Made by a program: the position numbers and the translations under genes. Below are positions 1 to 64,000 of a stretch of DNA of 64,000 bases, piece by piece (the first letter of the stretch is position 1; each line of letters begins with the position of its first letter). The DNA comes from Pseudomonas fluorescens (GTDB lineage: Bacteria > Pseudomonadota > Gammaproteobacteria > Pseudomonadales > Pseudomonadaceae). The DNA lies in NCBI RefSeq assembly GCF_001623525.1, contig NZ_CP015225.1, forward strand, positions 3,658,001 through 3,722,000. The letters are read 5' to 3'. The notes beneath the pieces are model-generated. The model was not told where the DNA came from. It worked only from the letters and a program-made list of their open reading frames with translations, and did no database searches.

Positions 1-1070
1 GACTTGATCACGTGGGCCTTGCCGCTCTTGGCGCCGGCCGACTCGATCACGTCGGGGTAGATGGTGCCCTGGGCCAGGTACTTGATGTTGTCCAGCTTGC
101 AGGATTCGGCATCGAACACGTCGATGAAGGTACGGCCGATGATCTTGCGCTTCTTCTCCGGGTCGGACTCGCCGGCCAGGTTGTTCAGGAACTGCTCTTC
201 GGCGTTGGCGCGGATCACCTTGACGCCCATGTTCTCGGCGAACATGGCCATCACTTGCTCGCCTTCGTGCAAGCGCAGCAGGCCGTTGTCGACGAAGACG
301 CAGGTCAGCTGATCGCCGATGGCCTTGTGCAGCAGCGCAGCGACCACCGAGGAGTCCACACCGCCGGACAGGCCCAGCAGCACGTTATCGGTACCGACCT
401 GGGCGCGCACCTGGGCGATGGCGTCTTCAGCGATTTTCGACGGGGTCCACAGGGCTTCGCAACCGCAGATGTCGAGGATGAAGCGCGACAGGATGCGGCC
501 GCCCTGCTTGGTGTGGGTCACTTCAGGGTGGAACTGCACGCCGTAGTAACGGCGATCATCGTTGAACATGCCGGCAATCGGGCAGCTCGGGGTGCTGGCC
601 AGGATGTGGAAGTCTTCCGGCATCTTGGTGACTTTGTCACCGTGGCTCATCCACACGTCCAGGCCGAACAGGCCGTCGGCGTCGACGTGGTCTTCGATGC
701 CGTCCAGCAGGCGGCTCTTGCCGACGACGTCAACGCGGGCATAACCGAACTCACGCAGGTCGGAGCCTTCTACCTTGCCGCCCAGCTGTTCGGCCATGGT
801 CTGCATGCCGTAGCAGATACCAAAGACCGGTACACCCAGGTCGAACACGGCTTGCGGGCAGCGCGGGCTGTCGGCTTCGTGCACGGACTCGGGGCCGCCG
901 GCGAGAATCACGCCTTTAGGCGCGAATTCGCGAATCGCGTCGTCATCCATGTCGAACGGATGCAATTCGCAGTACACACCGATCTCACGCACGCGGCGGG
1001 CGATCAGCTGGGTGTACTGGGAACCGAAGTCGAGGATCAGGATGCGGTGAGCGTGAATGTCGAGGGCCAT
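1..1070 (-). CDS. guaA: GMP synthase (glutamine-hydrolysing), 3' part beyond window
   Basis: Converts XMP to GMP using ATP and glutamine-derived ammonia, the last step of guanine nucleotide synthesis. The visible ~356 residues cover the whole class I glutamine amidotransferase domain (FGICYGMQ with nucleophile Cys86, later QFHPEVTHT with the His/Glu pair) and the start of the ATP-pyrophosphatase domain with its P-loop LSGGVDSS. The family is about 525 residues, so the C-terminal dimerisation domain lies left of base 1. The ATG at 1068-1070 begins [18 protein letters not shown], the standard N-terminus. It lies 79 bp downstream of guaB in the same direction, the usual guaBA operon. Confidence 0.97.
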
Positions 1071-1149
1071 GACTCATTCTCATGTAGTGAATCAGAAACA
1101 ACTCGGGGCTGAATGAACAGCCCCGGTGATTAACGTTTTGCTGGAAGCC

Positions 1150-2697
<1,548 letters not shown>

Positions 2698-2758
2698 CTA
2701 TTATTGCCGGGGTGATTGACGGAGCTAATCACCGCGTTCCGGCCATACACCGACCCCC

Positions 2759-2866
2759 GTGGCGAGGGAGCTTGCTCCCGCTGGACGCGCCAGCGTCCCC
2801 TTGCGATGTCATGGCTGGAAACAGCGGGCCGCTTCGCAGCCCAGCGGGAGCAAGCTCCCTCGCCAC
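2759..2866. repeat. REPIN (GTGGCGAGGG family)
   Basis: Two inverted REP sequences, GTGGCGAGGGAGCTTGCTCC on the left and its reverse complement on the right, enclose a ~60-bp spacer. It is the same family as the elements at 11555, 29441, 43770 and 56858. It lies between guaB and the zinc-ribbon gene, a typical extragenic position. Confidence 0.9.
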
Positions 2867-2883
2867 GGGGGGTGTGCACCTCT

Positions 2884-3432
2884 CTACAACTCCACCCTCA
2901 CCCAACTCACCGGCTGATCGAGCCAATCGGCGAATTCGTCGAGAAAGTCCTGCTTGAACCCCGCCTCCAGCCAATTGTTGAAAATGAACCCCAGGTTGGA
3001 AAACCCGCAGGGCTGCAGGAACAGGAAGCCATTGATGTCGTCTTCATGACCGCATTCAGGGCAAGTGAAGTTGTCGGTGCGCGCCGGCATCCAGTCTTCC
3101 AGGCTTTCGAACAGCGCTTCGCCGACTTCCCTGCGGCACTCGGCGCAACCGGCTTCTTCGAGAAAGCCCTTGGCCGGTGTATAGATGCAGCGCTTGGTGA
3201 TGATCTCCAGGCCATTGATCGCTTCACCGAACGGCAAGGCTTCGGGATGCAGGACCACCTCGCGAGCACCGGGGGCAATAGCGTGGGCCATGCGATTGCC
3301 GGTGCGCCCGCAGGTGGTCAGTTGTTCTTCGACGATATTCTTGCGCACCAGCCAGCGCACGATCGCCCGAGCCCGGGGCTCGTGGACCGGCAGGGTGGAA
3401 ATTTTCGGAACGATGATGCTTTGCGAGTTCAT
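2884..3432 (-). CDS. conserved hypothetical protein with a zinc-ribbon-like Cys pattern
   Basis: A 182-residue protein starting MNSQSIIVPKISTLPVHEP. A further in-frame start 26 codons upstream is possible but would run into the neighbouring gene. A central C-A-E-C pair and a later C-P-E-C-G-H-E-D pair about 55 residues on could bind one metal ion. No transmembrane segment or signal peptide is seen. Homologues in pseudomonads are often labelled 'sugar ABC transporter ATPase', but there is no Walker A motif here, so that name is not supported. Function unknown. Confidence 0.75.
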   Translation of the reverse strand: MNSQSIIVPKISTLPVHEPRARAIVRWLVRKNIVEEQLTTCGRTGNRMAHAIAPGAREVVLHPEALPFGEAINGLEIITKRCIYTPAKGFLEEAGCAECRREVGEALFESLEDWMPARTDNFTCPECGHEDDINGFLFLQPCGFSNLGFIFNNWLEAGFKQDFLDEFADWLDQPVSWVRVEL

Positions 3433-3502
3433 GGCGAGGCCTGGCTGTTTCCCTGGCAGGGTCTGATCAAAGGCCGGCAGCTTAATCCCTGGCGAGGCCA
3501 GG

Positions 3503-4270
3503 TCAAGCACTCAGGTAGCGCCCGATCAACGCGAGGCCGCTGGCAAGCACCAGCCAGGTGACCAGCCGCACGAATGCTTCTCGCGACATTTTCATGGTCA
3601 AGCGACGCCCTACCCACAACCCCAGCGCCATGGCCGGCAACAAACACAGCGCCAGTACCAACAAGGGTAGCTCGGCATAGACCCCGGCCACGATAAACAG
3701 GCTCAGGCGCACCACGGTGCTGCAACTGATCAGGGCACTTTGCGTGGCTCGGGCCGGGTCCTTGGGCAAGCGACTGTTCAGGTAGATGGCATATAAAAAG
3801 CCGCCACTGCCAAACAACGCGCCGAACATCCCGCCCACCGTACCCATCGGAACCGCCCACAGCGCCGACAACTGTGTCGGCCGGGTCTTGATCAGCAGGC
3901 TGTAGATCGCATAGCAACTGATGAACACCCCCATCAGCAGCAACAACAGGTCGGACTTGAGGTTGAGCAGGAAAATCACCCCGAGGGTGCAGCCCAATGC
4001 CATGCACGGCAACAACCGCAGCAGCTCCGGCCGGGACACGTCCCGACGCGATGGCAGCAAGTTGCCAAAGGCCGCGACAAAATCCAACAAGACCAGCAGC
4101 GGGACGATTTTCGACAGGGGCATGAACAGCAGCAGGATGGGCGCGGCCACCAGCGCCGTGCCGAACCCGGCAATGCCGAAGACGATGTAGGCCAGGGCAA
4201 TGGCCGAGCCGATCACCAGCCATTGCGTGGGGGCAAATGCCCACTGGCCCAACCATGGGAGAAGATTCAT
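3503..4270 (-). CDS. TauE/SafE-family membrane transporter
   Basis: A 255-residue integral membrane protein with about eight hydrophobic segments and the duplicated, glycine-rich layout of the TauE/SafE (DUF81) family, for example AYIVFGIAGFGTALVAAPI near the N-terminus and GTVGGMFGALFGSGGFLY in the second half. Members export or import small sulfur-containing or organic anions. The substrate cannot be told here. The ATG at 4268-4270 gives a protein that begins just before the first membrane span. It is divergent from xseA with a REPIN between. Confidence 0.85.
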   Translation of the reverse strand: MNLLPWLGQWAFAPTQWLVIGSAIALAYIVFGIAGFGTALVAAPILLLFMPLSKIVPLLVLLDFVAAFGNLLPSRRDVSRPELLRLLPCMALGCTLGVIFLLNLKSDLLLLLMGVFISCYAIYSLLIKTRPTQLSALWAVPMGTVGGMFGALFGSGGFLYAIYLNSRLPKDPARATQSALISCSTVVRLSLFIVAGVYAELPLLVLALCLLPAMALGLWVGRRLTMKMSREAFVRLVTWLVLASGLALIGRYLSA

Positions 4271-4354
4271 CCGGCACTTCCTTGATGAGGAGAGCGGGGA
4301 CTTTAGCCAGTTGTGTCATGGCATATCCAGCATTTGTGGTGACAGGCCTGTCGC

Positions 4355-4430
4355 TATCGCGAGCAAGCTCGCTCCCACATTTGATCTTCAGTGCGACATA
4401 GATCCCCTGTGTGCGAGCTTGCTCGCGATG
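4355..4430. repeat. REPIN (TCGCGAGCAAGCTCGC family)
   Basis: Inverted pair: TATCGCGAGCAAGCTCGCTC at the left and GTGCGAGCTTGCTCGCGATG at the right. This second REP family recurs at 6718, 8921 and 26742. Confidence 0.88.
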
Positions 4431-4488
4431 CAGGCAACCCGGTCTAATTGTCTGCACACCATTGGCGAATCCCCTTATCATGCCGCCC

Positions 4489-5868
4489 ATGATTAAAGAT
4501 CCCTTTGCCCGACTGGGCCTGGACCGTGAGGTCCTGACTGTCAGCCAGCTCAACGGCCGTGCGCGGGTGTTGCTCGAAGACGTGTTCAGCAACATCTGGG
4601 TCGAGGGCGAAATCTCCAACCTCGCCCGCCCGGCCTCCGGCCATGTGTACTTCACCCTCAAGGACAGTGGCGCCCAGGTACGTTGCGCGCTGTTCCGGCA
4701 GAATGCCGCGCGGGTGCGCCAGGCCTTGAAAGACGGGTTGGCGGTGAAAGTGCGCGGCAAAGTCTCGCTGTTCGAAGGCCGTGGCGATTATCAGCTGATC
4801 CTCGACACCGTCGAGCCGGCCGGCGATGGCGCGCTGCGCCTGGCCTTCGATGCCTTGAAGGAAAAACTCAGCGCCGAAGGCCTGTTCAGTGCCGAGCGCA
4901 AGGTGCCGCTGCCGGCCCATCCGCAACGCATCGGCATCATCAGTTCGCCCACCGGCGCGGTGATCCGCGACATCATCAGTGTCTTCCGCCGCCGCGCGCC
5001 GCAGATCGCCCTGACCCTGATCCCCACCGCCGTGCAAGGCCGCGAAGCCACCGCGCAAATCGTCCGCGCCCTGAAGCTGGCCGACGCCCGTGGTTTCGAT
5101 GCGCTGATCCTGGCCCGGGGCGGCGGTTCGCTGGAAGACTTGTGGTGCTTCAACGAAGAAGCCGTGGCCCGGGCGGTGGATGCCTGCGTCACGCCAATCG
5201 TCAGCGCCGTGGGCCATGAAACCGATGTGTCCATCAGCGATTTCGTCGCCGACGTACGCGCCCCGACCCCGTCCGCCGCCGCCGAACTGCTGGCACCGGA
5301 TGCTGGCGACCTGGTGCGCCGGGTCGAAAGCCTGCATCGCCGGCTGGTGATGCGCATGCGCGACCGCCTGATGCGCGATCAACTGCGCCTCGAAGGCCTC
5401 ACCCGACGCCTGCGCCACCCCGGCGAACGCCTGCGCCAGCAAGCCCAGCGCCTCGACGACCTGGACATGCGCCTGCGCCGGGCCTTCGAGCGCAGCCTCA
5501 ATACCCGCCGCGAACGCTTGATCCGCCTGGAAACCCGCCTGGCCGGGCAACATCCAGGCCGGCACCTGGCGTTGCTACGCCAGCGCCTGGACAGCCTCGC
5601 CGAACGCCTGCCCCGGGCCATGCGCGAAGGCCTGAAAGCGCGACGCGTGCAGTTGCACAACCAGATGCAGACGCTGCACATCGTCAGCCCCTTGGCGACC
5701 CTTGGCCGCGGCTACAGCATTCTGCTCGACGAACGCGGCCATGCGATCCACCGCGCCGGGCAAACCCAGACCGGCCAGCGCCTGACCGCAAAGCTCGGCG
5801 AAGGCGAATTGCTGGTACGGGTCGAAGACAATCACCTGACGCCGGTCACCCTTTCTTTACTGGATTGA
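4489..5868 (+). CDS. xseA: exodeoxyribonuclease VII large subunit
   Basis: Large subunit of the ATP-independent exonuclease that degrades single-stranded DNA from both ends. 459 residues from the ATG at 4489 (MIKDPFARLGLDREVLTVSQ). The frame is open further upstream but that part runs through a REPIN and is not conserved. An OB-fold occupies about residues 15-105 (WVEGEISNLARPASGHVYF). The catalytic core follows with IGIISSPTGAVIRDI, LARGGGSLEDLWCFN and AVGHETDVSISDFVADVRAPTPSAAAE. A long basic helical region precedes the C-terminus. The M23 gene begins 3 nt after its stop. Confidence 0.96.
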   Translation: MIKDPFARLGLDREVLTVSQLNGRARVLLEDVFSNIWVEGEISNLARPASGHVYFTLKDSGAQVRCALFRQNAARVRQALKDGLAVKVRGKVSLFEGRGDYQLILDTVEPAGDGALRLAFDALKEKLSAEGLFSAERKVPLPAHPQRIGIISSPTGAVIRDIISVFRRRAPQIALTLIPTAVQGREATAQIVRALKLADARGFDALILARGGGSLEDLWCFNEEAVARAVDACVTPIVSAVGHETDVSISDFVADVRAPTPSAAAELLAPDAGDLVRRVESLHRRLVMRMRDRLMRDQLRLEGLTRRLRHPGERLRQQAQRLDDLDMRLRRAFERSLNTRRERLIRLETRLAGQHPGRHLALLRQRLDSLAERLPRAMREGLKARRVQLHNQMQTLHIVSPLATLGRGYSILLDERGHAIHRAGQTQTGQRLTAKLGEGELLVRVEDNHLTPVTLSLLD

Positions 5869-5871
5869 TTC

Positions 5872-6693
5872 ATGCCGCGATATCTCGCCCTACTGCTGTT
5901 GCTGTGCCTGACCCTCAACGCCCACGCCGACAGTTACATCAGTCGCCTGTTGAACAAACCGGTGCCCGGCGGCGTGGCCGTGGTGGACCTGGGCAGCGCC
6001 GTCAAGGCACCGAAAGCCAGTTACCAGGGCAAGCCGGTGCTGGTGGTCAAGGAACAGGACAACTGGCTGGCGATTGTCGGCATCCCGCTGACGGTGCAGC
6101 CCGGCACGCAACAGATCAGCAGTGGCGGCGGCACCCAGCCGTTCGTGGTCGGCTACAAGAAGTACCCCGAGCAACACATCACCCTGAAGAACAAGCGCCA
6201 GGTCAACCCGAACCCGGCGGACCTCAAGCGCATCGATGCCGAACTCGCGGTGCAACTGAAGGCCTACCGCAGCTTCAGCCCGAACATCCCCAGCAACCTG
6301 TTGCTGGACAAACCGGTCAACGGCCCGCTGTCGAGCAAGTTCGGCGTGCGCCGCTTCTTCAACGGCGAAGAACGCAACCCCCACGCCGGCCTGGACTTCG
6401 CCGTGCCCGCCGGCACGCCGATCAAGACCCCGGCCGCCGGCAAGGTGATCCTCACGGGTAATTACTTCTTCAATGGCAACACCGTGTTCGTCGACCATGG
6501 CCAAGGCTTCATCAGCATGTTCTGCCACATGTCGAAGATCGATGTGAAGGTCGGCCAGCAACTGGCCCGGGGCACCGTGGTGGGCAAGGTCGGCGCCACC
6601 GGCCGCGCGACCGGGCCGCACATGCACTGGAACATCAGCCTGAACGATGCGCGGGTGGATCCGGCGATTTTCATCGGGGCGTTTCAGCCCTGA
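5872..6693 (+). CDS. M23-family peptidoglycan peptidase (LytM domain), exported
   Basis: A 273-residue protein with an N-terminal signal peptide (cleavage likely after NAHA, residue ~19). The C-terminal LytM domain has metal ligands visible in NPHAGLDFAVPAGTPI (H and D) and GPHMHWNI (HxH), so it is probably an active endopeptidase cutting stem peptides in the periplasm. The N-terminal ~130 residues form the usual extra domain. The 3-nt gap to xseA suggests a shared transcript, an arrangement common in Pseudomonas. Confidence 0.9.
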   Translation: MPRYLALLLLLCLTLNAHADSYISRLLNKPVPGGVAVVDLGSAVKAPKASYQGKPVLVVKEQDNWLAIVGIPLTVQPGTQQISSGGGTQPFVVGYKKYPEQHITLKNKRQVNPNPADLKRIDAELAVQLKAYRSFSPNIPSNLLLDKPVNGPLSSKFGVRRFFNGEERNPHAGLDFAVPAGTPIKTPAAGKVILTGNYFFNGNTVFVDHGQGFISMFCHMSKIDVKVGQQLARGTVVGKVGATGRATGPHMHWNISLNDARVDPAIFIGAFQP

Positions 6694-6717
6694 GATTTGT
6701 GCTGGGACTACCGGCCT

Positions 6718-6803
6718 CATCGCGAGCAAGCTCGCTCCCACAAGGGTATTTCGGCATTCTGAAAAACGCCGCTGTACCTGTGTGAGCGAGCTTGCTCGCG
6801 ATG
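6718..6803. repeat. REPIN (TCGCGAGCAAGCTCGC family)
   Basis: CATCGCGAGCAAGCTCGCTC on the left and GAGCGAGCTTGCTCGCGATG on the right form an inverted pair downstream of the M23 gene. Confidence 0.88.
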
Positions 6804-6980
6804 ACGGCAGCAGCATCACCACCTCCCCATGGATTGCCAAGCTCCAAACATCGACGCAATAAAACTACAAATTTCCGAAAAGCTCGCGATTAAATCTCGC
6901 AAACCCGCCTAAAAACAGAACTTCTCTCAATTTTTTCCGACTGCTTGCGATCCTCTCCTCACGCGGTTAGGGTTGAAGGC

Positions 6981-7058
6981 ATGAAAACCTCTCACACCCT
7001 CATTCAGCTTCGCCAGCACCGCAGCCTGTGCCTCGTCAGCGCACGACTGCCGGGCTGA
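6981..7058 (+). CDS. possible leader peptide upstream of leuA (25 codons)
   Basis: An ATG at 6981 opens a 25-residue frame, [12 protein letters not shown] then [13 protein letters not shown], ending TGA at 7056-7058. Five of 25 residues are Leu. A GAAGG sequence lies only a few bases before the ATG. It sits 94 nt upstream of leuA in the same direction, where amino-acid attenuator peptides are found. A GGCCG/CGGCC hairpin (7110-7127) lies between it and leuA, but no clear terminator/antiterminator pair was found by eye. Translation and a regulatory role are inferred. Confidence 0.45.
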
Positions 7059-7152
7059 ATCGCGGCACCTCGTTCCGGCGCTCAAGCCACCCCATTCGAA
7101 CCACCGGCAGGCCGCCTTTTCCCGGCCACGACAGACAATAAGGATTCCCCTG

Positions 7153-8832
7153 ATGAGCATGCTCAAAGACCCGTCTTCCAAATACCGCGCCTTCCCGACC
7201 ATCAACCTGCCGGATCGCACCTGGCCGTCGAAGACCATCACCGCCGCGCCGATCTGGTGCAGCTCCGACCTGCGCGACGGCAACCAGTCGCTGATCGAGC
7301 CGATGGACGCGGTCAAGAAACTGCGTTTCTGGAAAACCCTCGTCGCGGTGGGCGTGAAGGAAATCGAAGCATCGTTCCCAGCCGCTTCGCAAACCGACTT
7401 CGACTTCGTGCGCACCCTCATCGAAGAAGGCCACATCCCGGACGACACCACCATCCAAGTGCTGACCCAGGCCCGTGAAGACCTGATCGCCCGTACGTTC
7501 GAATCCCTGCGCGGCGCGAAAAAAGCCATCGTCCACCTGTACAACGCCACCTGCCCGTCGTTCCGCCGCATCGTGTTCAACCAGGACAAGGAAGGCGTGA
7601 AGGAAATCGCGGTGAACGCGGCCAAGCTGTTCGTCAAATACGCCGCCCAGCAACCGGAAACCCAGTGGCAGTTCGAGTATTCGCCAGAGACCTTCAGCGC
7701 CACTGAGCTGGAATTTGCCAAGGAAGTCTGCGACGCAGTGATCGAAGTCTGGAACCCGACGCCCGAACGCAAGGTGATCCTCAACCTGCCCGCTACCGTG
7801 GAAGTCGCCACCCCGAACATCTACGCCGACCAGATCGAGTGGTTCCACCGCAACATCAGCCGGCGTGACAGCGTGCTCATCAGCCTGCACACCCACAACG
7901 ACCGTGGCACCGGCGTGGCCGCTACCGAGCTGGGCCTGATGGCCGGCGCCGACCGTGTCGAAGGCTGCCTGTTCGGCAACGGCGAACGCACCGGTAACGT
8001 CGACCTGGTGACCGTGGCGCTGAATCTTTACACCCAGGGCGTCAACCCGGAGCTGGACTTCTCCGACATCGACGGCGTGCGCAAAGTGGTCGAGGAATGC
8101 AACCAGATTCCGGTGCACCCGCGTCATCCGTACGTTGGCGACCTGGTTCATACCGCGTTCTCCGGCTCGCACCAGGATGCCATCCGCAAGGGCTTCGCCC
8201 AGCAGAAATCGGACGGTCTGTGGGAAGTGCCATACCTGCCAATCGACCCGGCCGACATCGGTCGCAGCTACGAGGCGGTGATTCGCGTCAACAGCCAGTC
8301 GGGCAAGGGCGGTATCGCCTACCTGCTGGAGCAGGAGTACGGCATCAGCCTGCCGCGTCGCATGCAGATCGAGTTCAGCCAGGTGGTACAGCGCGAAACC
8401 GATCGCCTGGGCCTGGAAATGACTGCACAGCAGATCCACGCCTTGCTGCAGCGTGAATACCTGCAAGCCAACACTCCGTACGCACTGGTCAGCCATCGCC
8501 TGCAGGAAGAAAACGGCAACAGCGCCGTAGAAGTGGAAGTGGCCAGCAAGGGCCAGGGCGAGACCAACCTGCACTGGCGCGGCAAGGGCAACGGCGCGCT
8601 GGAAGCCCTGGTGGCCGGCCTGCCGATTCCGGTGGAGATCATGGACTACAACGAACACGCCATCGGCGCCGGCACCAATGCCAAGGCGGCGGCCTACATC
8701 GAACTGCGAGTCAACGGCGAGCGTGCGGTGCATGGCGTGGGTATCGATGAGAACATCACTACCGCTAGCTTCAAGGCCCTGTTCAGTGCGCTGAACCGCT
8801 CGTTGAGCCAGCCGGAAGCCAAGGCGGCCTGA
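7153..8832 (+). CDS. leuA: 2-isopropylmalate synthase
   Basis: Condenses 2-oxoisovalerate with acetyl-CoA, the first committed step of leucine synthesis. At 559 residues it is the longer type of LeuA. The HMGL-like TIM barrel has [16 protein letters not shown] near residue 40 and the metal-binding [13 protein letters not shown]; the C-terminal LeuA allosteric domain (about 435-555) provides leucine feedback. The ATG at 7153 follows AAGGA (7140-7144). It is monocistronic: a strong terminator follows at 8849. Confidence 0.97.
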
Positions 8833-8848
8833 TCTACAGCTGAAATGC

Positions 8849-8887
8849 AAAAAGGCCCTGGGGTGTGAACCCTGGGGCCTTTTTGTT
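8849..8887 (+). terminator. rho-independent terminator of leuA
   Basis: AGGCCCTGGGG and CCCTGGGGCCT bracket a short loop, preceded by an A run and followed by TTTTTGTTT, 16 nt after the leuA stop. The stem is long and GC-rich. Confidence 0.9.
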
Positions 8888-8920
8888 TGGCTGATGGTTG
8901 GGTGCTGACTGTACTGGCCT

Positions 8921-9002
8921 CATCGCGAGCAAGCTCTCCACACTGGATCTTCAGTGGAGCCGAAATCCTGTGCCCCCTGTGGGAGCGAGCTTGCTCGCGA
9001 TG
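8921..9002. repeat. REPIN (TCGCGAGCAAGCTCGC family), left half degraded
   Basis: The right half GAGCGAGCTTGCTCGCGATG is intact, while the left half reads CATCGCGAGCAAGCTCTCCA and has lost part of the stem. Confidence 0.82.
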
Positions 9003-9026
9003 GCGGCCTGTCAGACAACCAAAATG

Positions 9027-9440
9027 TCAGGCATGGGTATCGACAGAAACGGTCATGGCCTGCAACAACGACGCCCGCAGGGTTTGCAGCATCGCTTGGG
9101 TACCCATGATCTGGGTCTGGATGGCCATGGCCTGCTGGGCCTTCTGCTCTTCGTTGGCCTGGCTTTTCTGGACCCGGGCCAACTGGGCTTGCTGCTGGGC
9201 CAGCAGTTTCTCGGCCTGCTCGATCTGCTTTTTCAGTTGCTCGATGATGTCCCCACCGCCGCTGGCGGGAGCGCCGGCGACATTCGCGCCGCGGGTATCG
9301 ACCTGCAGTGTCTTGTCCTTGTCGTCGGCGTCAGTCGATGCCACTGGACTGACCGCTTTCTCTTCTTCAGTCCCGCGGATGGAGACTTTAGGGGCTGACA
9401 ATGGATAAGGGTTTACGGTGGTTGCGCTGATACTGGTCAT
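9027..9440 (-). CDS. hypothetical protein with coiled coil
   Basis: A 137-residue protein. The first ~60 residues are Ser/Thr/Asp-rich and probably disordered; residues about 65-110 are a Gln/Glu/Lys-rich heptad stretch (IIEQLKKQIEQAEKLLAQQ) predicted to form a coiled coil. No signal peptide or catalytic motif is seen. It stands alone, divergent from nothing nearby and separated from leuA by a terminator and REPIN. Function unknown. Confidence 0.7.
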   Translation of the reverse strand: MTSISATTVNPYPLSAPKVSIRGTEEEKAVSPVASTDADDKDKTLQVDTRGANVAGAPASGGGDIIEQLKKQIEQAEKLLAQQQAQLARVQKSQANEEQKAQQAMAIQTQIMGTQAMLQTLRASLLQAMTVSVDTHA

Positions 9441-9503
9441 AGGGACTTCTCCTTGGCTGACCGGTTATCGGCATGCAACACCGTTCCTTGAGGCTGAATC
9501 GTT

Positions 9504-10298
9504 TCAATTCGTGAATTCGAAGCGATCGGCATCCAGGTTCGCCGGAAACCGCGTGCGATACGCCGCCAAGTCCGCTGCGTTCAAGCACACCTTGAACACA
9601 CCATCCGCTTCACCGGCGCTGAGCAAGCTCTCGCCCTGGAAATCCAGCACCTGGCTGTCGCCGGTATAGGCGAAACCCTTGCCGTCGGTACCCACACGGT
9701 TTACCGCGGCCACGTAGCACAGGTTCTCGATCGCCCGGGCCGGCAACAGCCGATTCCAGTGCAAACGCCGCGCCCCGGGCCAGTTGGCGGTGTATAGCAG
9801 CAGGTCGGTGTCCTCGGCGTCGCGGCTCCAGACCGGGAAGCGCAGGTCGTAGCAAATCAGCGGACGAATCCGCCAGCCCTTGAGCTCGAACAGCACCTGT
9901 CGCTCACCCGGGGTGTAGTGGTTGTGCTCCCCCGCCATGCGAAACAGATGGCGCTTGTCGTAATGCAACACTTCTCCATCCGGCCGCGCCCAGAGCAAGC
10001 GATTGCGATGGCTACCGTCCGCGGCCTGGATGATCACACTGCCGGTAATCACCGCGTCCAGCTTCGCGGCCAGGGCCTTGAGCCATTGGCGCGTCGGGCC
10101 GTTCTCCGGCTCCGCCAGGGTCTCGGATTCCATGGAGAAACCCGTGGTGAACATCTCTGGCAGGATGATCAGATCAGCCCCACGTGCCTGCTCAAGCAGC
10201 GCTTCGAAATGCTCAAGGTTGGCCCGGCGGTCGTGCCAGGCCAGGGTGGTCTGGACCAGTGCAATGTCGAGGTCCGGTAACGTGCTCAGATCACGCAT
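9504..10298 (-). CDS. nitrilase-family amidohydrolase, probable omega-amidase
   Basis: 264 residues. The Glu-Lys-Cys triad of the carbon-nitrogen hydrolase fold is visible: ILPEMFTTGF (Glu), HYDKRHLFRM (Lys) and LICYDLRFPVW (Cys). The close relative YafV hydrolyses 2-oxoglutaramate and 2-oxosuccinamate, products of glutamine transamination. The start chosen is the ATG at 10296-10298 (MRDLSTLPDLDIALVQTTL); the frame extends further up but inside the neighbouring gene. It overlaps the aminotransferase stop by 13 bp, so the two are co-translated and probably act in sequence: transaminase then omega-amidase. Confidence 0.88.
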   Translation of the reverse strand: MRDLSTLPDLDIALVQTTLAWHDRRANLEHFEALLEQARGADLIILPEMFTTGFSMESETLAEPENGPTRQWLKALAAKLDAVITGSVIIQAADGSHRNRLLWARPDGEVLHYDKRHLFRMAGEHNHYTPGERQVLFELKGWRIRPLICYDLRFPVWSRDAEDTDLLLYTANWPGARRLHWNRLLPARAIENLCYVAAVNRVGTDGKGFAYTGDSQVLDFQGESLLSAGEADGVFKVCLNAADLAAYRTRFPANLDADRFEFTN

Positions 10299-11434
10299 AG
10301 TTTTTCCGCCGCTTCGCGCAGCGTCTCCTCGCGTTTGGCAAAGCACAGGCGCACCAGGCGCTGGCCTTGGGGTGGGTGCTGGTAGAACACCGAGATCGGA
10401 ATCGTCGCCACGCCATGCTCGCGGGTCATCCACACGGCCATGTCGACGTCATTCAGGTCCGGGCGAATCTGCGAGTAGTCCACCAACTGGAAATAGGTGC
10501 CGGTCACGCGCTTGAAGCTGAACCGTGACGGGGCGAGCAGATCGCAGAACAGGTCACGCTTGGCCTGGTAGAAGTCCGGCAGTCCGTTGACGTGTTCCGG
10601 ATGTTCGGCCATGTAGTCGGCCAGGGCGTACTGCAACGGCGTCACGCCGCAGAAGCTGACGTACTGGTGTACCTTGCGCAGTTCCGCCGTCAAGGCCGCT
10701 GGCGCCACCACGTAGCCGGTTTTCCAGCCAGTGACGTGGTAGGTCTTGCCGAACGAACTGACCACGAAGGCGCGGCGGTACAGTTCTTCATGGGCCAGGA
10801 CACTGGCGTGGGCAACGCCGTCGAACACCAGGTGTTCGTAGACCTCGTCGCTGACCAGGTAGATGTCACGGTCGCGAATCAGCGTCGCCAACTGATCCAG
10901 TTCGGCGCGGCTGATCAGCGCACCACTGGGGTTGTGCGGCGAGTTGAGGATGATCATGCGCGTACGCGGGCTCAGGGCTTCGCCGAGCTTCTCGAAGTCG
11001 ATGGCGAAGTCATCCAGGCCCAATGGCACGTGCACGCAGCGCCCACCGGCCAATAGAACGGAAGGCTCGTAGCTGTCATAGCTAGGATCGAAAACGATCA
11101 CTTCGTCACCGCTGTGGACCACCGCCGCGATGGCACAGAAAATCGCCTGGGTCGCGCCAGGGGTCACGGTGACCTCTTGATCGGCATCGACGTTGGCGCC
11201 GTAGCTGCGGGCGATCTTCGCTGCGATCTGCTGGCGTAGCGCCGGCAGGCCGGTCATGGGCGAATACTGGTTATGGCCTTGGGCAATGTGCCGGCCAACC
11301 GCATCGCGCAGGGCCTGCGGGCCATCGAAATCGGGAAATCCCTGGGACAGATTGAGCGCACCGGTCTGCGCCGCGAGCTGGGACATCTGAGTAAAGATAG
11401 TGATGCCGACATTCGGCAACTTGCTGGTGATCAT
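10286..11434 (-). CDS. PLP-dependent aminotransferase, methionine/glutamine transaminase type
   Basis: A 382-residue fold-type I aminotransferase starting MITSKLPNVGITIFTQMS. Family landmarks are LSQGFPDFDG, TPGATQAIFCAI, NSPHNPSG and the PLP lysine region VVSSFGKTYHVTGWKTGY. The sequence resembles YbdL/MtnE-like enzymes that use methionine or aromatic donors. The downstream, overlapping omega-amidase supports glutamine-dependent transamination of 2-oxo acids, as in methionine salvage. The exact substrate is inferred. Confidence 0.88.
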   Translation of the reverse strand: MITSKLPNVGITIFTQMSQLAAQTGALNLSQGFPDFDGPQALRDAVGRHIAQGHNQYSPMTGLPALRQQIAAKIARSYGANVDADQEVTVTPGATQAIFCAIAAVVHSGDEVIVFDPSYDSYEPSVLLAGGRCVHVPLGLDDFAIDFEKLGEALSPRTRMIILNSPHNPSGALISRAELDQLATLIRDRDIYLVSDEVYEHLVFDGVAHASVLAHEELYRRAFVVSSFGKTYHVTGWKTGYVVAPAALTAELRKVHQYVSFCGVTPLQYALADYMAEHPEHVNGLPDFYQAKRDLFCDLLAPSRFSFKRVTGTYFQLVDYSQIRPDLNDVDMAVWMTREHGVATIPISVFYQHPPQGQRLVRLCFAKREETLREAAEKLCVI

Positions 11435-11554
11435 CAAGGGTTCCCTGCTCTGCACCCGGCTCTGATGCGGCGCGGGAGAGCTCGAGAATAGCCCAATCGC
11501 CGGGCATGAAAAAGGGTGCCACCAAGGGCACCCTTTTCATGTCGCCGAACGACC

Positions 11555-11677
11555 GTGGCGAGGGAGCTTGCTCCCGCTGGGCTGCGCAGCAGCCCCTGGG
11601 TTGTGCCTGATGCACTGCGGGGGCAGAGACATCTGGGGGGCGCTTCGCACCCCAGCGGGAGCAAGCTCCCTCGCCAC
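11555..11677. repeat. REPIN (GTGGCGAGGG family)
   Basis: GTGGCGAGGGAGCTTGCTCC on the left, its reverse complement on the right, with a ~75-bp spacer, between the aminotransferase and der. Confidence 0.9.
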
Positions 11678-11704
11678 ACAAGCTTCCGGGCAACAGGTAT
11701 TGAA

Positions 11705-13177
11705 TCAGCGCTTGTCGCGGCGCTTCTTGTCAGCCTTCTTGTGGTGCGACATCAAGCGGCGCTTCTTGTTGACCTGGCGGTCGGTGAGCGTGTTCTTGTT
11801 GCCTTCGTACGGGTTCTCGCCGCCCTTGAACTCGATGCGGATCGGCGTGCCGACCAGCTTCAGGACGCGACGGTAGGTGTTCTCCAGGTAACGAACGTAC
11901 GACTTGGGCACCTTCTCGATCTGGTTACCGTGGATCACGATAATCGGCGGGTTGGCACCGCCCAAGTGGGCGTAGCGCAGTTTGATCCGACGGTTGTTGA
12001 CCATCGGTGGCGCGTGCTCGCCTACCGCATCTTCGAGGATCTGGGTGAGGCGGTTGGTCGGCCAGCGGGTCACCGCCGACTTGAACGAGTTCTGCACCGA
12101 AGCGTAGAGGTTGCCCACGCCCGTGCCGTGCAGGGCCGAGATGAAGTGGATGTCGGCGAAGTCGACGAAGAACAGGCGACGTTGCAATTCGACCTTGACG
12201 AAATCCCGTTCGCTCGGCGTCATGCCGTCCCACTTGTTGATCGCGATGACCAGCGCACGACCGGCTTCCAGGGCGAAACCCAGCAGGTTCAGGTCGTGAT
12301 CGACCACGCCTTCGCGGGCATCCATCACGAAGATCACCACGTTGGCGTCTTTGATCGCCTGCAGGGTCTTGACCACGGAGAATTTTTCAACTTCTTCGTG
12401 GATCTTGCCGCGCTTGCGCACACCGGCGGTGTCGATCAGCGTGTACTTCTCTTCGTTACGCTCGAAGGGAATGTAGATGCTGTCACGGGTGGTGCCGGGC
12501 TGGTCATAGACGATGACCCGGTCTTCGCCGAGCATGCGGTTGACCAGCGTCGACTTGCCCACGTTCGGACGGCCGATGATGGCGATCTTGATCCCGTCTT
12601 TCTCGCTTGGGCCCGGAATGCGCTTGGCTTCCTCGCCTTCGGCAACGATCTCTTCCTCGCCCTCTTCCGGCTCTTCCACGTCGTCCTTGGGGAAACTCTC
12701 CAGGGCGATTTCCAGCATCTGGGTGATGCCACGACCGTGGGCGCCGGCGATCGGGATCGCCTGGCCCATGCCCAACGGTGCGAACTCGGCGCGGGCCATG
12801 TCCGGGTCGATGTTGTCGACCTTGTTGGCGACCACGTAGGAACGCTTGTTACGCTTGCGCAAATGCTCGGCGATCATCTGGTCGGCGGCGGTAAAACCGG
12901 CCTTGGCGTCTACCAGGAACAGCACCACATCGGCTTCTTCAATGGCGAGCAACGACTGCTCGGCCATTTTTTCGTCCATGCCATGTTCATCACCGGAGAT
13001 GCCGCCGGTGTCGACCAGAATATAGGTACGCCCTTGCCACTTGGCCTCACCGTATTGGCGATCACGGGTCAGACCGGACAAGTCGCCGACAATGGCGTCG
13101 CGAGTCCTGGTCAGGCGGTTGAACAAGGTGGACTTGCCGACGTTCGGTCGGCCCACCAGGGCGATTACGGGAACCAT
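11705..13177 (-). CDS. der: ribosome-assembly GTPase Der (EngA)
   Basis: 490 residues from the ATG at 13175-13177 ([20 protein letters not shown]). Two tandem GTPase domains are visible, each with its own G1 (GRPNVGKST twice) and G3 (DTGGI, then DTAGV) motif, and NKVD/NKWD G4 motifs. An acidic linker (EEPEEGEEE) separates them. The C-terminal KH-like domain ends in a Lys/Arg-rich tail. Der acts in 50S subunit maturation. It follows bamB with a hairpin in between. Confidence 0.97.
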
Positions 13178-13203
13178 GCGGCTCTCCACTTCGTTATTTC
13201 AGA

Positions 13204-13233
13204 AAATACAAAAGCCGCTGCGAGGCAGCGGCT
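13204..13233 (-). terminator. hairpin between bamB and der (terminator or attenuator)
   Basis: On the minus strand AGCCGCTGCCTCGCAGCGGCT is followed by TTTTGTATTTT. The position 79 bp after the bamB stop and ~27 bp before the der start suggests partial termination, uncoupling der from the hisS-bamB genes. Confidence 0.7.
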
Positions 13234-13311
13234 GGTGCTCGGGGCAGTCTGTGCAAGCCCTGCAAACCTTGAGAACAAGGCCGCTTGGGGGGATTAGCCC
13301 CAAGCATAGTC

Positions 13312-14463
13312 TTACTTGATGGTCAGGGCTTCCAGTTTGCCGCTGTTGCCATACACATAGATCATGTTGCCCACCACCAGCGGACGGGCACGCAGGCCGT
13401 CGCTGTCGATGCGCTCACGGCCGACGAAACGACCGTCCACCTGGCTGAGCAGGTGCAGGTAACCTTCCAGGTCACCCACTGCGACGTAGCTGGAGAACAC
13501 TTCCGGGGCCGACAGTTGACGACGGGCCAGGGAGTCGTTGCTCCACAAGGCGGTGGTGGAACGCTCGTCAACGCCTTCGACGGTGCCCGAGGACAGGCTC
13601 ACATAGACGCTGCCAAAACCCTGGGCGACACCGGCGTAGCTGGACGCATCGCGCTGCCACAACGGACGACCGCTTTCCAGGTCCAGTGCCGCCACGCGGC
13701 CCTGATAGCTGGCGACGTACAGCGTACCGCCGGACAGCAGCAAGCCACCGTCGATATCGACCACACGCTCCAGCTCCGAACGACCTTGCGGGATCGCTAC
13801 GCGCTGTTCCCAGACCGGCACGCCGTTGGATATATCCAGGGCCACCACTTTACCGGTCGACAAGCCAGCCACCGCCAGGCGGTTGGTAACGATCGGTGCA
13901 CTGGTGCCGCGCAGGGTCAGTACCGCCGGGGTGCTGTCGTACAACCAGCGCTGGTTGCCGGTGGCGGCATCCAGGCCGATCAGGCGGTCGTCCTGGGTCT
14001 GGACCACCACCACGTCGCCGTTGGTGGCCGGCGGTGCGAGCACTTCGCTGGTCACGCGGGCACGCCATTTCTCTTCACCGCTGCTCGCGTCCAGGGCGAC
14101 GATCTCGCCCTTGAGCGTGCCGATCATGACCAGGCCGTAACCCACGCCAACGGCGCCGGAAACGGGCAGTTCGAGATCTTTCTCCCATTTGACGTCGCCG
14201 TTGCTGCGATCCATCGCCATGACCACGCCCGTGACGTCGCCGGCATAGATGGTGTCGCCATCGATGGCCGGCACCAGCATGTTGTAGGTTTCACCCTGGC
14301 CATCGCCGATGGAACGGCTCCACTGCTTCTGCAGCACGACTTCTTCTTTGAAGTCGGTCAGTTCGGCCGGAGGCAGTTCTTTCTTGCTGTTGCTGCTGCA
14401 ACCCGCGGCCAGAATGGCCAGGGCCAGCAATGCTGCATGTTTCCACTGGATCACGTCACGCAT
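13312..14463 (-). CDS. bamB: outer membrane assembly lipoprotein BamB
   Basis: 383 residues with a lipoprotein signal (lipobox LAAGC, Cys ~20) and an eight-bladed PQQ-type beta propeller (repeated WxxxLxxPVSGAV / GYLHLLSQVDG style blades). BamB is the scaffold lipoprotein of the BAM complex that inserts outer membrane proteins. The start is the ATG at 14461-14463 (MRDVIQWKHAALLALAILAAG); the longer upstream frame is inside the neighbour. It overlaps the YfgM-like gene by 8 bp, so the two are translationally coupled. Confidence 0.95.
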   Translation of the reverse strand: MRDVIQWKHAALLALAILAAGCSSNSKKELPPAELTDFKEEVVLQKQWSRSIGDGQGETYNMLVPAIDGDTIYAGDVTGVVMAMDRSNGDVKWEKDLELPVSGAVGVGYGLVMIGTLKGEIVALDASSGEEKWRARVTSEVLAPPATNGDVVVVQTQDDRLIGLDAATGNQRWLYDSTPAVLTLRGTSAPIVTNRLAVAGLSTGKVVALDISNGVPVWEQRVAIPQGRSELERVVDIDGGLLLSGGTLYVASYQGRVAALDLESGRPLWQRDASSYAGVAQGFGSVYVSLSSGTVEGVDERSTTALWSNDSLARRQLSAPEVFSSYVAVGDLEGYLHLLSQVDGRFVGRERIDSDGLRARPLVVGNMIYVYGNSGKLEALTIK

Positions 14464-15097
14464 CCCCTTTGGCCAGGTCGTCCAGCTTGATTTGCAGGCC
14501 ACCGACCGCGGCTTCATCCGACAGCGCAGCCTTGGCTTTTTGGTAGGCCGCATGGGCCTCATCGGCACGGCCCAGCTGTACCAGCAGGTCGCCCTTGAGT
14601 TCTTCGCGGGTCGCCAGGAATGCCTTGTCGGCATCGCCGTCGAGCAGTTTCAACGCCTCTTCAGCCTTGTTCTGCGCCGCCAGCACCTGCGCCAGGCGCT
14701 GACGCGCCACTTCGCCCAGGGTCGGGTTGGCCGGTTTGTCGACGATACCTTTGAGCTCAGTGGCCGCGTCGTCCAATTTGCCGCTGTCCACCGCCACCTT
14801 GGCCACGAACAGGCGACCGTACTGCGCGTAGGCAGTGCCGCCGAATTCCTTGTCCAGCTTGCCGGCCAGGTCCGCCACGCGGGCCGCGTCAGGCTTGCCG
14901 TCCGGGGTCAGGGTGGTTTCCAGCAATTGCTGGTAGAGCACCGAGGCGCCTTGCGACTGGTTGCTCTGGTATTTCTGGTAGGCCTGCCAGCCGAACACGA
15001 TGACCAGCGCCAACAGGCCGCCAGTGACCAGCGGCTTGCCGTTGCGCGTCCACCAGTCCTTCAAATCCGCCAGCTGTTCATCTTCGGTACTCGACAC
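14456..15097 (-). CDS. YfgM-like tetratricopeptide membrane protein
   Basis: 213 residues. One N-terminal transmembrane helix (about residues 23-40, LVTGGLLALVIVFGWQAYQ) anchors a periplasmic TPR-like domain (DUF2133/TPR_21). E. coli YfgM associates with the SecYEG/PpiD translocon and is encoded next to bamB, as here. The ATG at 15095-15097 (MSSTEDEQLADLKDWW) matches the family. It lies between hisS and bamB in the conserved cluster. Confidence 0.88.
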   Translation of the reverse strand: MSSTEDEQLADLKDWWTRNGKPLVTGGLLALVIVFGWQAYQKYQSNQSQGASVLYQQLLETTLTPDGKPDAARVADLAGKLDKEFGGTAYAQYGRLFVAKVAVDSGKLDDAATELKGIVDKPANPTLGEVARQRLAQVLAAQNKAEEALKLLDGDADKAFLATREELKGDLLVQLGRADEAHAAYQKAKAALSDEAAVGGLQIKLDDLAKGDA

Positions 15098-15137
15098 CCC
15101 AATACTCCTTAATCGCTAAATCGGCTGTTTGACAGCT

Positions 15138-16427
15138 TCAACCCTGCACGACGCAGGTGGCCAGGTGTGCAGCAAGCGCATCCCAGGCAATGCTTTGTTG
15201 CTCGCCCTGGCCACGCAGGGGTTTGAAACCTACCACTTGTTGGGCCAGTTCGTCGTCACCGAGGATCAGTGCGTACAGCGCACCGCTCTTGTCGGCCTTC
15301 TTGAACTGGCTCTTGAAGCTGCCGGCGCCGGCGTTGATCTGCAGGCGCAGGTTGGGCAACTGGTCGCGGATCCGTTCGCTCAACGACAAAGCGGCCAGTT
15401 CGGCGGCCTCGCCAAAGGCGCACAGGTAGACGTCGACCTGACGGGACAGTTCTTCGGGCACCTTGTCCAAGGCTTCCAGCATCAGCACCAGGCGCTCGAT
15501 GCCCATGGCAAAGCCCACGCCCGGGGTCGGCTTGCCGCCCATCTGCTCAACCAGTCCGTCGTAGCGGCCGCCAGCACATACAGTGCCTTGGGCGCCGAGT
15601 TTGTCGGTGACCCACTCGAAGACGGTCTTGCTGTAGTAGTCCAGACCACGGACCAACTTGGGGTTGATCACGTAAGGGATGCCCACGGCGTCCAGGCGCG
15701 CCTTCAGCCCTTCGAAGTGTGCACGGGATTCGTCGTCGAGGTAGTCGGCCATTTTCGGCGCGTCGACCAGGACTGCTTGGGTCTCGGCATTCTTGGTGTC
15801 GAGCACACGCAGCGGGTTGGTCTTCAGACGGCGCTGGCTGTCTTCGTCGAGCTTGTCCAGGTGGGCAGAAAGAAACTCCACCAACGCTTCACGGTAGCGG
15901 CCACGGGACTCGCTGGTGCCCAGGCTGTTGAGCTCGAGCTTGACCGCATCGCGAAGCCCCAGCTCACCCCACAGGCGCCAGGTCATGACGATCAGCTCGG
16001 CGTCGATGTCCGGCCCCTCGAGGTTGAACACCTCCAGGCCAATCTGGTGGAACTGGCGATAACGGCCTTTCTGCGGACGCTCGTGACGAAACATCGGGCC
16101 GACGTACCAGAGTTTCTGCACCTGGCCGCCGCCGGTGATGCCGTGCTCGAGCACCGCACGCACGCAGGCCGCCGTGCCTTCGGGGCGCAGGGTCAGGGAG
16201 TCGCCATTGCGGTCGTCGAAGGTGTACATCTCTTTTTCGACGATGTCGGTCACTTCACCGATGGAGCGCTTGAACAGCTCGGTGAACTCGACGATCGGCA
16301 TGCGGATCTGCCGATAGCCGTAGTTATCCAGCAGACGCGCCACAGTGCCCTCGAAATAACGCCACAGGGGCGTCTGCTCGGGCAGGATGTCGTTCATGCC
16401 ACGAATGGCTTGCAGGGACTTGCTCAC
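15138..16427 (-). CDS. hisS: histidyl-tRNA synthetase
   Basis: A 429-residue class II synthetase. It has the N-terminal [11 protein letters not shown], motif 2 with [17 protein letters not shown], the histidine-specific [14 protein letters not shown], and motif 3 [15 protein letters not shown]. The C-terminal anticodon-binding domain is present. It lies 24 bp downstream of ispG in the same direction. Confidence 0.97.
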
Positions 16428-16451
16428 AGGTAATCCTTAAATTCGTTCGAC

Positions 16452-17561
16452 TCAACCACGCGCAATCACTGCGGCGTCGGCTTCGACCTTTTCGGCCGCT
16501 TTCTGGCGAATCAGCCGTTCCAGCTCATCCACCAGATTGTCATTCGTCAGTTTCTGCGACGGCTTGCCGTCGATGTAAATCAGGTTCGGTGTACCGCCAG
16601 TCAGGCCGATGTGCGCCTCCTTGGCTTCGCCCGGCCCGTTGACCACGCAACCGATCACCGCGACATCCAGCGGCACCAGCAGGTCTTCGAGGCGCCCTTC
16701 CAGCTCGTTCATGGTCTTGACCACATCGAAGTTCTGCCGCGAGCAGCTCGGGCAGGCGATGAAGTTGATGCCACGGGAACGCAGGTGCAGGGACTTGAGA
16801 ATGTCGTAGCCGACTTTCACTTCCTCGACCGGGTCAGCCGCCAACGAGATGCGGATGGTATCGCCAATCCCTTCGGCGAGCAGCATACCGAGGCCGACGG
16901 CGGATTTCACCGTGCCCGAACGCAACCCACCGGCTTCGGTGATGCCCAGGTGCAGCGGTTGGACGATTTCCTTGGCCAGCAGGCGGTAGGCTTCGACGGC
17001 CATGAACACGTCGGACGCCTTCACGCTGACCTTGAAGTCCTGGAAATTCAGGCGCTCGAGGTGCTCGACGTGGCGCAGGGCCGATTCCACCAGTGCCGCC
17101 GGGGTCGGTTCGCCGTATTTCTTTTGCAGGTCTTTTTCCAGGGAACCCGCGTTCACGCCGATGCGGATCGGGATGCCCCGGTCGCGGGCAGCATCCACTA
17201 CGGCACGGACACGGTCTTCGCGACCGATGTTGCCCGGGTTGATGCGCAGGCAATCCACGCCCAACTCCGCCACGCGCAGGGCGATGCGGTAGTCGAAGTG
17301 AATGTCGGCCACCAAGGGGACCTTGACCAGTTGCTTGATCTTGCCGAACGCCTCGGCGGCGTCCATGTCCGGCACCGATACGCGCACGATGTCGACACCG
17401 GCGGCTTCCAGGCGGTTGATCTGGGCGACCGTGGCGGCCACGTCATTGGTGTCGCTGTTGGTCATGCTCTGCACAGCGATAGGCGCATCGCCGCCCACGG
17501 GCACGTTGCCGACCCAGATTTTTCGGGATTCGCGACGCTTGATAGGAGATTCGCCGTGCAT
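16452..17561 (-). CDS. ispG: 4-hydroxy-3-methylbut-2-enyl diphosphate synthase (IspG)
   Basis: 369 residues. A [4Fe-4S] enzyme of the MEP isoprenoid pathway that reduces MEcPP to HMBPP. The TIM-barrel half begins [20 protein letters not shown]. The cluster ligands are visible in [12 protein letters not shown] (two Cys) and [18 protein letters not shown] (third Cys plus Glu). It starts 3 nt after the rodZ stop. Its need for Fe-S clusters fits the ISC operon nearby, though that may be coincidence. Confidence 0.97.
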
Positions 17562-17564
17562 GAC

Positions 17565-18587
17565 TTATTGACCCAACTTCAGGCGAGCGGTCTCGCCACT
17601 GGTGAACGGAGCGATGTCGACCGGCTGGCCGTTGTAGCTGACCTGCGCGCCACGGGCATAACCCAGGCGTACGGCAAACGGCGGCTTGCCATTGACGGCA
17701 GTGCTGTCGCCCTTGCGCTTGAGGCCACTGAACAGCACCTTGCCGTTGCCGTCGGTGATCTGCGTCCAGCAGTCGGCGACAAACTGAATCTGTACCTGGC
17801 CTTCACCTGCGGCTGGCGCCGGGGTCGGGGCCGCCGGAGCTGCCGGAACAACTGGCGCGGCTGGCGCAGCGTGGGTCGCAGGCGCAGCCGCGGTTGGCGC
17901 TGGCGTGCTCGGTGCGGCAGGTGCCGTGGCAATCGGTGCAGCCGGCGCTGCTGGTGCAACTGGCGCAGGGGCTGGAGCAGCCGGCTCGGCACCCGCTTCG
18001 GCATTGGCCTCCTGGTCCTGTGGCAACGCCAGGGCGGTCTCGCCTTCGGCCTGGCCTTCGACGACAGCCTGGTCTTCCGGCTCGTCCAGCGGATGGATCT
18101 GGGTGGTGCCGTCGGCGCCTTCGACCTCAACGTGCTCAGGGTTCATGGCGACCGGCTCCTTGTTGCGCAAGGAAGCCTGGTCCTGCCACCAGACAAAACC
18201 GCCACCAATCACCGCGATCAGCAACAACAGGCTGACGATTCGCAAAATGGTGTGGGAAACGCGAACCGGCTCCTCGATGCGCCCCAGGCTGTGCACGTTG
18301 CTGCCCTGGGCATCGGAACCGGTGTATTGATCGAATTGCTGGACCAGCACGGTCTGGTCCATGCCGAGCAACTTGGCATAGGCGCGGATGTAGCCCCGGG
18401 CGAAGGTGTGCCCGGGCAGCTTGTCGAACGCGCCCGCTTCCAGATTGCCGAGGGAGGCCACGGTGAGATTGAGCTTGAGGGCCACTTCGGCCAGCGACCA
18501 ACCATTGCTTTCGCGGGCTTGACGCAGGGTCTCACCAGGATTTACGCGAGTCGCTGCTACAACTTCGGGATGCGCCGCTTTCATCAT
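17565..18587 (-). CDS. rodZ: cytoskeletal/cell-shape protein RodZ
   Basis: 340 residues in the RodZ layout: an N-terminal XRE-like helix-turn-helix (about 17-85, GETLRQARESNGWSLAEVA) that binds MreB, one transmembrane helix (about 113-132, TILRIVSLLLLIAVIGGGF), a long Ala/Pro-rich periplasmic linker (about 195-265), and a C-terminal DUF4115 beta domain (FVADCWTQITDGNGKVLFSG). The ATG at 18585-18587 overlaps the pilW stop. The codon after it is also ATG. Confidence 0.92.
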   Translation of the reverse strand: MMKAAHPEVVAATRVNPGETLRQARESNGWSLAEVALKLNLTVASLGNLEAGAFDKLPGHTFARGYIRAYAKLLGMDQTVLVQQFDQYTGSDAQGSNVHSLGRIEEPVRVSHTILRIVSLLLLIAVIGGGFVWWQDQASLRNKEPVAMNPEHVEVEGADGTTQIHPLDEPEDQAVVEGQAEGETALALPQDQEANAEAGAEPAAPAPAPVAPAAPAAPIATAPAAPSTPAPTAAAPATHAAPAAPVVPAAPAAPTPAPAAGEGQVQIQFVADCWTQITDGNGKVLFSGLKRKGDSTAVNGKPPFAVRLGYARGAQVSYNGQPVDIAPFTSGETARLKLGQ

Positions 18588-19342
18588 TGCTCCGACAGGT
18601 ATTGCTGATATTCCGGCGTACCGGGATAGAGTCTTTTGAGTTGCAGGCCGTAACTTGCAGCCTTGTCGCGATCTTCAAACACATGTGCCAGCCGAACGCC
18701 GAGCAATAGACTACGTGCATTTTGCTCACTCAGCAGGCTAAAACGCTCGTAGTAGTCACGCGCGGGCACATAATGCCTGTCTTCGTAGGACAACTCAGCC
18801 ATTTCCAGCAGCGCCCGCGGTTGCTGGCGGTTGAGCCGCAGCGCCTTTTCCAGTTGCTGGCGGGCCAGGTCGCGCTGGCCGAGCTGCGCAGCCGTCATGC
18901 CGAGGTTTTCGAAAACCCGCGAACGCTCAGGGTAAAGGGTGTCGGCGGCAGCCTGCTCGAAGCGCTCGTAGGCGTCCTTGTAGCGTTTCTGCTCGAAAAG
19001 AAAACTGCCGTAGTTGTTCAGGATCCGCGCGTCTTGCGGGCGGGCAGACAGCGCCTTGCGAAAATGCTGGTCGGCCAGCTCCGGCTCCATCTCGGCCTGG
19101 AACACCAGGGCCAGGGCCGCATTGGCATCCGGGTCGGAATCGTCCAGTTCCAGGGCTTTCTTGAGCGGCACCTTGGCCCGTTCGGTCATGCCCTGCTGCA
19201 GGTAGCCAATGCCCAGCTGCACGTAGGCCACACGCGCCTCGTCGCGCCCTTTGCTGGTCCTCATCGGGTTGTAGTCACCCGACAGGACACAACCGGAACA
19301 AAGGCCGGCCAACAGCAAAACGAGCGCGAAGCGCAGGGACAT
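18584..19342 (-). CDS. pilW: type IV pilus biogenesis/stability lipoprotein PilW (PilF)
   Basis: 252 residues with a lipoprotein signal (lipobox LCSGC, Cys 18) followed by about six TPR repeats (YVQLGIGYLQQGMTERAKVP, ILNNYGSFLFEQKRYKDAYE). In pseudomonads this outer membrane pilotin is required for multimerisation of the PilQ secretin. It sits in its conserved place between rlmN and rodZ and overlaps rodZ by 4 nt. Confidence 0.93.
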   Translation of the reverse strand: MSLRFALVLLLAGLCSGCVLSGDYNPMRTSKGRDEARVAYVQLGIGYLQQGMTERAKVPLKKALELDDSDPDANAALALVFQAEMEPELADQHFRKALSARPQDARILNNYGSFLFEQKRYKDAYERFEQAAADTLYPERSRVFENLGMTAAQLGQRDLARQQLEKALRLNRQQPRALLEMAELSYEDRHYVPARDYYERFSLLSEQNARSLLLGVRLAHVFEDRDKAASYGLQLKRLYPGTPEYQQYLSEQ

Positions 19343-19354
19343 AGAGTTCCTCTC

Positions 19355-20503
19355 TTAGTGACTGTTCGCAGCGTTTTGCACCGCATCGTCCGTGGCGTTC
19401 AACTCACGCACGGCAATGTAGCGTTCGCTGCGACGGGTGCGATCCAGCACCTGTCCTACCAATTGGCCACAGGCGGCGTCGATGTCTTCGCCGCGAGTGG
19501 TGCGCACGGTGACGTTGAAGCCAGCGTGGTGAAGCTGATCCTGGAAGCGACGAATCGCGTTGTTGCTCGGACGCTCGTAACCGGAATGCGGGAACGGATT
19601 GAACGGGATCAGGTTGATCTTGCACGGGATGTTCTTGAGCAGCTCGATCATCTCGACCGCGTGTTCGACCTTGTCGTTCACATCCTTGAGCAGCGTGTAC
19701 TCGATGGTCAGCACGCGTTTTTCGCCCAGGGACGACATGTAGCGCTGGCACGACTCGAGCAGCATCTTAAGCGGATATTTCTTGTTGATCGGCACCAATT
19801 GGTTACGCAATGCGTCATTGGGTGCGTGCAGCGACAACGCCAGGGAGACGTCGATGTGCTTGGCCAGCTCATCGATCATCGGCACCACGCCGGAAGTGGA
19901 CAGGGTCACGCGGCGCTTGGAGATGCCGTAGCCCAGGTCGTCCATCATCAGGTGCATGGCGGAAACGACGTTGTCGAAATTCAGCAGCGGCTCACCCATG
20001 CCCATCATCACCACGTTGGTGATGGCACGGTCGACGGTCGCCGGGACACTGCCAAAGGATTTGTTGGCAATCCACACCTGGCCGATCACTTCGGCGGCGG
20101 TGAGGTTGCTATTGAAGCCTTGCTTGCCGGTGGAGCAGAAACTGCAATCCAGGGCACAGCCTGCCTGGGACGAAACGCACAAGGTGCCGCGTTTGCCCTG
20201 GGGAATGTAGACGGTCTCGACGCAGCTGCCGGACGCCACGCGCACCACCCACTTACGGGTGCCGTCGCTGGAAATGTCCTGGCTGACCACTTCGGGGCCG
20301 CGAATCTCGGCCACAGCCTTGAGCTTTTCGCGCAGGGCCTTGCCGACATTCGTCATGGCGTCGAAGTCGTCGACGCCAAAGTGGTGAATCCATTTCATCA
20401 CCTGACCGGCACGGAAACGCTTCTCCCCGATCGAGTCGAAGAATTTCTCCATTTCCGGCTGGGTCAGCCCCAGCAGATTGGTTTTAACAGTCGATGTAGT
20501 CAT
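19355..20503 (-). CDS. rlmN: 23S rRNA (A2503-C2)/tRNA (A37-C2) methyltransferase RlmN
   Basis: A 382-residue radical-SAM enzyme. The CxxxCxxC cluster motif is [14 protein letters not shown], and the conserved [13 protein letters not shown] follows. The N-terminal accessory domain ([14 protein letters not shown]) and the C-terminal Cys that forms the methyl intermediate (AACGQLVG) are present. Methylation here affects translational fidelity. It is followed after 12 bp by pilW. Confidence 0.96.
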
Positions 20504-20531
20504 GGATTCACCTTCACTCTTAAGCCAATGC

Positions 20532-20957
20532 TTAGCGAGTGGTTACTTCAGTAGCAGCGAAAAAGTAAGCGATTTCGCGAGCAGCAGCGGCTTCGGAGTC
20601 CGAACCGTGAACGGCGTTGGCGTCGATGGACTCGGCGAAGTCAGCACGGATGGTGCCGGCAGCCGCTTCTTTAGGGTTGGTAGCGCCCATCAGCTCACGG
20701 TTGCGAGCGATAGCGTTTTCGCCTTCCAGCACCTGGACGACAACCGGACCGGAAGTCATGAAGGCCACCAGCTCACCGAAGAAACCGCGCTCGCTGTGCT
20801 CAGCGTAGAAGCCTTCGGCTTCGGCTTTGGACAGTTGCTTCATTTTCGAAGCTACAACGCGCAGGCCAGCGTCTTCGAAGCGGGTAACGATCTTGCCGAT
20901 CACGTTTTTAGCAACGGCGTCAGGCTTGATGATGGAGAAAGTACGTTGAACAGCCAT
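20532..20957 (-). CDS. ndk: nucleoside diphosphate kinase
   Basis: A 141-residue protein, the standard bacterial length. It transfers the gamma phosphate between nucleoside triphosphates and diphosphates through the phosphohistidine in NAVHGSDS. The N-terminus [18 protein letters not shown] and the Kpn-loop region are standard. It lies between a terminator after iscX and rlmN. Confidence 0.98.
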
Positions 20958-20979
20958 GGTGTAACTCCAGAAACGGTAA

Positions 20980-21016
20980 TTTGCGAAAAATTAAACCCGC
21001 GAATTATACGCGGGTT
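20980..21016 (-). terminator. rho-independent terminator after the isc operon
   Basis: On the minus strand AACCCGCG TATAATT CGCGGGTT is followed by TAATTTTT, about 30 bp after the iscX stop and before ndk. This separates the isc operon from ndk-rlmN. Confidence 0.85.
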
Positions 21017-21045
21017 CAGGGGTATTGCCTAACCTGCCAGGTCGA

Positions 21046-21246
21046 TCAGTCTATTTCTTCGATCCAGAGCGCCTGGACCGCTTCCAAGACCTTCTCGCCA
21101 CAACGGCCAGAGGTACTGTCGAAACCGGGAAGCTCCATGATCCAGTGCTGCAGATCGACGAAATTGACCTTCAGCGGATCCACGTCCGGCTTGGCTTCGG
21201 CCAGTTCTTCTGCGATGCGTTGTACATCATTCCAACCATAGCTCAT
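21046..21246 (-). CDS. iscX: IscX, small acidic ISC accessory protein
   Basis: A 66-residue acidic protein starting MSYGWNDVQRIAEELAEAKP, with DPLKVNFVDLQHWIMELPGF, the family signature. IscX binds IscS and iron and tunes the rate of cluster assembly. It is the last gene of the isc operon. The frame opens 12 codons earlier but that would overlap fdx. Confidence 0.94.
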   Translation of the reverse strand: MSYGWNDVQRIAEELAEAKPDVDPLKVNFVDLQHWIMELPGFDSTSGRCGEKVLEAVQALWIEEID

Positions 21247-21259
21247 GACAGTGTCACCA

Positions 21260-21601
21260 TCAGTGCGGCGCTTCGGCCGCATGGTTTAGCGAATATTTCG
21301 GGATTTCGACCACCAGGTCTTCGGTGCCGACCTTGGCCTGACAGGTCAGGCGCGACGTCGGTTCCAGGCCCCAGGCCCTATCAAGGTAGTCCTCTTCCAG
21401 CTCATCGGCCTCATTCAGCGAGTCGAAACCCTCACGAATGATGCAATGGCAGGTGGTGCAGGCACAGACACCGCCGCAGGCGCTCTCGATCTCGATGTGG
21501 TTGTCATGGGCCACTTCGAGAATGGACTTGCCGGTTTCGGCCTCTACCACCATACCGTCCGGGCAATGCTCGGCGTGTGGCAGAAAAATGATCTGCGGCA
21601 T
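21260..21601 (-). CDS. fdx: ISC-type [2Fe-2S] ferredoxin
   Basis: 113 residues. An adrenodoxin-like ferredoxin that passes electrons to IscS/IscU. The ligands are visible as ESACGGVCACTTCHC and the distant Cys in RLTCQAKVG. It lies 3 nt after hscA. Confidence 0.96.
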   Translation of the reverse strand: MPQIIFLPHAEHCPDGMVVEAETGKSILEVAHDNHIEIESACGGVCACTTCHCIIREGFDSLNEADELEEDYLDRAWGLEPTSRLTCQAKVGTEDLVVEIPKYSLNHAAEAPH

Positions 21602-21604
21602 CAG

Positions 21605-23467
21605 TTATTCCTCGATTTCATTCAGGTTGCGCCCCGCCAGGGCGGCTTTCACCGTGGAGTCCAGGCGGCGGGCAGCAAAGGCATCGGTGACTTGCGACAG
21701 ACGCTTGGTCTGCTGCTCGATGGCATAGCCATCGGTGCCTTTGATCAATTCGGACAATTCCTGCATCTGCAGCTCGATGACCATGCGTTCCTCAGCGTCG
21801 AGCAAACGGTCGCCGTCAGCTTCCAGGGCACCTTGCACGGCTTCGATCAGGCGCTGGGCATCGACCTGCTGCTCACGCAGCACGCGGGCCACCTTGTCGT
21901 CGCTGGCATGCTGGAAGGAATCCTTGAGCATCTTGGCGATTTCGCCGTCGGTCAGGCCATAGGACGGCTTGACCTGGATGCTCGCCTCGACGCCCGAACC
22001 CAGTTCGCGGGCGGAGACATTGAGCAAGCCGTCGGCATCGACCTGGAAGGTCACGCGAATCTTCGCCGCACCCGCCACCATCGGCGGGATGCCGCGCAAT
22101 TCGAAGCGAGCCAGGGAGCGGCAATCACTAATCAGCTCACGCTCGCCTTGCAGCACGTGGACCATCATGGCCGACTGGCCGTCTTTATAGGTGGTGAAGT
22201 CCTGGGCGCGGGCAACCGGGATGGTGGTGTTGCGTGGAATCACCTTCTCCATCAGGCCACCCATGGTTTCCAGGCCCAGGGACAACGGAATCACGTCGAG
22301 CAGCAGCAGTTCGCCGCCATCGCGCTTGTTGCCGGCCAGGGTATCGGCCTGGATCGCGGCGCCGATGGCGACCACCTGGTCCGGGTCGATTTCAGTCAGC
22401 GGCTGGCGGCCAAAGGCCTCGGCAACGGCTTCGCGAACCCGAGGCACGCGGGTCGAACCACCGACCATGACCACGGCCTTGACGTCTTCGAGTTCCACGC
22501 CGGAATCGCGCACGGCACGGCGGCAAGCCTTGAGGCTGCGGGCGACCATGGGCTCGATCAGGGCATCGAAGGCTTCGCGGCTCAGCGTGGCTTTCCAGTC
22601 GCCATAAGCGACTTCAACGGTGGCGGCGTCGGTCAAGGCTTCCTTGGCGGCGCAGGCAGTTTGCAGCAGGTGGCGTTGCGCACCTGGGTCGAGGTCGGCG
22701 GACAAGCCCGCTTGCTCGATGATCCAGCCGGCGATGGCGTGGTCGAAGTCATCGCCGCCCAGGGCGCTGTCGCCACCGGTGGCCAGGACTTCGAAAACAC
22801 CGCCGGTCAGGCGCAAGATCGAAATGTCGAAAGTACCGCCACCCAAGTCGTAGATGGCAACCAGGCCTTCGGCATGCTGGTCCAGGCCATACGCGACCGC
22901 AGCGGCCGTCGGCTCGTTGAGCAGGCGCAGCACGTTCAGGCCGGCGAGCTTGGCAGCATCCTTGGTGGCTTGGCGCTGGGCGTCGTCGAAATAGGCCGGC
23001 ACGGTGATGACCGCACCTACCAACTCACCACCCAATGCTGCTTCGGCGCGCTGGCGCAACACCTTGAGGATGTCAGCGGAAACCTCAACCGGGCTTTTCG
23101 GACCCTGCACGGTTTCGATGAACGGCATGTGGGATTCGCCGCCAACGAAGCGGTACGGCAGCTGGTCGCCCAATTGCTTGACGTCGGACAGACCACGACC
23201 CATCAAGCGCTTGACCGAGACGATGGTATTCAACGGATCGGTGGCGGCGGCCAGCTTCGCCGACTCGCCCACTTCAACGTGATCGGCGTGATAACGCACG
23301 GCGGACGGCAGGATCACCCGTCCCTGCTCGTCGGCCAGCGGTTCGGAAAGACCGCTGCGCAAGGCAGCGACCAGGGAGTTGGTGGTACCCAAGTCGATCC
23401 CGACAGCCAGGCGACGCTGGTGCGGTTGTGGACTTTGGCCGGGTTCGGCGATCTGCAGTAGGGCCAT
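21605..23467 (-). CDS. hscA: Fe-S assembly Hsp70 chaperone HscA
   Basis: 620 residues. A specialised Hsp70 that binds the LPPVK motif of IscU and promotes cluster release. The ATPase domain has [26 protein letters not shown] and [13 protein letters not shown]. The C-terminal substrate-binding domain and lid follow. The start ([20 protein letters not shown]) matches Pseudomonas HscA. Confidence 0.97.
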
Positions 23468-23517
23468 CGTAATCAGGACTTATCTGTAATCAGGCGTGCG
23501 ACCGGAGCGGCACTGGG

Positions 23518-24039
23518 TTAATCGTCGAGGCGCTCTTCGAGCTGGCGCACTTCGTAGGTGAGCTTGTCGAGGAACTGCATGCGCCGCATCAGGCGTTCGG
23601 CCTGTTCGCGTTGCGCGGCATCGTTCCAGCAGGCTGCGAAGCTTTCGTTCAGGGTGTGCTGGGCGTCTTTCAAGCGCCGCTTGAATACCGCGACACCGGC
23701 CAGGTCGGCGCTGTCCTGCAGGTCTTCGAGCTCTTCGCGCCATTGCATCTGCTGCAAAAGAAACTCGGGATCGTGGACCGTGACCTCCAGCGGCAACTCA
23801 TGGCCGCTGATGGCGAGCAGGTAACGTGCGCGCTTGGCAGGGTTCTTGAGCGTCTGGTAGGCCTCGTTGAGGTTCGCAGACTGCTCAAGCGCCCGTCGCT
23901 GTTCGGCTTCGGAGGCGTCAGCAAAGCGGTCCGGGTGGACACCACGGGCCAATTCCAGATAACGCGCGGACAACTGCTCGAGATCCAGCTGGAAAGCAGG
24001 CTGCATCTGGAACAACGCAAAATGACAAGGAGTACCCAC
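23518..24039 (-). CDS. hscB: Fe-S assembly J-domain co-chaperone HscB
   Basis: 173 residues. An N-terminal J domain with the HPDRF variant of the HPD motif, then a three-helix IscU-binding domain. It recruits IscU to HscA. The start decided here is the GTG at 24037-24039, giving M-G-T-P-C-H-F, which aligns with the family; the frame is open 13 codons further upstream but that part would overlap the iscA end. Confidence 0.93.
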
Positions 24040-24047
24040 AAGCCGCC

Positions 24048-24371
24048 TCAGATGTTGAAGCTTTCGCCGCAGCCACATTCACCGCGCACGTTGGGGTTGT
24101 TGAACTTGAAGCCTTCGTTCAACCCTTCCTTGACGAAATCCAGTTCGGTGCCGTCCAGGTACGTCAGGCTTTTCGGGTCGATGATCACTTTCTGACCATG
24201 ACTCTCGAACACCTGATCGTCTTCGCCCACTTCGTCGACGAATTCCAGCACGTAGGCAAGGCCAGAACAGCCCGTGGTGCGAACACCCAGGCGGATACCC
24301 TCGCCCTTGCCACGCCCCGCGAGGGAACGCTGCACATGCTTAGCTGCCGCTTCTGTCATCTGGATAGCCAT
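24048..24371 (-). CDS. iscA: A-type Fe-S carrier protein IscA
   Basis: 107 residues with the three ligand cysteines in TTGCSGLAY and GECGCGESF. It carries clusters or iron to apo targets. It sits between iscU and hscB as usual. Confidence 0.96.
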
Positions 24372-24395
24372 GAAAACTCCTTACCAATGCGCGGA

Positions 24396-24782
24396 TCAGA
24401 TCAAGCCTTTCTTCTGCTTGTAGTCGCGAACGGCGGCCTTGATGGCGTCTTCAGCGAGTACCGAGCAGTGGATCTTCACTGGCGGCAGGGCCAGTTCTTC
24501 GGCCAGCTGGGTGTTCTTGATGGTTTCGGCTTCATCAAGGGTCTTGCCCTTCATCCACTCGGTGGCCAGGGAGCTGGACGCGATGGCGGAACCGCAACCG
24601 TAGGTCTTGAACTTGGCATCTTCGATGATGCCTTGCTCGTTGACCTTGATCTGCAGACGCATCACGTCGCCGCACGCCGGCGCGCCGACCATGCCGGTGC
24701 CGACATCAGGATCCTGCGCGTCCATCTTGCCGACGTTGCGCGGGTTCTCGTAGTGGTCGATGACCTTTTCGCTATATGCCAT
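24396..24782 (-). CDS. iscU: Fe-S cluster scaffold IscU
   Basis: 128 residues from the ATG at 24780-24782 (MAYSEKVIDHYENPRNVG). The three scaffold Cys are visible in GAPACGDVM, TYGCGSAIAS and KIHCSVLAED, and the HscA-binding LPPVK is just before the last. Sulfur arrives from IscS, encoded 43 bp upstream. Confidence 0.97.
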   Translation of the reverse strand: MAYSEKVIDHYENPRNVGKMDAQDPDVGTGMVGAPACGDVMRLQIKVNEQGIIEDAKFKTYGCGSAIASSSLATEWMKGKTLDEAETIKNTQLAEELALPPVKIHCSVLAEDAIKAAVRDYKQKKGLI

Positions 24783-24825
24783 TTGCTTCAATCCTCATCA
24801 GTGAGTCGCTCTGGTGGCGACTTCT

Positions 24826-26040
24826 TCAGTGCGCCGCCCACTCGATTTTCGAAATGTCGACGCCGTCTTTGTACATGTCCCACAGCGGCGACAGAGCGCG
24901 CAGCTTGGTAACGGCCTCGCAGACTTTCTGCGCGGCGTAATCGATTTCTTCTTCGGTGGTGAAGCGGCCGAAGGTGAAGCGGATCGAGCTGTGGGCCAGT
25001 TCGTCGTTGCGGCCCAGGGCGCGCAGTACGTACGAAGGCTCAAGCGACGCCGAGGTGCACGCCGAACCGGACGACACGGCCAGATCCTTGAGCGCCATAA
25101 TCAGCGACTCGCCTTCAACATAGTTGAAGCTCAGGTTCAGGTTGTGCGGTACGCGGGCGATCATGCTGCCGTTGACGTAGAGTTCTTCCAGATGCTCGAC
25201 CTGCTTGAAGAAGCGGTCGCTCAGGGCCTTGATGCGCACGTTCTCGGCAGCCATGTCTTCCTTGGCTACACGGAAGGCTTCGCCCATGCCGACGATCTGA
25301 TGGGTCGCCAGGGTGCCGGAACGCATGCCACGCTCGTGACCGCCGCCGTGCATGGTCGCTTCGAGGCGAACACGCGGCTTGCGGCTGACGTACAGCGCGC
25401 CAATGCCTTTAGGGCCGTAGGTCTTGTGGGCCGAGAACGACATCAGGTCGACTTTCAGCTTGGACAGGTCGATGTCGACCTTGCCGGTGGACTGGGCCGC
25501 ATCGACGTGAAACAGGATGCCCTTGGAACGGGTCAGTTCGCCGATGGCGGCGATGTCGTTGACGGTGCCGATTTCGTTGTTCACGTGCATGATCGAAACC
25601 AGGATGGTGTCGTCGCGCAGGGCGGCTTCAACCATGGCTGGGGTGATGATGCCGTCTTCACCCGGCTCGATGTAGGTGACTTCGAAGCCTTCACGCTCCA
25701 GTTGGCGCATGGTGTCCAGGACAGCCTTGTGCTCGATCTTGGAGGTGATCAGGTGCTTGCCCTTGGTGTGATAGAAATGCGCGACGCCCTTGATTGCCAG
25801 GTTGTCGGATTCAGTGGCACCGGAGGTCCAGACGATTTCACGCGGGTCGGCGTTGACCAGGTCAGCGACCTGGCGACGGGCGTTTTCGACCGACTCTTCG
25901 GCCTTCCAGCCAAACACGTGGGAACGGGACGCCGGGTTACCGAAGTTTCCGTCGACCAGCAGGCATTCACTCATTTTTTGCGCAACACGCGGATCAACCG
26001 GGGTGGTCGCAGAGTAATCAAGGTAAATCGGCAATTTCAT
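24826..26040 (-). CDS. iscS: cysteine desulfurase IscS
   Basis: 404 residues. A PLP enzyme that releases sulfur from cysteine and passes it as persulfide. The PLP lysine lies in [17 protein letters not shown] and the mobile-loop nucleophile Cys in [17 protein letters not shown]. The N-terminus [20 protein letters not shown] is standard. Confidence 0.98.
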
Positions 26041-26090
26041 GGACTCTCTCCTAAATCAGGCTGGCTGGCGTTCCGCGTGCTCTGCGGCAG

Positions 26091-26582
26091 TCATTCGACG
26101 GCGGACGCTTCAATCTTGTCCAGGTGCGGCGCCTTGCTATTGCAACGACGCTGGTCCTGACGCTGGGCTACTTCTTGCACCTCACGACGAGTTACAAGGT
26201 CAGCCAAGCTGATACCGCTTAGAAATTCGTGAATCTGCAGGCTGAGGTCGCACCACAAGTGGTGGGTCAGGCAAGTATCGCCGCCATGGCAGTCGCCAAG
26301 GCCCTGGCATTTGGTCGCATCGACCGATTCGTTCACCGCATCGATCACCTGGGCGACCTGGATGCCTTGCATGTCCCGCGACAGCTGGTAGCCGCCGCCG
26401 GGCCCGCGAACGCTGGACACCAGGTTGCTGCGGCGCAGCTTGGCGAACAGCTGTTCAAGGTAAGACAGGGAAATGCCCTGGCGCTCGGAGATATCGGCCA
26501 GGGACACCGGCCCGTGCTGCGCATGCAATGCCAGATCCAGCATTGCGGTCACGGCGTATCGGCCTTTTGTAGTCAGTCGCAT
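26091..26582 (-). CDS. iscR: Rrf2-family Fe-S regulator IscR
   Basis: 163 residues starting [20 protein letters not shown]. The winged HTH occupies about residues 1-75. The [2Fe-2S] ligands are three Cys in [17 protein letters not shown]. Holo-IscR represses its own operon at type-1 sites; a matching site overlaps the promoter just upstream. Confidence 0.97.
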
Positions 26583-26614
26583 GGACAATTACCACGGAGT
26601 TCGGAATGGGGGCG

Positions 26615-26647
26615 AGTATGCAATTCCCGAGTATTTAAGTCAAGTAT
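26615..26647 (-). promoter_or_regulatory. isc operon promoter with overlapping IscR type-1 site
   Basis: On the minus strand TTGACT (26638-26643) and CATACT (26615-26620) are separated by 17 nt. The 26-nt stretch 26622-26647 reads ATACTTGACT then TAAATACTCGGGAATT, very like the E. coli iscR type-1 site (ATAGTTGACC...ACTCGGG). It spans the -35 and spacer, the expected layout for autorepression by [2Fe-2S]-IscR. A weaker second match may lie at about 26650-26673. Confidence 0.8.
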
Positions 26648-26741
26648 AAGACCTAGTGCTTTACTCAGGTTTACCCGCGAAAGAGCGCGCGCATGATAGC
26701 AAAGGCTGGTCGGCGGCGACCAGCGATACCGCGTTATCGTT

Positions 26742-26834
26742 TATCGCGAGCAAGCTTTGCTCCCACAACCCCCTACTCCTACAGAGAGGCCCTGTAAAAA
26801 CCAGGACTCTGGGGAGCAAGGCTTGCCCGCGATG
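26742..26834. repeat. REPIN (TCGCGAGCAAGCTCGC family), degenerate
   Basis: TATCGCGAGCAAGCTTTGCT on the left and AGCAAGGCTTGCCCGCGATG on the right, with matched changes in both arms, between cysE and the isc promoter. Confidence 0.82.
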
Positions 26835-26847
26835 CAGGCACCTCGGT

Positions 26848-27624
26848 TTAGCTGGCCTGAGTTTCGTCCTTGTCCTTCACACACGCGAAATCTTCCTCGC
26901 GCAGCTCAGGCAGGTCCTTGGCACAGTAATTACTGCCCAGATCCTTCAGGGCCCCGCACATCCCCTCCAGGCGCCCATCGACGGCCTGCAAGTGATCGAG
27001 CAATTGGTTGATGGCGCGGGCGACCGGGTCGGGCATGTCTTCGCCGACACCGTAGGCGTCGAAGCCAATCTTCTCGGCCATGGCCTTGCGCCGGGCATCC
27101 TGTTCGTCATCGGACTTGACGATGATCCGCCCCGGAATACCCACCACGGTCGCGCCAGGCGGCACGGCCTTGGTTACGACCGCATTGGAGCCGACTTTTG
27201 CCCCCGCCCCCACCGTGAACGGCCCGAGCACCTTGGCGCCGGCGCCCACTACCACGCCGTCTTCCAGGGTGGGGTGGCGCTTGCCTTTGTTCCAGCTGGT
27301 GCCACCGAGGGTCACGCCCTGGTACAGGGTCACGTCGTCGCCGATCTCGGCGGTCTCGCCGATGACAATGCCCATGCCATGGTCGATGAAGAACCGACGA
27401 CCGACCTTGGCGCCCGGATGGATCTCGATCCCGGTCAACCAGCGCCCGAAGTTCGAGACCAGCCGCGCCAGCCATTTCCAGCCCATGTTCCACAAGGCAC
27501 CGGACAGGCGGTGGATCCAGATCGCGTGCATCCCCGGGTAGCAGGTCAGCACTTCAAAAGCATTGCGCGCCGCCGGGTCACGATGGAAAACACTTTGGAT
27601 ATCTTCACGCAAACGTTCGAACAT
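26848..27624 (-). CDS. cysE: serine O-acetyltransferase CysE
   Basis: 258 residues. Makes O-acetylserine for cysteine synthesis. The C-terminal left-handed beta helix has hexapeptide repeats ([33 protein letters not shown]) and the catalytic [15 protein letters not shown]. The start is 1 nt from the trmJ stop, so it is coupled to trmJ. Located next to isc, which consumes cysteine sulfur. Confidence 0.95.
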
Positions 27625-27625
27625 T

Positions 27626-28393
27626 TTATTTCTTCCGCTTAATCAGCTCGCCACGGGCCGCCTTCTGGGTTTCCGTGAGGATGCCGCGCAATATATTCAT
27701 CTCCGCCCGGCTGACCGAGCTTCGTCCGTACAACCGACGCAGGCGCGCCATCAAGTGCCGAGGCTTGTCTGGGTCGAGAAACTCGATGTCCACCAGGGTC
27801 TGCTCCAGGTGTTCATAGAATCGCTCCAGCTCGTCCATGGTCGCCAGTGTCTCACTGCGCGGCGACGTCACCTCGGTTTTTTCGACCTTGCTTGGCTTGC
27901 CTTCAGCGGCGAGCCAGGCCATGCGCACTTCATAACTCAACACCTGCACCGCCGCCCCCAGGTTCAAGGAACTGAACTCGGGGTCGGAAGGGATGTGCAC
28001 GTGAAAGTGACATCGCTGCAGCTCGTCGTTGGTCAGGCCGGAGTCTTCACGACCGAACACCAGGGCGATCTCAAAGCCTTGGGCGGCCTCCTCGACCACT
28101 TTGGTGCCGCATTCGCGGGGGTCGAGCAGCGGCCAGGGGATACGGCGGTCGCGGGCGCTGGTGCCGAGCACCAGGTTGCAACCCACCAGGGCATCCTCAA
28201 GAGTGGCGACGACTTGAGCGTTGGCCAGGATGTCACCGGCACCGGAAGCCCGGGCGTCAGCCTCGTGATGAGGAAACAAGCGCGGTTCGACCAGCACCAG
28301 GCGCGACAGGCCCATGTTCTTCATGGCCCGCGCAGCTCCGCCGATGTTACCCGGATGGCTGGTATTGACCAGGACGACACGAATGTTCTGCAA
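27626..28393 (-). CDS. trmJ: tRNA (cytidine/uridine-2'-O-)-methyltransferase TrmJ
   Basis: 255 residues if translation begins at the TTG at 28391-28393 ([20 protein letters not shown]), which aligns with E. coli TrmJ. The frame is open 12 codons further to another TTG. SPOUT-fold knot features are visible ([34 protein letters not shown]). It methylates position 32 of tRNAs. The non-ATG start should be checked. Confidence 0.93.
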
Positions 28394-28540
28394 CAAGGGA
28401 GGCGCTCTCGAACACGATAAAGGGAGCAAATCTTACAGAAGCACCTACCGTTAAGCTATGAAAGCGAACACCAACCTTCTCCTCGGAAAACTTTCTGATA
28501 GAATGCGCGGCTTTCTTTAACAACCTTAGGTGACACATCC

Positions 28541-29359
28541 ATGCAGCCCATGCTGAATATCGCGCTGCGCGCCGCCCGCAGCGCCAGTGAACTGATCTTC
28601 CGCTCCATCGAGCGCCTGGATACCATCAAGGTCGATGAAAAAGACGCCAAGGACTACGTGTCCGAGGTCGATCGCGCCGCCGAGCAAAAGATCGTCGACG
28701 CCCTGCGCAAGGCTTATCCAAACCACTCCATCCTCGGTGAAGAGACCGGCATGCACGCCGGTACTGGCATCGAAGGCGAAGAGTACCTGTGGATCATCGA
28801 TCCGCTGGACGGCACCACCAACTTCCTGCGCGGCATTCCTCATTTCGCTGTCAGCATCGCCTGCAAATACCGTGGCCGCCTGGAACACGCCGTTGTGCTG
28901 GACCCGGTTCGCCAGGAAGAATTCACCGCCAGCCGCGGTCGTGGCGCCCAGCTGAACGGTCGTCGCCTACGCGTCAGCGGCCGCACCAGCCTGGACGGCG
29001 CCCTGCTGGGTACCGGCTTCCCATTCCGTGACGACCAGATGGACAACCTGGACAACTACCTGGGCATGTTCCGCGCCCTGGTCGGCCAGACCGCCGGCAT
29101 CCGCCGCGCCGGCGCTGCGAGCCTGGACCTGGCTTATGTAGCCGCTGGCCGTTTCGATGCGTTCTGGGAATCGGGCCTGTCCGAATGGGACATGGCTGCT
29201 GGCGCCCTGCTGATCCAGGAAGCCGGTGGCTTGGTGAGCGACTTCACCGGCGGCCACGACTTCCTAGAAAAAGGCCACATCGTTGCCGGCAACACCAAAT
29301 GCTTCAAGGCTGTGCTGACCGCTATCCAGCCGCACTTGCCGGCTTCGTTGAAGCGCTAA
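28541..29359 (+). CDS. suhB: inositol-1-monophosphatase family protein SuhB
   Basis: 272 residues. Metal-dependent phosphatase motifs are GEETG, WIIDPLDGTTNFLRG and WDMAAGALLIQEAGG. Besides phosphatase activity, SuhB is a component of the rRNA antitermination complex and, in P. aeruginosa, affects virulence regulation. It is divergent from trmJ and ends at its own terminator. Confidence 0.96.
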   Translation: MQPMLNIALRAARSASELIFRSIERLDTIKVDEKDAKDYVSEVDRAAEQKIVDALRKAYPNHSILGEETGMHAGTGIEGEEYLWIIDPLDGTTNFLRGIPHFAVSIACKYRGRLEHAVVLDPVRQEEFTASRGRGAQLNGRRLRVSGRTSLDGALLGTGFPFRDDQMDNLDNYLGMFRALVGQTAGIRRAGAASLDLAYVAAGRFDAFWESGLSEWDMAAGALLIQEAGGLVSDFTGGHDFLEKGHIVAGNTKCFKAVLTAIQPHLPASLKR

Positions 29360-29373
29360 GCCGCTCGGCTACA

Positions 29374-29403
29374 GAAAAAGCACCTTTCGGGGTGCTTTTT
29401 TTA
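29374..29403 (+). terminator. rho-independent terminator of suhB
   Basis: AAAAAGCACC TTTC GGGGTGCTTTTTTT starts 15 nt after the suhB stop; short loop and a strong T run. Confidence 0.93.
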
Positions 29404-29440
29404 TGCCTGCCCCACACCACTCAGCCCAGATGAATACCCC

Positions 29441-29532
29441 GTGGCGAGGGAGCTTGCTCCCGCTGGGCTGCGCAGCAGACCCAAGATCTTGCGGTCGCTG
29501 CGCAACCGAGCGGGAGCAAGCTCCCTCGCCAC
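29441..29532. repeat. REPIN (GTGGCGAGGG family)
   Basis: GTGGCGAGGGAGCTTGCTCC and its reverse complement with a ~50-bp spacer. A single damaged half of the other REP family (CTATCGCGAGCAATCTCCCA) follows at about 29575. Confidence 0.9.
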
Positions 29533-29627
29533 AATGGATGACACCCTGAACATTGATGGAAGCTGACCCACCGCTATCGCGAGCAATCTCCCACAGGGGA
29601 TTTGGGGTGGGGCTTAAAATGCGGGCG

Positions 29628-29657
29628 AAAAAAAAGCACCCCGAAGGGTGCTTTTTC
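29628..29657 (-). terminator. terminator of the glycine-zipper gene
   Basis: On the minus strand AAAAAGCACCC TTCG GGGTGCTTTTTTTT begins 13 nt after the stop of the gene at 29670. It has almost the same stem as the suhB terminator and faces it. Confidence 0.92.
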
Positions 29658-29669
29658 ATAGCGACTGGA

Positions 29670-30218
29670 TCACTGGGCGGGTTCGTTCTGCCCCAGGATC
29701 AGTTGGCCTTCTTTGTTCACCGGGATCTGGTTGCCCGGGTCGCGGTCCATGCGGACTTTGCCTTCTTTGCCGTCGAGCATGTAGCGAACGTCGTAGCCTA
29801 CAACCTTGTCGCTGATGTCATTGACCGTGTTGCAGCGCGTCTGGGTGGTGGTGTAGGTGTCGCGTTCCTGCATGCCTTCCTGAATCTTGTTACCGGCATA
29901 ACCACCACCGGCCGCACCCGCCACGGTGGCGATTTTCTTGCCGGTGCCGCCGCCGATCTGGTTACCCAGCAAGCCACCGGCTACGGCGCCCAACACGGTG
30001 CCGGCGATCTGGTGCTGGTCCTGGACTGGCTTCTGCCGAGTCACGGTGACGTCCTTGCACACTTCACGCGGGGTCTTGATTTGGGTCTTGACCGGCTCCA
30101 CGGCCAATACTTGCGCATACTCAGGGCCACTTTTTACCAAGCTGTAGGTGGCGACCGCACCACCGGCTGTTACACCGACAGCACCCAATACCGCACCAAC
30201 CAGCATCGATTTGTTCAC
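29670..30218 (-). CDS. glycine-zipper 2TM-domain protein, probably envelope-located
   Basis: 182 residues. An N-terminal hydrophobic segment (about 5-25, SMLVGAVLGAVGVTAGGAVA) and a central glycine-zipper pair (AGTVLGAVAGGLLGNQIGGG then IATVAGAAGGGYAGNKIQEG) typical of the 17-kDa antigen/SlyB/OsmB-type envelope proteins. No lipobox is seen, so membrane anchoring is by the N-terminal segment. Role inferred to be envelope integrity; substrate or partner unknown. Monocistronic. Confidence 0.83.
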   Translation of the reverse strand: MNKSMLVGAVLGAVGVTAGGAVATYSLVKSGPEYAQVLAVEPVKTQIKTPREVCKDVTVTRQKPVQDQHQIAGTVLGAVAGGLLGNQIGGGTGKKIATVAGAAGGGYAGNKIQEGMQERDTYTTTQTRCNTVNDISDKVVGYDVRYMLDGKEGKVRMDRDPGNQIPVNKEGQLILGQNEPAQ

Positions 30219-30276
30219 TTGAACCTCCTGACCATCACAAGCGGATTAATCCGCGCTTCTCCCAGCCTTGGAGCAC

Positions 30277-30308
30277 AAAAAAAGGCGCGAGTTCAACTCG
30301 CGCCTTTT
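30277..30308 (-). terminator. terminator of secDF operon
   Basis: On the minus strand AAAAGGCGCGAGTTGAACTC then GCGCCTTTTTTTGTG, ~28 nt after the secF stop. Confidence 0.92.
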
Positions 30309-30335
30309 CAGCCGTGACGGGTGGAAACCGGAGCC

Positions 30336-31250
30336 TTACGGGCGGTCGTCCACTTCCGTTTCGGTGGCCGCTGGAGGAATCAGGTCCTCGGTGCTCAGGT
30401 TCAGCCAGATCAGCACCACGTTGGCGATGTAGATCGACGAGTAGGTACCCGCCAATACACCGACAAACAGCGCGATGGAGAAACCGAACAGGTTGTCGCC
30501 ACCAAAGATCAGCAGCGCCGCAATCGCCAGCAAGGTGGAGATCGACGTCGCCATGGTCCGCAGCAGCGTCTGGGTGGTCGAGATGTTGATGTTCTCGATC
30601 AACGAGGCCTTGCGCAGCACACGGAAGTTCTCACGCACCCGGTCGAACACCACGATGGTGTCGTTGAGGGAGTAACCGATGATCGCCAGTACCGCCGCCA
30701 GCACCGTCAGGTCGAAGGTGATCTGGAAGAACGACAGGATGCCCACGGTCACGATCACGTCGTGGATCAGCGAGACAATGGCGCCCACCGCAAACTTCCA
30801 CTGAAAGCGGAAGGCCAGGTAGATCAGGATGCCGCCCAGCGCCATCAGCATGCCGAGGCCGCCCTGGTCGCGCAGTTCTTCACCCACCTGCGGGCCGACG
30901 AACTCGACGCGCTTGACCTGGGCCGGGTTATCGCCACCGGCCTTCTGCAAGGCCTCGGCCACCTGGTGGCCCAGCTGCGGGTCTTCACCCGGCATGCGCA
31001 CCAACAGGTCCGTCGTCGCACCGAAGCTCTGCACGATGGCATCGCTATAGCCCGACGTCGCCAGTTGCTCACGCACCTTGGTGACATCGGCCGGACGCTC
31101 GTAGGTCAGCTCGATGAGCGTACCGCCGGTGAAGTCCAGGCCGTAGTTCAGACCCTTGGTGGCCCAACTGAACAACGCCAGTACGGTAAGGAACAATGTG
31201 ACGCCGAACGCAACGTTGCGAACGCCCATGAAGTTGATTGTACGTAACAT
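30336..31250 (-). CDS. secF: preprotein translocase subunit SecF
   Basis: 304 residues, six-helix RND-type membrane protein. Landmarks are KGLNYGLDFTGGTLIEL in the periplasmic part and GYSLNDTIVVFDRVREN in TM4-5. With SecD it uses the proton gradient to complete protein export through SecYEG. It begins 9 nt after secD. Confidence 0.97.
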   Translation of the reverse strand: MLRTINFMGVRNVAFGVTLFLTVLALFSWATKGLNYGLDFTGGTLIELTYERPADVTKVREQLATSGYSDAIVQSFGATTDLLVRMPGEDPQLGHQVAEALQKAGGDNPAQVKRVEFVGPQVGEELRDQGGLGMLMALGGILIYLAFRFQWKFAVGAIVSLIHDVIVTVGILSFFQITFDLTVLAAVLAIIGYSLNDTIVVFDRVRENFRVLRKASLIENINISTTQTLLRTMATSISTLLAIAALLIFGGDNLFGFSIALFVGVLAGTYSSIYIANVVLIWLNLSTEDLIPPAATETEVDDRP

Positions 31251-31259
31251 GGCAGCCCC

Positions 31260-33128
31260 TTAAATCCACAACTTCTTGAAGTCACGACCGCCAAAGATCA
31301 GGTTGACCATTGCACGGGTCACCATGATGGCTGTGAACATCGAGGTAAAGATCCCGAGGGACATGGTCACTGCGAAGCCCTTGACCGGGCCGGTGCCCAT
31401 GGCGAAGAGAATCCCGCCCACCAGCAACGTGGTCAGGTTGGCGTCGAGGATCGCGGTGAATGCCCGGCCGAAGCCTTCGTTGATTGCCCGCTGAATCGTC
31501 ATGCCCGCGGCGATCTCTTCACGTATCCGCGAGAAGATCAGCACGTTGGCGTCCACCGCCATACCCATGGTCAAGACGATACCGGCGATACCCGGCAGGG
31601 TCAGCGTAGCCCCCAGCAGCGACATCAGGGCCAGCAGCATCACCATGTTCACCGCCAGCGCGACGGTGGCGATGATGCCGAAGAAGCGGTAGATGGCGAT
31701 GATGAACAGCGACACGAACAGCATGCCCCACAGCGATGCATCGATACCCTTGGTGATGTTGTCGGCACCCAGGCTCGGGCCGATGGTGCGTTCTTCAGCG
31801 AAGTACATCGGCGCGGCCAGGCCACCGGCACGCAGCAGCAGGGCCAGTTCCGAGGATTCACCCTGGCCGTTGAGACCGGTGATGCGGAACTGGCTGCCCA
31901 GTGGCGACTGGATGGTCGCCAGGCTGATGATCTTTTTCTCTTCCTTGAAGGTCTGGACCGGTACGTCTTTCTCGACGCCATTGACCACTTGCTTGGTGTA
32001 CGTGGTGGTCGGTTTCTGCTCGATGAAGATCACCGCCATGCTGCGACCGACGTTGCTGCGCGTGGCGCGGCTCATCAGTTCGCCGCCGTGGCCGTCGAGG
32101 CGAATGTTCACCTGCGGACGACCCTGCTCGTCGAAACCCGCCTGGGCGTCGGTCACCTGGTCACCGGTGATGATCAGGCCACGCTCGATCTGCGCCGCCG
32201 GACGACCGCCCTCACGGAACTCGAAACTCTCGGAAGTGGCCTTGGAAGCACCCGGCTCAGCGGCCAGGCGGAATTCCAGGTTGGCGGTCTTGCCGAGGAT
32301 ACGCTTGGCTTCGGCGGTGTCCTGCACGCCCGGCAGCTCAACCACGATGCGGTTGGCGCCCTGGCGCTGCACGATCGGCTCGGCCACACCCAGCTCGTTG
32401 ACGCGGTTACGCACCGTGGTCAAGTTCTGCTTGATGGAGTATTCGCGGATTTCCGCCAGCTTGGCCGGGGTCATCGCCAGACGCAGCACCGCCTGACCAT
32501 TGAGGTCGGCCGGCACAATGTCGAAATCGTTGAAGTTCTTGCGGATCAGCGCACGGGCCTGCTCGCGGGTATCTTCATCGCTGAAGCCCAGCTGAATGGC
32601 ACCGTCGAGTTGCGGCAGGCTGCGATAACGCACGCGCTCTTTACGCAGCAAGCTCTTGACGTCGCCTTCGTAGACTTTCATCCGCGCGTCGAGGGCTTTT
32701 TCCATGTCCACTTCCAGCAGGAAGTGCACACCACCGGACAAGTCCAGACCCAGCTTCATCGGATGCGCGCCAAGCTTGCGCAGCCATTGCGGGGTGGTCT
32801 GGGCCAGGTTCAAGGCTACAACATAATCGTCGCCCAACGCCTTGCGCACCACGTCCTTGGCTGGCAACTGGTCTTCCGACTTGACCAGGCGCAGCAGGCC
32901 GCCCTTGCCGTTTTCGGCGATGGACGCAGCCTTGACCTCGATATCGGACGCCTTGAGCGCAGCGCTCGCACGGTCCAGATCGGCCTGGGTGACCTGCAGC
33001 GCAGTGCTTGCGCCACTGACCTGAATGGCCGGGTCATCCGGGTATAGATTGGGAGCGGAATAAATCAGACCGACCGCCAGCACCGCCAGGATCAGTACAT
33101 ATTTCCACAGAGGGTATTTGTTCAGCAT
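31260..33128 (-). CDS. secD: preprotein translocase subunit SecD
   Basis: 622 residues from the ATG at 33126-33128 (MLNKYPLWKYVLILAVLAVG). A GTG directly upstream could add one codon. The large periplasmic P1 domain follows the first helix (LGLDLSGGVHFLLEVDMEKA), and the TM4-6 block has GMAVDANVLIFSRIREE, the family signature with the conserved Asp. It pairs with SecF. Confidence 0.97.
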   Translation of the reverse strand: MLNKYPLWKYVLILAVLAVGLIYSAPNLYPDDPAIQVSGASTALQVTQADLDRASAALKASDIEVKAASIAENGKGGLLRLVKSEDQLPAKDVVRKALGDDYVVALNLAQTTPQWLRKLGAHPMKLGLDLSGGVHFLLEVDMEKALDARMKVYEGDVKSLLRKERVRYRSLPQLDGAIQLGFSDEDTREQARALIRKNFNDFDIVPADLNGQAVLRLAMTPAKLAEIREYSIKQNLTTVRNRVNELGVAEPIVQRQGANRIVVELPGVQDTAEAKRILGKTANLEFRLAAEPGASKATSESFEFREGGRPAAQIERGLIITGDQVTDAQAGFDEQGRPQVNIRLDGHGGELMSRATRSNVGRSMAVIFIEQKPTTTYTKQVVNGVEKDVPVQTFKEEKKIISLATIQSPLGSQFRITGLNGQGESSELALLLRAGGLAAPMYFAEERTIGPSLGADNITKGIDASLWGMLFVSLFIIAIYRFFGIIATVALAVNMVMLLALMSLLGATLTLPGIAGIVLTMGMAVDANVLIFSRIREEIAAGMTIQRAINEGFGRAFTAILDANLTTLLVGGILFAMGTGPVKGFAVTMSLGIFTSMFTAIMVTRAMVNLIFGGRDFKKLWI

Positions 33129-33191
33129 CACGCCGCCCGCTTATGACGCGGGGCGCCTTGCGCGCCCCGTCGATTGAATAGAAGTTGTTAC

Positions 33192-33530
33192 TTAGATCGC
33201 TTTCAGCGTGCCTTTTGGCAGCGTGGCCGCGATGGCGCCCTTCTGGAACTTCATTTCAACAGTGTCGGACACTTCCAGTACCACGAAGTCATCAGCCACT
33301 TTGGTGATCTTGCCCGCGATGCCGCCGGTGGTGACCACTTCATCGCCCTTCTGCAGGCTGCTGAGCAGGTTCTTCTGCTCTTTGGCGCGCTTGGCCTGTG
33401 GACGCCAGATCATCAGGTAGAAGATGACCAGGAAGCCGACCAGAAAAATCCACTCGAAACCGCCACCCATAGGGCCGGCAGCAGCAGGTGCAGCGGCATC
33501 AGCCATGGCGTTAGAGATAAAAAAGCTCAT
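33192..33530 (-). CDS. yajC: SecDF-associated protein YajC
   Basis: 112 residues with one membrane helix (FEWIFLVGFLVIFYLMIWRP) and a small C-terminal domain (GDEVVTTGGIAGKI), the YajC pattern. It lies between tgt and secD in the conserved queA-tgt-yajC-secD-secF order. Confidence 0.96.
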   Translation of the reverse strand: MSFFISNAMADAAAPAAAGPMGGGFEWIFLVGFLVIFYLMIWRPQAKRAKEQKNLLSSLQKGDEVVTTGGIAGKITKVADDFVVLEVSDTVEMKFQKGAIAATLPKGTLKAI

Positions 33531-33573
33531 TTAGCACTCCAGTTGCAAGTATTGAATCTAGGGATCGGAAAAC

Positions 33574-35753
<2,180 letters not shown>

Positions 35754-35819
35754 GATGGGGTTCGTCTAGCAGGGCCGGAAAGTCTAGCGGAAATATCAAA
35801 AATTCACCATGAAACGTGA

Positions 35820-35848
35820 TTGACCAACGGTAGGCACCTCTCTATACT
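35820..35848 (+). promoter_or_regulatory. sigma-70 promoter of tRNA-Leu
   Basis: TTGACC (35820-35825), a 17-nt spacer, and TATACT (35843-35848) end 13 nt before the mature tRNA start. Near-consensus promoter as expected for a stable RNA. Confidence 0.8.
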
Positions 35849-35861
35849 TCGCCGCCATTGA

Positions 35862-35946
35862 GCCCTGATGGCGGAATTGGTAGACGCGGCGGATTCAAAA
35901 TCCGTTTTCGAAAGGAGTGGGAGTTCGAGTCTCCCTCGGGGCACCA
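35862..35946 (+). tRNA. tRNA-Leu (CAA anticodon)
   Basis: 85 nt including the encoded CCA. The acceptor stem GCCCTGA pairs with TCGGGGC, the D-arm is type II (GGCGGAATTGGTAGACGC), the anticodon loop is TTCAAAA with CAA, a long variable arm follows, and the T arm is GGGAGTTCGAGTCTCCC. A terminator follows at once. Confidence 0.96.
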
Positions 35947-35954
35947 TCTTAAAG

Positions 35955-35984
35955 AAAGACCTTGAAATTCAAGGTCTTTTTTTT
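35955..35984 (+). terminator. terminator of tRNA-Leu
   Basis: AAAGACCTTGAA ATT CAAGGTCTTTTTTTT, eight nt after the tRNA CCA. Confidence 0.93.
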
Positions 35985-36013
35985 CGTCTGCAGAAAAGTC
36001 ACCCGATCCATTT

Positions 36014-36140
36014 GTGGCGAGGGGATTTATCCCCGCTGGGTCGCGAAGCGGCCCCAACCACCAAACCTGTGGCAAGGAAGAATCTGTGGCTAGTAGGAAC
36101 CCGTGGCGAGGGAACTTGCTCCCGCTTGAGCGCAAAGCGC
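36014..36140. repeat. two REP copies in direct orientation (GTGGCGAGGG family)
   Basis: GTGGCGAGGGGATTTATCCC at 36014 and GTGGCGAGGGAACTTGCTCC at about 36103 lie in the same orientation, unlike the inverted REPINs elsewhere, with no clear inverted partner. Confidence 0.75.
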
Positions 36141-36234
36141 TCACAAAAACGTCACAGCCCCCACCGATGCTCCGCCTTGCGACACCCAGTTGACCCACCG
36201 CCCCTCCTCACCCGCTGACAAAGGACTTCACCTC

Positions 36235-36564
36235 ATGGAATTGCTGCTGGAAACGGTCGCTCTTTACTCGCTGAAGCTGGCTTATGAGACGGAGGGGCAT
36301 AGTCCGATTTTGCGGGATGATCCGTTGATGGGCGGGTGTGATCGGGAGGTGTTTGGGTTGTTGGTGCGGCGGGGGGATGTGGCTGGGATTCAGACTAAGA
36401 TTGAGCGGTGCCTGACACTGACGCTGGAAGCAGTTGGGGGTGGAAACACGGTTTTGGGGCGAGAGCTAACTGGCTTGACAGTAGATTTCAGTGTTACGCG
36501 GACAATGGAGGAGCTTCAACCCCCGCTAATAGCACTGAGGGACTATCTGAAAGCGATCCAATGA
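36235..36564 (+). CDS. small hypothetical protein
   Basis: 109 residues from the ATG at 36235 (MELLLETVALYSLKLAYETE), preceded by AAAGGA with an ~8-nt gap. It has no membrane segment or known motif; probably one compact alpha-helical domain. The third-position bias is mostly G, unlike the flanking genes. It is the last G/C-rich gene before the A/T-rich part. Function unknown. Confidence 0.6.
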   Translation: MELLLETVALYSLKLAYETEGHSPILRDDPLMGGCDREVFGLLVRRGDVAGIQTKIERCLTLTLEAVGGGNTVLGRELTGLTVDFSVTRTMEELQPPLIALRDYLKAIQ

Positions 36565-36732
36565 TCGGCAGATGGCGCAATCTTTCCAACCATCGCAACC
36601 GCTAAAACTGCCTGAAATGCTCCCCGGATAAGCGAGTAATGGCGTACCATCGCCGGAAGAGTCTATGGAAGCTCGCAGGCTCAAAAAGGCCGCCGGAAAA
36701 TCTGGTGTAGTTCAATACACAATATCTGCCCT

Positions 36733-39700
36733 ATGATCTCTTCTTATTACCTGCCCCGCAGACTTACGAGTGGCGACAAGATCTTCACTGAAGAAGAGTT
36801 GCTAATCGCTTCAAATTTCGTTGTCGTATTAGCCGAACCGGGTGGCGGCAAAACTGAGCTTCTGAATAGCTTGGCCCGCTATCTAGGCACCTCTGCTATA
36901 ACCGCAAACGTATTCAAACACGTCGGATTCGATGCTGTAAATTGCCCCCTTGTAATCGACGCATTCGATGAGTTGGCTAAGGTTGATAGGACAGGCATCT
37001 ACGGACTTCTTGCCGACGTCAAAAAGGCAACCCCAACCCGCGTCATTCTTTCAAGTCGGTCCAGCGAGTGGGATACATCTACGACAAATGTATTCAAAGA
37101 ATTCCTCGGTCGCCCTCCTCTAGTAGTAAGGCTATGTGAATTTGATGAGACGGAACAGCGTACAATCTTTGACCATCATGTAACAAACGAAAATTTTTCG
37201 ATTTTCCAAGCTGAAGTTTCTCGATTCGATCTAGAAGCGCTACTCCCAAACCCTCAATTTCTAAAACTATTCGCCAATGCATATATCGAGAGCGGAAGGT
37301 GTTTTACCGATAAAAAGTCCATATTCTCTCAAGCTGTCGAACACCTAGCAAAGGAAGCAAACTCCAATATAGCAAGGACTAACCCAACACTCTCGACACC
37401 ACAAAAAATCAATCTATCATCGGAAGTTTTCGCCAAACTCTTATTGTCAGGCGCGGAGGGTATCAGTACCAGCGAAGCTACAGAAGATCGGATGTATCCT
37501 TTGCTTGCATCACTATTTACGATTAATACTGCGGCAGATGGCATCTTAGCTACTCGTCTATTTAAACCTGGTGACCGTGCGGATCAGCACCGCCCAGTCC
37601 ACAAAATTGTTGCTGAGTACTGTGCGGCAGATTATCTTGTCAAACGAATAGTAGACCCAACCGACCCTATAACACTTCCCAAATGTTTAGCTGTTATCGC
37701 TCCGAACTCTACAGTAAGGGATGAACTGCGAGGACTGTTAGGCTGGATGGCATCGCTTGGTAACAAATCCATAGAAGAGTCCGCGATCGAACTTGACGCT
37801 TATGCCGTGCTTGCGAACGGCGACCCTTCTCTGCTTGAACGATCCTCAAAGCGCCTGCTGGTGAGGAAGTTAAAAGAAATTGAATCCAAAGACCCCTATT
37901 TTAGAAAGGGAGATTTTTGGCGCCGATTCAGTGTGGCGGGTTTCTTTACTCAAGAAGTTCTAGACGAAATAAAGCCTCTTCTCACTACCAGTAGTGATGG
38001 GCATCTACGAAACTTGTTACTAGAACTGTTATCAGGATCACCAGCCAATGAATATTTAATAGGTGAACTACGTCAACTCACCTTAGCACCGAACGAAAGT
38101 GAAGCCACACGCTTACTGGCGAGTAGATGCTTGCTAGATACAAGGGGATATGAACATCGAAACGACTTGGATATTCTAATCCGCCAGGCAAATCACACCT
38201 CACTAAATGTTGCAGCCAAAATTATAGAAAGCATTGATCCGGAAAGAATCGACCCCTATTACCTGTCTAACTTTCTACGAACCTGTGCGACACTTTACCC
38301 AGATCATCAAAAGCACCATGAACGAGTGATAGGTGCGCGCTATTTTATAAAACACCTAGTCGAGCGACTAAATCTACGGCTCACAAAATGGCTATTAGAC
38401 AACCTGAGCCAAGGACTAAGCTGTAAATGCCACAAGGAACCTTACGAATGTGACTGTCGAAACGGCATCAGCAAAATCATAGGCTTGATGCTGGATCGCT
38501 ACTTTGAGCTAGCCACTCCTCCTTTTGATTCAGAAAATATTTGGCGATGGGTCGAAAATTTAAATTTTCACGAACAGGAAGTTTCAAGCCAAAGCAAGGC
38601 CGTTCAAATCCTTCAAGAAAATAGCCAGTTACGCCAAGGTATCATTTCGTATGTATTTAAAAATCTAACCGACCGAGATCAAATATGTAACACGAAAATT
38701 CATAAATTTGATTGGCACTCTCACTCCGGCCTTGCTTTTCATACAGCCGATTATAAATTTATAGTTGATTTAGCATTTGAAAACGACAATCCAGATTTGT
38801 GGGCGTGTTTCATTGCCAGACATCAACTTTATAGAAAGGAAGAGGAGCGAGGCCCCGACGACTTTCGTCGGCATATGCGCCTGCAAGCTTCGAAGAAGCC
38901 CCCATTCCTGCGAGAGTGGGTCAAGCTCAACAGAGCCATAGAGCAATCAGAGCGCGAACATCGAATACCAAAATTTAGGCGGACCCGCCGTATGAGGCGT
39001 CTTCGTCAGTACCAAGAAGATGTTCGGGTGAAAAATTTTGACTATTTCAAGAACAACCGAGAGCTCGTAGAAAGTGGCCGTCATTGGGGTTCACTCGTCC
39101 GTTTCGCCGAACTAATGCTTATAGATCCAGAAAAAATTCCTTGTGAGATCGGTGACGACACGCTTGTTCGAAATGCACTCAGAAACTGTCTCGACTTTAT
39201 AAATTGTTACGTCCCCGACTTACCCAAACTTGCTGAACTGCAATGCTCTTCTCAGCATCAACAATCGGAGAGAGTGCTTTATGCGGCCTGCATAGAAATC
39301 CTTCGTGAAAAAGGCAATTTAGAAAGCGTTGACATACGACTTCTGAAAGCACTGAGAACGAACATTTACGTGGCATACAATGCGATATCTAAGGAAGATC
39401 GAGACACGCTAAAAACTGAAGTTGATCGTTTAACTTTCTCTAACATCAAGAGCGCTGAGATTTTCTTACGAGAATATCTCGAGCCACAACTGGCCCACCC
39501 CAACTGCGACAGCACCGAAGTATGGTTATTACGTCGAGATGAAGCCTTTAGTCATTTACGCGCCAAGCTTTCTATCGAATGGCTGGAGAAGTACAACAGG
39601 CTAGAGCTAGGAACACTAGATACACTTTTTGAAATTGCAGCTCAGCACAGTACTCATGAAAATTTGCGACGAGTTATCCTAAAGCAATGCGCCAACTCCA

Positions 39701-40722
39701 GATACGGCGGACCGACTCCAGATGAAAACAAACACATCGAACAACGGCGTCAATTTTGGTTCTTTCGCGCTTGGTATTTTTTAAGTGACCCACCTGAAGA
39801 ATGCTGGGACTTCCTCAAAAAAGATCGAGAAACTGTTTTCCTGTTTTATGAACGGAGCGGGCGAATCAGCCATGGTGCTCATTCTTACTGGCCTAGACTC
39901 ACTCCAAAAAAAGTGGAAGCCATTCTAGAAGCCTTTATCGACGAATGGCCCAAGGTAAATCTACCCAATCATTGGGGCACTGGCAGCCCCAAGGGAGAGA
40001 ACGCGTACCGTTTTTTAACCGAAATAATTTGGTTAATCAACTCAGACGCCGCCAATGATGCAATCCCAGTTCTCGATCGACTTATAGCTAGCCCTCGCTT
40101 CACGGAAATACATAACGACTTGCAAAGCATATACTCCAATCAAGTCAGAAAGTTAGCCCTTAGAGATTTCGAACCTCCTACGCCATTGGAAATTGTAGCT
40201 CGCTTAGACCATGACACAGTGGTAACAGTTGAAGGTCTACGCGAACTATTAATTCAAGAACTACATTTTTTTCAAAAGGCCATCGATGGGGGCGAGTTCA
40301 ATTCCGCAGATCGATTTTATGAAAAATCCGAACGAGTTGACGAGATTACGTCCACTCTAATTATAGCTGAGCGTCTTAGCCTTAGACTCGAACCACAAGC
40401 CATCTCAGTTACACCTGAACACCAACTGAAAGATGCAAATCGAAGTGATTTCACAGCAAGTAAATTTATTAGCGGCAGGAGAAAACTTCTGGTCACCGAG
40501 GTGAAAGGGCAGTGGCATAAAGATCTATACACCGCTGCCTCTGCTCAACTCCATGAACGCTACTCTATCCATCCAGACGCAGAGCAGCAGGGCATTTTCA
40601 TTGTAATTTGGTTTGGCAAACATGAAAAAGTATCAGGACGCAAGAGGCATAGTATAAAAACCGCCCAAGATCTTAAAAAAAGTATCGAAGCCACGCTCCC
40701 CCCCGCAATTACAGGGGGCTAA
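36733..40722 (+). CDS. large P-loop NTPase with C-terminal PD-(D/E)XK nuclease-like domain
   Basis: 1329 residues, A/T-rich compared with the core genes. Walker A is AEPGGGKTELL (about residues 34-44), Walker B is LVIDAFDEL (73-81), and a sensor-like strand RVILSSRSSEW follows (103-113), giving an N-terminal STAND/NACHT-like ATPase of about 350 residues. A long helical region of unknown kind fills the middle; it includes a Cys cluster (CKCHKEPYECDC) near residue 570. The last ~100 residues look like a PD-(D/E)XK nuclease: D1239 in NRSDFT, E1256-V-K1258 in LLVTEVKGQWHK, Q1272 in SAQL, then GIFIVIWFG. This architecture suggests an anti-phage or self-destruct effector, but I cannot name a described system that matches. 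No partner gene in the same direction is adjacent. Confidence 0.8.
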   Translation: MISSYYLPRRLTSGDKIFTEEELLIASNFVVVLAEPGGGKTELLNSLARYLGTSAITANVFKHVGFDAVNCPLVIDAFDELAKVDRTGIYGLLADVKKATPTRVILSSRSSEWDTSTTNVFKEFLGRPPLVVRLCEFDETEQRTIFDHHVTNENFSIFQAEVSRFDLEALLPNPQFLKLFANAYIESGRCFTDKKSIFSQAVEHLAKEANSNIARTNPTLSTPQKINLSSEVFAKLLLSGAEGISTSEATEDRMYPLLASLFTINTAADGILATRLFKPGDRADQHRPVHKIVAEYCAADYLVKRIVDPTDPITLPKCLAVIAPNSTVRDELRGLLGWMASLGNKSIEESAIELDAYAVLANGDPSLLERSSKRLLVRKLKEIESKDPYFRKGDFWRRFSVAGFFTQEVLDEIKPLLTTSSDGHLRNLLLELLSGSPANEYLIGELRQLTLAPNESEATRLLASRCLLDTRGYEHRNDLDILIRQANHTSLNVAAKIIESIDPERIDPYYLSNFLRTCATLYPDHQKHHERVIGARYFIKHLVERLNLRLTKWLLDNLSQGLSCKCHKEPYECDCRNGISKIIGLMLDRYFELATPPFDSENIWRWVENLNFHEQEVSSQSKAVQILQENSQLRQGIISYVFKNLTDRDQICNTKIHKFDWHSHSGLAFHTADYKFIVDLAFENDNPDLWACFIARHQLYRKEEERGPDDFRRHMRLQASKKPPFLREWVKLNRAIEQSEREHRIPKFRRTRRMRRLRQYQEDVRVKNFDYFKNNRELVESGRHWGSLVRFAELMLIDPEKIPCEIGDDTLVRNALRNCLDFINCYVPDLPKLAELQCSSQHQQSERVLYAACIEILREKGNLESVDIRLLKALRTNIYVAYNAISKEDRDTLKTEVDRLTFSNIKSAEIFLREYLEPQLAHPNCDSTEVWLLRRDEAFSHLRAKLSIEWLEKYNRLELGTLDTLFEIAAQHSTHENLRRVILKQCANSRYGGPTPDENKHIEQRRQFWFFRAWYFLSDPPEECWDFLKKDRETVFLFYERSGRISHGAHSYWPRLTPKKVEAILEAFIDEWPKVNLPNHWGTGSPKGENAYRFLTEIIWLINSDAANDAIPVLDRLIASPRFTEIHNDLQSIYSNQVRKLALRDFEPPTPLEIVARLDHDTVVTVEGLRELLIQELHFFQKAIDGGEFNSADRFYEKSERVDEITSTLIIAERLSLRLEPQAISVTPEHQLKDANRSDFTASKFISGRRKLLVTEVKGQWHKDLYTAASAQLHERYSIHPDAEQQGIFIVIWFGKHEKVSGRKRHSIKTAQDLKKSIEATLPPAITGG

Positions 40723-41368
40723 TTGACGTATTTGTGTTAGATGTATCTAAACCTCCATCTAAATAACCTCCCCGAAAAGTGTATATCATCAATTAATCCC
40801 AGTTAAAAAGGGACAGATTTATTTTTAGTCAAAGAAGTAAATTATTCCTTTTTTCCGCCTTTCCTCAGTGGGCATGCTTATTCCAAGCGCTCGCCAAAAT
40901 ATGGTGGGCTCATGCAAAGTTAGCTATAAGGCTTGAAGCTCGAGCATCCGTTTCTCACGCCAAACGAGGTACTCGGCTAACACTGGAGCGCAGCGATGGC
41001 GAGATAAGACAGCTAAAGGAAATATATCTCTCCTTTTTCTATTTTTTCTACGCAATGGCCCTTCTAGCGTTATGTCAGAGGATCCGTCAGCAAGCTTGGA
41101 CGATGTCCATCCTTAACAGAGTGCCCCTCAACGCAGGCTCGTCTCCACCGAAAAATGGCAATGGTCATAAAGTGGAGATACGATGAGGTAAATCACAGCC
41201 CCCCCAATCCACGCTGGGGCGTTGATTTTCCTATAGACGTAGATAGTGGCAAGGTAGTAGCTTGACAGTAACAGGCTGGACACCACCGGCGACCATAATT
41301 TTTCGTTATCAGATTTTCAACTACCTAAAACAACATCAGACTGTTAAAAGTTCTACTAAGGAGCAGTT
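40723..41368. other. 646-bp gap between the NTPase and caspase-like genes
   Basis: A/T-rich at both ends. It holds the outward GGGACAGATTTATTT repeat copy at 40801-40826 and a weak hairpin (GCCCC/GGGGC, about 41200-41223, followed by TTGATTTTCC). No reading frame with a plausible start and codon pattern was found. A ribosome-binding site AGGAG precedes the caspase-like ATG. Confidence 0.5.
40801..40826 (+). repeat. left copy of the GGGGACAGATTTATTT inverted repeat
   Basis: This 26-nt stretch matches the reverse complement of 42101-42126 at 23 of 26 positions. The sequence resembles REP-like palindromes linked to RAYT-type transposases in other gammaproteobacteria (from memory, not checked). 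Confidence 0.7.
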
Positions 41369-42007
41369 ATGGCAAAGTGTATATTTTCGGTTATAGAATC
41401 AAGGTGGTGGAGCGATGGCAATCACAGTGTCAGGCCATTATTCGAAGCTCTAGCTGGTATACATTACGACAATCCATCAGCCTTCTATTATGATATGTTC
41501 AGTGAAAAGCAATCTTTATCATCAGGTCTAAAAATGCGCTGCCGAGATAGTCAAACCCAAGTGGTATATCTCGCCACTCATGGAAGCGACAGTTCTATTG
41601 GCGGAGCAAGCGGTCACATGATCACGCGTACTGAACTGAGAAATATGCTCACAACTCACAACAATACAAAACAAGTAAAGGGACTTTATCTAGGAACATG
41701 CCTGATGGGAAATCAGTCTTTAGCAAAATTCCTTCTTGAAGATGCTGGCACTAATTTAGATTGGGTTGCTGGCTACAAGGAGGAAGTAGACTGGATCGAC
41801 GGGAGTGCCATTGATATGATCTTCTTCTCTAAGCTTGCAGAGGAGTATCGAAAAAATAATAGCCGCCGCAAAGGAAAAAAATCCTCAAGGCAGATGGCTC
41901 ATACTGCCGGATCGGAACTGCTTCACCTTGTACCTGGCGCACATTCGAAATATGGATTTAATATATTCATGCATGAAAGCCGAAAACTGACTAGCATGTT
42001 TAGCTAG
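41369..42007 (+). CDS. caspase-like (clan CD) cysteine protease, putative
   Basis: 212 residues. VVYLATHGSDSS carries the catalytic-type His71-Gly72 and GLYLGTCLMGN carries Cys111, a 40-residue spacing typical of caspase/CHAT-like peptidases. Strand patterns before each motif are hydrophobic as in that fold. After the Cys, DWVAGYKEEVDWIDGSAID resembles the substrate-pocket segment of bacterial caspase-like proteins. The start has a good AGGAG at -6. It is A/T-rich, stands alone, and is bounded by inverted repeats at 40801 and 42101. Its substrate is unknown; a defence or toxin role is an inference from the family. Confidence 0.7.
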   Translation: MAKCIFSVIESRWWSDGNHSVRPLFEALAGIHYDNPSAFYYDMFSEKQSLSSGLKMRCRDSQTQVVYLATHGSDSSIGGASGHMITRTELRNMLTTHNNTKQVKGLYLGTCLMGNQSLAKFLLEDAGTNLDWVAGYKEEVDWIDGSAIDMIFFSKLAEEYRKNNSRRKGKKSSRQMAHTAGSELLHLVPGAHSKYGFNIFMHESRKLTSMFS

Positions 42008-42080
42008 CGCTACAACTTAACCGCCTCTATATGCATTAGAGGCCGAAACTTGCGCCTTAAAGAAGAGAAAACAGAAACGA

Positions 42081-42126
42081 GACAGATTTATTTTCGCCAC
42101 ATAAATAAATCTGTCCCCTTTTGACT
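42081..42126. repeat. REP-like hairpin, right copy of the GGGGACAGATTTATTT repeat
   Basis: GACAGATTTATTT (42081-42093) and AAATAAATCTGTC (42103-42115) form a perfect 13-bp stem with a 9-nt loop. The right arm continues to 42126 and matches the left copy at 40801 in inverted orientation. Confidence 0.8.
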
Positions 42127-42140
42127 AAAAAACTTAAATA

Positions 42141-42245
42141 ATTAATGGAGGGTTTGATGCTCTCGAAGAATGGGTAAAAATCCTCGAACCCCACTTTCAA
42201 CATTCAATTGATTTTAGCATCTACGACTATCAGATTGCTTTCTGA
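42141..42245 (+). pseudogene. remnant of a colicin-E3/cloacin-type immunity gene (C-terminal part)
   Basis: An open stretch after a stop codon, without a start, encodes 34 residues: INGGFDALEEWVKILEP then HFQHSIDFSIYDYQIAF and stop. It aligns with the C-terminal part of the colicin E3 immunity protein (recalled as [20 protein letters not shown] then QIDISDNEYFVSF): N-G-x-F-D, EWV, LxP, F, H, ID, S and Y-x-x-x-F agree in order. The 5' half is missing where the REP-like hairpin begins. Confidence 0.6.
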
Positions 42246-42263
42246 CTATCGAGGCAGTTGGCA

Positions 42264-42307
42264 GTCACGGAACGAGTAGCTAATAAAAGCACGCGTACTT
42301 CCGTGAC
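42264..42307. repeat. inverted repeat GTCACGGAA / TTCCGTGAC
   Basis: A perfect 9-bp inverted repeat (42264-42272 and 42299-42307) with a 26-nt loop, in the A/T-rich gap between the immunity remnant and the membrane-protein gene. No T run follows, so it is not a clear terminator; role unknown. Confidence 0.5.
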
Positions 42308-42389
42308 AGTGACATTAAATATCGAGATGAGCAGAGGGCTCGCGCCGAGTGAGTTCGTGCGCATCCCTTTATACTAATTCACATATCGC

Positions 42390-42839
42390 CTAGTTAATAT
42401 TCTTTAAAAAACCCAACGCGGTAAGTACACCAGACATCATCCCAAGGAGAGTACCAGCATAAATCACAAAAATAATAACAAAAACCTCCATAACAAGACC
42501 TGGATGTTTTCTGCAAGTAAATAGAAACGACTCTTTTGCCAGCTGATATCCCTTGACACCTTGCGCTTTTAACAAATCTTTATGCTCCTGTACGTCAGGA
42601 CGGCTAGCCAAAGCTTTCTCATACAGCAAAGTGTTATTGGCCGCAAAAGAAAGAATCCACATTGCGCCAAAGCAGATAAACGCCAGAACTAAACAAAAAA
42701 AGCTGAAAGTAGACTCTGGCGGAATCTTATCCATCCTGACACCAATCATGATCACAAAGGCAGATAGTAAAATTTGCGGCGTTAAGTTTCTTAGAAACTC
42801 AAGATAAGCCGCCCGTCCCTTCTCTTTAAAAAGCCACAT
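42390..42839 (-). CDS. small membrane protein, hypothetical
   Basis: 149 residues from the ATG at 42837-42839 (MWLFKEKGRAAYLEFLRNLT), chosen because GGAGG lies 5 nt before it; the frame opens eight codons earlier without such a site. Three membrane segments are likely (about 20-40, 48-68 and 115-140, the last GLVMEVFVIIFVIYAGTLLG). A/T-rich, ending the low-GC stretch. No family recognised. Confidence 0.65.
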   Translation of the reverse strand: MWLFKEKGRAAYLEFLRNLTPQILLSAFVIMIGVRMDKIPPESTFSFFCLVLAFICFGAMWILSFAANNTLLYEKALASRPDVQEHKDLLKAQGVKGYQLAKESFLFTCRKHPGLVMEVFVIIFVIYAGTLLGMMSGVLTALGFLKNIN

Positions 42840-42997
42840 CACAACCTCCCCCCAGCTATACAAAGTTATCTAACATCCAACCCATGCCAACCTAGCTCAG
42901 ACCGCTGATCTAACACCTGAAAAATCGCAGTTATTTTTTAACATGCTTCACTTTCCACTGCGACGACCGCAGTGGAAAGAACCCTTGCTTCGCTGAA

Positions 42998-43357
42998 TTA
43001 CCGCGTTTCAACAATATCCAACGCCCGATTCGCCAACAGCTCACTCACCTCAATCACCTGCAAAATCCCCAACGCAACCCGCCGTCGCGAACCATCCAAA
43101 TCAAACGCCAAATCACTGATCATGGCATTCGCCGAAGCCAGATTCTCACTCAGATTCGCAAGCAAACACTCAGAATCTACACTCGGATCAATCCGTAAAA
43201 TGGAGTCGGTCTTGTCAGACGTTTCGCTCTTAGGCTTGGGTTTCAGATAAAAATCCAACGCTCGCGTGGCAGCGTCGTCGATTTTCTTGTTGCGGGCAGA
43301 CTGAGCACGGGAGACGTGTTCGTTCGCATCGGGAGGGTTCGGAGTATCTTTTGCCAT
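42998..43357 (-). CDS. DUF6124-type small protein (copy 1)
   Basis: 119 residues starting MAKDTPNPPDANEHVSRAQS, with ARNKKIDDAATRALDFYLKP and SECLLANLSENLASANAMIS, the pattern of a family common in pseudomonads (DUF6124, related to DUF3077). Mostly helical, soluble. A paralogue with ~80% identical residues by eye is at 49028, and both have the same upstream region. Function unknown. Confidence 0.75.
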   Translation of the reverse strand: MAKDTPNPPDANEHVSRAQSARNKKIDDAATRALDFYLKPKPKSETSDKTDSILRIDPSVDSECLLANLSENLASANAMISDLAFDLDGSRRRVALGILQVIEVSELLANRALDIVETR

Positions 43358-43671
43358 CGTCTTGCTTCCTGTAGTAGGAGCCATCACCCGCTCGCTGCTA
43401 AACGATGGGAGGCAGCTGTACGCAGGTTAGCAGACCGGGGAAACAAGAAACCGGCGCGTCCGGGGACGCCCTGCGCACAGCCACCATCAAGTGCAGGATG
43501 AGGAATCCTGACTGGATGACGCCTTGCACAACCTGTTTCACCACGAGCTGCTAAACCCGATCACTGACCATCAGTGACAGGTCCAAAACTACCGACGCAA
43601 CCCCAGGCGCACAAGCCGGCGGATTCTGGCGTAGTTGTAGGCAAAGGCGCAAGGCGCTGTGGCTTGGCGGG
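43358..43671 (-). promoter_or_regulatory. candidate structured leader RNA of the DUF6124 gene (copy 1)
   Basis: This 314-bp stretch is repeated at 49394-49707. Stems (plus-strand positions): TCACTGA/TCAGTGA (43561-43577), GCGTCC/GGACGC (43456-43469), CCGG/CCGG (43435-43454). Three heptamers CTGCTAA (43395), TTAGCAG (43427) and CTGCTAA (43548) allow the middle one to pair with either outer one. All change in a compensating way in copy 2. The distal ~70 bp could encode APCAFAYNYARIRRLVRLGL, but in this copy it lacks a start codon. Nothing else explains the conservation. Confidence 0.6.
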
Positions 43672-43769
43672 CTTCGTTGCTGGGGTCTGTCGGTCTTTAC
43701 TGACAGATGCCATTCGACTGGGCCGAGCAGATGCCCCGATACAGTTCAGTTGAGGCTGTCGGAAGATTT

Positions 43770-43832
43770 GTGGCGGGGCGGTCATTGGAGGGGACTGCTG
43801 CGCAGTCCAGCGGGAGCAAGCTCCCTCGCCAC
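43770..43832. repeat. short REPIN (GTGGCGAGGG family), left arm degraded
   Basis: The right arm AGCGGGAGCAAGCTCCCTCG CCAC is intact; the left arm keeps only GTGGCGGGG. Confidence 0.75.
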
Positions 43833-43870
43833 GGTGGTTTGCTTCCTGAATTGCGTTGTGAGTGGAGCCA

Positions 43871-44437
43871 CTAGGCGCCCTCGCCCTTTTCCGACGACTC
43901 ATCGCTATGCACCACCACCAGCAACTGCGCCTGAACATCCCCCACCGAACGCAGGCGATGGGGTTTCTGCGCATTGAAATGCAAGGCATCCCCGCGGTTC
44001 AGCAACACGCGCTCGTTCATGAAGTCCACTTCCACCTGGCCCTCGTGAACGAACAGGAACTCCTCTCCGGTGTGTTCCTTGAACGCGTGATGCGCGGTGA
44101 ATTCGGCCGCCGGATAGAGGATGAAGGGCAGCAGGCTGCGTTCGGACACTTGATGGGCCAATACCGCGTATTCGGAGCTGCCGCTGCTCGCCGCGAGGGA
44201 TTGGCGGTCTTCGCTGCGCACCAGGCTGTAGCTGTCGAGGGAGACGTTTTCTTCGGAGAACAGCTCTTCGACTTTGACGCTCAGGGCCTTGGCGAGCTTG
44301 AGTGCCGTGGCGATGGAGGGCGTGCTCAAGCCCCGCTCCACCTTGGACAGGTAGCTCTTGGTCATCCCGGTTTTTTCGGCCAGGACGTCCAGTGTCATGC
44401 CGAGTTTTTTCCTGAGCAATTTCAAGCGAATGGACAT
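43871..44437 (-). CDS. XRE-family regulator with cupin sensor domain
   Basis: 188 residues from the ATG at 44435-44437 (MSIRLKLLRKKLGMTLDVLA). The helix-turn-helix (LAEKTGMTKSYLSKVERGL) occupies residues 5-65; a cupin_2 beta barrel (EEFLFVHEGQVEVDFMNERV) fills the C-terminal half and may bind a small ligand. It is divergent from the aldolase/DapA-like operon and shares a 150-bp region with a palindromic operator, so it probably controls that operon. Confidence 0.9.
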   Translation of the reverse strand: MSIRLKLLRKKLGMTLDVLAEKTGMTKSYLSKVERGLSTPSIATALKLAKALSVKVEELFSEENVSLDSYSLVRSEDRQSLAASSGSSEYAVLAHQVSERSLLPFILYPAAEFTAHHAFKEHTGEEFLFVHEGQVEVDFMNERVLLNRGDALHFNAQKPHRLRSVGDVQAQLLVVVHSDESSEKGEGA

Positions 44438-44481
44438 AGGTAACCAACATTTCCAGAGAAACGGACAATCTGCGATTGCAA

Positions 44482-44517
44482 ATGACACTTTGTGTCATAT
44501 AGTCTATTTAGTGTCAT
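44482..44517. promoter_or_regulatory. likely operator of the XRE-cupin regulator
   Basis: ATGACAC TTT GTGTCAT (44482-44498) is a perfect 7-3-7 inverted repeat and a third GTGTCAT lies at 44511-44517. It is in the shared intergenic region, ~45 bp from the regulator start and ~70 bp from the aldolase start. Binding is inferred. Confidence 0.7.
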
Positions 44518-44587
44518 TAACACCTTCCTTTCACAGCTTCCATGACGCGGATCAAGAACGGTCAAAGAACGAATCAGGAGAACGGAT

Positions 44588-45370
44588 ATGAGCAAGACAC
44601 TGGCGACGCCCAAGGACCAGTTGGTCCAGCATGCTGTTAATCAGATGCAGAAAACACTGCCGGATAATACGTGGACTGTACGACAAAAGCTGGCCCTGAC
44701 CTGCCGCATCCTGTTCGAGAACGGCCACGACTCAGGGCTGGCGGGGCAGATTACCGCGCGCGGGCCGCAACCGGGCACCTATTACACCCAGCAATTGGGC
44801 CTGGGCTTCGATGAAATCACCGCTGGCAACCTGTTGCTGGTCAATGAAGACCTCGAAGTGCTGGAGGGCCATGGCATGCCCAATCCGGCCAATCGCTTTC
44901 ACACTTGGGTCTACCGCGCCCGGCCGGATGTGAATTGCATCATCCACACCCACCCGACCCACATTGCCGCGCTGTCGATGCTGGAAGTACCGCTGCAGAT
45001 TTCCCACATGGACCTCTGCCCGCTGTACGAAGACTGTGCCTTCCTGGAGGGCTGGCCGGGGGTGCCCGTGGGCAACGAGGAAGGCGAGTTGATCGCCGGT
45101 GCCTTGGGTGACAAGCGCGCCATTCTGCTTTCCCACCACGGCCAGTTATCCACCGGTGCCACCGTGGAAGAAGCCTGCAACATCGCCCAACTGATCGAAC
45201 GCGCCGCGAAGCTGCAATTGCTGGCCATGGCCGCCGGCGAGGTGAAACCGATCCTGCCTCACCTGGGCCGCGAAGCCCATGACTGGATCGCCCGGCCCAA
45301 GCGCCACGCGGCCGCCTTCAACTACTACGTCCGGCAGAGTCTGCGCCAACACGCCGATTGCTTGAACTGA
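44588..45370 (+). CDS. class II aldolase/adducin-family protein
   Basis: 260 residues. Metal ligands HTHPTH (about 119-124) and a later LLSHHGQL are those of class II aldolases (fuculose-phosphate type), and the fold has GHDSGLAGQITAR for substrate phosphate or carboxylate. Members cleave or decarboxylate sugar-phosphates or hydroxy-acids with Zn2+. The substrate is unknown. It lies 19 nt before the DapA-like gene. Confidence 0.86.
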   Translation: MSKTLATPKDQLVQHAVNQMQKTLPDNTWTVRQKLALTCRILFENGHDSGLAGQITARGPQPGTYYTQQLGLGFDEITAGNLLLVNEDLEVLEGHGMPNPANRFHTWVYRARPDVNCIIHTHPTHIAALSMLEVPLQISHMDLCPLYEDCAFLEGWPGVPVGNEEGELIAGALGDKRAILLSHHGQLSTGATVEEACNIAQLIERAAKLQLLAMAAGEVKPILPHLGREAHDWIARPKRHAAAFNYYVRQSLRQHADCLN

Positions 45371-45389
45371 ACCCATCAGGAGCGAAGCC

Positions 45390-46277
45390 ATGTCTACCCC
45401 CAACATCCACGGCATCATCGGCTACACCATCACGCCCTTCTCCACCGACGGCCAGGGCTTGGACCTGGACGCACTGGGCCGATCCATCGACCGTCTGATC
45501 GACAGCGGCGTGCATGCCATCGCGCCCCTGGGCAGCACCGGCGAGGGCGCCTACCTGAGCGACGCCGAGTGGGACCAGGTCAGCGAGTTCAGCATCGCCC
45601 GCGTTGCCGGCCGAGTGCCAACCGTGGTCAGCGTGTCTGACCTGACCACCGCCAAGGCGGTGCACCGCGCGCGTTTTGCCCAGGCGAAGGGCGCCGATGT
45701 GGTGATGGTGTTGCCGGCCTCTTATTGGAAACTGAGCGAGGCGGAAATCCTCGCGCACTACCAGGCCATCGGCGCCAGCATCGACCTGCCCATCATGCTC
45801 TACAACAACCCCGCCACCAGTGGCATCGACATGTCGGTGGAGCTGATCCTGCGGATTTTCAACACGGTGGATAACGTCACCATGGTCAAGGAAAGCACCG
45901 GCGACATTCAGCGCATGCACAAGCTGCAATTGCTGGGCGAGGGCCAGGTGCCGTTCTACAACGGTTGCAACCCCCTGGCGCTGGAAGCCTTCGCCGCCGG
46001 CGCCAAGGGCTGGTGCACCGCCGCGCCGAACCTGATCCCGCAGCTCAACCTCGATCTGTACGCCGCCGTCTTGGCGAACGACCTGAGCCAGGCCCGGGCG
46101 TTGTTCTATCGTCAATTACCGCTGCTGGATTTCATCCTCAAGGGCGGTCTGCCCGCCACCATCAAGGCTGGTTTGCGTACGCTTGGCCTGGAGGTTGGCG
46201 ATCCGCGTCTGCCGGTTTTCCCATTGGATGAGGCGCGTAACCAGCAACTGCAGACGATGTTGAAGCAACTGCTCTGA
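45390..46277 (+). CDS. DapA/NAL-family aldolase-lyase
   Basis: 295 residues, a TIM barrel. The GSTGEGAYLS carboxylate-binding loop, the Tyr of MLYNNPATSG and the Schiff-base Lys in VTMVKESTGD are all present, so it should be an active class I pyruvate-dependent lyase. The housekeeping dapA is usually next to other genes, so this is probably a paralogue of catabolic use acting with the aldolase upstream. Confidence 0.88.
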   Translation: MSTPNIHGIIGYTITPFSTDGQGLDLDALGRSIDRLIDSGVHAIAPLGSTGEGAYLSDAEWDQVSEFSIARVAGRVPTVVSVSDLTTAKAVHRARFAQAKGADVVMVLPASYWKLSEAEILAHYQAIGASIDLPIMLYNNPATSGIDMSVELILRIFNTVDNVTMVKESTGDIQRMHKLQLLGEGQVPFYNGCNPLALEAFAAGAKGWCTAAPNLIPQLNLDLYAAVLANDLSQARALFYRQLPLLDFILKGGLPATIKAGLRTLGLEVGDPRLPVFPLDEARNQQLQTMLKQLL

Positions 46278-46361
46278 TTCGCGAAGGGCGCTGAGTTCTA
46301 ATCTTGCGACGGACAGGTGGCGTCCCAACCTGTCCGGTCGCGCCATTGGGGGTCACTTGAG

Positions 46362-46628
46362 ATGAAGACCTATCAACCGTTGAACTGCGACCTGCATGAT
46401 TACCTGGAGATTGCCTGCCTGTACGGCTACACGCTGGACATCGAATTGACCAATGGCCAACGCCTGACAGCCCGCGCGATCACCACGCGGACCGCCCCTA
46501 CGCGGGAGGAGTTTCTCGATGTGGAAACTGCGGACGGGCGCCGAGAGATTCGTCTTGATCAGTTGTTGGCGATTACGCCGCGGGATGACAGCGCCAGGTT
46601 TGGTCGGGTTGTGCTGGCGAGTGGGTAA
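46362..46628 (+). CDS. Rof-like Rho-binding antiterminator
   Basis: 88 residues from the ATG at 46362 (MKTYQPLNCDLHDYLEIACL). The pattern YxPLxCDLHDYLEIACLYGY followed by an Sm-like barrel with a conserved IRLDQL resembles YaeO/Rof, which binds Rho and reduces termination. AGA with GGTCACTTGAG precedes it. It may be transcribed with the aldolase genes, but a possible separate promoter was not found. Confidence 0.75.
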   Translation: MKTYQPLNCDLHDYLEIACLYGYTLDIELTNGQRLTARAITTRTAPTREEFLDVETADGRREIRLDQLLAITPRDDSARFGRVVLASG

Positions 46629-46646
46629 ACCGTTCAGACGCGCCCC

Positions 46647-46877
46647 TCAACGCTCTGTCCCAAACAACTTGTCGGCAAGCTGCCGACCTCGCTCCAGCCC
46701 TTCAGCCGTCAACCAGATCGATTTGTTCCTGTTTACCGGATTGCTGATGAGGCCTTGTTCATGCAATCGGTTCATGACTTCGAAGTCGAAACCTTTCCAA
46801 GCGTTGCCATCGTCGGAGCTGAAAGCTGCCAACAAGGCAAGCACAGCTTCTTCTATCAAAGTGTCGTCGTAATCCAT
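46647..46877 (-). CDS. DUF6429-type small protein
   Basis: 76 residues from the ATG at 46875-46877 (MDYDDTLIEEAVLALLAAFS), with WKGFDFEVMNRLHEQGLISN and a following KSIWLTAEG, a winged-helix-like pattern found in the DUF6429 family. The frame opens 15 codons earlier without a ribosome-binding site. Function unknown. Confidence 0.75.
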   Translation of the reverse strand: MDYDDTLIEEAVLALLAAFSSDDGNAWKGFDFEVMNRLHEQGLISNPVNRNKSIWLTAEGLERGRQLADKLFGTER

Positions 46878-47030
46878 GGTCGCTGCTCCGCGCGTGCTTG
46901 GCTGGTAACGCCGAATCAGCATCAGCGTCTCCTAAACCCTATCTGGTCAAAGATAAGTAGAGAGTTTAGCTGTCTGGCGCGGGGGGGTGTTCCATGACGG
47001 CACGGGTTCATAATATCCAACCGAGAGTGT

Positions 47031-47306
47031 CTAGGTTGGCACTACTTCACCCGCTTGCTCCAACGCCAAGCGATACAAGGTGACAGCCGCCAGTTCCAAG
47101 CCATTCCCCCAGCTCACATCGAAACCCCATTCGCCCACTTGGGCGGTGCCGAACAACGACAGGTCCTCCAGGGGCTTGAGCACCGGGAATTGTCGGATGT
47201 GTTCCCGCAGGTCAACGTCGTAGCGCTTACCGTTGGAAAACTCCACCTGCAAGGCATGTTTGCCGGCGACAGGCTTCACGCTGCTTATTCTGGCTTTGCT
47301 GATCAT
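47031..47306 (-). CDS. DUF2442-domain protein
   Basis: 91 residues with VEFSNGKRYDVDLREHIRQ and GEWGFDVSWGNGLELAAVTL, the DUF2442 signature. Such proteins often sit beside DUF4160 partners in toxin-antitoxin-like pairs; no DUF4160 gene is visible here. Function unknown. Confidence 0.78.
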   Translation of the reverse strand: MISKARISSVKPVAGKHALQVEFSNGKRYDVDLREHIRQFPVLKPLEDLSLFGTAQVGEWGFDVSWGNGLELAAVTLYRLALEQAGEVVPT

Positions 47307-47535
47307 GGGTCAGCTCCTCCGATTCTGTTAATTCCATACACGCCGCCGTTCCGCAGTCTGATTGCCGCCCAATGACTGACATCCCCCGCTGACGCTTCAG
47401 CTTATTCCGCTCCTCAACAGCCAGCCCTACCTATATTGAGGAAACCGGAACAACCACTTCAAGAAACCGCCTACATCGCGCCCCTCTCTTCCCGCGTTAG
47501 CGTCTGTCCCGCACTCACTGGACGAGACTCACTAC

Positions 47536-48729
47536 GTGGCGACACGCAAAAAAGACATCCCCCAGGTCCGAAACCCGCCCGGTGGTGATGGGCATTACGT
47601 CACCTATCGGGACATGACCGCCAGCGAACTGGCCGAGCGCGAAGCCCGGCAGTTGGCTTACGAAGCCATGCTTGCCCGGCAGGCAGCCTATGAACGAGAG
47701 CGCTGGGCCACGGCGGCTAACAAGCCGCTACCCACCGTAACCGGAAGCGTGTTTGCCAAGAGCTGCAAGCTCCCCGACGGCATCATCGATTACAGCAACC
47801 CCAACGGCTACGTCCCTGCCGATCTGGTCAAGCAGTACGGCGATCTCATGTGGCTCGGCGGCAGGAGCGCCGACCCATCCGGCACGATCCCCCTCAAGCA
47901 GATCGGCGCTGGCACGGTACCCGTTACTCTGGGCAGGCTCGCGCTGGGCGGGTCGGCAACTTCTACGGCAGCCGCTGCCGGCGGCACCGTTGGCGCGGCC
48001 CTGCTGACAGGCATCGTCGCCTTGCTCTGGCCGTCCAGCCTCGGCGACAGCGCGCTTTACAGCGAAGACCAGCTACGTCACCTCAAGCAGGCCCGCAGCC
48101 GCATGCGCCTGAGCATCGAGCAGCAGGCCGATGGCAGCCTCAAGGGCTACGGCTTCTACACCGGCCAGAACCGCGACTGGGAAATGGTCGACGTCGTCCA
48201 GTTCACCCCTCGCGCCGATCAATTCATCGCCGACCTGGGTGATGGCATCGAACTGATCTGGACCCCGGCCACCGACCCGTCCGACGTCCTCGGCATCCCC
48301 GCCCTGGAAGCGGCGCCACAGGCGCCTCATATCTGGATCTATCCGCCGACGCCAGTAGCCGACAGCATTATCGTCGATCCGATCTATCCGCCGGAGTACA
48401 AGGATTTCATTCTGGTGTTTCCGGCGGATTCGGGGGTTCGGCCGGTTTATGTGGTTTTGAGTGTTCCGGGGGATCATAAGTACTACAAGCCCCCCTCGCT
48501 GCTTCCAGCGTTTCCAGACGCTACGATTGCTCCTTCCAAAACCTTTGTACGTGGTGGTGGCGTTAAACGTCGAAGATGGAAGGATCGTAAAGGCAAAATT
48601 TATGAATGGGACTCACAGCGCGGCGCCGTAGAGCTGTACACAAAACAGGGTCAACACCTTGGCGAGTTCGATCCGATAACTGGCGAACAAACCAAACCCG
48701 CCGATCCGACAAGGAAAGTAGAAAAATGA
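47536..48729 (+). CDS. S-type pyocin-like bacteriocin with colicin-E3-type RNase domain
   Basis: 397 residues. The N-terminal part has a short charged helix, then FAKSCKLPDGIIDYSNPNGY and an S-type pyocin domain (about 95-310). There is a Gly/Ala-rich hydrophobic segment near residues 140-170. The C-terminal ~60 residues are the colicin E3-type rRNase: KGKIYEWDSQRGAVELY and EFDPITGEQTKPADPTRK. Of the ColE3 catalytic residues, Asp (D359), Glu (E366) and Arg (R393) are present but the His is replaced by Arg (R362, codon CGC). It lacks a clear receptor-binding domain and is short for a pyocin; it may be released in another way. The stop overlaps the immunity ATG by 4 bp. Confidence 0.82.
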   Translation: MATRKKDIPQVRNPPGGDGHYVTYRDMTASELAEREARQLAYEAMLARQAAYERERWATAANKPLPTVTGSVFAKSCKLPDGIIDYSNPNGYVPADLVKQYGDLMWLGGRSADPSGTIPLKQIGAGTVPVTLGRLALGGSATSTAAAAGGTVGAALLTGIVALLWPSSLGDSALYSEDQLRHLKQARSRMRLSIEQQADGSLKGYGFYTGQNRDWEMVDVVQFTPRADQFIADLGDGIELIWTPATDPSDVLGIPALEAAPQAPHIWIYPPTPVADSIIVDPIYPPEYKDFILVFPADSGVRPVYVVLSVPGDHKYYKPPSLLPAFPDATIAPSKTFVRGGGVKRRRWKDRKGKIYEWDSQRGAVELYTKQGQHLGEFDPITGEQTKPADPTRKVEK

Positions 48730-48956
48730 AGCCCGTCGTTGAAATTTTTGACCAGACTACCGAAGAGCTAATACAGACCGTGGAAGTCCCAAGCGTATAC
48801 ATGGACCCGTTGGCCGCACTTATGGGCTGGACAAAGCCTGAAGATTTTTGCTTTGTCTACGACCTGTCACCACAGCAGATAACGACCATAGAAGAGTGGA
48901 CTCACACAACCATTCATGGTGATAACCGCATCGTTCAAATCGTCTGCCTTGAATGA
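48726..48956 (+). CDS. immunity protein for the adjacent bacteriocin (DUF7683-like)
   Basis: 76 acidic residues (MKPVVEIFDQTTEELIQTVE), ATGA overlap with the toxin gene. The location and size are those of a colicin immunity gene, but the sequence is not like Im3. Assignment as immunity rests on position; DUF7683 membership is recalled and should be checked. A terminator hairpin follows at 48976. Confidence 0.72.
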   Translation: MKPVVEIFDQTTEELIQTVEVPSVYMDPLAALMGWTKPEDFCFVYDLSPQQITTIEEWTHTTIHGDNRIVQIVCLE

Positions 48957-48975
48957 CGAATGCGGTCATTTTTTG

Positions 48976-49004
48976 AATAAGGTCTTGTTAGACAAGACCT
49001 TATT
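48976..49004 (+). terminator. terminator of the bacteriocin-immunity pair, possibly bidirectional
   Basis: AATAAGGTCTTGT TAG ACAAGACCTTATT is followed by CTTAT and preceded by a T run (CATTTTTTG), so it may also terminate the DUF6124 gene on the other strand. Confidence 0.8.
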
Positions 49005-49027
49005 CTTATACCGCCGTAGCTGAGTCG

Positions 49028-49393
49028 CTACCTCACCTCAACAATATCCAACGCCCGATTCGCCAACAGCTCACTCACCTCGATCACCTGCAAAATCCCC
49101 AACGCCACATGCCGCCGAGCCCCGTCCAGATCAAACGCCAAATCGTTGATCATGGCATTCGCCGACGCCAGGTTCTCACTGAGGTTCGCAAGCAAACATT
49201 CAGAATCAGCCCCAGGGTCGATCCGTAAAATGGAGTCCGACTTATCAGACGTTTCGCCCTTAGGCTTGGGCTTCAGGTAGTAATCCAGGGCACGAGTGGC
49301 CGCTTCGTCGAGCTTTTTGTTGCGAGCCGATTGGGCACGTGATGTGGGTTCATCTGTATCTGTAACTGGAGGATTCGGTGTAATTTTGACCAT
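49028..49393 (-). CDS. DUF6124-type small protein (copy 2)
   Basis: 121 residues starting MVKITPNPPVTDTDEPTSRA, with ARNKKLDEAATRALDYYLKP and SECLLANLSENLASANAMIN. Paralogue of the gene at 42998; the two and their upstream regions make a duplicated module in direct orientation. Function unknown. Confidence 0.75.
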   Translation of the reverse strand: MVKITPNPPVTDTDEPTSRAQSARNKKLDEAATRALDYYLKPKPKGETSDKSDSILRIDPGADSECLLANLSENLASANAMINDLAFDLDGARRHVALGILQVIEVSELLANRALDIVEVR

Positions 49394-49707
49394 AGCCTTA
49401 GCTCTCTTTGGGTTGGGCTACGTCCCGCTCGCGACTAAACGATTGGGAGGTAGCTGTACGCAGGTTAGTCGACCGACGAGCTAAGAAATCGGCGCGCCCG
49501 AGGGCGCCCTGCGCACAGCCACCATCGAGTGCAGGGATGGGGATACCTGACTGATGAACGCTTGAGCGACTTAGCAACGACGGGCGACTAAACCCGATCA
49601 CTGATGTGCAGTGACAGGTCCCAAACTACCGACGCCACCCAAGGCGCACAAGCCGGCGGATTCTGGCGTAGTTGTAGGCAAAGGCGCAAGGCGCTGTGGC
49701 CTGGCGA
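49394..49707 (-). promoter_or_regulatory. candidate structured leader RNA of the DUF6124 gene (copy 2)
   Basis: Same length as copy 1 (314 bp). Heptamers are CGACTAA (49432), TTAGTCG (49465) and CGACTAA (49586), each with the same three-base change as copy 1, so pairing is kept. Stems TCACTG/CAGTGA (49598-49614), GCGCCC/GGGCGC (49494-49507) and CCGA/TCGG (49473-49492) are also kept by compensating changes. Distance from the middle to the far heptamer is 121 nt in both copies. The rest is described under copy 1. Confidence 0.6.
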
Positions 49708-49890
49708 GTTGCGGCTGCCCAATGGCTGACAGCCGCGACTGACATTCCTACAGCCCACGCAAAAAATCTTTCCACTCCATCCCCTTCCGCAAAGCCCCCA
49801 TCCGCTCCAGCAAAGCCCCTCACAAATCCCTACCCCGATAATGCCTTCTTTCCACCCCCCTAGCGCTACAACCGAGCACCGTGTGCCCCC

Positions 49891-50976
49891 ATGAACCTAC
49901 GCACCTTCATCCGTCGCTACTGCCTGGATTCCAGGCTCGCCACGAATGCCCTGACCCACCTGCACCGGGCGCTTTCCTCCCTGGTGCGCTACCTGGCGCA
50001 ACAAGGCTTCGACGACAAGTCCTGGCCGGCCACTCGCGACGAAGGTGCCCTGGACCGTCGCCTCCACACCCTGTGCCCAGAGCTGGCCGCCACCGTGTTC
50101 AGCCACGCCCGCGAAGGCATCATCCTCGTCGATCCGTACGGTCGGGTCATCAGCGTCAACGAAGCCTTCACCCGCCTCACCGGTTACGGGCAAGAGGAAG
50201 TGAAGGGCCGGGAGTTGAACTCCCATCGCATGGTGCGTCGGCTCGCGGCGTTTTATGCGCCGATGAAGAATGCGCTGGATTTCCACGGGCATTGGTCCGG
50301 TGAAGTTCAGAGCCATCACAAGGATGGTCGGGAGATGACGTCGCGCATCAGCATCAGTGCCGTGCATGACCGTCACGGTAATGTGCAGCACTATGTGGCG
50401 CTGCTCAGCGACATGACGCAGGTGAAGCAACGCCTTCAGTTACTGGAGCGCGATGCCCGTTATGACGCCCTCACGCAACTGCCCAATCGATTGCTGTTGG
50501 CCGAGCGGATGCGCCAGGCGCTGGGCAAGGCGCGGATTCACCAGCACAAGGTGGCCATTGCGTTCATTGATCTGGACGGGTTCAAGGCGCTTAACGACAG
50601 TTACGGGCATGACTGGGGGGATCGGGTGTTGCAGATTGTCGCGACACGGATCAATGCGACGTTGCGTGAAGGCGATACGTTGGCGCGCCTCGGTGGCGAT
50701 GAATTCGTGGCGGGGCTGGTGGGTTTGCAGGCGGTGGAGGACAGCGAGCCGTTGCTCAAGCGGATGCTGGCGGCGGCCAATGCGCCGATCCTGATTGGCG
50801 CGCAAACGGTGGAGATTGCCGCCAGTATCGGCGTGGCGTTTTTTCCTGAGCATGGGCTGGAAGTCGATGGGCTGATCAGCAAGGCGGACCAGGCGATGTA
50901 CCTGTCGAAAAAGGCCGGCGGCAATCGTCTGGCGTTTTGTCCGACGCGGTTTATTTCGCTCAATAGCGGAGCCTGA
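49891..50976 (+). CDS. PAS-GGDEF diguanylate cyclase
   Basis: 361 residues. A PAS domain (about 65-180, GIILVDPYGRVISVNEAF) precedes a GGDEF domain (about 190-350) with an intact LGGDEF signature (268-272) and RxxD inhibitory site (R259-D262), so it should make c-di-GMP with product inhibition. No membrane helix is seen; the N-terminal ~60 residues are of unknown fold. It is convergent with the TonB receptor gene and overlaps its end by 17 bp. Confidence 0.93.
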   Translation: MNLRTFIRRYCLDSRLATNALTHLHRALSSLVRYLAQQGFDDKSWPATRDEGALDRRLHTLCPELAATVFSHAREGIILVDPYGRVISVNEAFTRLTGYGQEEVKGRELNSHRMVRRLAAFYAPMKNALDFHGHWSGEVQSHHKDGREMTSRISISAVHDRHGNVQHYVALLSDMTQVKQRLQLLERDARYDALTQLPNRLLLAERMRQALGKARIHQHKVAIAFIDLDGFKALNDSYGHDWGDRVLQIVATRINATLREGDTLARLGGDEFVAGLVGLQAVEDSEPLLKRMLAAANAPILIGAQTVEIAASIGVAFFPEHGLEVDGLISKADQAMYLSKKAGGNRLAFCPTRFISLNSGA

Positions 50977-53311
50977 CGGTGGTGCCGAGGGTTCTTTCGC
51001 TGCCGGTCATGACGCCATAGTCACCGGCGCCGAGCAGTGAATAGACGGCGGTGATGTAGTTGCGGTCGAAGACGTTGCGCACCCAGCCCTCCACTTCCCA
51101 GGCGCGGTCCTGGCTGCGCAGGCCCAGACGCAGGTTGGTGAGGCCGTAGCTGGGTTGATAGCTGCCTTCGCCGCCTTCGAGGGTGCCGGAGTAGCCGGTG
51201 CGGAAGCTGTAGTCGATGCCGCTGAAGGCTTCCAGCCCGTAGGGCAGCGGATGGGTGTGGTCGAGGCCGCTGCTGAGGTTCCATTCCGGCGCGTTGTAGA
51301 GCCGGTCGCCGCTGAGGTCGCAGGTCCATTGGCCCGAGGCCGGTGGGCACGGTGCGTTGGGGAAGCTGCGGTAGCGCGCATCGCTCCAGGCCAGGCCCAG
51401 GCGCCCGGTGAGCCGGGGGGTGAGTTGCCAGGCGGAGTCCAGCTCGATGCCGCGCAGGCGAACCTTGCCGACATTGATCAGATTGTCCCGCAGCGGTGGC
51501 GCGAACATGGTCGTCGGCGGGCTGTAGGTAAGCGCCTGGTAGTTGTCGACGTCGGTCTGGTAGACGGCGAGGTCGAGCAATGCGCGCTCGTCCCAGAAGC
51601 GCGTCTTCATGCCCAATTCCAGGGACGTGGCGCGCTCCGGCTCGAAGGTGGGCGCGGTGAACGGGCCGACCACGTCGAAGTTGATGCCGCCGGCCTTGTA
51701 GCCCCGCGACCAGCTGACGTAGCCCATCACCCCATCGCTGAAGCGGTAGCTGGCGCTGAGGAGGCTGGAGACGTTGTTTTCCTTTATCGAATCCTCGCGG
51801 TAATAACCACCACCGAGGGCAATGTCGCGCAGCAACAGTCCACCGGCCTGGAACACCGCAGGCAAACCCGTCAGCGGGGCGAGGTTGCTGACGTCGCGGG
51901 AGATCCAGCCGTCCTTGCGCTCCTGGCTGTAGCGCAGGCCGCCGGTGAGTTCCAGTGGTTCGATCGGGCGCCAGGAAACCTGGCCGAAAATGGCTCGGCT
52001 GTCGCCCTTTTGCTCGCCGTCATAGCGTTGCCGGGCGCCGTCCAGCAGCATCGCCGGCACCTGCTTCGGGTCGGTGAAGGTGATGCCGTAGAGCTTGCGC
52101 AAGGCTTCCAACTGATCGCCGACGAACCAGGACGCGGCGTCCTGGCCAAATTCGGCGTCGATCTCGCGGTCGAGCTGTTGGCGCAGGTAATACAGCCCGG
52201 CCACATAGTCGACGGACGAACCGACCGTGCCGGACAGGCGCCATTCCTGGCTGAACTGCCGGTGGCCCAGCTCGGTTTCGGACTCGGCCACGGACAGCGC
52301 GGTGCTGTCGCTGTCGCGGGTGGCGCGGTAGTCCCAGTCGCGGTAGGCGGTGATGCTGGTCAGGCGCATCGCCTCGTCGAGGTCCCAATTCAATTCCAGT
52401 GAGACACCGTTCTGCAGGGTTTGCGGATGCCCCGGCGCGTCGATGCGTGCCTCACGCTTGTAAGGGTCGGGCTCCGACAATGGATAGCCGAGGAACTGGG
52501 CGCGTTTGCGGGTCTGTTGGCTGTAGTGATTGACCAGCAGAACGTTGCCGGCTTCGTTTTGCTCGGCATAGTCGGCGATCAGGCGGGCGCTGAAGTCCGG
52601 GGTCGGCGTCCACAGCAATTGCCCACGCAGGCCATGGCTGTCGGCGTCGCCGAGGCGGGCGCCGTCTTGCAGGTTTTCCACGGCGCCATCGGTGGCGCTG
52701 TCGAAAACATTGAGTCGGCCAGCCAGCACATCGTCCTGCAACGGCCCGGATACCGTCCCACGATATTCCCGCAGGCCGCGCTCGCCATAGCTGGTTTCGA
52801 GGTTGGCTTCGGGCTCAAAGGTCGGTTGCCGGGTGATGATGTTCAGCGCGCCAGCGGTGGTGTTCTTGCCGAACAAGGTGCCTTGCGGCCCGCGCAGCAC
52901 TTCGATGCGCTCGATGTCCATCAACTCGGTGAAAGCCATGCCCTGGCGCGCCTGGTAGACGCCATCGACGTAGGTGCCAACGCTGCCTTCCAGGCCATCG
53001 TTGTAGGCGGTCGCGCCGAAGCCGCGCAGGCCGAAGCCGGCGTAACGGGCGTCGTGGCCGGAGACCACCAGGCCGGGCACGCGCTGTTGAATGTCTCGAA
53101 GAGAGTGCAGGCCGGCCTCGTCCAGTTGCTCGCCGTAGAGGACGTTGATCGGGATCGGCACGTCTTGCGGGTCTTCCTCGCGGCGGCGAGCGGTGACGGT
53201 GGTGGCGTCGAGCGTGAGGGCGCTGGGCGCCGCTTGTTCGGCCTGGACCGACGCCCAGGGCACCATCGAAAGGCTGCCGAGCAAGAGCAGCCGATGACCC
53301 AAACCCGGCAT
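50960..53311 (-). CDS. TonB-dependent outer membrane receptor
   Basis: 783 residues from the ATG at 53309-53311 (MPGLGHRLLLLGSLSMVPWA), with a signal peptide ending near residue 24. The plug domain has DVPIPINVLYGEQLDEAG and VLRGPQGTLFGKNTTAGALN, then a 22-strand barrel; the C-terminus ends in the aromatic motif TTVRLRY. No N-terminal signalling (STN) domain, so regulation through FecR is not expected. It lies 1 nt downstream of the hybrid kinase gene and is therefore translationally coupled to it. Ligand unknown (siderophore, vitamin or sugar). Confidence 0.92.
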   Translation of the reverse strand: MPGLGHRLLLLGSLSMVPWASVQAEQAAPSALTLDATTVTARRREEDPQDVPIPINVLYGEQLDEAGLHSLRDIQQRVPGLVVSGHDARYAGFGLRGFGATAYNDGLEGSVGTYVDGVYQARQGMAFTELMDIERIEVLRGPQGTLFGKNTTAGALNIITRQPTFEPEANLETSYGERGLREYRGTVSGPLQDDVLAGRLNVFDSATDGAVENLQDGARLGDADSHGLRGQLLWTPTPDFSARLIADYAEQNEAGNVLLVNHYSQQTRKRAQFLGYPLSEPDPYKREARIDAPGHPQTLQNGVSLELNWDLDEAMRLTSITAYRDWDYRATRDSDSTALSVAESETELGHRQFSQEWRLSGTVGSSVDYVAGLYYLRQQLDREIDAEFGQDAASWFVGDQLEALRKLYGITFTDPKQVPAMLLDGARQRYDGEQKGDSRAIFGQVSWRPIEPLELTGGLRYSQERKDGWISRDVSNLAPLTGLPAVFQAGGLLLRDIALGGGYYREDSIKENNVSSLLSASYRFSDGVMGYVSWSRGYKAGGINFDVVGPFTAPTFEPERATSLELGMKTRFWDERALLDLAVYQTDVDNYQALTYSPPTTMFAPPLRDNLINVGKVRLRGIELDSAWQLTPRLTGRLGLAWSDARYRSFPNAPCPPASGQWTCDLSGDRLYNAPEWNLSSGLDHTHPLPYGLEAFSGIDYSFRTGYSGTLEGGEGSYQPSYGLTNLRLGLRSQDRAWEVEGWVRNVFDRNYITAVYSLLGAGDYGVMTGSERTLGTTVRLRY

Positions 53312-53312
53312 G

Positions 53313-55712
53313 CTAGTGCTCCCGAGCCAATGCGCGACGCGTGCTGTCCGGGCAGGCCAGTGCCTTGACCCGCGCCAGCAATTCACGGCTGTCGGCGGGC
53401 TTGAGCAGGACCGCGTCGAAGGCCAGGCCCTCGGGATAATCCTGCGGCCTGCGGGGCGGCACCGCCGAATAGAGCATCACCGGCAGATGGCGCCAACGCT
53501 CGCGCACCTGGCGCAGCAGCGCCCAACCGTCCATGCCGGGCATCATCTGGTCGCTGATCAGCAGGTCGATTGGCTGCTCAGCCAGGCAGGCCAAAGCGTC
53601 TTGACCGTTCGTTGCGATGCTGACATCGAAACCGTAACCGGCCAGCAGGTCGTAGAGCCATTCGCTGTTCTGCTCGACGTCGTCCACCAGCAGAACGTGT
53701 TTACCCTGGCCGTCGAACGGCGTGGCATTGTTGTCGACGATGCCGTTTTCCAGGTCGTGTTCTTGGGCGCAATTCAATTGCAGGCGAAAGCTGAAGTGGC
53801 TGCCCTGCCCGGTGGCTTGGGGTTCGAGGCGGCTGTCCATGCGTTCCAGCAGTTGCGTGACGATGGACAGACCCAGCCCGCTGCCTTCATAGCGCTGGGC
53901 ATTGCGGCCGCGACGGAACGGTTGCAGCAGTTGTTCGAATTCTTGCGGGTCGATGCCGATGCCGGTGTCGATTACGCTAAAGCGCAGTTCCACGGTATCT
54001 GTGGTCGCGCCCGGGGCCCAATCCACTTCGAAGCGGATCTGGCCGTTGAGGGTGAATTTCGCCGCGTTCGCCAGCAGGTTCATGAGCACCTGCCGAAGGC
54101 GTTTGAAGTCGGCCTCCACCAGTGGCGGCAGGTCGTCTGCCAGCACAGCTTCGAAGGTGTTGCCCTGGCGTGCGGCGAGAAAGCCCGCTTCGCCTGCTAT
54201 CTCGTTGAGGAACCCGTATAGGTAGCCCGGCGCGAGGGTCAGCTGCATTTGCTCCAGCTCGCCACGGGAAAACTCGAGCATCTCATCGATCAGTTCCAGT
54301 TGCTGGCGGGCGTTGCGCTCGATGGTCGCTTGATAGTCGCGGTTGGGCCCGGCGTGCAACAGACGCGCATAGTCGATGATGCGCACCAGCGGCGAGCGCA
54401 GGTCGTGGCTGATGCGCGCCATCAACGCGCTGCGGGCCGCCAGGGAGTCGCGCAACTGCGACGTGCGCAGCGCCACGGTGCTTTCCAGGCGTTCGTGCTC
54501 GGCCTGGCGCTGTTGTTCGAGGGTGGCCAGGGCGTGTTTTTCGCGGTTGCGGCTGCGGGCCACTTCCATGATCAACGTGCACACCAGCAACGCCACGCCT
54601 GGCAGTGTGGACGATAAGCTGTATTTGCTTTGGGGCGACTGCCAGGGCAATTGCTCCTGGGGGAAAAGCATCCGCATCAGCAATTGTGCAAGCAAGAGCC
54701 CCGACACCAGCCAGGCCAGCCAGCTGTAGCTCAGTCGTCTGCGCCAGGCCATGAACAGCGTGACGAGCAGCACCCCGTAGAAACTCATGAGGGATATCTG
54801 GACGACCTGCGCGCCCTGGACGGAATCGACTTTTAGCCACCAGAGCCGGCCGAGCACACACCCCGACAGCGGCAGCCAATAGCTCCAGCCAATGACTTTG
54901 GGCAATGCGGACACCTGCAACAGCACGCGGAAGTAGGCGAGAAACAGGACGAACGAGATTGCGCTGGCGCAGGTCAGCAGCTCCCGGGTCCAGCCCAGCG
55001 CGGTGGGCCAGTAGATCAGGTAGCCGTTGAGGATGCAGGTCAGCAGGATATAGCTCAGGACCGCGCCCGCATTCACGCTCAGCAATCGGGAGCGCAGGAT
55101 CCAGCCGACGATGAAGCCGAACGGCACGACCAGCAGGACGATGCCGAGGGCGAGCCCGTCGCTCAGGTAAGTCTGTTGCTGACTGCGCAGCAGCGCCGGT
55201 TCGGACCACAGTTCCGGCTCCAGCAACAGCTGGAAATGGCTCGTCACGCGGACGAACACCGTGACGCTCTCCCCCGCCGCCAGCGAGACCGGGAACGCCG
55301 GTTGGCGCGCCGCCGGTTGGGGCCATTCGGCCAAGGGATAGACGCCTCCGGCGTGGGCATCACGCCAGCGCCCGGCTGAAGATTGATAGACGCGGATGTC
55401 GTCCAGGCGCGGCGCCCCGACCACCAGCAAGCGCGAACACGCCGCATCGCTGGAATTGGTGAGGTGCCATTTCAACCAGAAGGCGGAGCGGCTGTAACCT
55501 TGGCTCGGCCAGCGCGGGGTTGCGGGGTTGAAATGGGTGTCGGGCAGTCGGGCGACTTCTTCGAGGCTCAAGTGGGCCTGGGCGTCTTCGAAAATCTGCG
55601 CCGCAGGCATCAGGTCCAGACGGTCAGCCCGGCACAGCTCCACGGGCGCGGCGTGTAGCAGCCCGGCGGACAACAAGGCAATCGTCAGCACCAGGAACTG
55701 TAGGAGCCGCAT
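53313..55712 (-). CDS. 7TMR-DISM hybrid sensor histidine kinase
   Basis: 799 residues. Signal peptide, periplasmic 7TMR-DISM extracellular domain (about 30-180), seven membrane segments (about 185-385), HisKA (H436 in ARISHDLRSPLVRI), HATPase (NLLANAAKFT, DTGIGID, GSGLGLSIV) and a C-terminal receiver with phosphoacceptor D721 in LLISDQMMPGMDGW. DISM domains are thought to bind carbohydrates or other small ligands. TGATG overlap with the upstream response-regulator gene shows the three form one operon. Confidence 0.94.
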   Translation of the reverse strand: MRLLQFLVLTIALLSAGLLHAAPVELCRADRLDLMPAAQIFEDAQAHLSLEEVARLPDTHFNPATPRWPSQGYSRSAFWLKWHLTNSSDAACSRLLVVGAPRLDDIRVYQSSAGRWRDAHAGGVYPLAEWPQPAARQPAFPVSLAAGESVTVFVRVTSHFQLLLEPELWSEPALLRSQQQTYLSDGLALGIVLLVVPFGFIVGWILRSRLLSVNAGAVLSYILLTCILNGYLIYWPTALGWTRELLTCASAISFVLFLAYFRVLLQVSALPKVIGWSYWLPLSGCVLGRLWWLKVDSVQGAQVVQISLMSFYGVLLVTLFMAWRRRLSYSWLAWLVSGLLLAQLLMRMLFPQEQLPWQSPQSKYSLSSTLPGVALLVCTLIMEVARSRNREKHALATLEQQRQAEHERLESTVALRTSQLRDSLAARSALMARISHDLRSPLVRIIDYARLLHAGPNRDYQATIERNARQQLELIDEMLEFSRGELEQMQLTLAPGYLYGFLNEIAGEAGFLAARQGNTFEAVLADDLPPLVEADFKRLRQVLMNLLANAAKFTLNGQIRFEVDWAPGATTDTVELRFSVIDTGIGIDPQEFEQLLQPFRRGRNAQRYEGSGLGLSIVTQLLERMDSRLEPQATGQGSHFSFRLQLNCAQEHDLENGIVDNNATPFDGQGKHVLLVDDVEQNSEWLYDLLAGYGFDVSIATNGQDALACLAEQPIDLLISDQMMPGMDGWALLRQVRERWRHLPVMLYSAVPPRRPQDYPEGLAFDAVLLKPADSRELLARVKALACPDSTRRALAREH

Positions 55713-56548
55713 CAGGCGCGCCCGACCGACTCTGCATCAACGAGGCCCAGGGTCTGCTGGCGAAACTGGCTGGGCGTCATGCCGATTCGCTGTCGAAACG
55801 CCGTAGTGAAGTTGCAGGCATTGCGAAAGCCCACCACTTCGGCGACGTCCTGCACGCTCATGGCGCTTTCGGAGAGCAGTTCCTGGCCGCGCCGCAATCG
55901 CGCGTCGCGAATGTAGGCAAACACGGTCATCCCCAGGTGTTCGCGGAAAATGGCGGAGAGGCGCTTTTCATGAGTGCCGACTTTTTGCGCAAGCATGCCC
56001 AGGGACGGGATGTCGTCCAGCTGGTTTTCGATCAGTCGCATCGCGGCGCGCAGCACGATTTCATCGCCTTGCGGTTCCGGATCGGCCGGGTTGTCCGCAA
56101 TGGCCGGCGGCGCTCGCCAGGTCAATTGCAGATGGATCCTGATGCGCGCCAGGACTTCCTCGGGGGCGCAGGATTTGGGGATGTAGTCCACCGCGCCCAC
56201 GGTCAACCCTTCCAACCGCTCCAACGACGTATTGGCCGAGGACAGAAACAGGATCGGGGTATGCCGGGTGGCCGGTGCCTCGCGTAACAACCGGCACAGG
56301 CTGAAGCCGTCCATTTGCGGCATGTGCACATCCAGGACGATCAGGTCGGGACGCAGGGCAAGGGCGCGTTGATAACCCTGGTAGGCATCGCTGGCCAGGG
56401 AAATGCGCCAGGGCTGGGTCTTCAACAGGATGAGCGTGGCGCGAATGTCTTCGGGGACATCGTCGATCAGCAGAATATGCGGCAACGGCTCGGACGCCGC
56501 CGCGCCTGCCGCCGTCAATACCTGCCTTTCGTATCGTCCGTTGTCCAT
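55712..56548 (-). CDS. response regulator with AraC-type DNA-binding domain
   Basis: 278 residues: a receiver (about 24-145; phosphoacceptor D73 in LIVLDVHMPQMDGF) and a C-terminal AraC helix-turn-helix pair (about 165-270, SMSVQDVAEVVGFRNACNFT). Such regulators often autoregulate and activate the adjacent receptor. It is the first gene of the operon RR-kinase-receptor. Confidence 0.93.
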   Translation of the reverse strand: MDNGRYERQVLTAAGAAASEPLPHILLIDDVPEDIRATLILLKTQPWRISLASDAYQGYQRALALRPDLIVLDVHMPQMDGFSLCRLLREAPATRHTPILFLSSANTSLERLEGLTVGAVDYIPKSCAPEEVLARIRIHLQLTWRAPPAIADNPADPEPQGDEIVLRAAMRLIENQLDDIPSLGMLAQKVGTHEKRLSAIFREHLGMTVFAYIRDARLRRGQELLSESAMSVQDVAEVVGFRNACNFTTAFRQRIGMTPSQFRQQTLGLVDAESVGRA

Positions 56549-57020
56549 TCGCCAGGTCTCTTTTTGTGTTTAGCCAGGTCGCTGTCGCGCAATTGCCAAG
56601 TGAGGAAGCACGTTTCGGGCCGGCAACAAACCGATATAGCGGCAGATCAAATGAGAACTGAAGCTATCAAATTCTTAATCGGCGATAAATGGTCGTCTCG
56701 TCCGAGGCGTCCATTGATACGCAAGGGCCTTGGCGAGGCGTAGAGGCATGTGGCGAGGGATGGCAAACAAGAAGTGGCTGCACCTGGACATCAGCCCAGG
56801 CGAGCTTTGACAGCGAACAACAGGCGAGACGGCCAACGCGGTGGACGCTGTTCACCCGTGGCGAGGGAGCTTGCTCCCGCTGGGCTGCGAAGCGGCCCCC
56901 AAACCAGACAACTCGGTGTACCAGATAGATTGAGTTCACTGCTTTGGGGCTGCTGCGCAGCCCAGCGGGAGCAAGCTCCCTGCCACGGGTTGTTGAGCTC
57001 CTTAAATGCGCGGTAATCGA

Positions 57021-57110
57021 TCAGAACGAGTAACCGATCTGCGCGAGCAGTTGCGGGTTTTCCTGGCGCGTGTCGCTCTGCGCTTCGCCGCTGGAGTGAC
57101 GCCAAGCGAC
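57021..57110 (-). pseudogene. duplicated tpsB 3' tail, copy 1
   Basis: Encodes VAWRHSSGEAQSDTRQENPQ then LLAQIGYSF and TGA, the last ~29 residues of TpsB with G-to-S and Q-to-S changes. No upstream coding part is present. Confidence 0.88.
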
Positions 57111-57277
57111 TCTGTGGCGAGGGAGCTTGCTCCCGCTGGGCTGCGAAGCGGCCCCCAAACCAGACAACTCGGTGTACCAGATAGATTGAGTTCACTGCTT
57201 TGGGGCTGCTGCGCAGCCCAGCGGGAGCAAGCTCCCTCGCCACGGGTTGTTGAGTTCCTTAAATGCGCGGTAATCGA

Positions 57278-57367
57278 TCAGAACGAGTAACCGATCTGCG
57301 CGAGCAGTTGCGGGTTTTCCTGGCGCGTATCGCTCTGCGCTTCGCCGCCGGAGTGACGCCAGGCGAC
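57278..57367 (-). pseudogene. duplicated tpsB 3' tail, copy 2
   Basis: As copy 1 but with HSGGEAQ as in the real gene; ends GYSF with TGA. Confidence 0.88.
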
Positions 57368-57534
57368 CCTGTGGCGAGGGAGCTTGCTCCCGCTGGGCTG
57401 CGAAGCGGCCCCCAAACCAGACAACTCGGTGTACCAGATAGATTGAGTTCACTGCTTTGGGGCTGCTGCGCAGCCCAGCGGGAGCAAGCTCCCTCGCCAC
57501 GGGTTGTTGAGCTCCTTAAATGCGCGGTAATCGA

Positions 57535-57624
57535 TTAGAACTGGTAACCGATCTGCGCGAGCAGTTGCGGGTTTTCCTGGCGCGTATCGCTCTGCGCTTC
57601 GCCGCCGGAGTGACGCCAGGCGAC
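57535..57624 (-). pseudogene. duplicated tpsB 3' tail, copy 3
   Basis: Identical by eye to the true tpsB end, including GYQF and TAA. Confidence 0.88.
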
Positions 57625-57791
57625 CCTGTGGCGAGGGAGCTTGCTCCCGCTGGGCTGCGAAGCGGCCCCCAAACCAGACAACTCGGTGTACCAGATAGAT
57701 TGAGTTCACTGCTTTGGGGCTGCTGCGCAGCCCAGCGGGAGCAAGCTCCCTCGCCACGGGTTGTTGAGTTCCTTAAATGCGCGGTAATCGA

Positions 57792-59456
57792 TTAGAACTG
57801 GTAACCGATCTGCGCGAGCAGTTGCGGGTTTTCCTGGCGCGTATCGCTCTGCGCTTCGCCGCCGGAGTGACGCCAGGCGACTGTTGCGTCGAAGGAGAGT
57901 TGGCCGTATTGAGCGCGCAGGCCCACACCGCCGCCGGAGATGCTGCGGGTGTTTTCCTCATCGGCCCACTCGTTGTGGTTGATGCGCACCTTGCCGGCGT
58001 CCCAGAACAGGTAGGGCGTGAGCTTGTCGATTGGGTAACGAAGCTCGATCTGGGTCAGCATGCCTTCGTCGCCCGAACCTTCGCTTTGCGGATAAGCCCG
58101 TACGCCATCGATGCCGCCGAGGCTGAAGTCCTCGGAGGAGTCGAGGTTGTCGTTGCTCCACTGGCCGAGGAAACGGGCGAAGAGCGTGAAGTTGGCCGGC
58201 AGCGCTTGCAGACGGGCGAGGTCGACGTTCACTTTGCTGAAGTTGCCCTCGGTCTGGGCGGTCTGGCGGTCGCCCTCGCGCAGGGCCGAATCCAGTTTCA
58301 GGTCACCGTAGGTCAGCGTCGCGCCGCCGTAGGTGATGCCGCCGCCCAATACCGTGTCCCTCACGTCAAATTGCAAACTGATGGGCAGCGTGTTGCTGCT
58401 TTTTTCAAAACTGAGGCCCAGCACTTCGTACTTATCCTCGAGCTCCTTGTGCTGGTACTGCCCAGCCAACATGAGGTTCGCCTGGTTGCTGCGCAGGAGC
58501 GGGTAGCTCAAGCCGATGCTGCTGACCTCAGCGGTACCGGTGGCCCCCAGGTCGGCGAATTCCGCGCCCAGGTCATAGGCGCTCTGGGCATAACCCACGT
58601 TGCCACGCAGGCCAGAGGTGCCCAATGGCATCGAGTAGCCGAGGCTGCCGAAATACAAGTCTTCATCGGTGGCCATCACCGCGGCGCTGAGCCGGTCGCC
58701 CAGCATCAGCGGGCTGTTCCAGTCGCCTTGTACCGTCAGGCGATTGCGCCCCGAATAACGATTGCCATGGTTGTCCAGGGTGGCCTTGCCCTCGAAGGCC
58801 TCGGTCTTGCTCACTTTGGCATCGAGATCGCCCGTGCCGAGTGCCTCACCTGGCCGGATCACCGGACGAACAGCCACGCCCGGCAAGTCCGAAAGCACCA
58901 ATATGCTGCGCTCCAGCCGATCACGCTCGATCACGTCGCCCGGTTGCAGGTCACCCAGGAACGGCTGCGCCTGCGCGGCCAGTTTCGCATCGTCGTTGGT
59001 GGCGGTGACCTTCCCATAACGGCCTTCGATCACCGCGATGGTCAGTTCCCCGTTGGCCATGCGTTGGGCCGGCAAATAGGCACGTGCGAACGGGTAACCC
59101 TGCTCACGGTAATAAAGCGTGACCTGCCGGGCCACTTCCCGCAGCTCGTCCAGGTCATGGGCTCGACCGATAGCCGGGGCGACGACACGTTGCAGGCTGG
59201 CCTCGTCGATGCGCGTGTTGTCGGTGAAATGGACGGCGTTGAGCTGGACCTTGGCGCCGCCGACTTTTTCCTGCTCTGGTTGTGGTGCGTCTATATCCAG
59301 GCGAATGCTTTGCGGCAATTCCTGCTGCGGAATCGGCAGTTCCTGCAGGATACGGCCGGCGTCGGGGATCGGGCGCGCCGGCAGGGTCGCCGCCCAAGCC
59401 GGGGAGGTGGACAACAACGCCAGACCAGCCGCGCAGGACATCAGTTTGTTATGCAT
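57792..59456 (-). CDS. two-partner secretion outer membrane transporter (ShlB/FhaC family)
   Basis: 554 residues. Signal peptide (cleavage near AWAA, residue ~22), a POTRA domain pair (about 65-215, KVQLNAVHFTDNTRIDEASL), and a 16-strand ShlB barrel with the family motif VRAYPQSEGSGDEG. Ends in an OMP signature QIGYQF. It should export the TpsA protein encoded 97 bp upstream. Downstream lie tandem duplicates of its 3' end. Confidence 0.94.
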   Translation of the reverse strand: MHNKLMSCAAGLALLSTSPAWAATLPARPIPDAGRILQELPIPQQELPQSIRLDIDAPQPEQEKVGGAKVQLNAVHFTDNTRIDEASLQRVVAPAIGRAHDLDELREVARQVTLYYREQGYPFARAYLPAQRMANGELTIAVIEGRYGKVTATNDDAKLAAQAQPFLGDLQPGDVIERDRLERSILVLSDLPGVAVRPVIRPGEALGTGDLDAKVSKTEAFEGKATLDNHGNRYSGRNRLTVQGDWNSPLMLGDRLSAAVMATDEDLYFGSLGYSMPLGTSGLRGNVGYAQSAYDLGAEFADLGATGTAEVSSIGLSYPLLRSNQANLMLAGQYQHKELEDKYEVLGLSFEKSSNTLPISLQFDVRDTVLGGGITYGGATLTYGDLKLDSALREGDRQTAQTEGNFSKVNVDLARLQALPANFTLFARFLGQWSNDNLDSSEDFSLGGIDGVRAYPQSEGSGDEGMLTQIELRYPIDKLTPYLFWDAGKVRINHNEWADEENTRSISGGGVGLRAQYGQLSFDATVAWRHSGGEAQSDTRQENPQLLAQIGYQF

Positions 59457-59552
59457 GGAATCAATCTCGAATAATTCGGGTTGCCTGAGCCCTTGGCCAC
59501 GTCCGGGGACGTGGCCAAGGGTTCCTTCAAATGAAAAGGTGGATGTCAGGGA

Positions 59553-62500
59553 TCAGGGACGCATGGCCAGGCCCGGCAAGCGCACGCCGCCGCGCACGAC
59601 GAACACGGTCTGCGGTGGGTAGGCCGCACAGGCGCCGCCTTCGGATACGCCGCCATCGGCGCAGACGTTCCCGGCCAGTTCCCGCTCGCTGGCGGTGTCC
59701 TCGGCCTGGGCAGCCGAATCGCTGTCGCCTTGCGCCAGGGCGTTGCCCGCGCCGTCACCCGCATTCCCGTTGGCACGCGTGCCGCCTTGGTCCACCAGCA
59801 ACAGACCGCCGTCATCGACTCCGTGATCAGACCAGTCGACCGGTTTCGCCTGGGACGGGTTGAGCTCCGGTGCATGGGGCGAACTCACCTCTGCGCCGAC
59901 GCGTGTCGCATCGGCGACGCTCTGCCGGACGGCGTCATAATCAATCGACGGCGTCACGGTGAGATTGGCGTTGGCCGGACTGCTCACGATCAGGTAACCG
60001 AGGTCAGCCAGCCCGCCAATGTTGATCAGGTGCGAACCCGGGCCTTGAGTGCCTACCGAATACAGTGGGTTGCCGAGCATCGGCTTGGTGTCGCCGTTCC
60101 ACAGGCCGTTGGCGTCATAACCGGCGATACCGCCACCGTTGAACGTGGTCTGGCCATCGAACACCTTGGTCTGGGTGGTCGCGCCGTTGGTGGACACCAC
60201 CAGGACGGGCTGCTCGCGGTAAACGGCATGCACGCCCGTGTTGCCCAGGGCCCTGCCGAAATTGCTTTGTTGCTCGTCACTGTTGTAGCGGAAATTGCCG
60301 CTGCCACTGCCGACCACATCCACCACACCGGTACTGCCAGCGAGACTGCCGGTGTAGATCACCGCCCGGCCGCCGGCGCCGGTCGACACCGTCACGCCCG
60401 CGTCGGCCTTCACGTCACCGCCCGCAGCCACGCCCGCCGAAGCGGATTGACCGGCGTTGAGCACGATCGCATCGGCGGCATTGCTGGTGGTGCTGACGTT
60501 CTCGGCCAGGGTGATGTTGCCGGTGGTCGTCACGACCTGGACTTTGCCGGTGTTGCCGATACCGACGATCTGATCCAGCCGGGTACCGTCCAGTGCCGTC
60601 TCGGTCAGCCTGCCGACGGTGACGTCGGCCCGATTGACGAAGCTGACATCCTTCGCTCGGCTGGCGATATCGCCGACCCAGTTGCTGGCGTTGCGCAGAT
60701 CGAAATTCCCGCCCTTGAGCGCCAGGCCATCGGCGGTGATATTGCCGTTGGCATCCTGGGTGGTCTTGCCGCTGATGTTCAGGAACACATTGCCGCTGGT
60801 AGCCAGGGCTTCGTTGATCGCCAAGTCACCTTGGGTACCGATGCTGACGTCGCCGGTGTTGTTCACACCAGTGGTGACCTTGACCACGTTGCCGTTGCCA
60901 TCGGTTTCGGTGAGCGTGCCGACTTTCAGGTTGCCGGTGTTGTTGAAGGCGACCTTGCCCGCGTCACTGGCGATGTCGCCCACCACGTTGCCGTTGTTGC
61001 GCAACTCGAAGTCGCCACCGTTGAGGGCCAGGCCGTCGGCGGTGATGTTGCCGTTGCCATCCTGGGTGGTCTTGCCGTCGACATTGAGGAACACATTGCC
61101 GCTGGTGGCCAGCCCTTCGTTGATCGCCAAGTCACCTTGGGTGCCGATGCTGACGTCACCAGTGTTATTCACACCAGTGGTGACCTTGATCACATTGCCG
61201 TTGCCGTCGGTTTCGGTCAGCGTGCCGACTTTCAGGTTGCCGGTGTTGTTAAAGGCGACCTTGCCCGCCTCGCTGGCGATGTCACCCACCACGTTGCCAC
61301 GGTTGCGCAACTCGAAGTCGCCACCGTTGAGGGCCAGGCCGTCGGCGGTGATATTGCCGTTGCCATCCTGGGTGGTCTTGCCATCGACATTGAGGAACAC
61401 ATTGCCGCTGGTGGCCAGCCCTTCGTTGATCGCCAAGTCACCTTGGGTGCCGATGCTGACGTCACCAGTGTTATTCACACCAGTGGTGACCTTGACCACG
61501 TTGCCGTTGCCGTCGGTTTCGGTCAGCGTGCCGACTTTCAGGTTGCCGGTGTTGTTAAAGGCGACCTTGCCCGCCTCGCTGGCGATGTCACCCACCACGT
61601 TGCCACGGTTGCGCAACTCGAAGTCGCCACCGTTGAGGGCCAGGCCGTCGGCGGTGATGTTGCCGTTGGCATCCTGGGTGGTCTTGCCGTCGACATTGAG
61701 GAACACATTGCCGCTGGTGGCCAGCCCTTCGTTGATCGCCAAGTCACCTTGGGTGCCGATGCTGACGTCACCAGTGTTATTCACACCAGTGGTGACCTTG
61801 ACCACGTTGCCGCTGCCATCGGTTTCGGTCAGCGTGCCGACTTTCAGGTTGCCGGTGTTGTTGAAGGCGACCTTGCCCGCCTCGCTGGCGATGTCACCCA
61901 CCACGTTGCCGTTGTTGCGCAACTCGAAGTCGCCACCGTTGAGGGCCAGGCCGTCGGCGGTGATGTTGCCGTTGCCATCCTGGGTGGTCTTGCCGTCGAC
62001 ATTGAGGAACACATTGCCGCTGGTGGCCAGCCCTTCGTTGATCGCCAAGTCACCTTGGGTGCCGATGCTGACGTCACCAGTGTTATTCACACCAGTGGTG
62101 ACCTTGACCACGTTGCCGCTGCCATCGGTTTCGGTCAGCGTGCCAACCTTCAGGTTACCGGTGTTGTTGAAGGCGACCTTGCCCGCCTCGCTGGCGATGT
62201 CACCCACCACGTTGCCGTTGTTGCGCAACTCGAAGTCGCCACCGTTGAGGGCCAGGCCGTCGGCGGTGATGTTGCCGTTGCCATCCTGGGTGGTCTTGCC
62301 GTCGACATTGAGGAACACATTGCCGCTGGTGGCCAGCCCTTCGTTGATCGCCAAGTCACCTTGGGTGCCGATGCTGACGTCACCAGTGTTATTCACACCA
62401 GTGGTGACCTTGACCACGTTGCCGTTGCCATCGGTTTCGGTCAGCGTGCCGACCTTCAGGTTGCCGGTGTTGTTGAAGGCGACCTTGCCCGCCTCGCTGG

Positions 62501-64000
62501 CGATGTCACCCACCACGTTGCCATTGTTGCGCAACTCGAAGTCACCACCGTTGAGGGCCAAGCCATCGGCGGTGATGTTGCCGTTGCCATCCTGGGTGGT
62601 CTTGCCATCGACATTGAGGAACACATTGCCGCTGGTGGCCAGTCCTTCGTTGATCGCCAAGTCACCTTGGGTGCCGATGCTGACGTCACCAGTGTTATTC
62701 ACACCAGTGGTGACCTTGACCACGTTGCCGTTGCCATCGGTTTCGGTCAGCGTGCCGACCTTCAGGTTGCCGGTGTTGTTGAAGGCGACCTTGCCCGCCT
62801 CGCTGGCGATGTCACCCACCACGTTGCCATTGTTGCGCAACTCGAAGTCACCACCGTTGAGGGCCAAGCCATCGGCGGTGATGTTGCCGTTGCCATCCTG
62901 GGTGGTCTTGCCATCGACATTGAGGAACACATTGCCGCTGGTGGCCAGTCCTTCGTTGATCGCCAAGTTACCTTGGGTGCCGATGCTCACATCGCCGGTG
63001 TTGTTCACCCCGGTGATGGTTGTCTGCGTGCCGTCGGCATGGGTCGCGGTCAGCGAACCCACCTTGAGGTCTGCGCTGTTGTTGAATTGGACCTTGCCCG
63101 CCGCGCTGGCGATGTCGCCAATCACGTTGCCGGTGTTGCCCAGCGCGTAATTGCCGCCCAGCAGCACCAGGCCGCTGGCATCCAGTTTGGCCCCGGCGTC
63201 GCCGGACTGGGTGGTGTTGCCCGCCACTTCCAAGGTGATGATGTCGTCGGCACGGGTCTGGCCCTGGCTGGCATCGTCTCGAGGGCCGTTTTCTATGGTG
63301 ATGCCTTTTACCAACGTCAGGTCGTGATCGGTTTTCAGGGTGACCGCCTCATCGGAGGTAATCCCCACGGTACCGTCCACGGTGCCCACCGTCAGGTTGC
63401 CATTGCCGGCAAATGCCAGGCTGCCGACATCGGCGGCAATGACACCCACGTCATGCCCGCCCTTGCCCAGTTGGAAGTCACCTTCGCCACGCAAGGCCAA
63501 TTCGTCTGCGGTAATGGTCGCGCCAGTTCCCTGAGTCGCACCTTTGCCCGCGTCGACGCTCAGCGTCAGTCCCTTGCCGGTGGTGCCGTCTTCGTCGGTG
63601 CCTTCGGGATCCTTGAGCATCAGATCGCCCAGCAAATCCAGGACGCCGTTGGCGACCAGGGCCAGATCGTCCTTGAACGTCGCGCCTTCATCGTCGACGG
63701 TGATGTTGCGCGTCTTGTCGTTGCCGATGACGACCTTGTCGAAGCCATCCTGGATGTTGGCCAGGTCAGCGTCGGACAGCACCAACGGATCGTTAGGCCC
63801 GGTCACCTCCGGGTCGTCGCTGCCGCCCAGGTGGATGTCCAGGCCATCGGTCTTCTGCTGCAGGGTGAGACTGCCGCTACCGGAAACGCTCGCAGCGAGA
63901 TCGATTTCGTCGGCGGTCAGGCTCGTATCGCCCTGGGTGAGCAGGGCCTGGCCGACCGTGAGCTTGTCCGCGACAAGGTTCAGGTCACCGGTCTGGGTCA
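59553..64000 (-). CDS. two-partner secretion exoprotein (TpsA, haemagglutinin/adhesin-like), 5' part beyond window
   Basis: At least 1482 codons; the frame stays open through base 64000, so the signal peptide and secretion (TPS) domain lie to the right. The visible part is a repeat-rich, Gly/Asn/Thr/Val-rich beta-helix. Seven near-identical 102-residue repeats (NITADGLALNGGDFELRNNG ... GNVFLNVDGKTTQDGN) occupy 60747-62888, flanked by diverged copies. The C-terminal ~250 residues are unrepeated and contain a Cys pair (VCADGGVSEGGACAAYP). Likely a secreted adhesin or contact-dependent factor; no toxin domain is evident at the C-terminus. Confidence 0.85.
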   Translation of the reverse strand, partial: TQTGDLNLVADKLTVGQALLTQGDTSLTADEIDLAASVSGSGSLTLQQKTDGLDIHLGGSDDPEVTGPNDPLVLSDADLANIQDGFDKVVIGNDKTRNITVDDEGATFKDDLALVANGVLDLLGDLMLKDPEGTDEDGTTGKGLTLSVDAGKGATQGTGATITADELALRGEGDFQLGKGGHDVGVIAADVGSLAFAGNGNLTVGTVDGTVGITSDEAVTLKTDHDLTLVKGITIENGPRDDASQGQTRADDIITLEVAGNTTQSGDAGAKLDASGLVLLGGNYALGNTGNVIGDIASAAGKVQFNNSADLKVGSLTATHADGTQTTITGVNNTGDVSIGTQGNLAINEGLATSGNVFLNVDGKTTQDGNGNITADGLALNGGDFELRNNGNVVGDIASEAGKVAFNNTGNLKVGTLTETDGNGNVVKVTTGVNNTGDVSIGTQGDLAINEGLATSGNVFLNVDGKTTQDGNGNITADGLALNGGDFELRNNGNVVGDIASEAGKVAFNNTGNLKVGTLTETDGNGNVVKVTTGVNNTGDVSIGTQGDLAINEGLATSGNVFLNVDGKTTQDGNGNITADGLALNGGDFELRNNGNVVGDIASEAGKVAFNNTGNLKVGTLTETDGSGNVVKVTTGVNNTGDVSIGTQGDLAINEGLATSGNVFLNVDGKTTQDGNGNITADGLALNGGDFELRNNGNVVGDIASEAGKVAFNNTGNLKVGTLTETDGSGNVVKVTTGVNNTGDVSIGTQGDLAINEGLATSGNVFLNVDGKTTQDANGNITADGLALNGGDFELRNRGNVVGDIASEAGKVAFNNTGNLKVGTLTETDGNGNVVKVTTGVNNTGDVSIGTQGDLAINEGLATSGNVFLNVDGKTTQDGNGNITADGLALNGGDFELRNRGNVVGDIASEAGKVAFNNTGNLKVGTLTETDGNGNVIKVTTGVNNTGDVSIGTQGDLAINEGLATSGNVFLNVDGKTTQDGNGNITADGLALNGGDFELRNNGNVVGDIASDAGKVAFNNTGNLKVGTLTETDGNGNVVKVTTGVNNTGDVSIGTQGDLAINEALATSGNVFLNISGKTTQDANGNITADGLALKGGNFDLRNASNWVGDIASRAKDVSFVNRADVTVGRLTETALDGTRLDQIVGIGNTGKVQVVTTTGNITLAENVSTTSNAADAIVLNAGQSASAGVAAGGDVKADAGVTVSTGAGGRAVIYTGSLAGSTGVVDVVGSGSGNFRYNSDEQQSNFGRALGNTGVHAVYREQPVLVVSTNGATTQTKVFDGQTTFNGGGIAGYDANGLWNGDTKPMLGNPLYSVGTQGPGSHLINIGGLADLGYLIVSSPANANLTVTPSIDYDAVRQSVADATRVGAEVSSPHAPELNPSQAKPVDWSDHGVDDGGLLLVDQGGTRANGNAGDGAGNALAQGDSDSAAQAEDTASERELAGNVCADGGVSEGGACAAYPPQTVFVVRGGVRLPGLAMRP
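60747..62888 (-). repeat. seven near-identical 306-bp tandem repeats within tpsA
   Basis: Each unit encodes 102 residues. Differences are few: NNGN/NRGN, DGNGN/DGSGN, VVKV/VIKV, TQDGN/TQDAN. Period is exactly 306 bp; diverged units lie before (about 62889-63190) and after (about 60440-60746). Confidence 0.93.

Follow-up and report, generated by a model that had tools for sequence, protein, structure and literature searches.

Multicopy C4 antisense RNA units located upstream of DUF6124 genes in Pseudomonas

The window, a stretch of 64,000 nucleotides of the Pseudomonas fluorescens genome (NZ_CP015225.1, positions 3,658,001 to 3,722,000), contains two similarly organized units, both on the minus strand along with their DUF6124 genes. 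Each consists, in this order, of a putative promoter, a 5' hairpin, an a1 site, a C4 RNA, an a2 site, a b2 site at the ribosome-binding site and a DUF6124 gene (Table 1). Between the two C4 units (47536-48956) are located an S-type pyocin gene, with Pyocin_S and Cytotoxic domains, and then a DUF7683 gene. Two further proteins encoded in the window have no Pfam or PADLOC match: a 1329-aa protein (36733-40722), encoded just after a tRNA-Leu gene and bearing a P-loop-like GGGKTE motif by eye, and a 212-aa protein (41369-42007), in which His and Cys motifs seen by eye might suggest a caspase-like protease.

Table 1. Features of the two C4 units in the window (window coordinates)
Feature	Position	Strand	Basis or remark
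C4 antisense RNA, copy 1	43405..43491	-	Rfam RF01695, 78.1 bits
a' heptamer CTGCTAA inside C4, copy 1 (middle heptamer of the initial annotation)	43427..43433	-	complement search
b' TCTTGTTTCC, loop of second C4 hairpin, copy 1	43439..43448	-	pairs with b2
a2 target TTAGCAG directly 3' of C4, copy 1	43395..43401	-	complement search
b2 target GGAAGCAAGA at ribosome-binding site, copy 1	43360..43369	-	2 nt short of ATG
a1 target TTAGCAG upstream of C4, copy 1	43548..43554	-	complement search
b1 candidate GAAACAG, copy 1	43533..43539	-	7 loop pairs, one G-U, by eye; weaker than b2
5' hairpin TCACTGA-TGG-TCAGTGA, copy 1	43561..43577	-	
Putative promoter TTGTGC-17-TAGTTT, copy 1	43586..43614	-	consensus only
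Conserved upstream box GCCAGAATCCGCCGGCTTGT, copy 1	43611..43630	-	overlaps putative -35
DUF6124 gene, copy 1	42998..43357	-	PF19619, 93.1 bits; start picked by position after b2
C4 antisense RNA, copy 2	49443..49529	-	RF01695, 75.5 bits
a' heptamer CGACTAA, copy 2	49465..49471	-	complement search
b' CTTAGCTC, copy 2	49478..49485	-	matches b2
a2 TTAGTCG, copy 2	49432..49438	-	complement search
b2 GAGCTAAG at ribosome-binding site, copy 2	49397..49404	-	matches b'
a1 TTAGTCG, copy 2	49585..49591	-	complement search
b1 candidate GCTAAG, copy 2	49570..49575	-	
5' hairpin, copy 2	49598..49614	-	
Putative promoter TTGTGC-17-TAGTTT, copy 2	49623..49651	-	consensus only
Upstream box, copy 2	49648..49667	-	
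DUF6124 gene, copy 2	49028..49393	-	PF19619, 92.3 bits

The RNA element is a C4 antisense RNA and not a new switch. In an Rfam scan of the window, the two C4s and one tRNA were the sole matches reaching the cut-offs, and no described riboswitch class was matched at these cut-offs. The copy 1 match to RF01695 (gathering score 45) spans model positions 1-87, the full length, and that of copy 2 is likewise full length. These matches refute the statement of the initial annotation that no named RNA fits. The four pairings with compensating changes between the copies that it described are all present in the sequence and take on a definite meaning: the heptamers CTGCTAA/TTAGCAG/CTGCTAA, which become CGACTAA/TTAGTCG/CGACTAA, are a1, a' and a2 of the P1 c4 circuit; GCGTCC/GGACGC (GCGCCC/GGGCGC in copy 2) and CCGG/CCGG (CCGA/TCGG) are the two inner C4 hairpins; and TCACTG/CAGTGA, found in both copies, is the separate 5' hairpin. 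By eye, the far heptamer also shows the GG/CC extension with its single bulged base. A further pairing, absent from that annotation and outside its two-state model, links b', in the loop of the C4 hairpin, to b2 at the DUF6124 ribosome-binding site; in copy 1 it comprises 10 consecutive pairs including one G-U.

C4 antisense RNA is known from phages P1 and P7, and P1 silences its antirepressor with it. In the P1 record (AF234172), a1 (48255-48261), b1 (48269-48276), the c4 RNA (48343-48419), a2 (48423-48429) and b2 (48452-48459) are followed by icd, which begins at 48470, and the P1 C4 scores 68.8 bits with RF01695. According to this record and the available parts of two papers (PMC12197685; PMC5320573), the prototype in P1 is an antisense RNA processed into a separate molecule. 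The window units share with P1 c4 the covariance model, the order a1-b1-c4-a2-b2 and the position of b2 just before the first gene. The RF01695 features that were tested were all found: a score over the gathering cut-off, the covarying closing stem and two inner hairpins, and complementarity of a' and b' to a1 and b1 upstream and to a2 and b2 at the ribosome-binding site, for b1 weakly. Whereas in P1 one C1-controlled operon, containing icd and the antirepressor gene, is under c4, in Pseudomonas many apparently individually keyed chromosomal copies precede DUF6124 or other small proteins. A P1-type immI operon (c4-icd-ant) was considered as a class, and icd and the antirepressor gene are absent downstream in both window copies; the units were not assigned to this class because DUF6124 lies downstream in both.

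The C4 fold is strongly conserved. For stem analysis, 84 loci, hand-picked so as to thin near-identical ones, gave 85 C4 sequences, which were aligned on a model derived from P1 and the 25 host copies. In the internal C4 stems, 98.5% of cells are paired, compared with 32-40% for slid partners, and each of the three helices, the closing stem and the two inner hairpins, is paired in 98.2-99.3% of cells. Both sides have changed in 21 of the 26 pairs, and none of 500 shuffles was as good, in an alignment that is fitted to the structure and so favours the fold. All 26 sequences (host copies and P1) have TGG at the P1 cleavage position. In the minimum-energy folds of the two leaders, C4 retains its fold and the middle heptamer is unpaired. 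Because this heptamer is located inside the C4 closing stem, pairing of a' with either outer copy in one molecule would form a pseudoknot.

Complementarity between the C4s and their own flanking sites exceeds chance. The test set of the host genome comprised its 25 C4 matches over the cut-off. In a second genome of the genus (G049), 52 of 55 matches are over the cut-off and 51 of the 55 were tested, the set leaving out the weakest over-cut-off C4 (L153, 45.6 bits) and the three below-cut-off matches. C4s were shuffled among targets in 10000 permutations, and exact 7-base complements were counted. For a'-a2, such complements occur in 19/25 host copies (permuted mean 1.9, maximum 8) and 47/51 in G049 (mean 3.0); for a'-a1, in 23/25 (mean 3.3, maximum 10) and 48/51 (mean 4.3); for b'-b2, in 18/25 (mean 1.3) and 37/51 (mean 2.5); and for b'-b1, in 10/25 (mean 1.9) and 25/51 (mean 3.6). 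For all four pairings in both genomes, the observed count was reached in 0/10000 permutations, with the same outcome for duplex energies, and first versions of the test based on scores gave 0/20000 throughout. Control stretches +200 to +255 downstream in G049 have no excess pairing (2106 and 16592 of 20000 permutations). Twenty host copies have an exact b2 match of at least 6 bases, and in 18 of these b2 ends 1-11 nt before the first ATG. The upstream b1 site is weak: against the upstream 150 nt, b' finds its best or tied-best partner in its own copy in only 2/25 host and 8/51 G049 cases. Sixteen a2-supported a' strings were counted in the host, besides one copy with none, and some of these strings are trimmed versions of others. 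In the copy at 3517334, exact matches of at least 6 bases were sought at a2, a1 and b2 and none was found. The 5' hairpin followed by CGG or CCG was detected by a simple scan in 20/25 host and 40/51 G049 copies; at least one of the 20 (4160875) has a hairpin at a different place, which is probably not the same one.

The results leave intact one part of the initial reading, that of a structured, covarying RNA pairing with two flanking copies of one sequence before a start codon. A purely cis-acting two-state switch, in which pairing of the middle heptamer with one or the other flanking copy of its transcript opens or closes the start site, is the weaker part and is improbable. Such a switch would be in keeping with the co-change of both outer copies with the middle heptamer (a 6-mer complement to a' is present on both sides in 24/25 host and 50/51 G049 copies), but both pairings are pseudoknotted with the covarying closing stem, the heptamer stays unpaired in the minimum-energy leader folds, and the loop pairing at the ribosome-binding site together with the P1 precedent favours a released antisense RNA. 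Before processing, the transcript may still pair alternatively, but this would be a detail and not the main mechanism.

Each element is thus very probably a self-silencing C4 antisense unit, acting through translational silencing by a processed antisense RNA. One transcript from one promoter would contain the 5' hairpin, a1/b1, C4, a2/b2 and the DUF6124 start codon. By analogy with P1 and with published Acinetobacter RNA-seq, RNase P would cleave ahead of the GG at the start of the C4 fold, releasing C4. The free C4 would then pair with its own message through a' at a2 and through loop b' at b2, the latter at the ribosome-binding site, thereby blocking translation. The upstream a1/b1 would provide a second C4 site, which probably titrates or competes for C4 and sets a threshold; a condition inducing the unit is likewise presumed.

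The key differs from copy to copy, and therefore each unit would mainly silence itself and its own kind. At a threshold of at least 7 exact bases at both a and b, cognate pairs number 14/25 in the host and 35/51 in G049, and non-cognate pairs 0/600 and 0/2550. The copies thus appear individually keyed and their mutual exclusivity is likely; it is not established, because crude summed duplex energies favour the own target over all others for only 12/25 host and 22/51 G049 C4s and b' is seldom best matched by its own upstream region. Strict orthogonality by summed duplex energy is unsupported and holds only under the two-site exact-match rule; by these crude energies, cross-talk between units is possible. 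Such cross-talk bears on the idea that chromosomal C4s mainly act elsewhere, on C4-type antirepressor operons of incoming phages or on paralogous units, in a network or in superinfection immunity. Some non-cognate pairs pass a rule of at least 6 exact bases at both sites (12/600 host, 27/2550 G049), and one unit found in IMG/VR contigs lies among Mu-type head and virion genes and another beside an S24-type repressor. Yet cognate pairs dominate under the same rule (20/25, 42/51), and non-cognate pairs disappear at 7 bases. Action mainly on other transcripts is therefore unlikely.

The promoter of C4 units is predicted from consensus only. TTGTNN-17-TANNNT is kept in all 15 box-bearing host copies; when spacings from 12 to 23 were tried, none of the 15 showed that -10 string at any but 17. 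The upstream box occurs at 19 sites in the host genome with at most 2 mismatches (reversed control, 0): 15 at the 25 C4 matches, one (L302) at a truncated C4 and three without C4. As the box is absent from 10/25 host C4s at this threshold and three of its sites have no C4, it was rejected as a marker of C4 units. At L302 (host 4128848), box, hairpin and a1 are present, and the 3' end of C4 is cut by a repeat-like stretch (38.7 bits with our own model). At L303 (host 4796140), a box with 2 mismatches precedes a different gene, with no C4.

In the host genome (one contig, 6.92 Mb), C4 has 25 matches over the cut-off and DUF6124 has 24, and 21 of the 25 C4s are located 170-221 nt before a DUF6124 match on the same strand. 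Three of the 24 DUF6124 matches have no upstream C4, and a search for C4 remnants near them with filters off gave none at E <0.1. Two of these C4-less genes (L154, L155; host 4238173, 3316310) retain, by eye, a 5' hairpin like that of C4 units followed by CCGGG. At two other loci (L023, L031; host 49545, 5077571), the conserved N-terminal start of DUF6124 is, by eye, out of frame with the domain. Of 59 sampled genus genomes, 54 have C4 matches (53 over the cut-off) and 47 have DUF6124; in the sampled phylum, C4 matches occur in 62/398 genomes under stricter filters with 10 candidates scored per genome. Among fetched loci, which are the best-scoring and not a random sample, C4 lies directly before DUF6124 in 72 of the 80 best-matching named loci (the remainder being L192, L193, L195, L200, L201, L224, L226 and L233). 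A search with DUF6124 copy 2 found 1/50,697 phage records and 0/72,556 plasmid records. An alignment search with DUF6124 found 47 IMG/VR contigs, and C4 adjoins the gene in 45; in the other two, the gene begins 13 and 22 nt into the available DNA.

Other genes are also found under C4. For DUF3077, 28 of the 30 fetched best-scoring loci have a C4, 26 at 45-184 nt and two at about 500 nt before the domain. The QslA family has C4 in 8/13 loci of the genus sample and in 19 of the 21 loci retrieved as most similar to the QslA sequence in the PDB, those without it being L283 and L284 (55-56% identity). QslA is an anti-activator of LasR (PDB 4ng2; available part of PMC13043044). In relatives sharing 56-61% identity with the PDB sequence, C4-a2-b2 immediately precedes the gene, and in L280-L282 (61, 58 and 56% identical), an ATG in frame with the QslA match lies 51-53 nt after C4. 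In L237, the C4 unit and the QslA frame are separated by an 89-aa frame. All 21 QslA-locus C4s examined (8 of the genus sample and 13 of the loci most similar to QslA) have, by direct count, an a2 complement of at least 7 bases and a b2 complement of 6-11 bases. Among 198 family and 25 genus genomes searched for a P. aeruginosa-like qslA, the best match is 61% identical. BLAST clusters of the frames downstream of G049 C4s comprise 34 DUF6124-like (one member scanned), 3 DUF3077-like (one scanned), 8 of an unnamed family, 2 Bro-N and 5 single frames, two of which have DUF3077 matches following. The two Bro-N genes (44.4 and 43.2 bits) each follow a C4, and one of them starts with MIKVTPNPP, which is DUF6124-like. 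The unnamed family (86-111 aa, often with 'IDTQAPL' or similar; L111, L114, L115, L118, L143, L150, L151, L152 and host C4s at 1710248 and 5467499) gave no Pfam match for the three members scanned.

The DUF6124 proteins of the window have 119 and 121 aa, GRAVY values of -0.41 and -0.34 and a best 19-residue hydropathy mean of 1.18. In the predicted structure, a variable N-terminal part precedes a helical hairpin at the C-terminus (helices 58-82 and 85-111), with pLDDT 88-96 for residues 61-110 and a whole-model pTM of 0.48. Foldseek against PDB folds gave no match at E 0.001 or better, an alignment search of PDB sequences gave one match at E 0.4, and Pfam, NCBIfam, PHROGs and PADLOC gave nothing past the DUF name. 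The dN/dS of copy 1 against seven relatives is 0.07-0.22, indicating purifying selection, and therefore the protein is kept. This selection, the co-changing target sites and the absence from plasmid records make a mobile repeat without function highly improbable, despite up to 52 copies per genome and the truncated relic L302. A type I toxin-antitoxin system, with C4 as the antitoxin RNA and the small protein as the toxin, would account for small proteins tied to an antisense RNA in many copies per genome; it is nevertheless improbable, as DUF6124, by its length, hydropathy and predicted helical hairpin, is not a short membrane peptide, PADLOC gave no match, and the cargo relatives with a described role, QslA and Bro-N, are regulators. 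Because of this other cargo and the P1 antirepressor, DUF6124 is most likely a small helical anti-regulator, which is the weakest step of the interpretation and is drawn by analogy.

The RNA kind is known; its setting, number, individual keying and cargo are new. In the literature searched, outside which subscription papers mostly lay, no link of C4 to DUF6124, DUF3077 or QslA was found, as far as the available parts of PMC2864571, PMC12197685, PMC5320573, PMC8546580, PMC5767178 and PMC13043044 extend, and neither the 25-copy host set (21 before DUF6124) nor the 52-copy G049 set was found. A c4-a1b1 motif appears as a table entry beside c4, with no Rfam accession shown, in the available part of Weinberg et al. 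2010 (PMC2864571); judged from its name, it is presumably the upstream a1/b1 part of C4 units. There is also a likeness to the Group 1 C4-like sRNAs of Acinetobacter baumannii, for which the available part of PMC5320573 describes high expression, RNase P-like processing, many chromosomal C4 copies in one genome and variable specificity loops. Whereas that part leaves their targets open, in Pseudomonas most copies have their own target immediately downstream.

It is conceivable, if somewhat short of probable, that Pseudomonas has made a phage immunity RNA into a general, expandable silencing platform, with up to dozens of mutually exclusive two-key units per chromosome, each of which keeps one small anti-regulator of DUF6124, DUF3077, Bro-N or QslA type silent as long as its own C4 is neither lost nor titrated. 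In that case, QslA relatives would be set by a phage-type antisense RNA, and DUF6124 and DUF3077 would be anti-activators or antirepressors of regulators. These two families, so far without a described function, gain a regulatory context, and the gene next door is suggested as a place to seek targets of chromosomal C4s. The units also constitute a natural collection in which tens of antisense pairs, apparently with separate keys, reside together, and they predict antisense control for relatives of a known quorum-sensing anti-activator.
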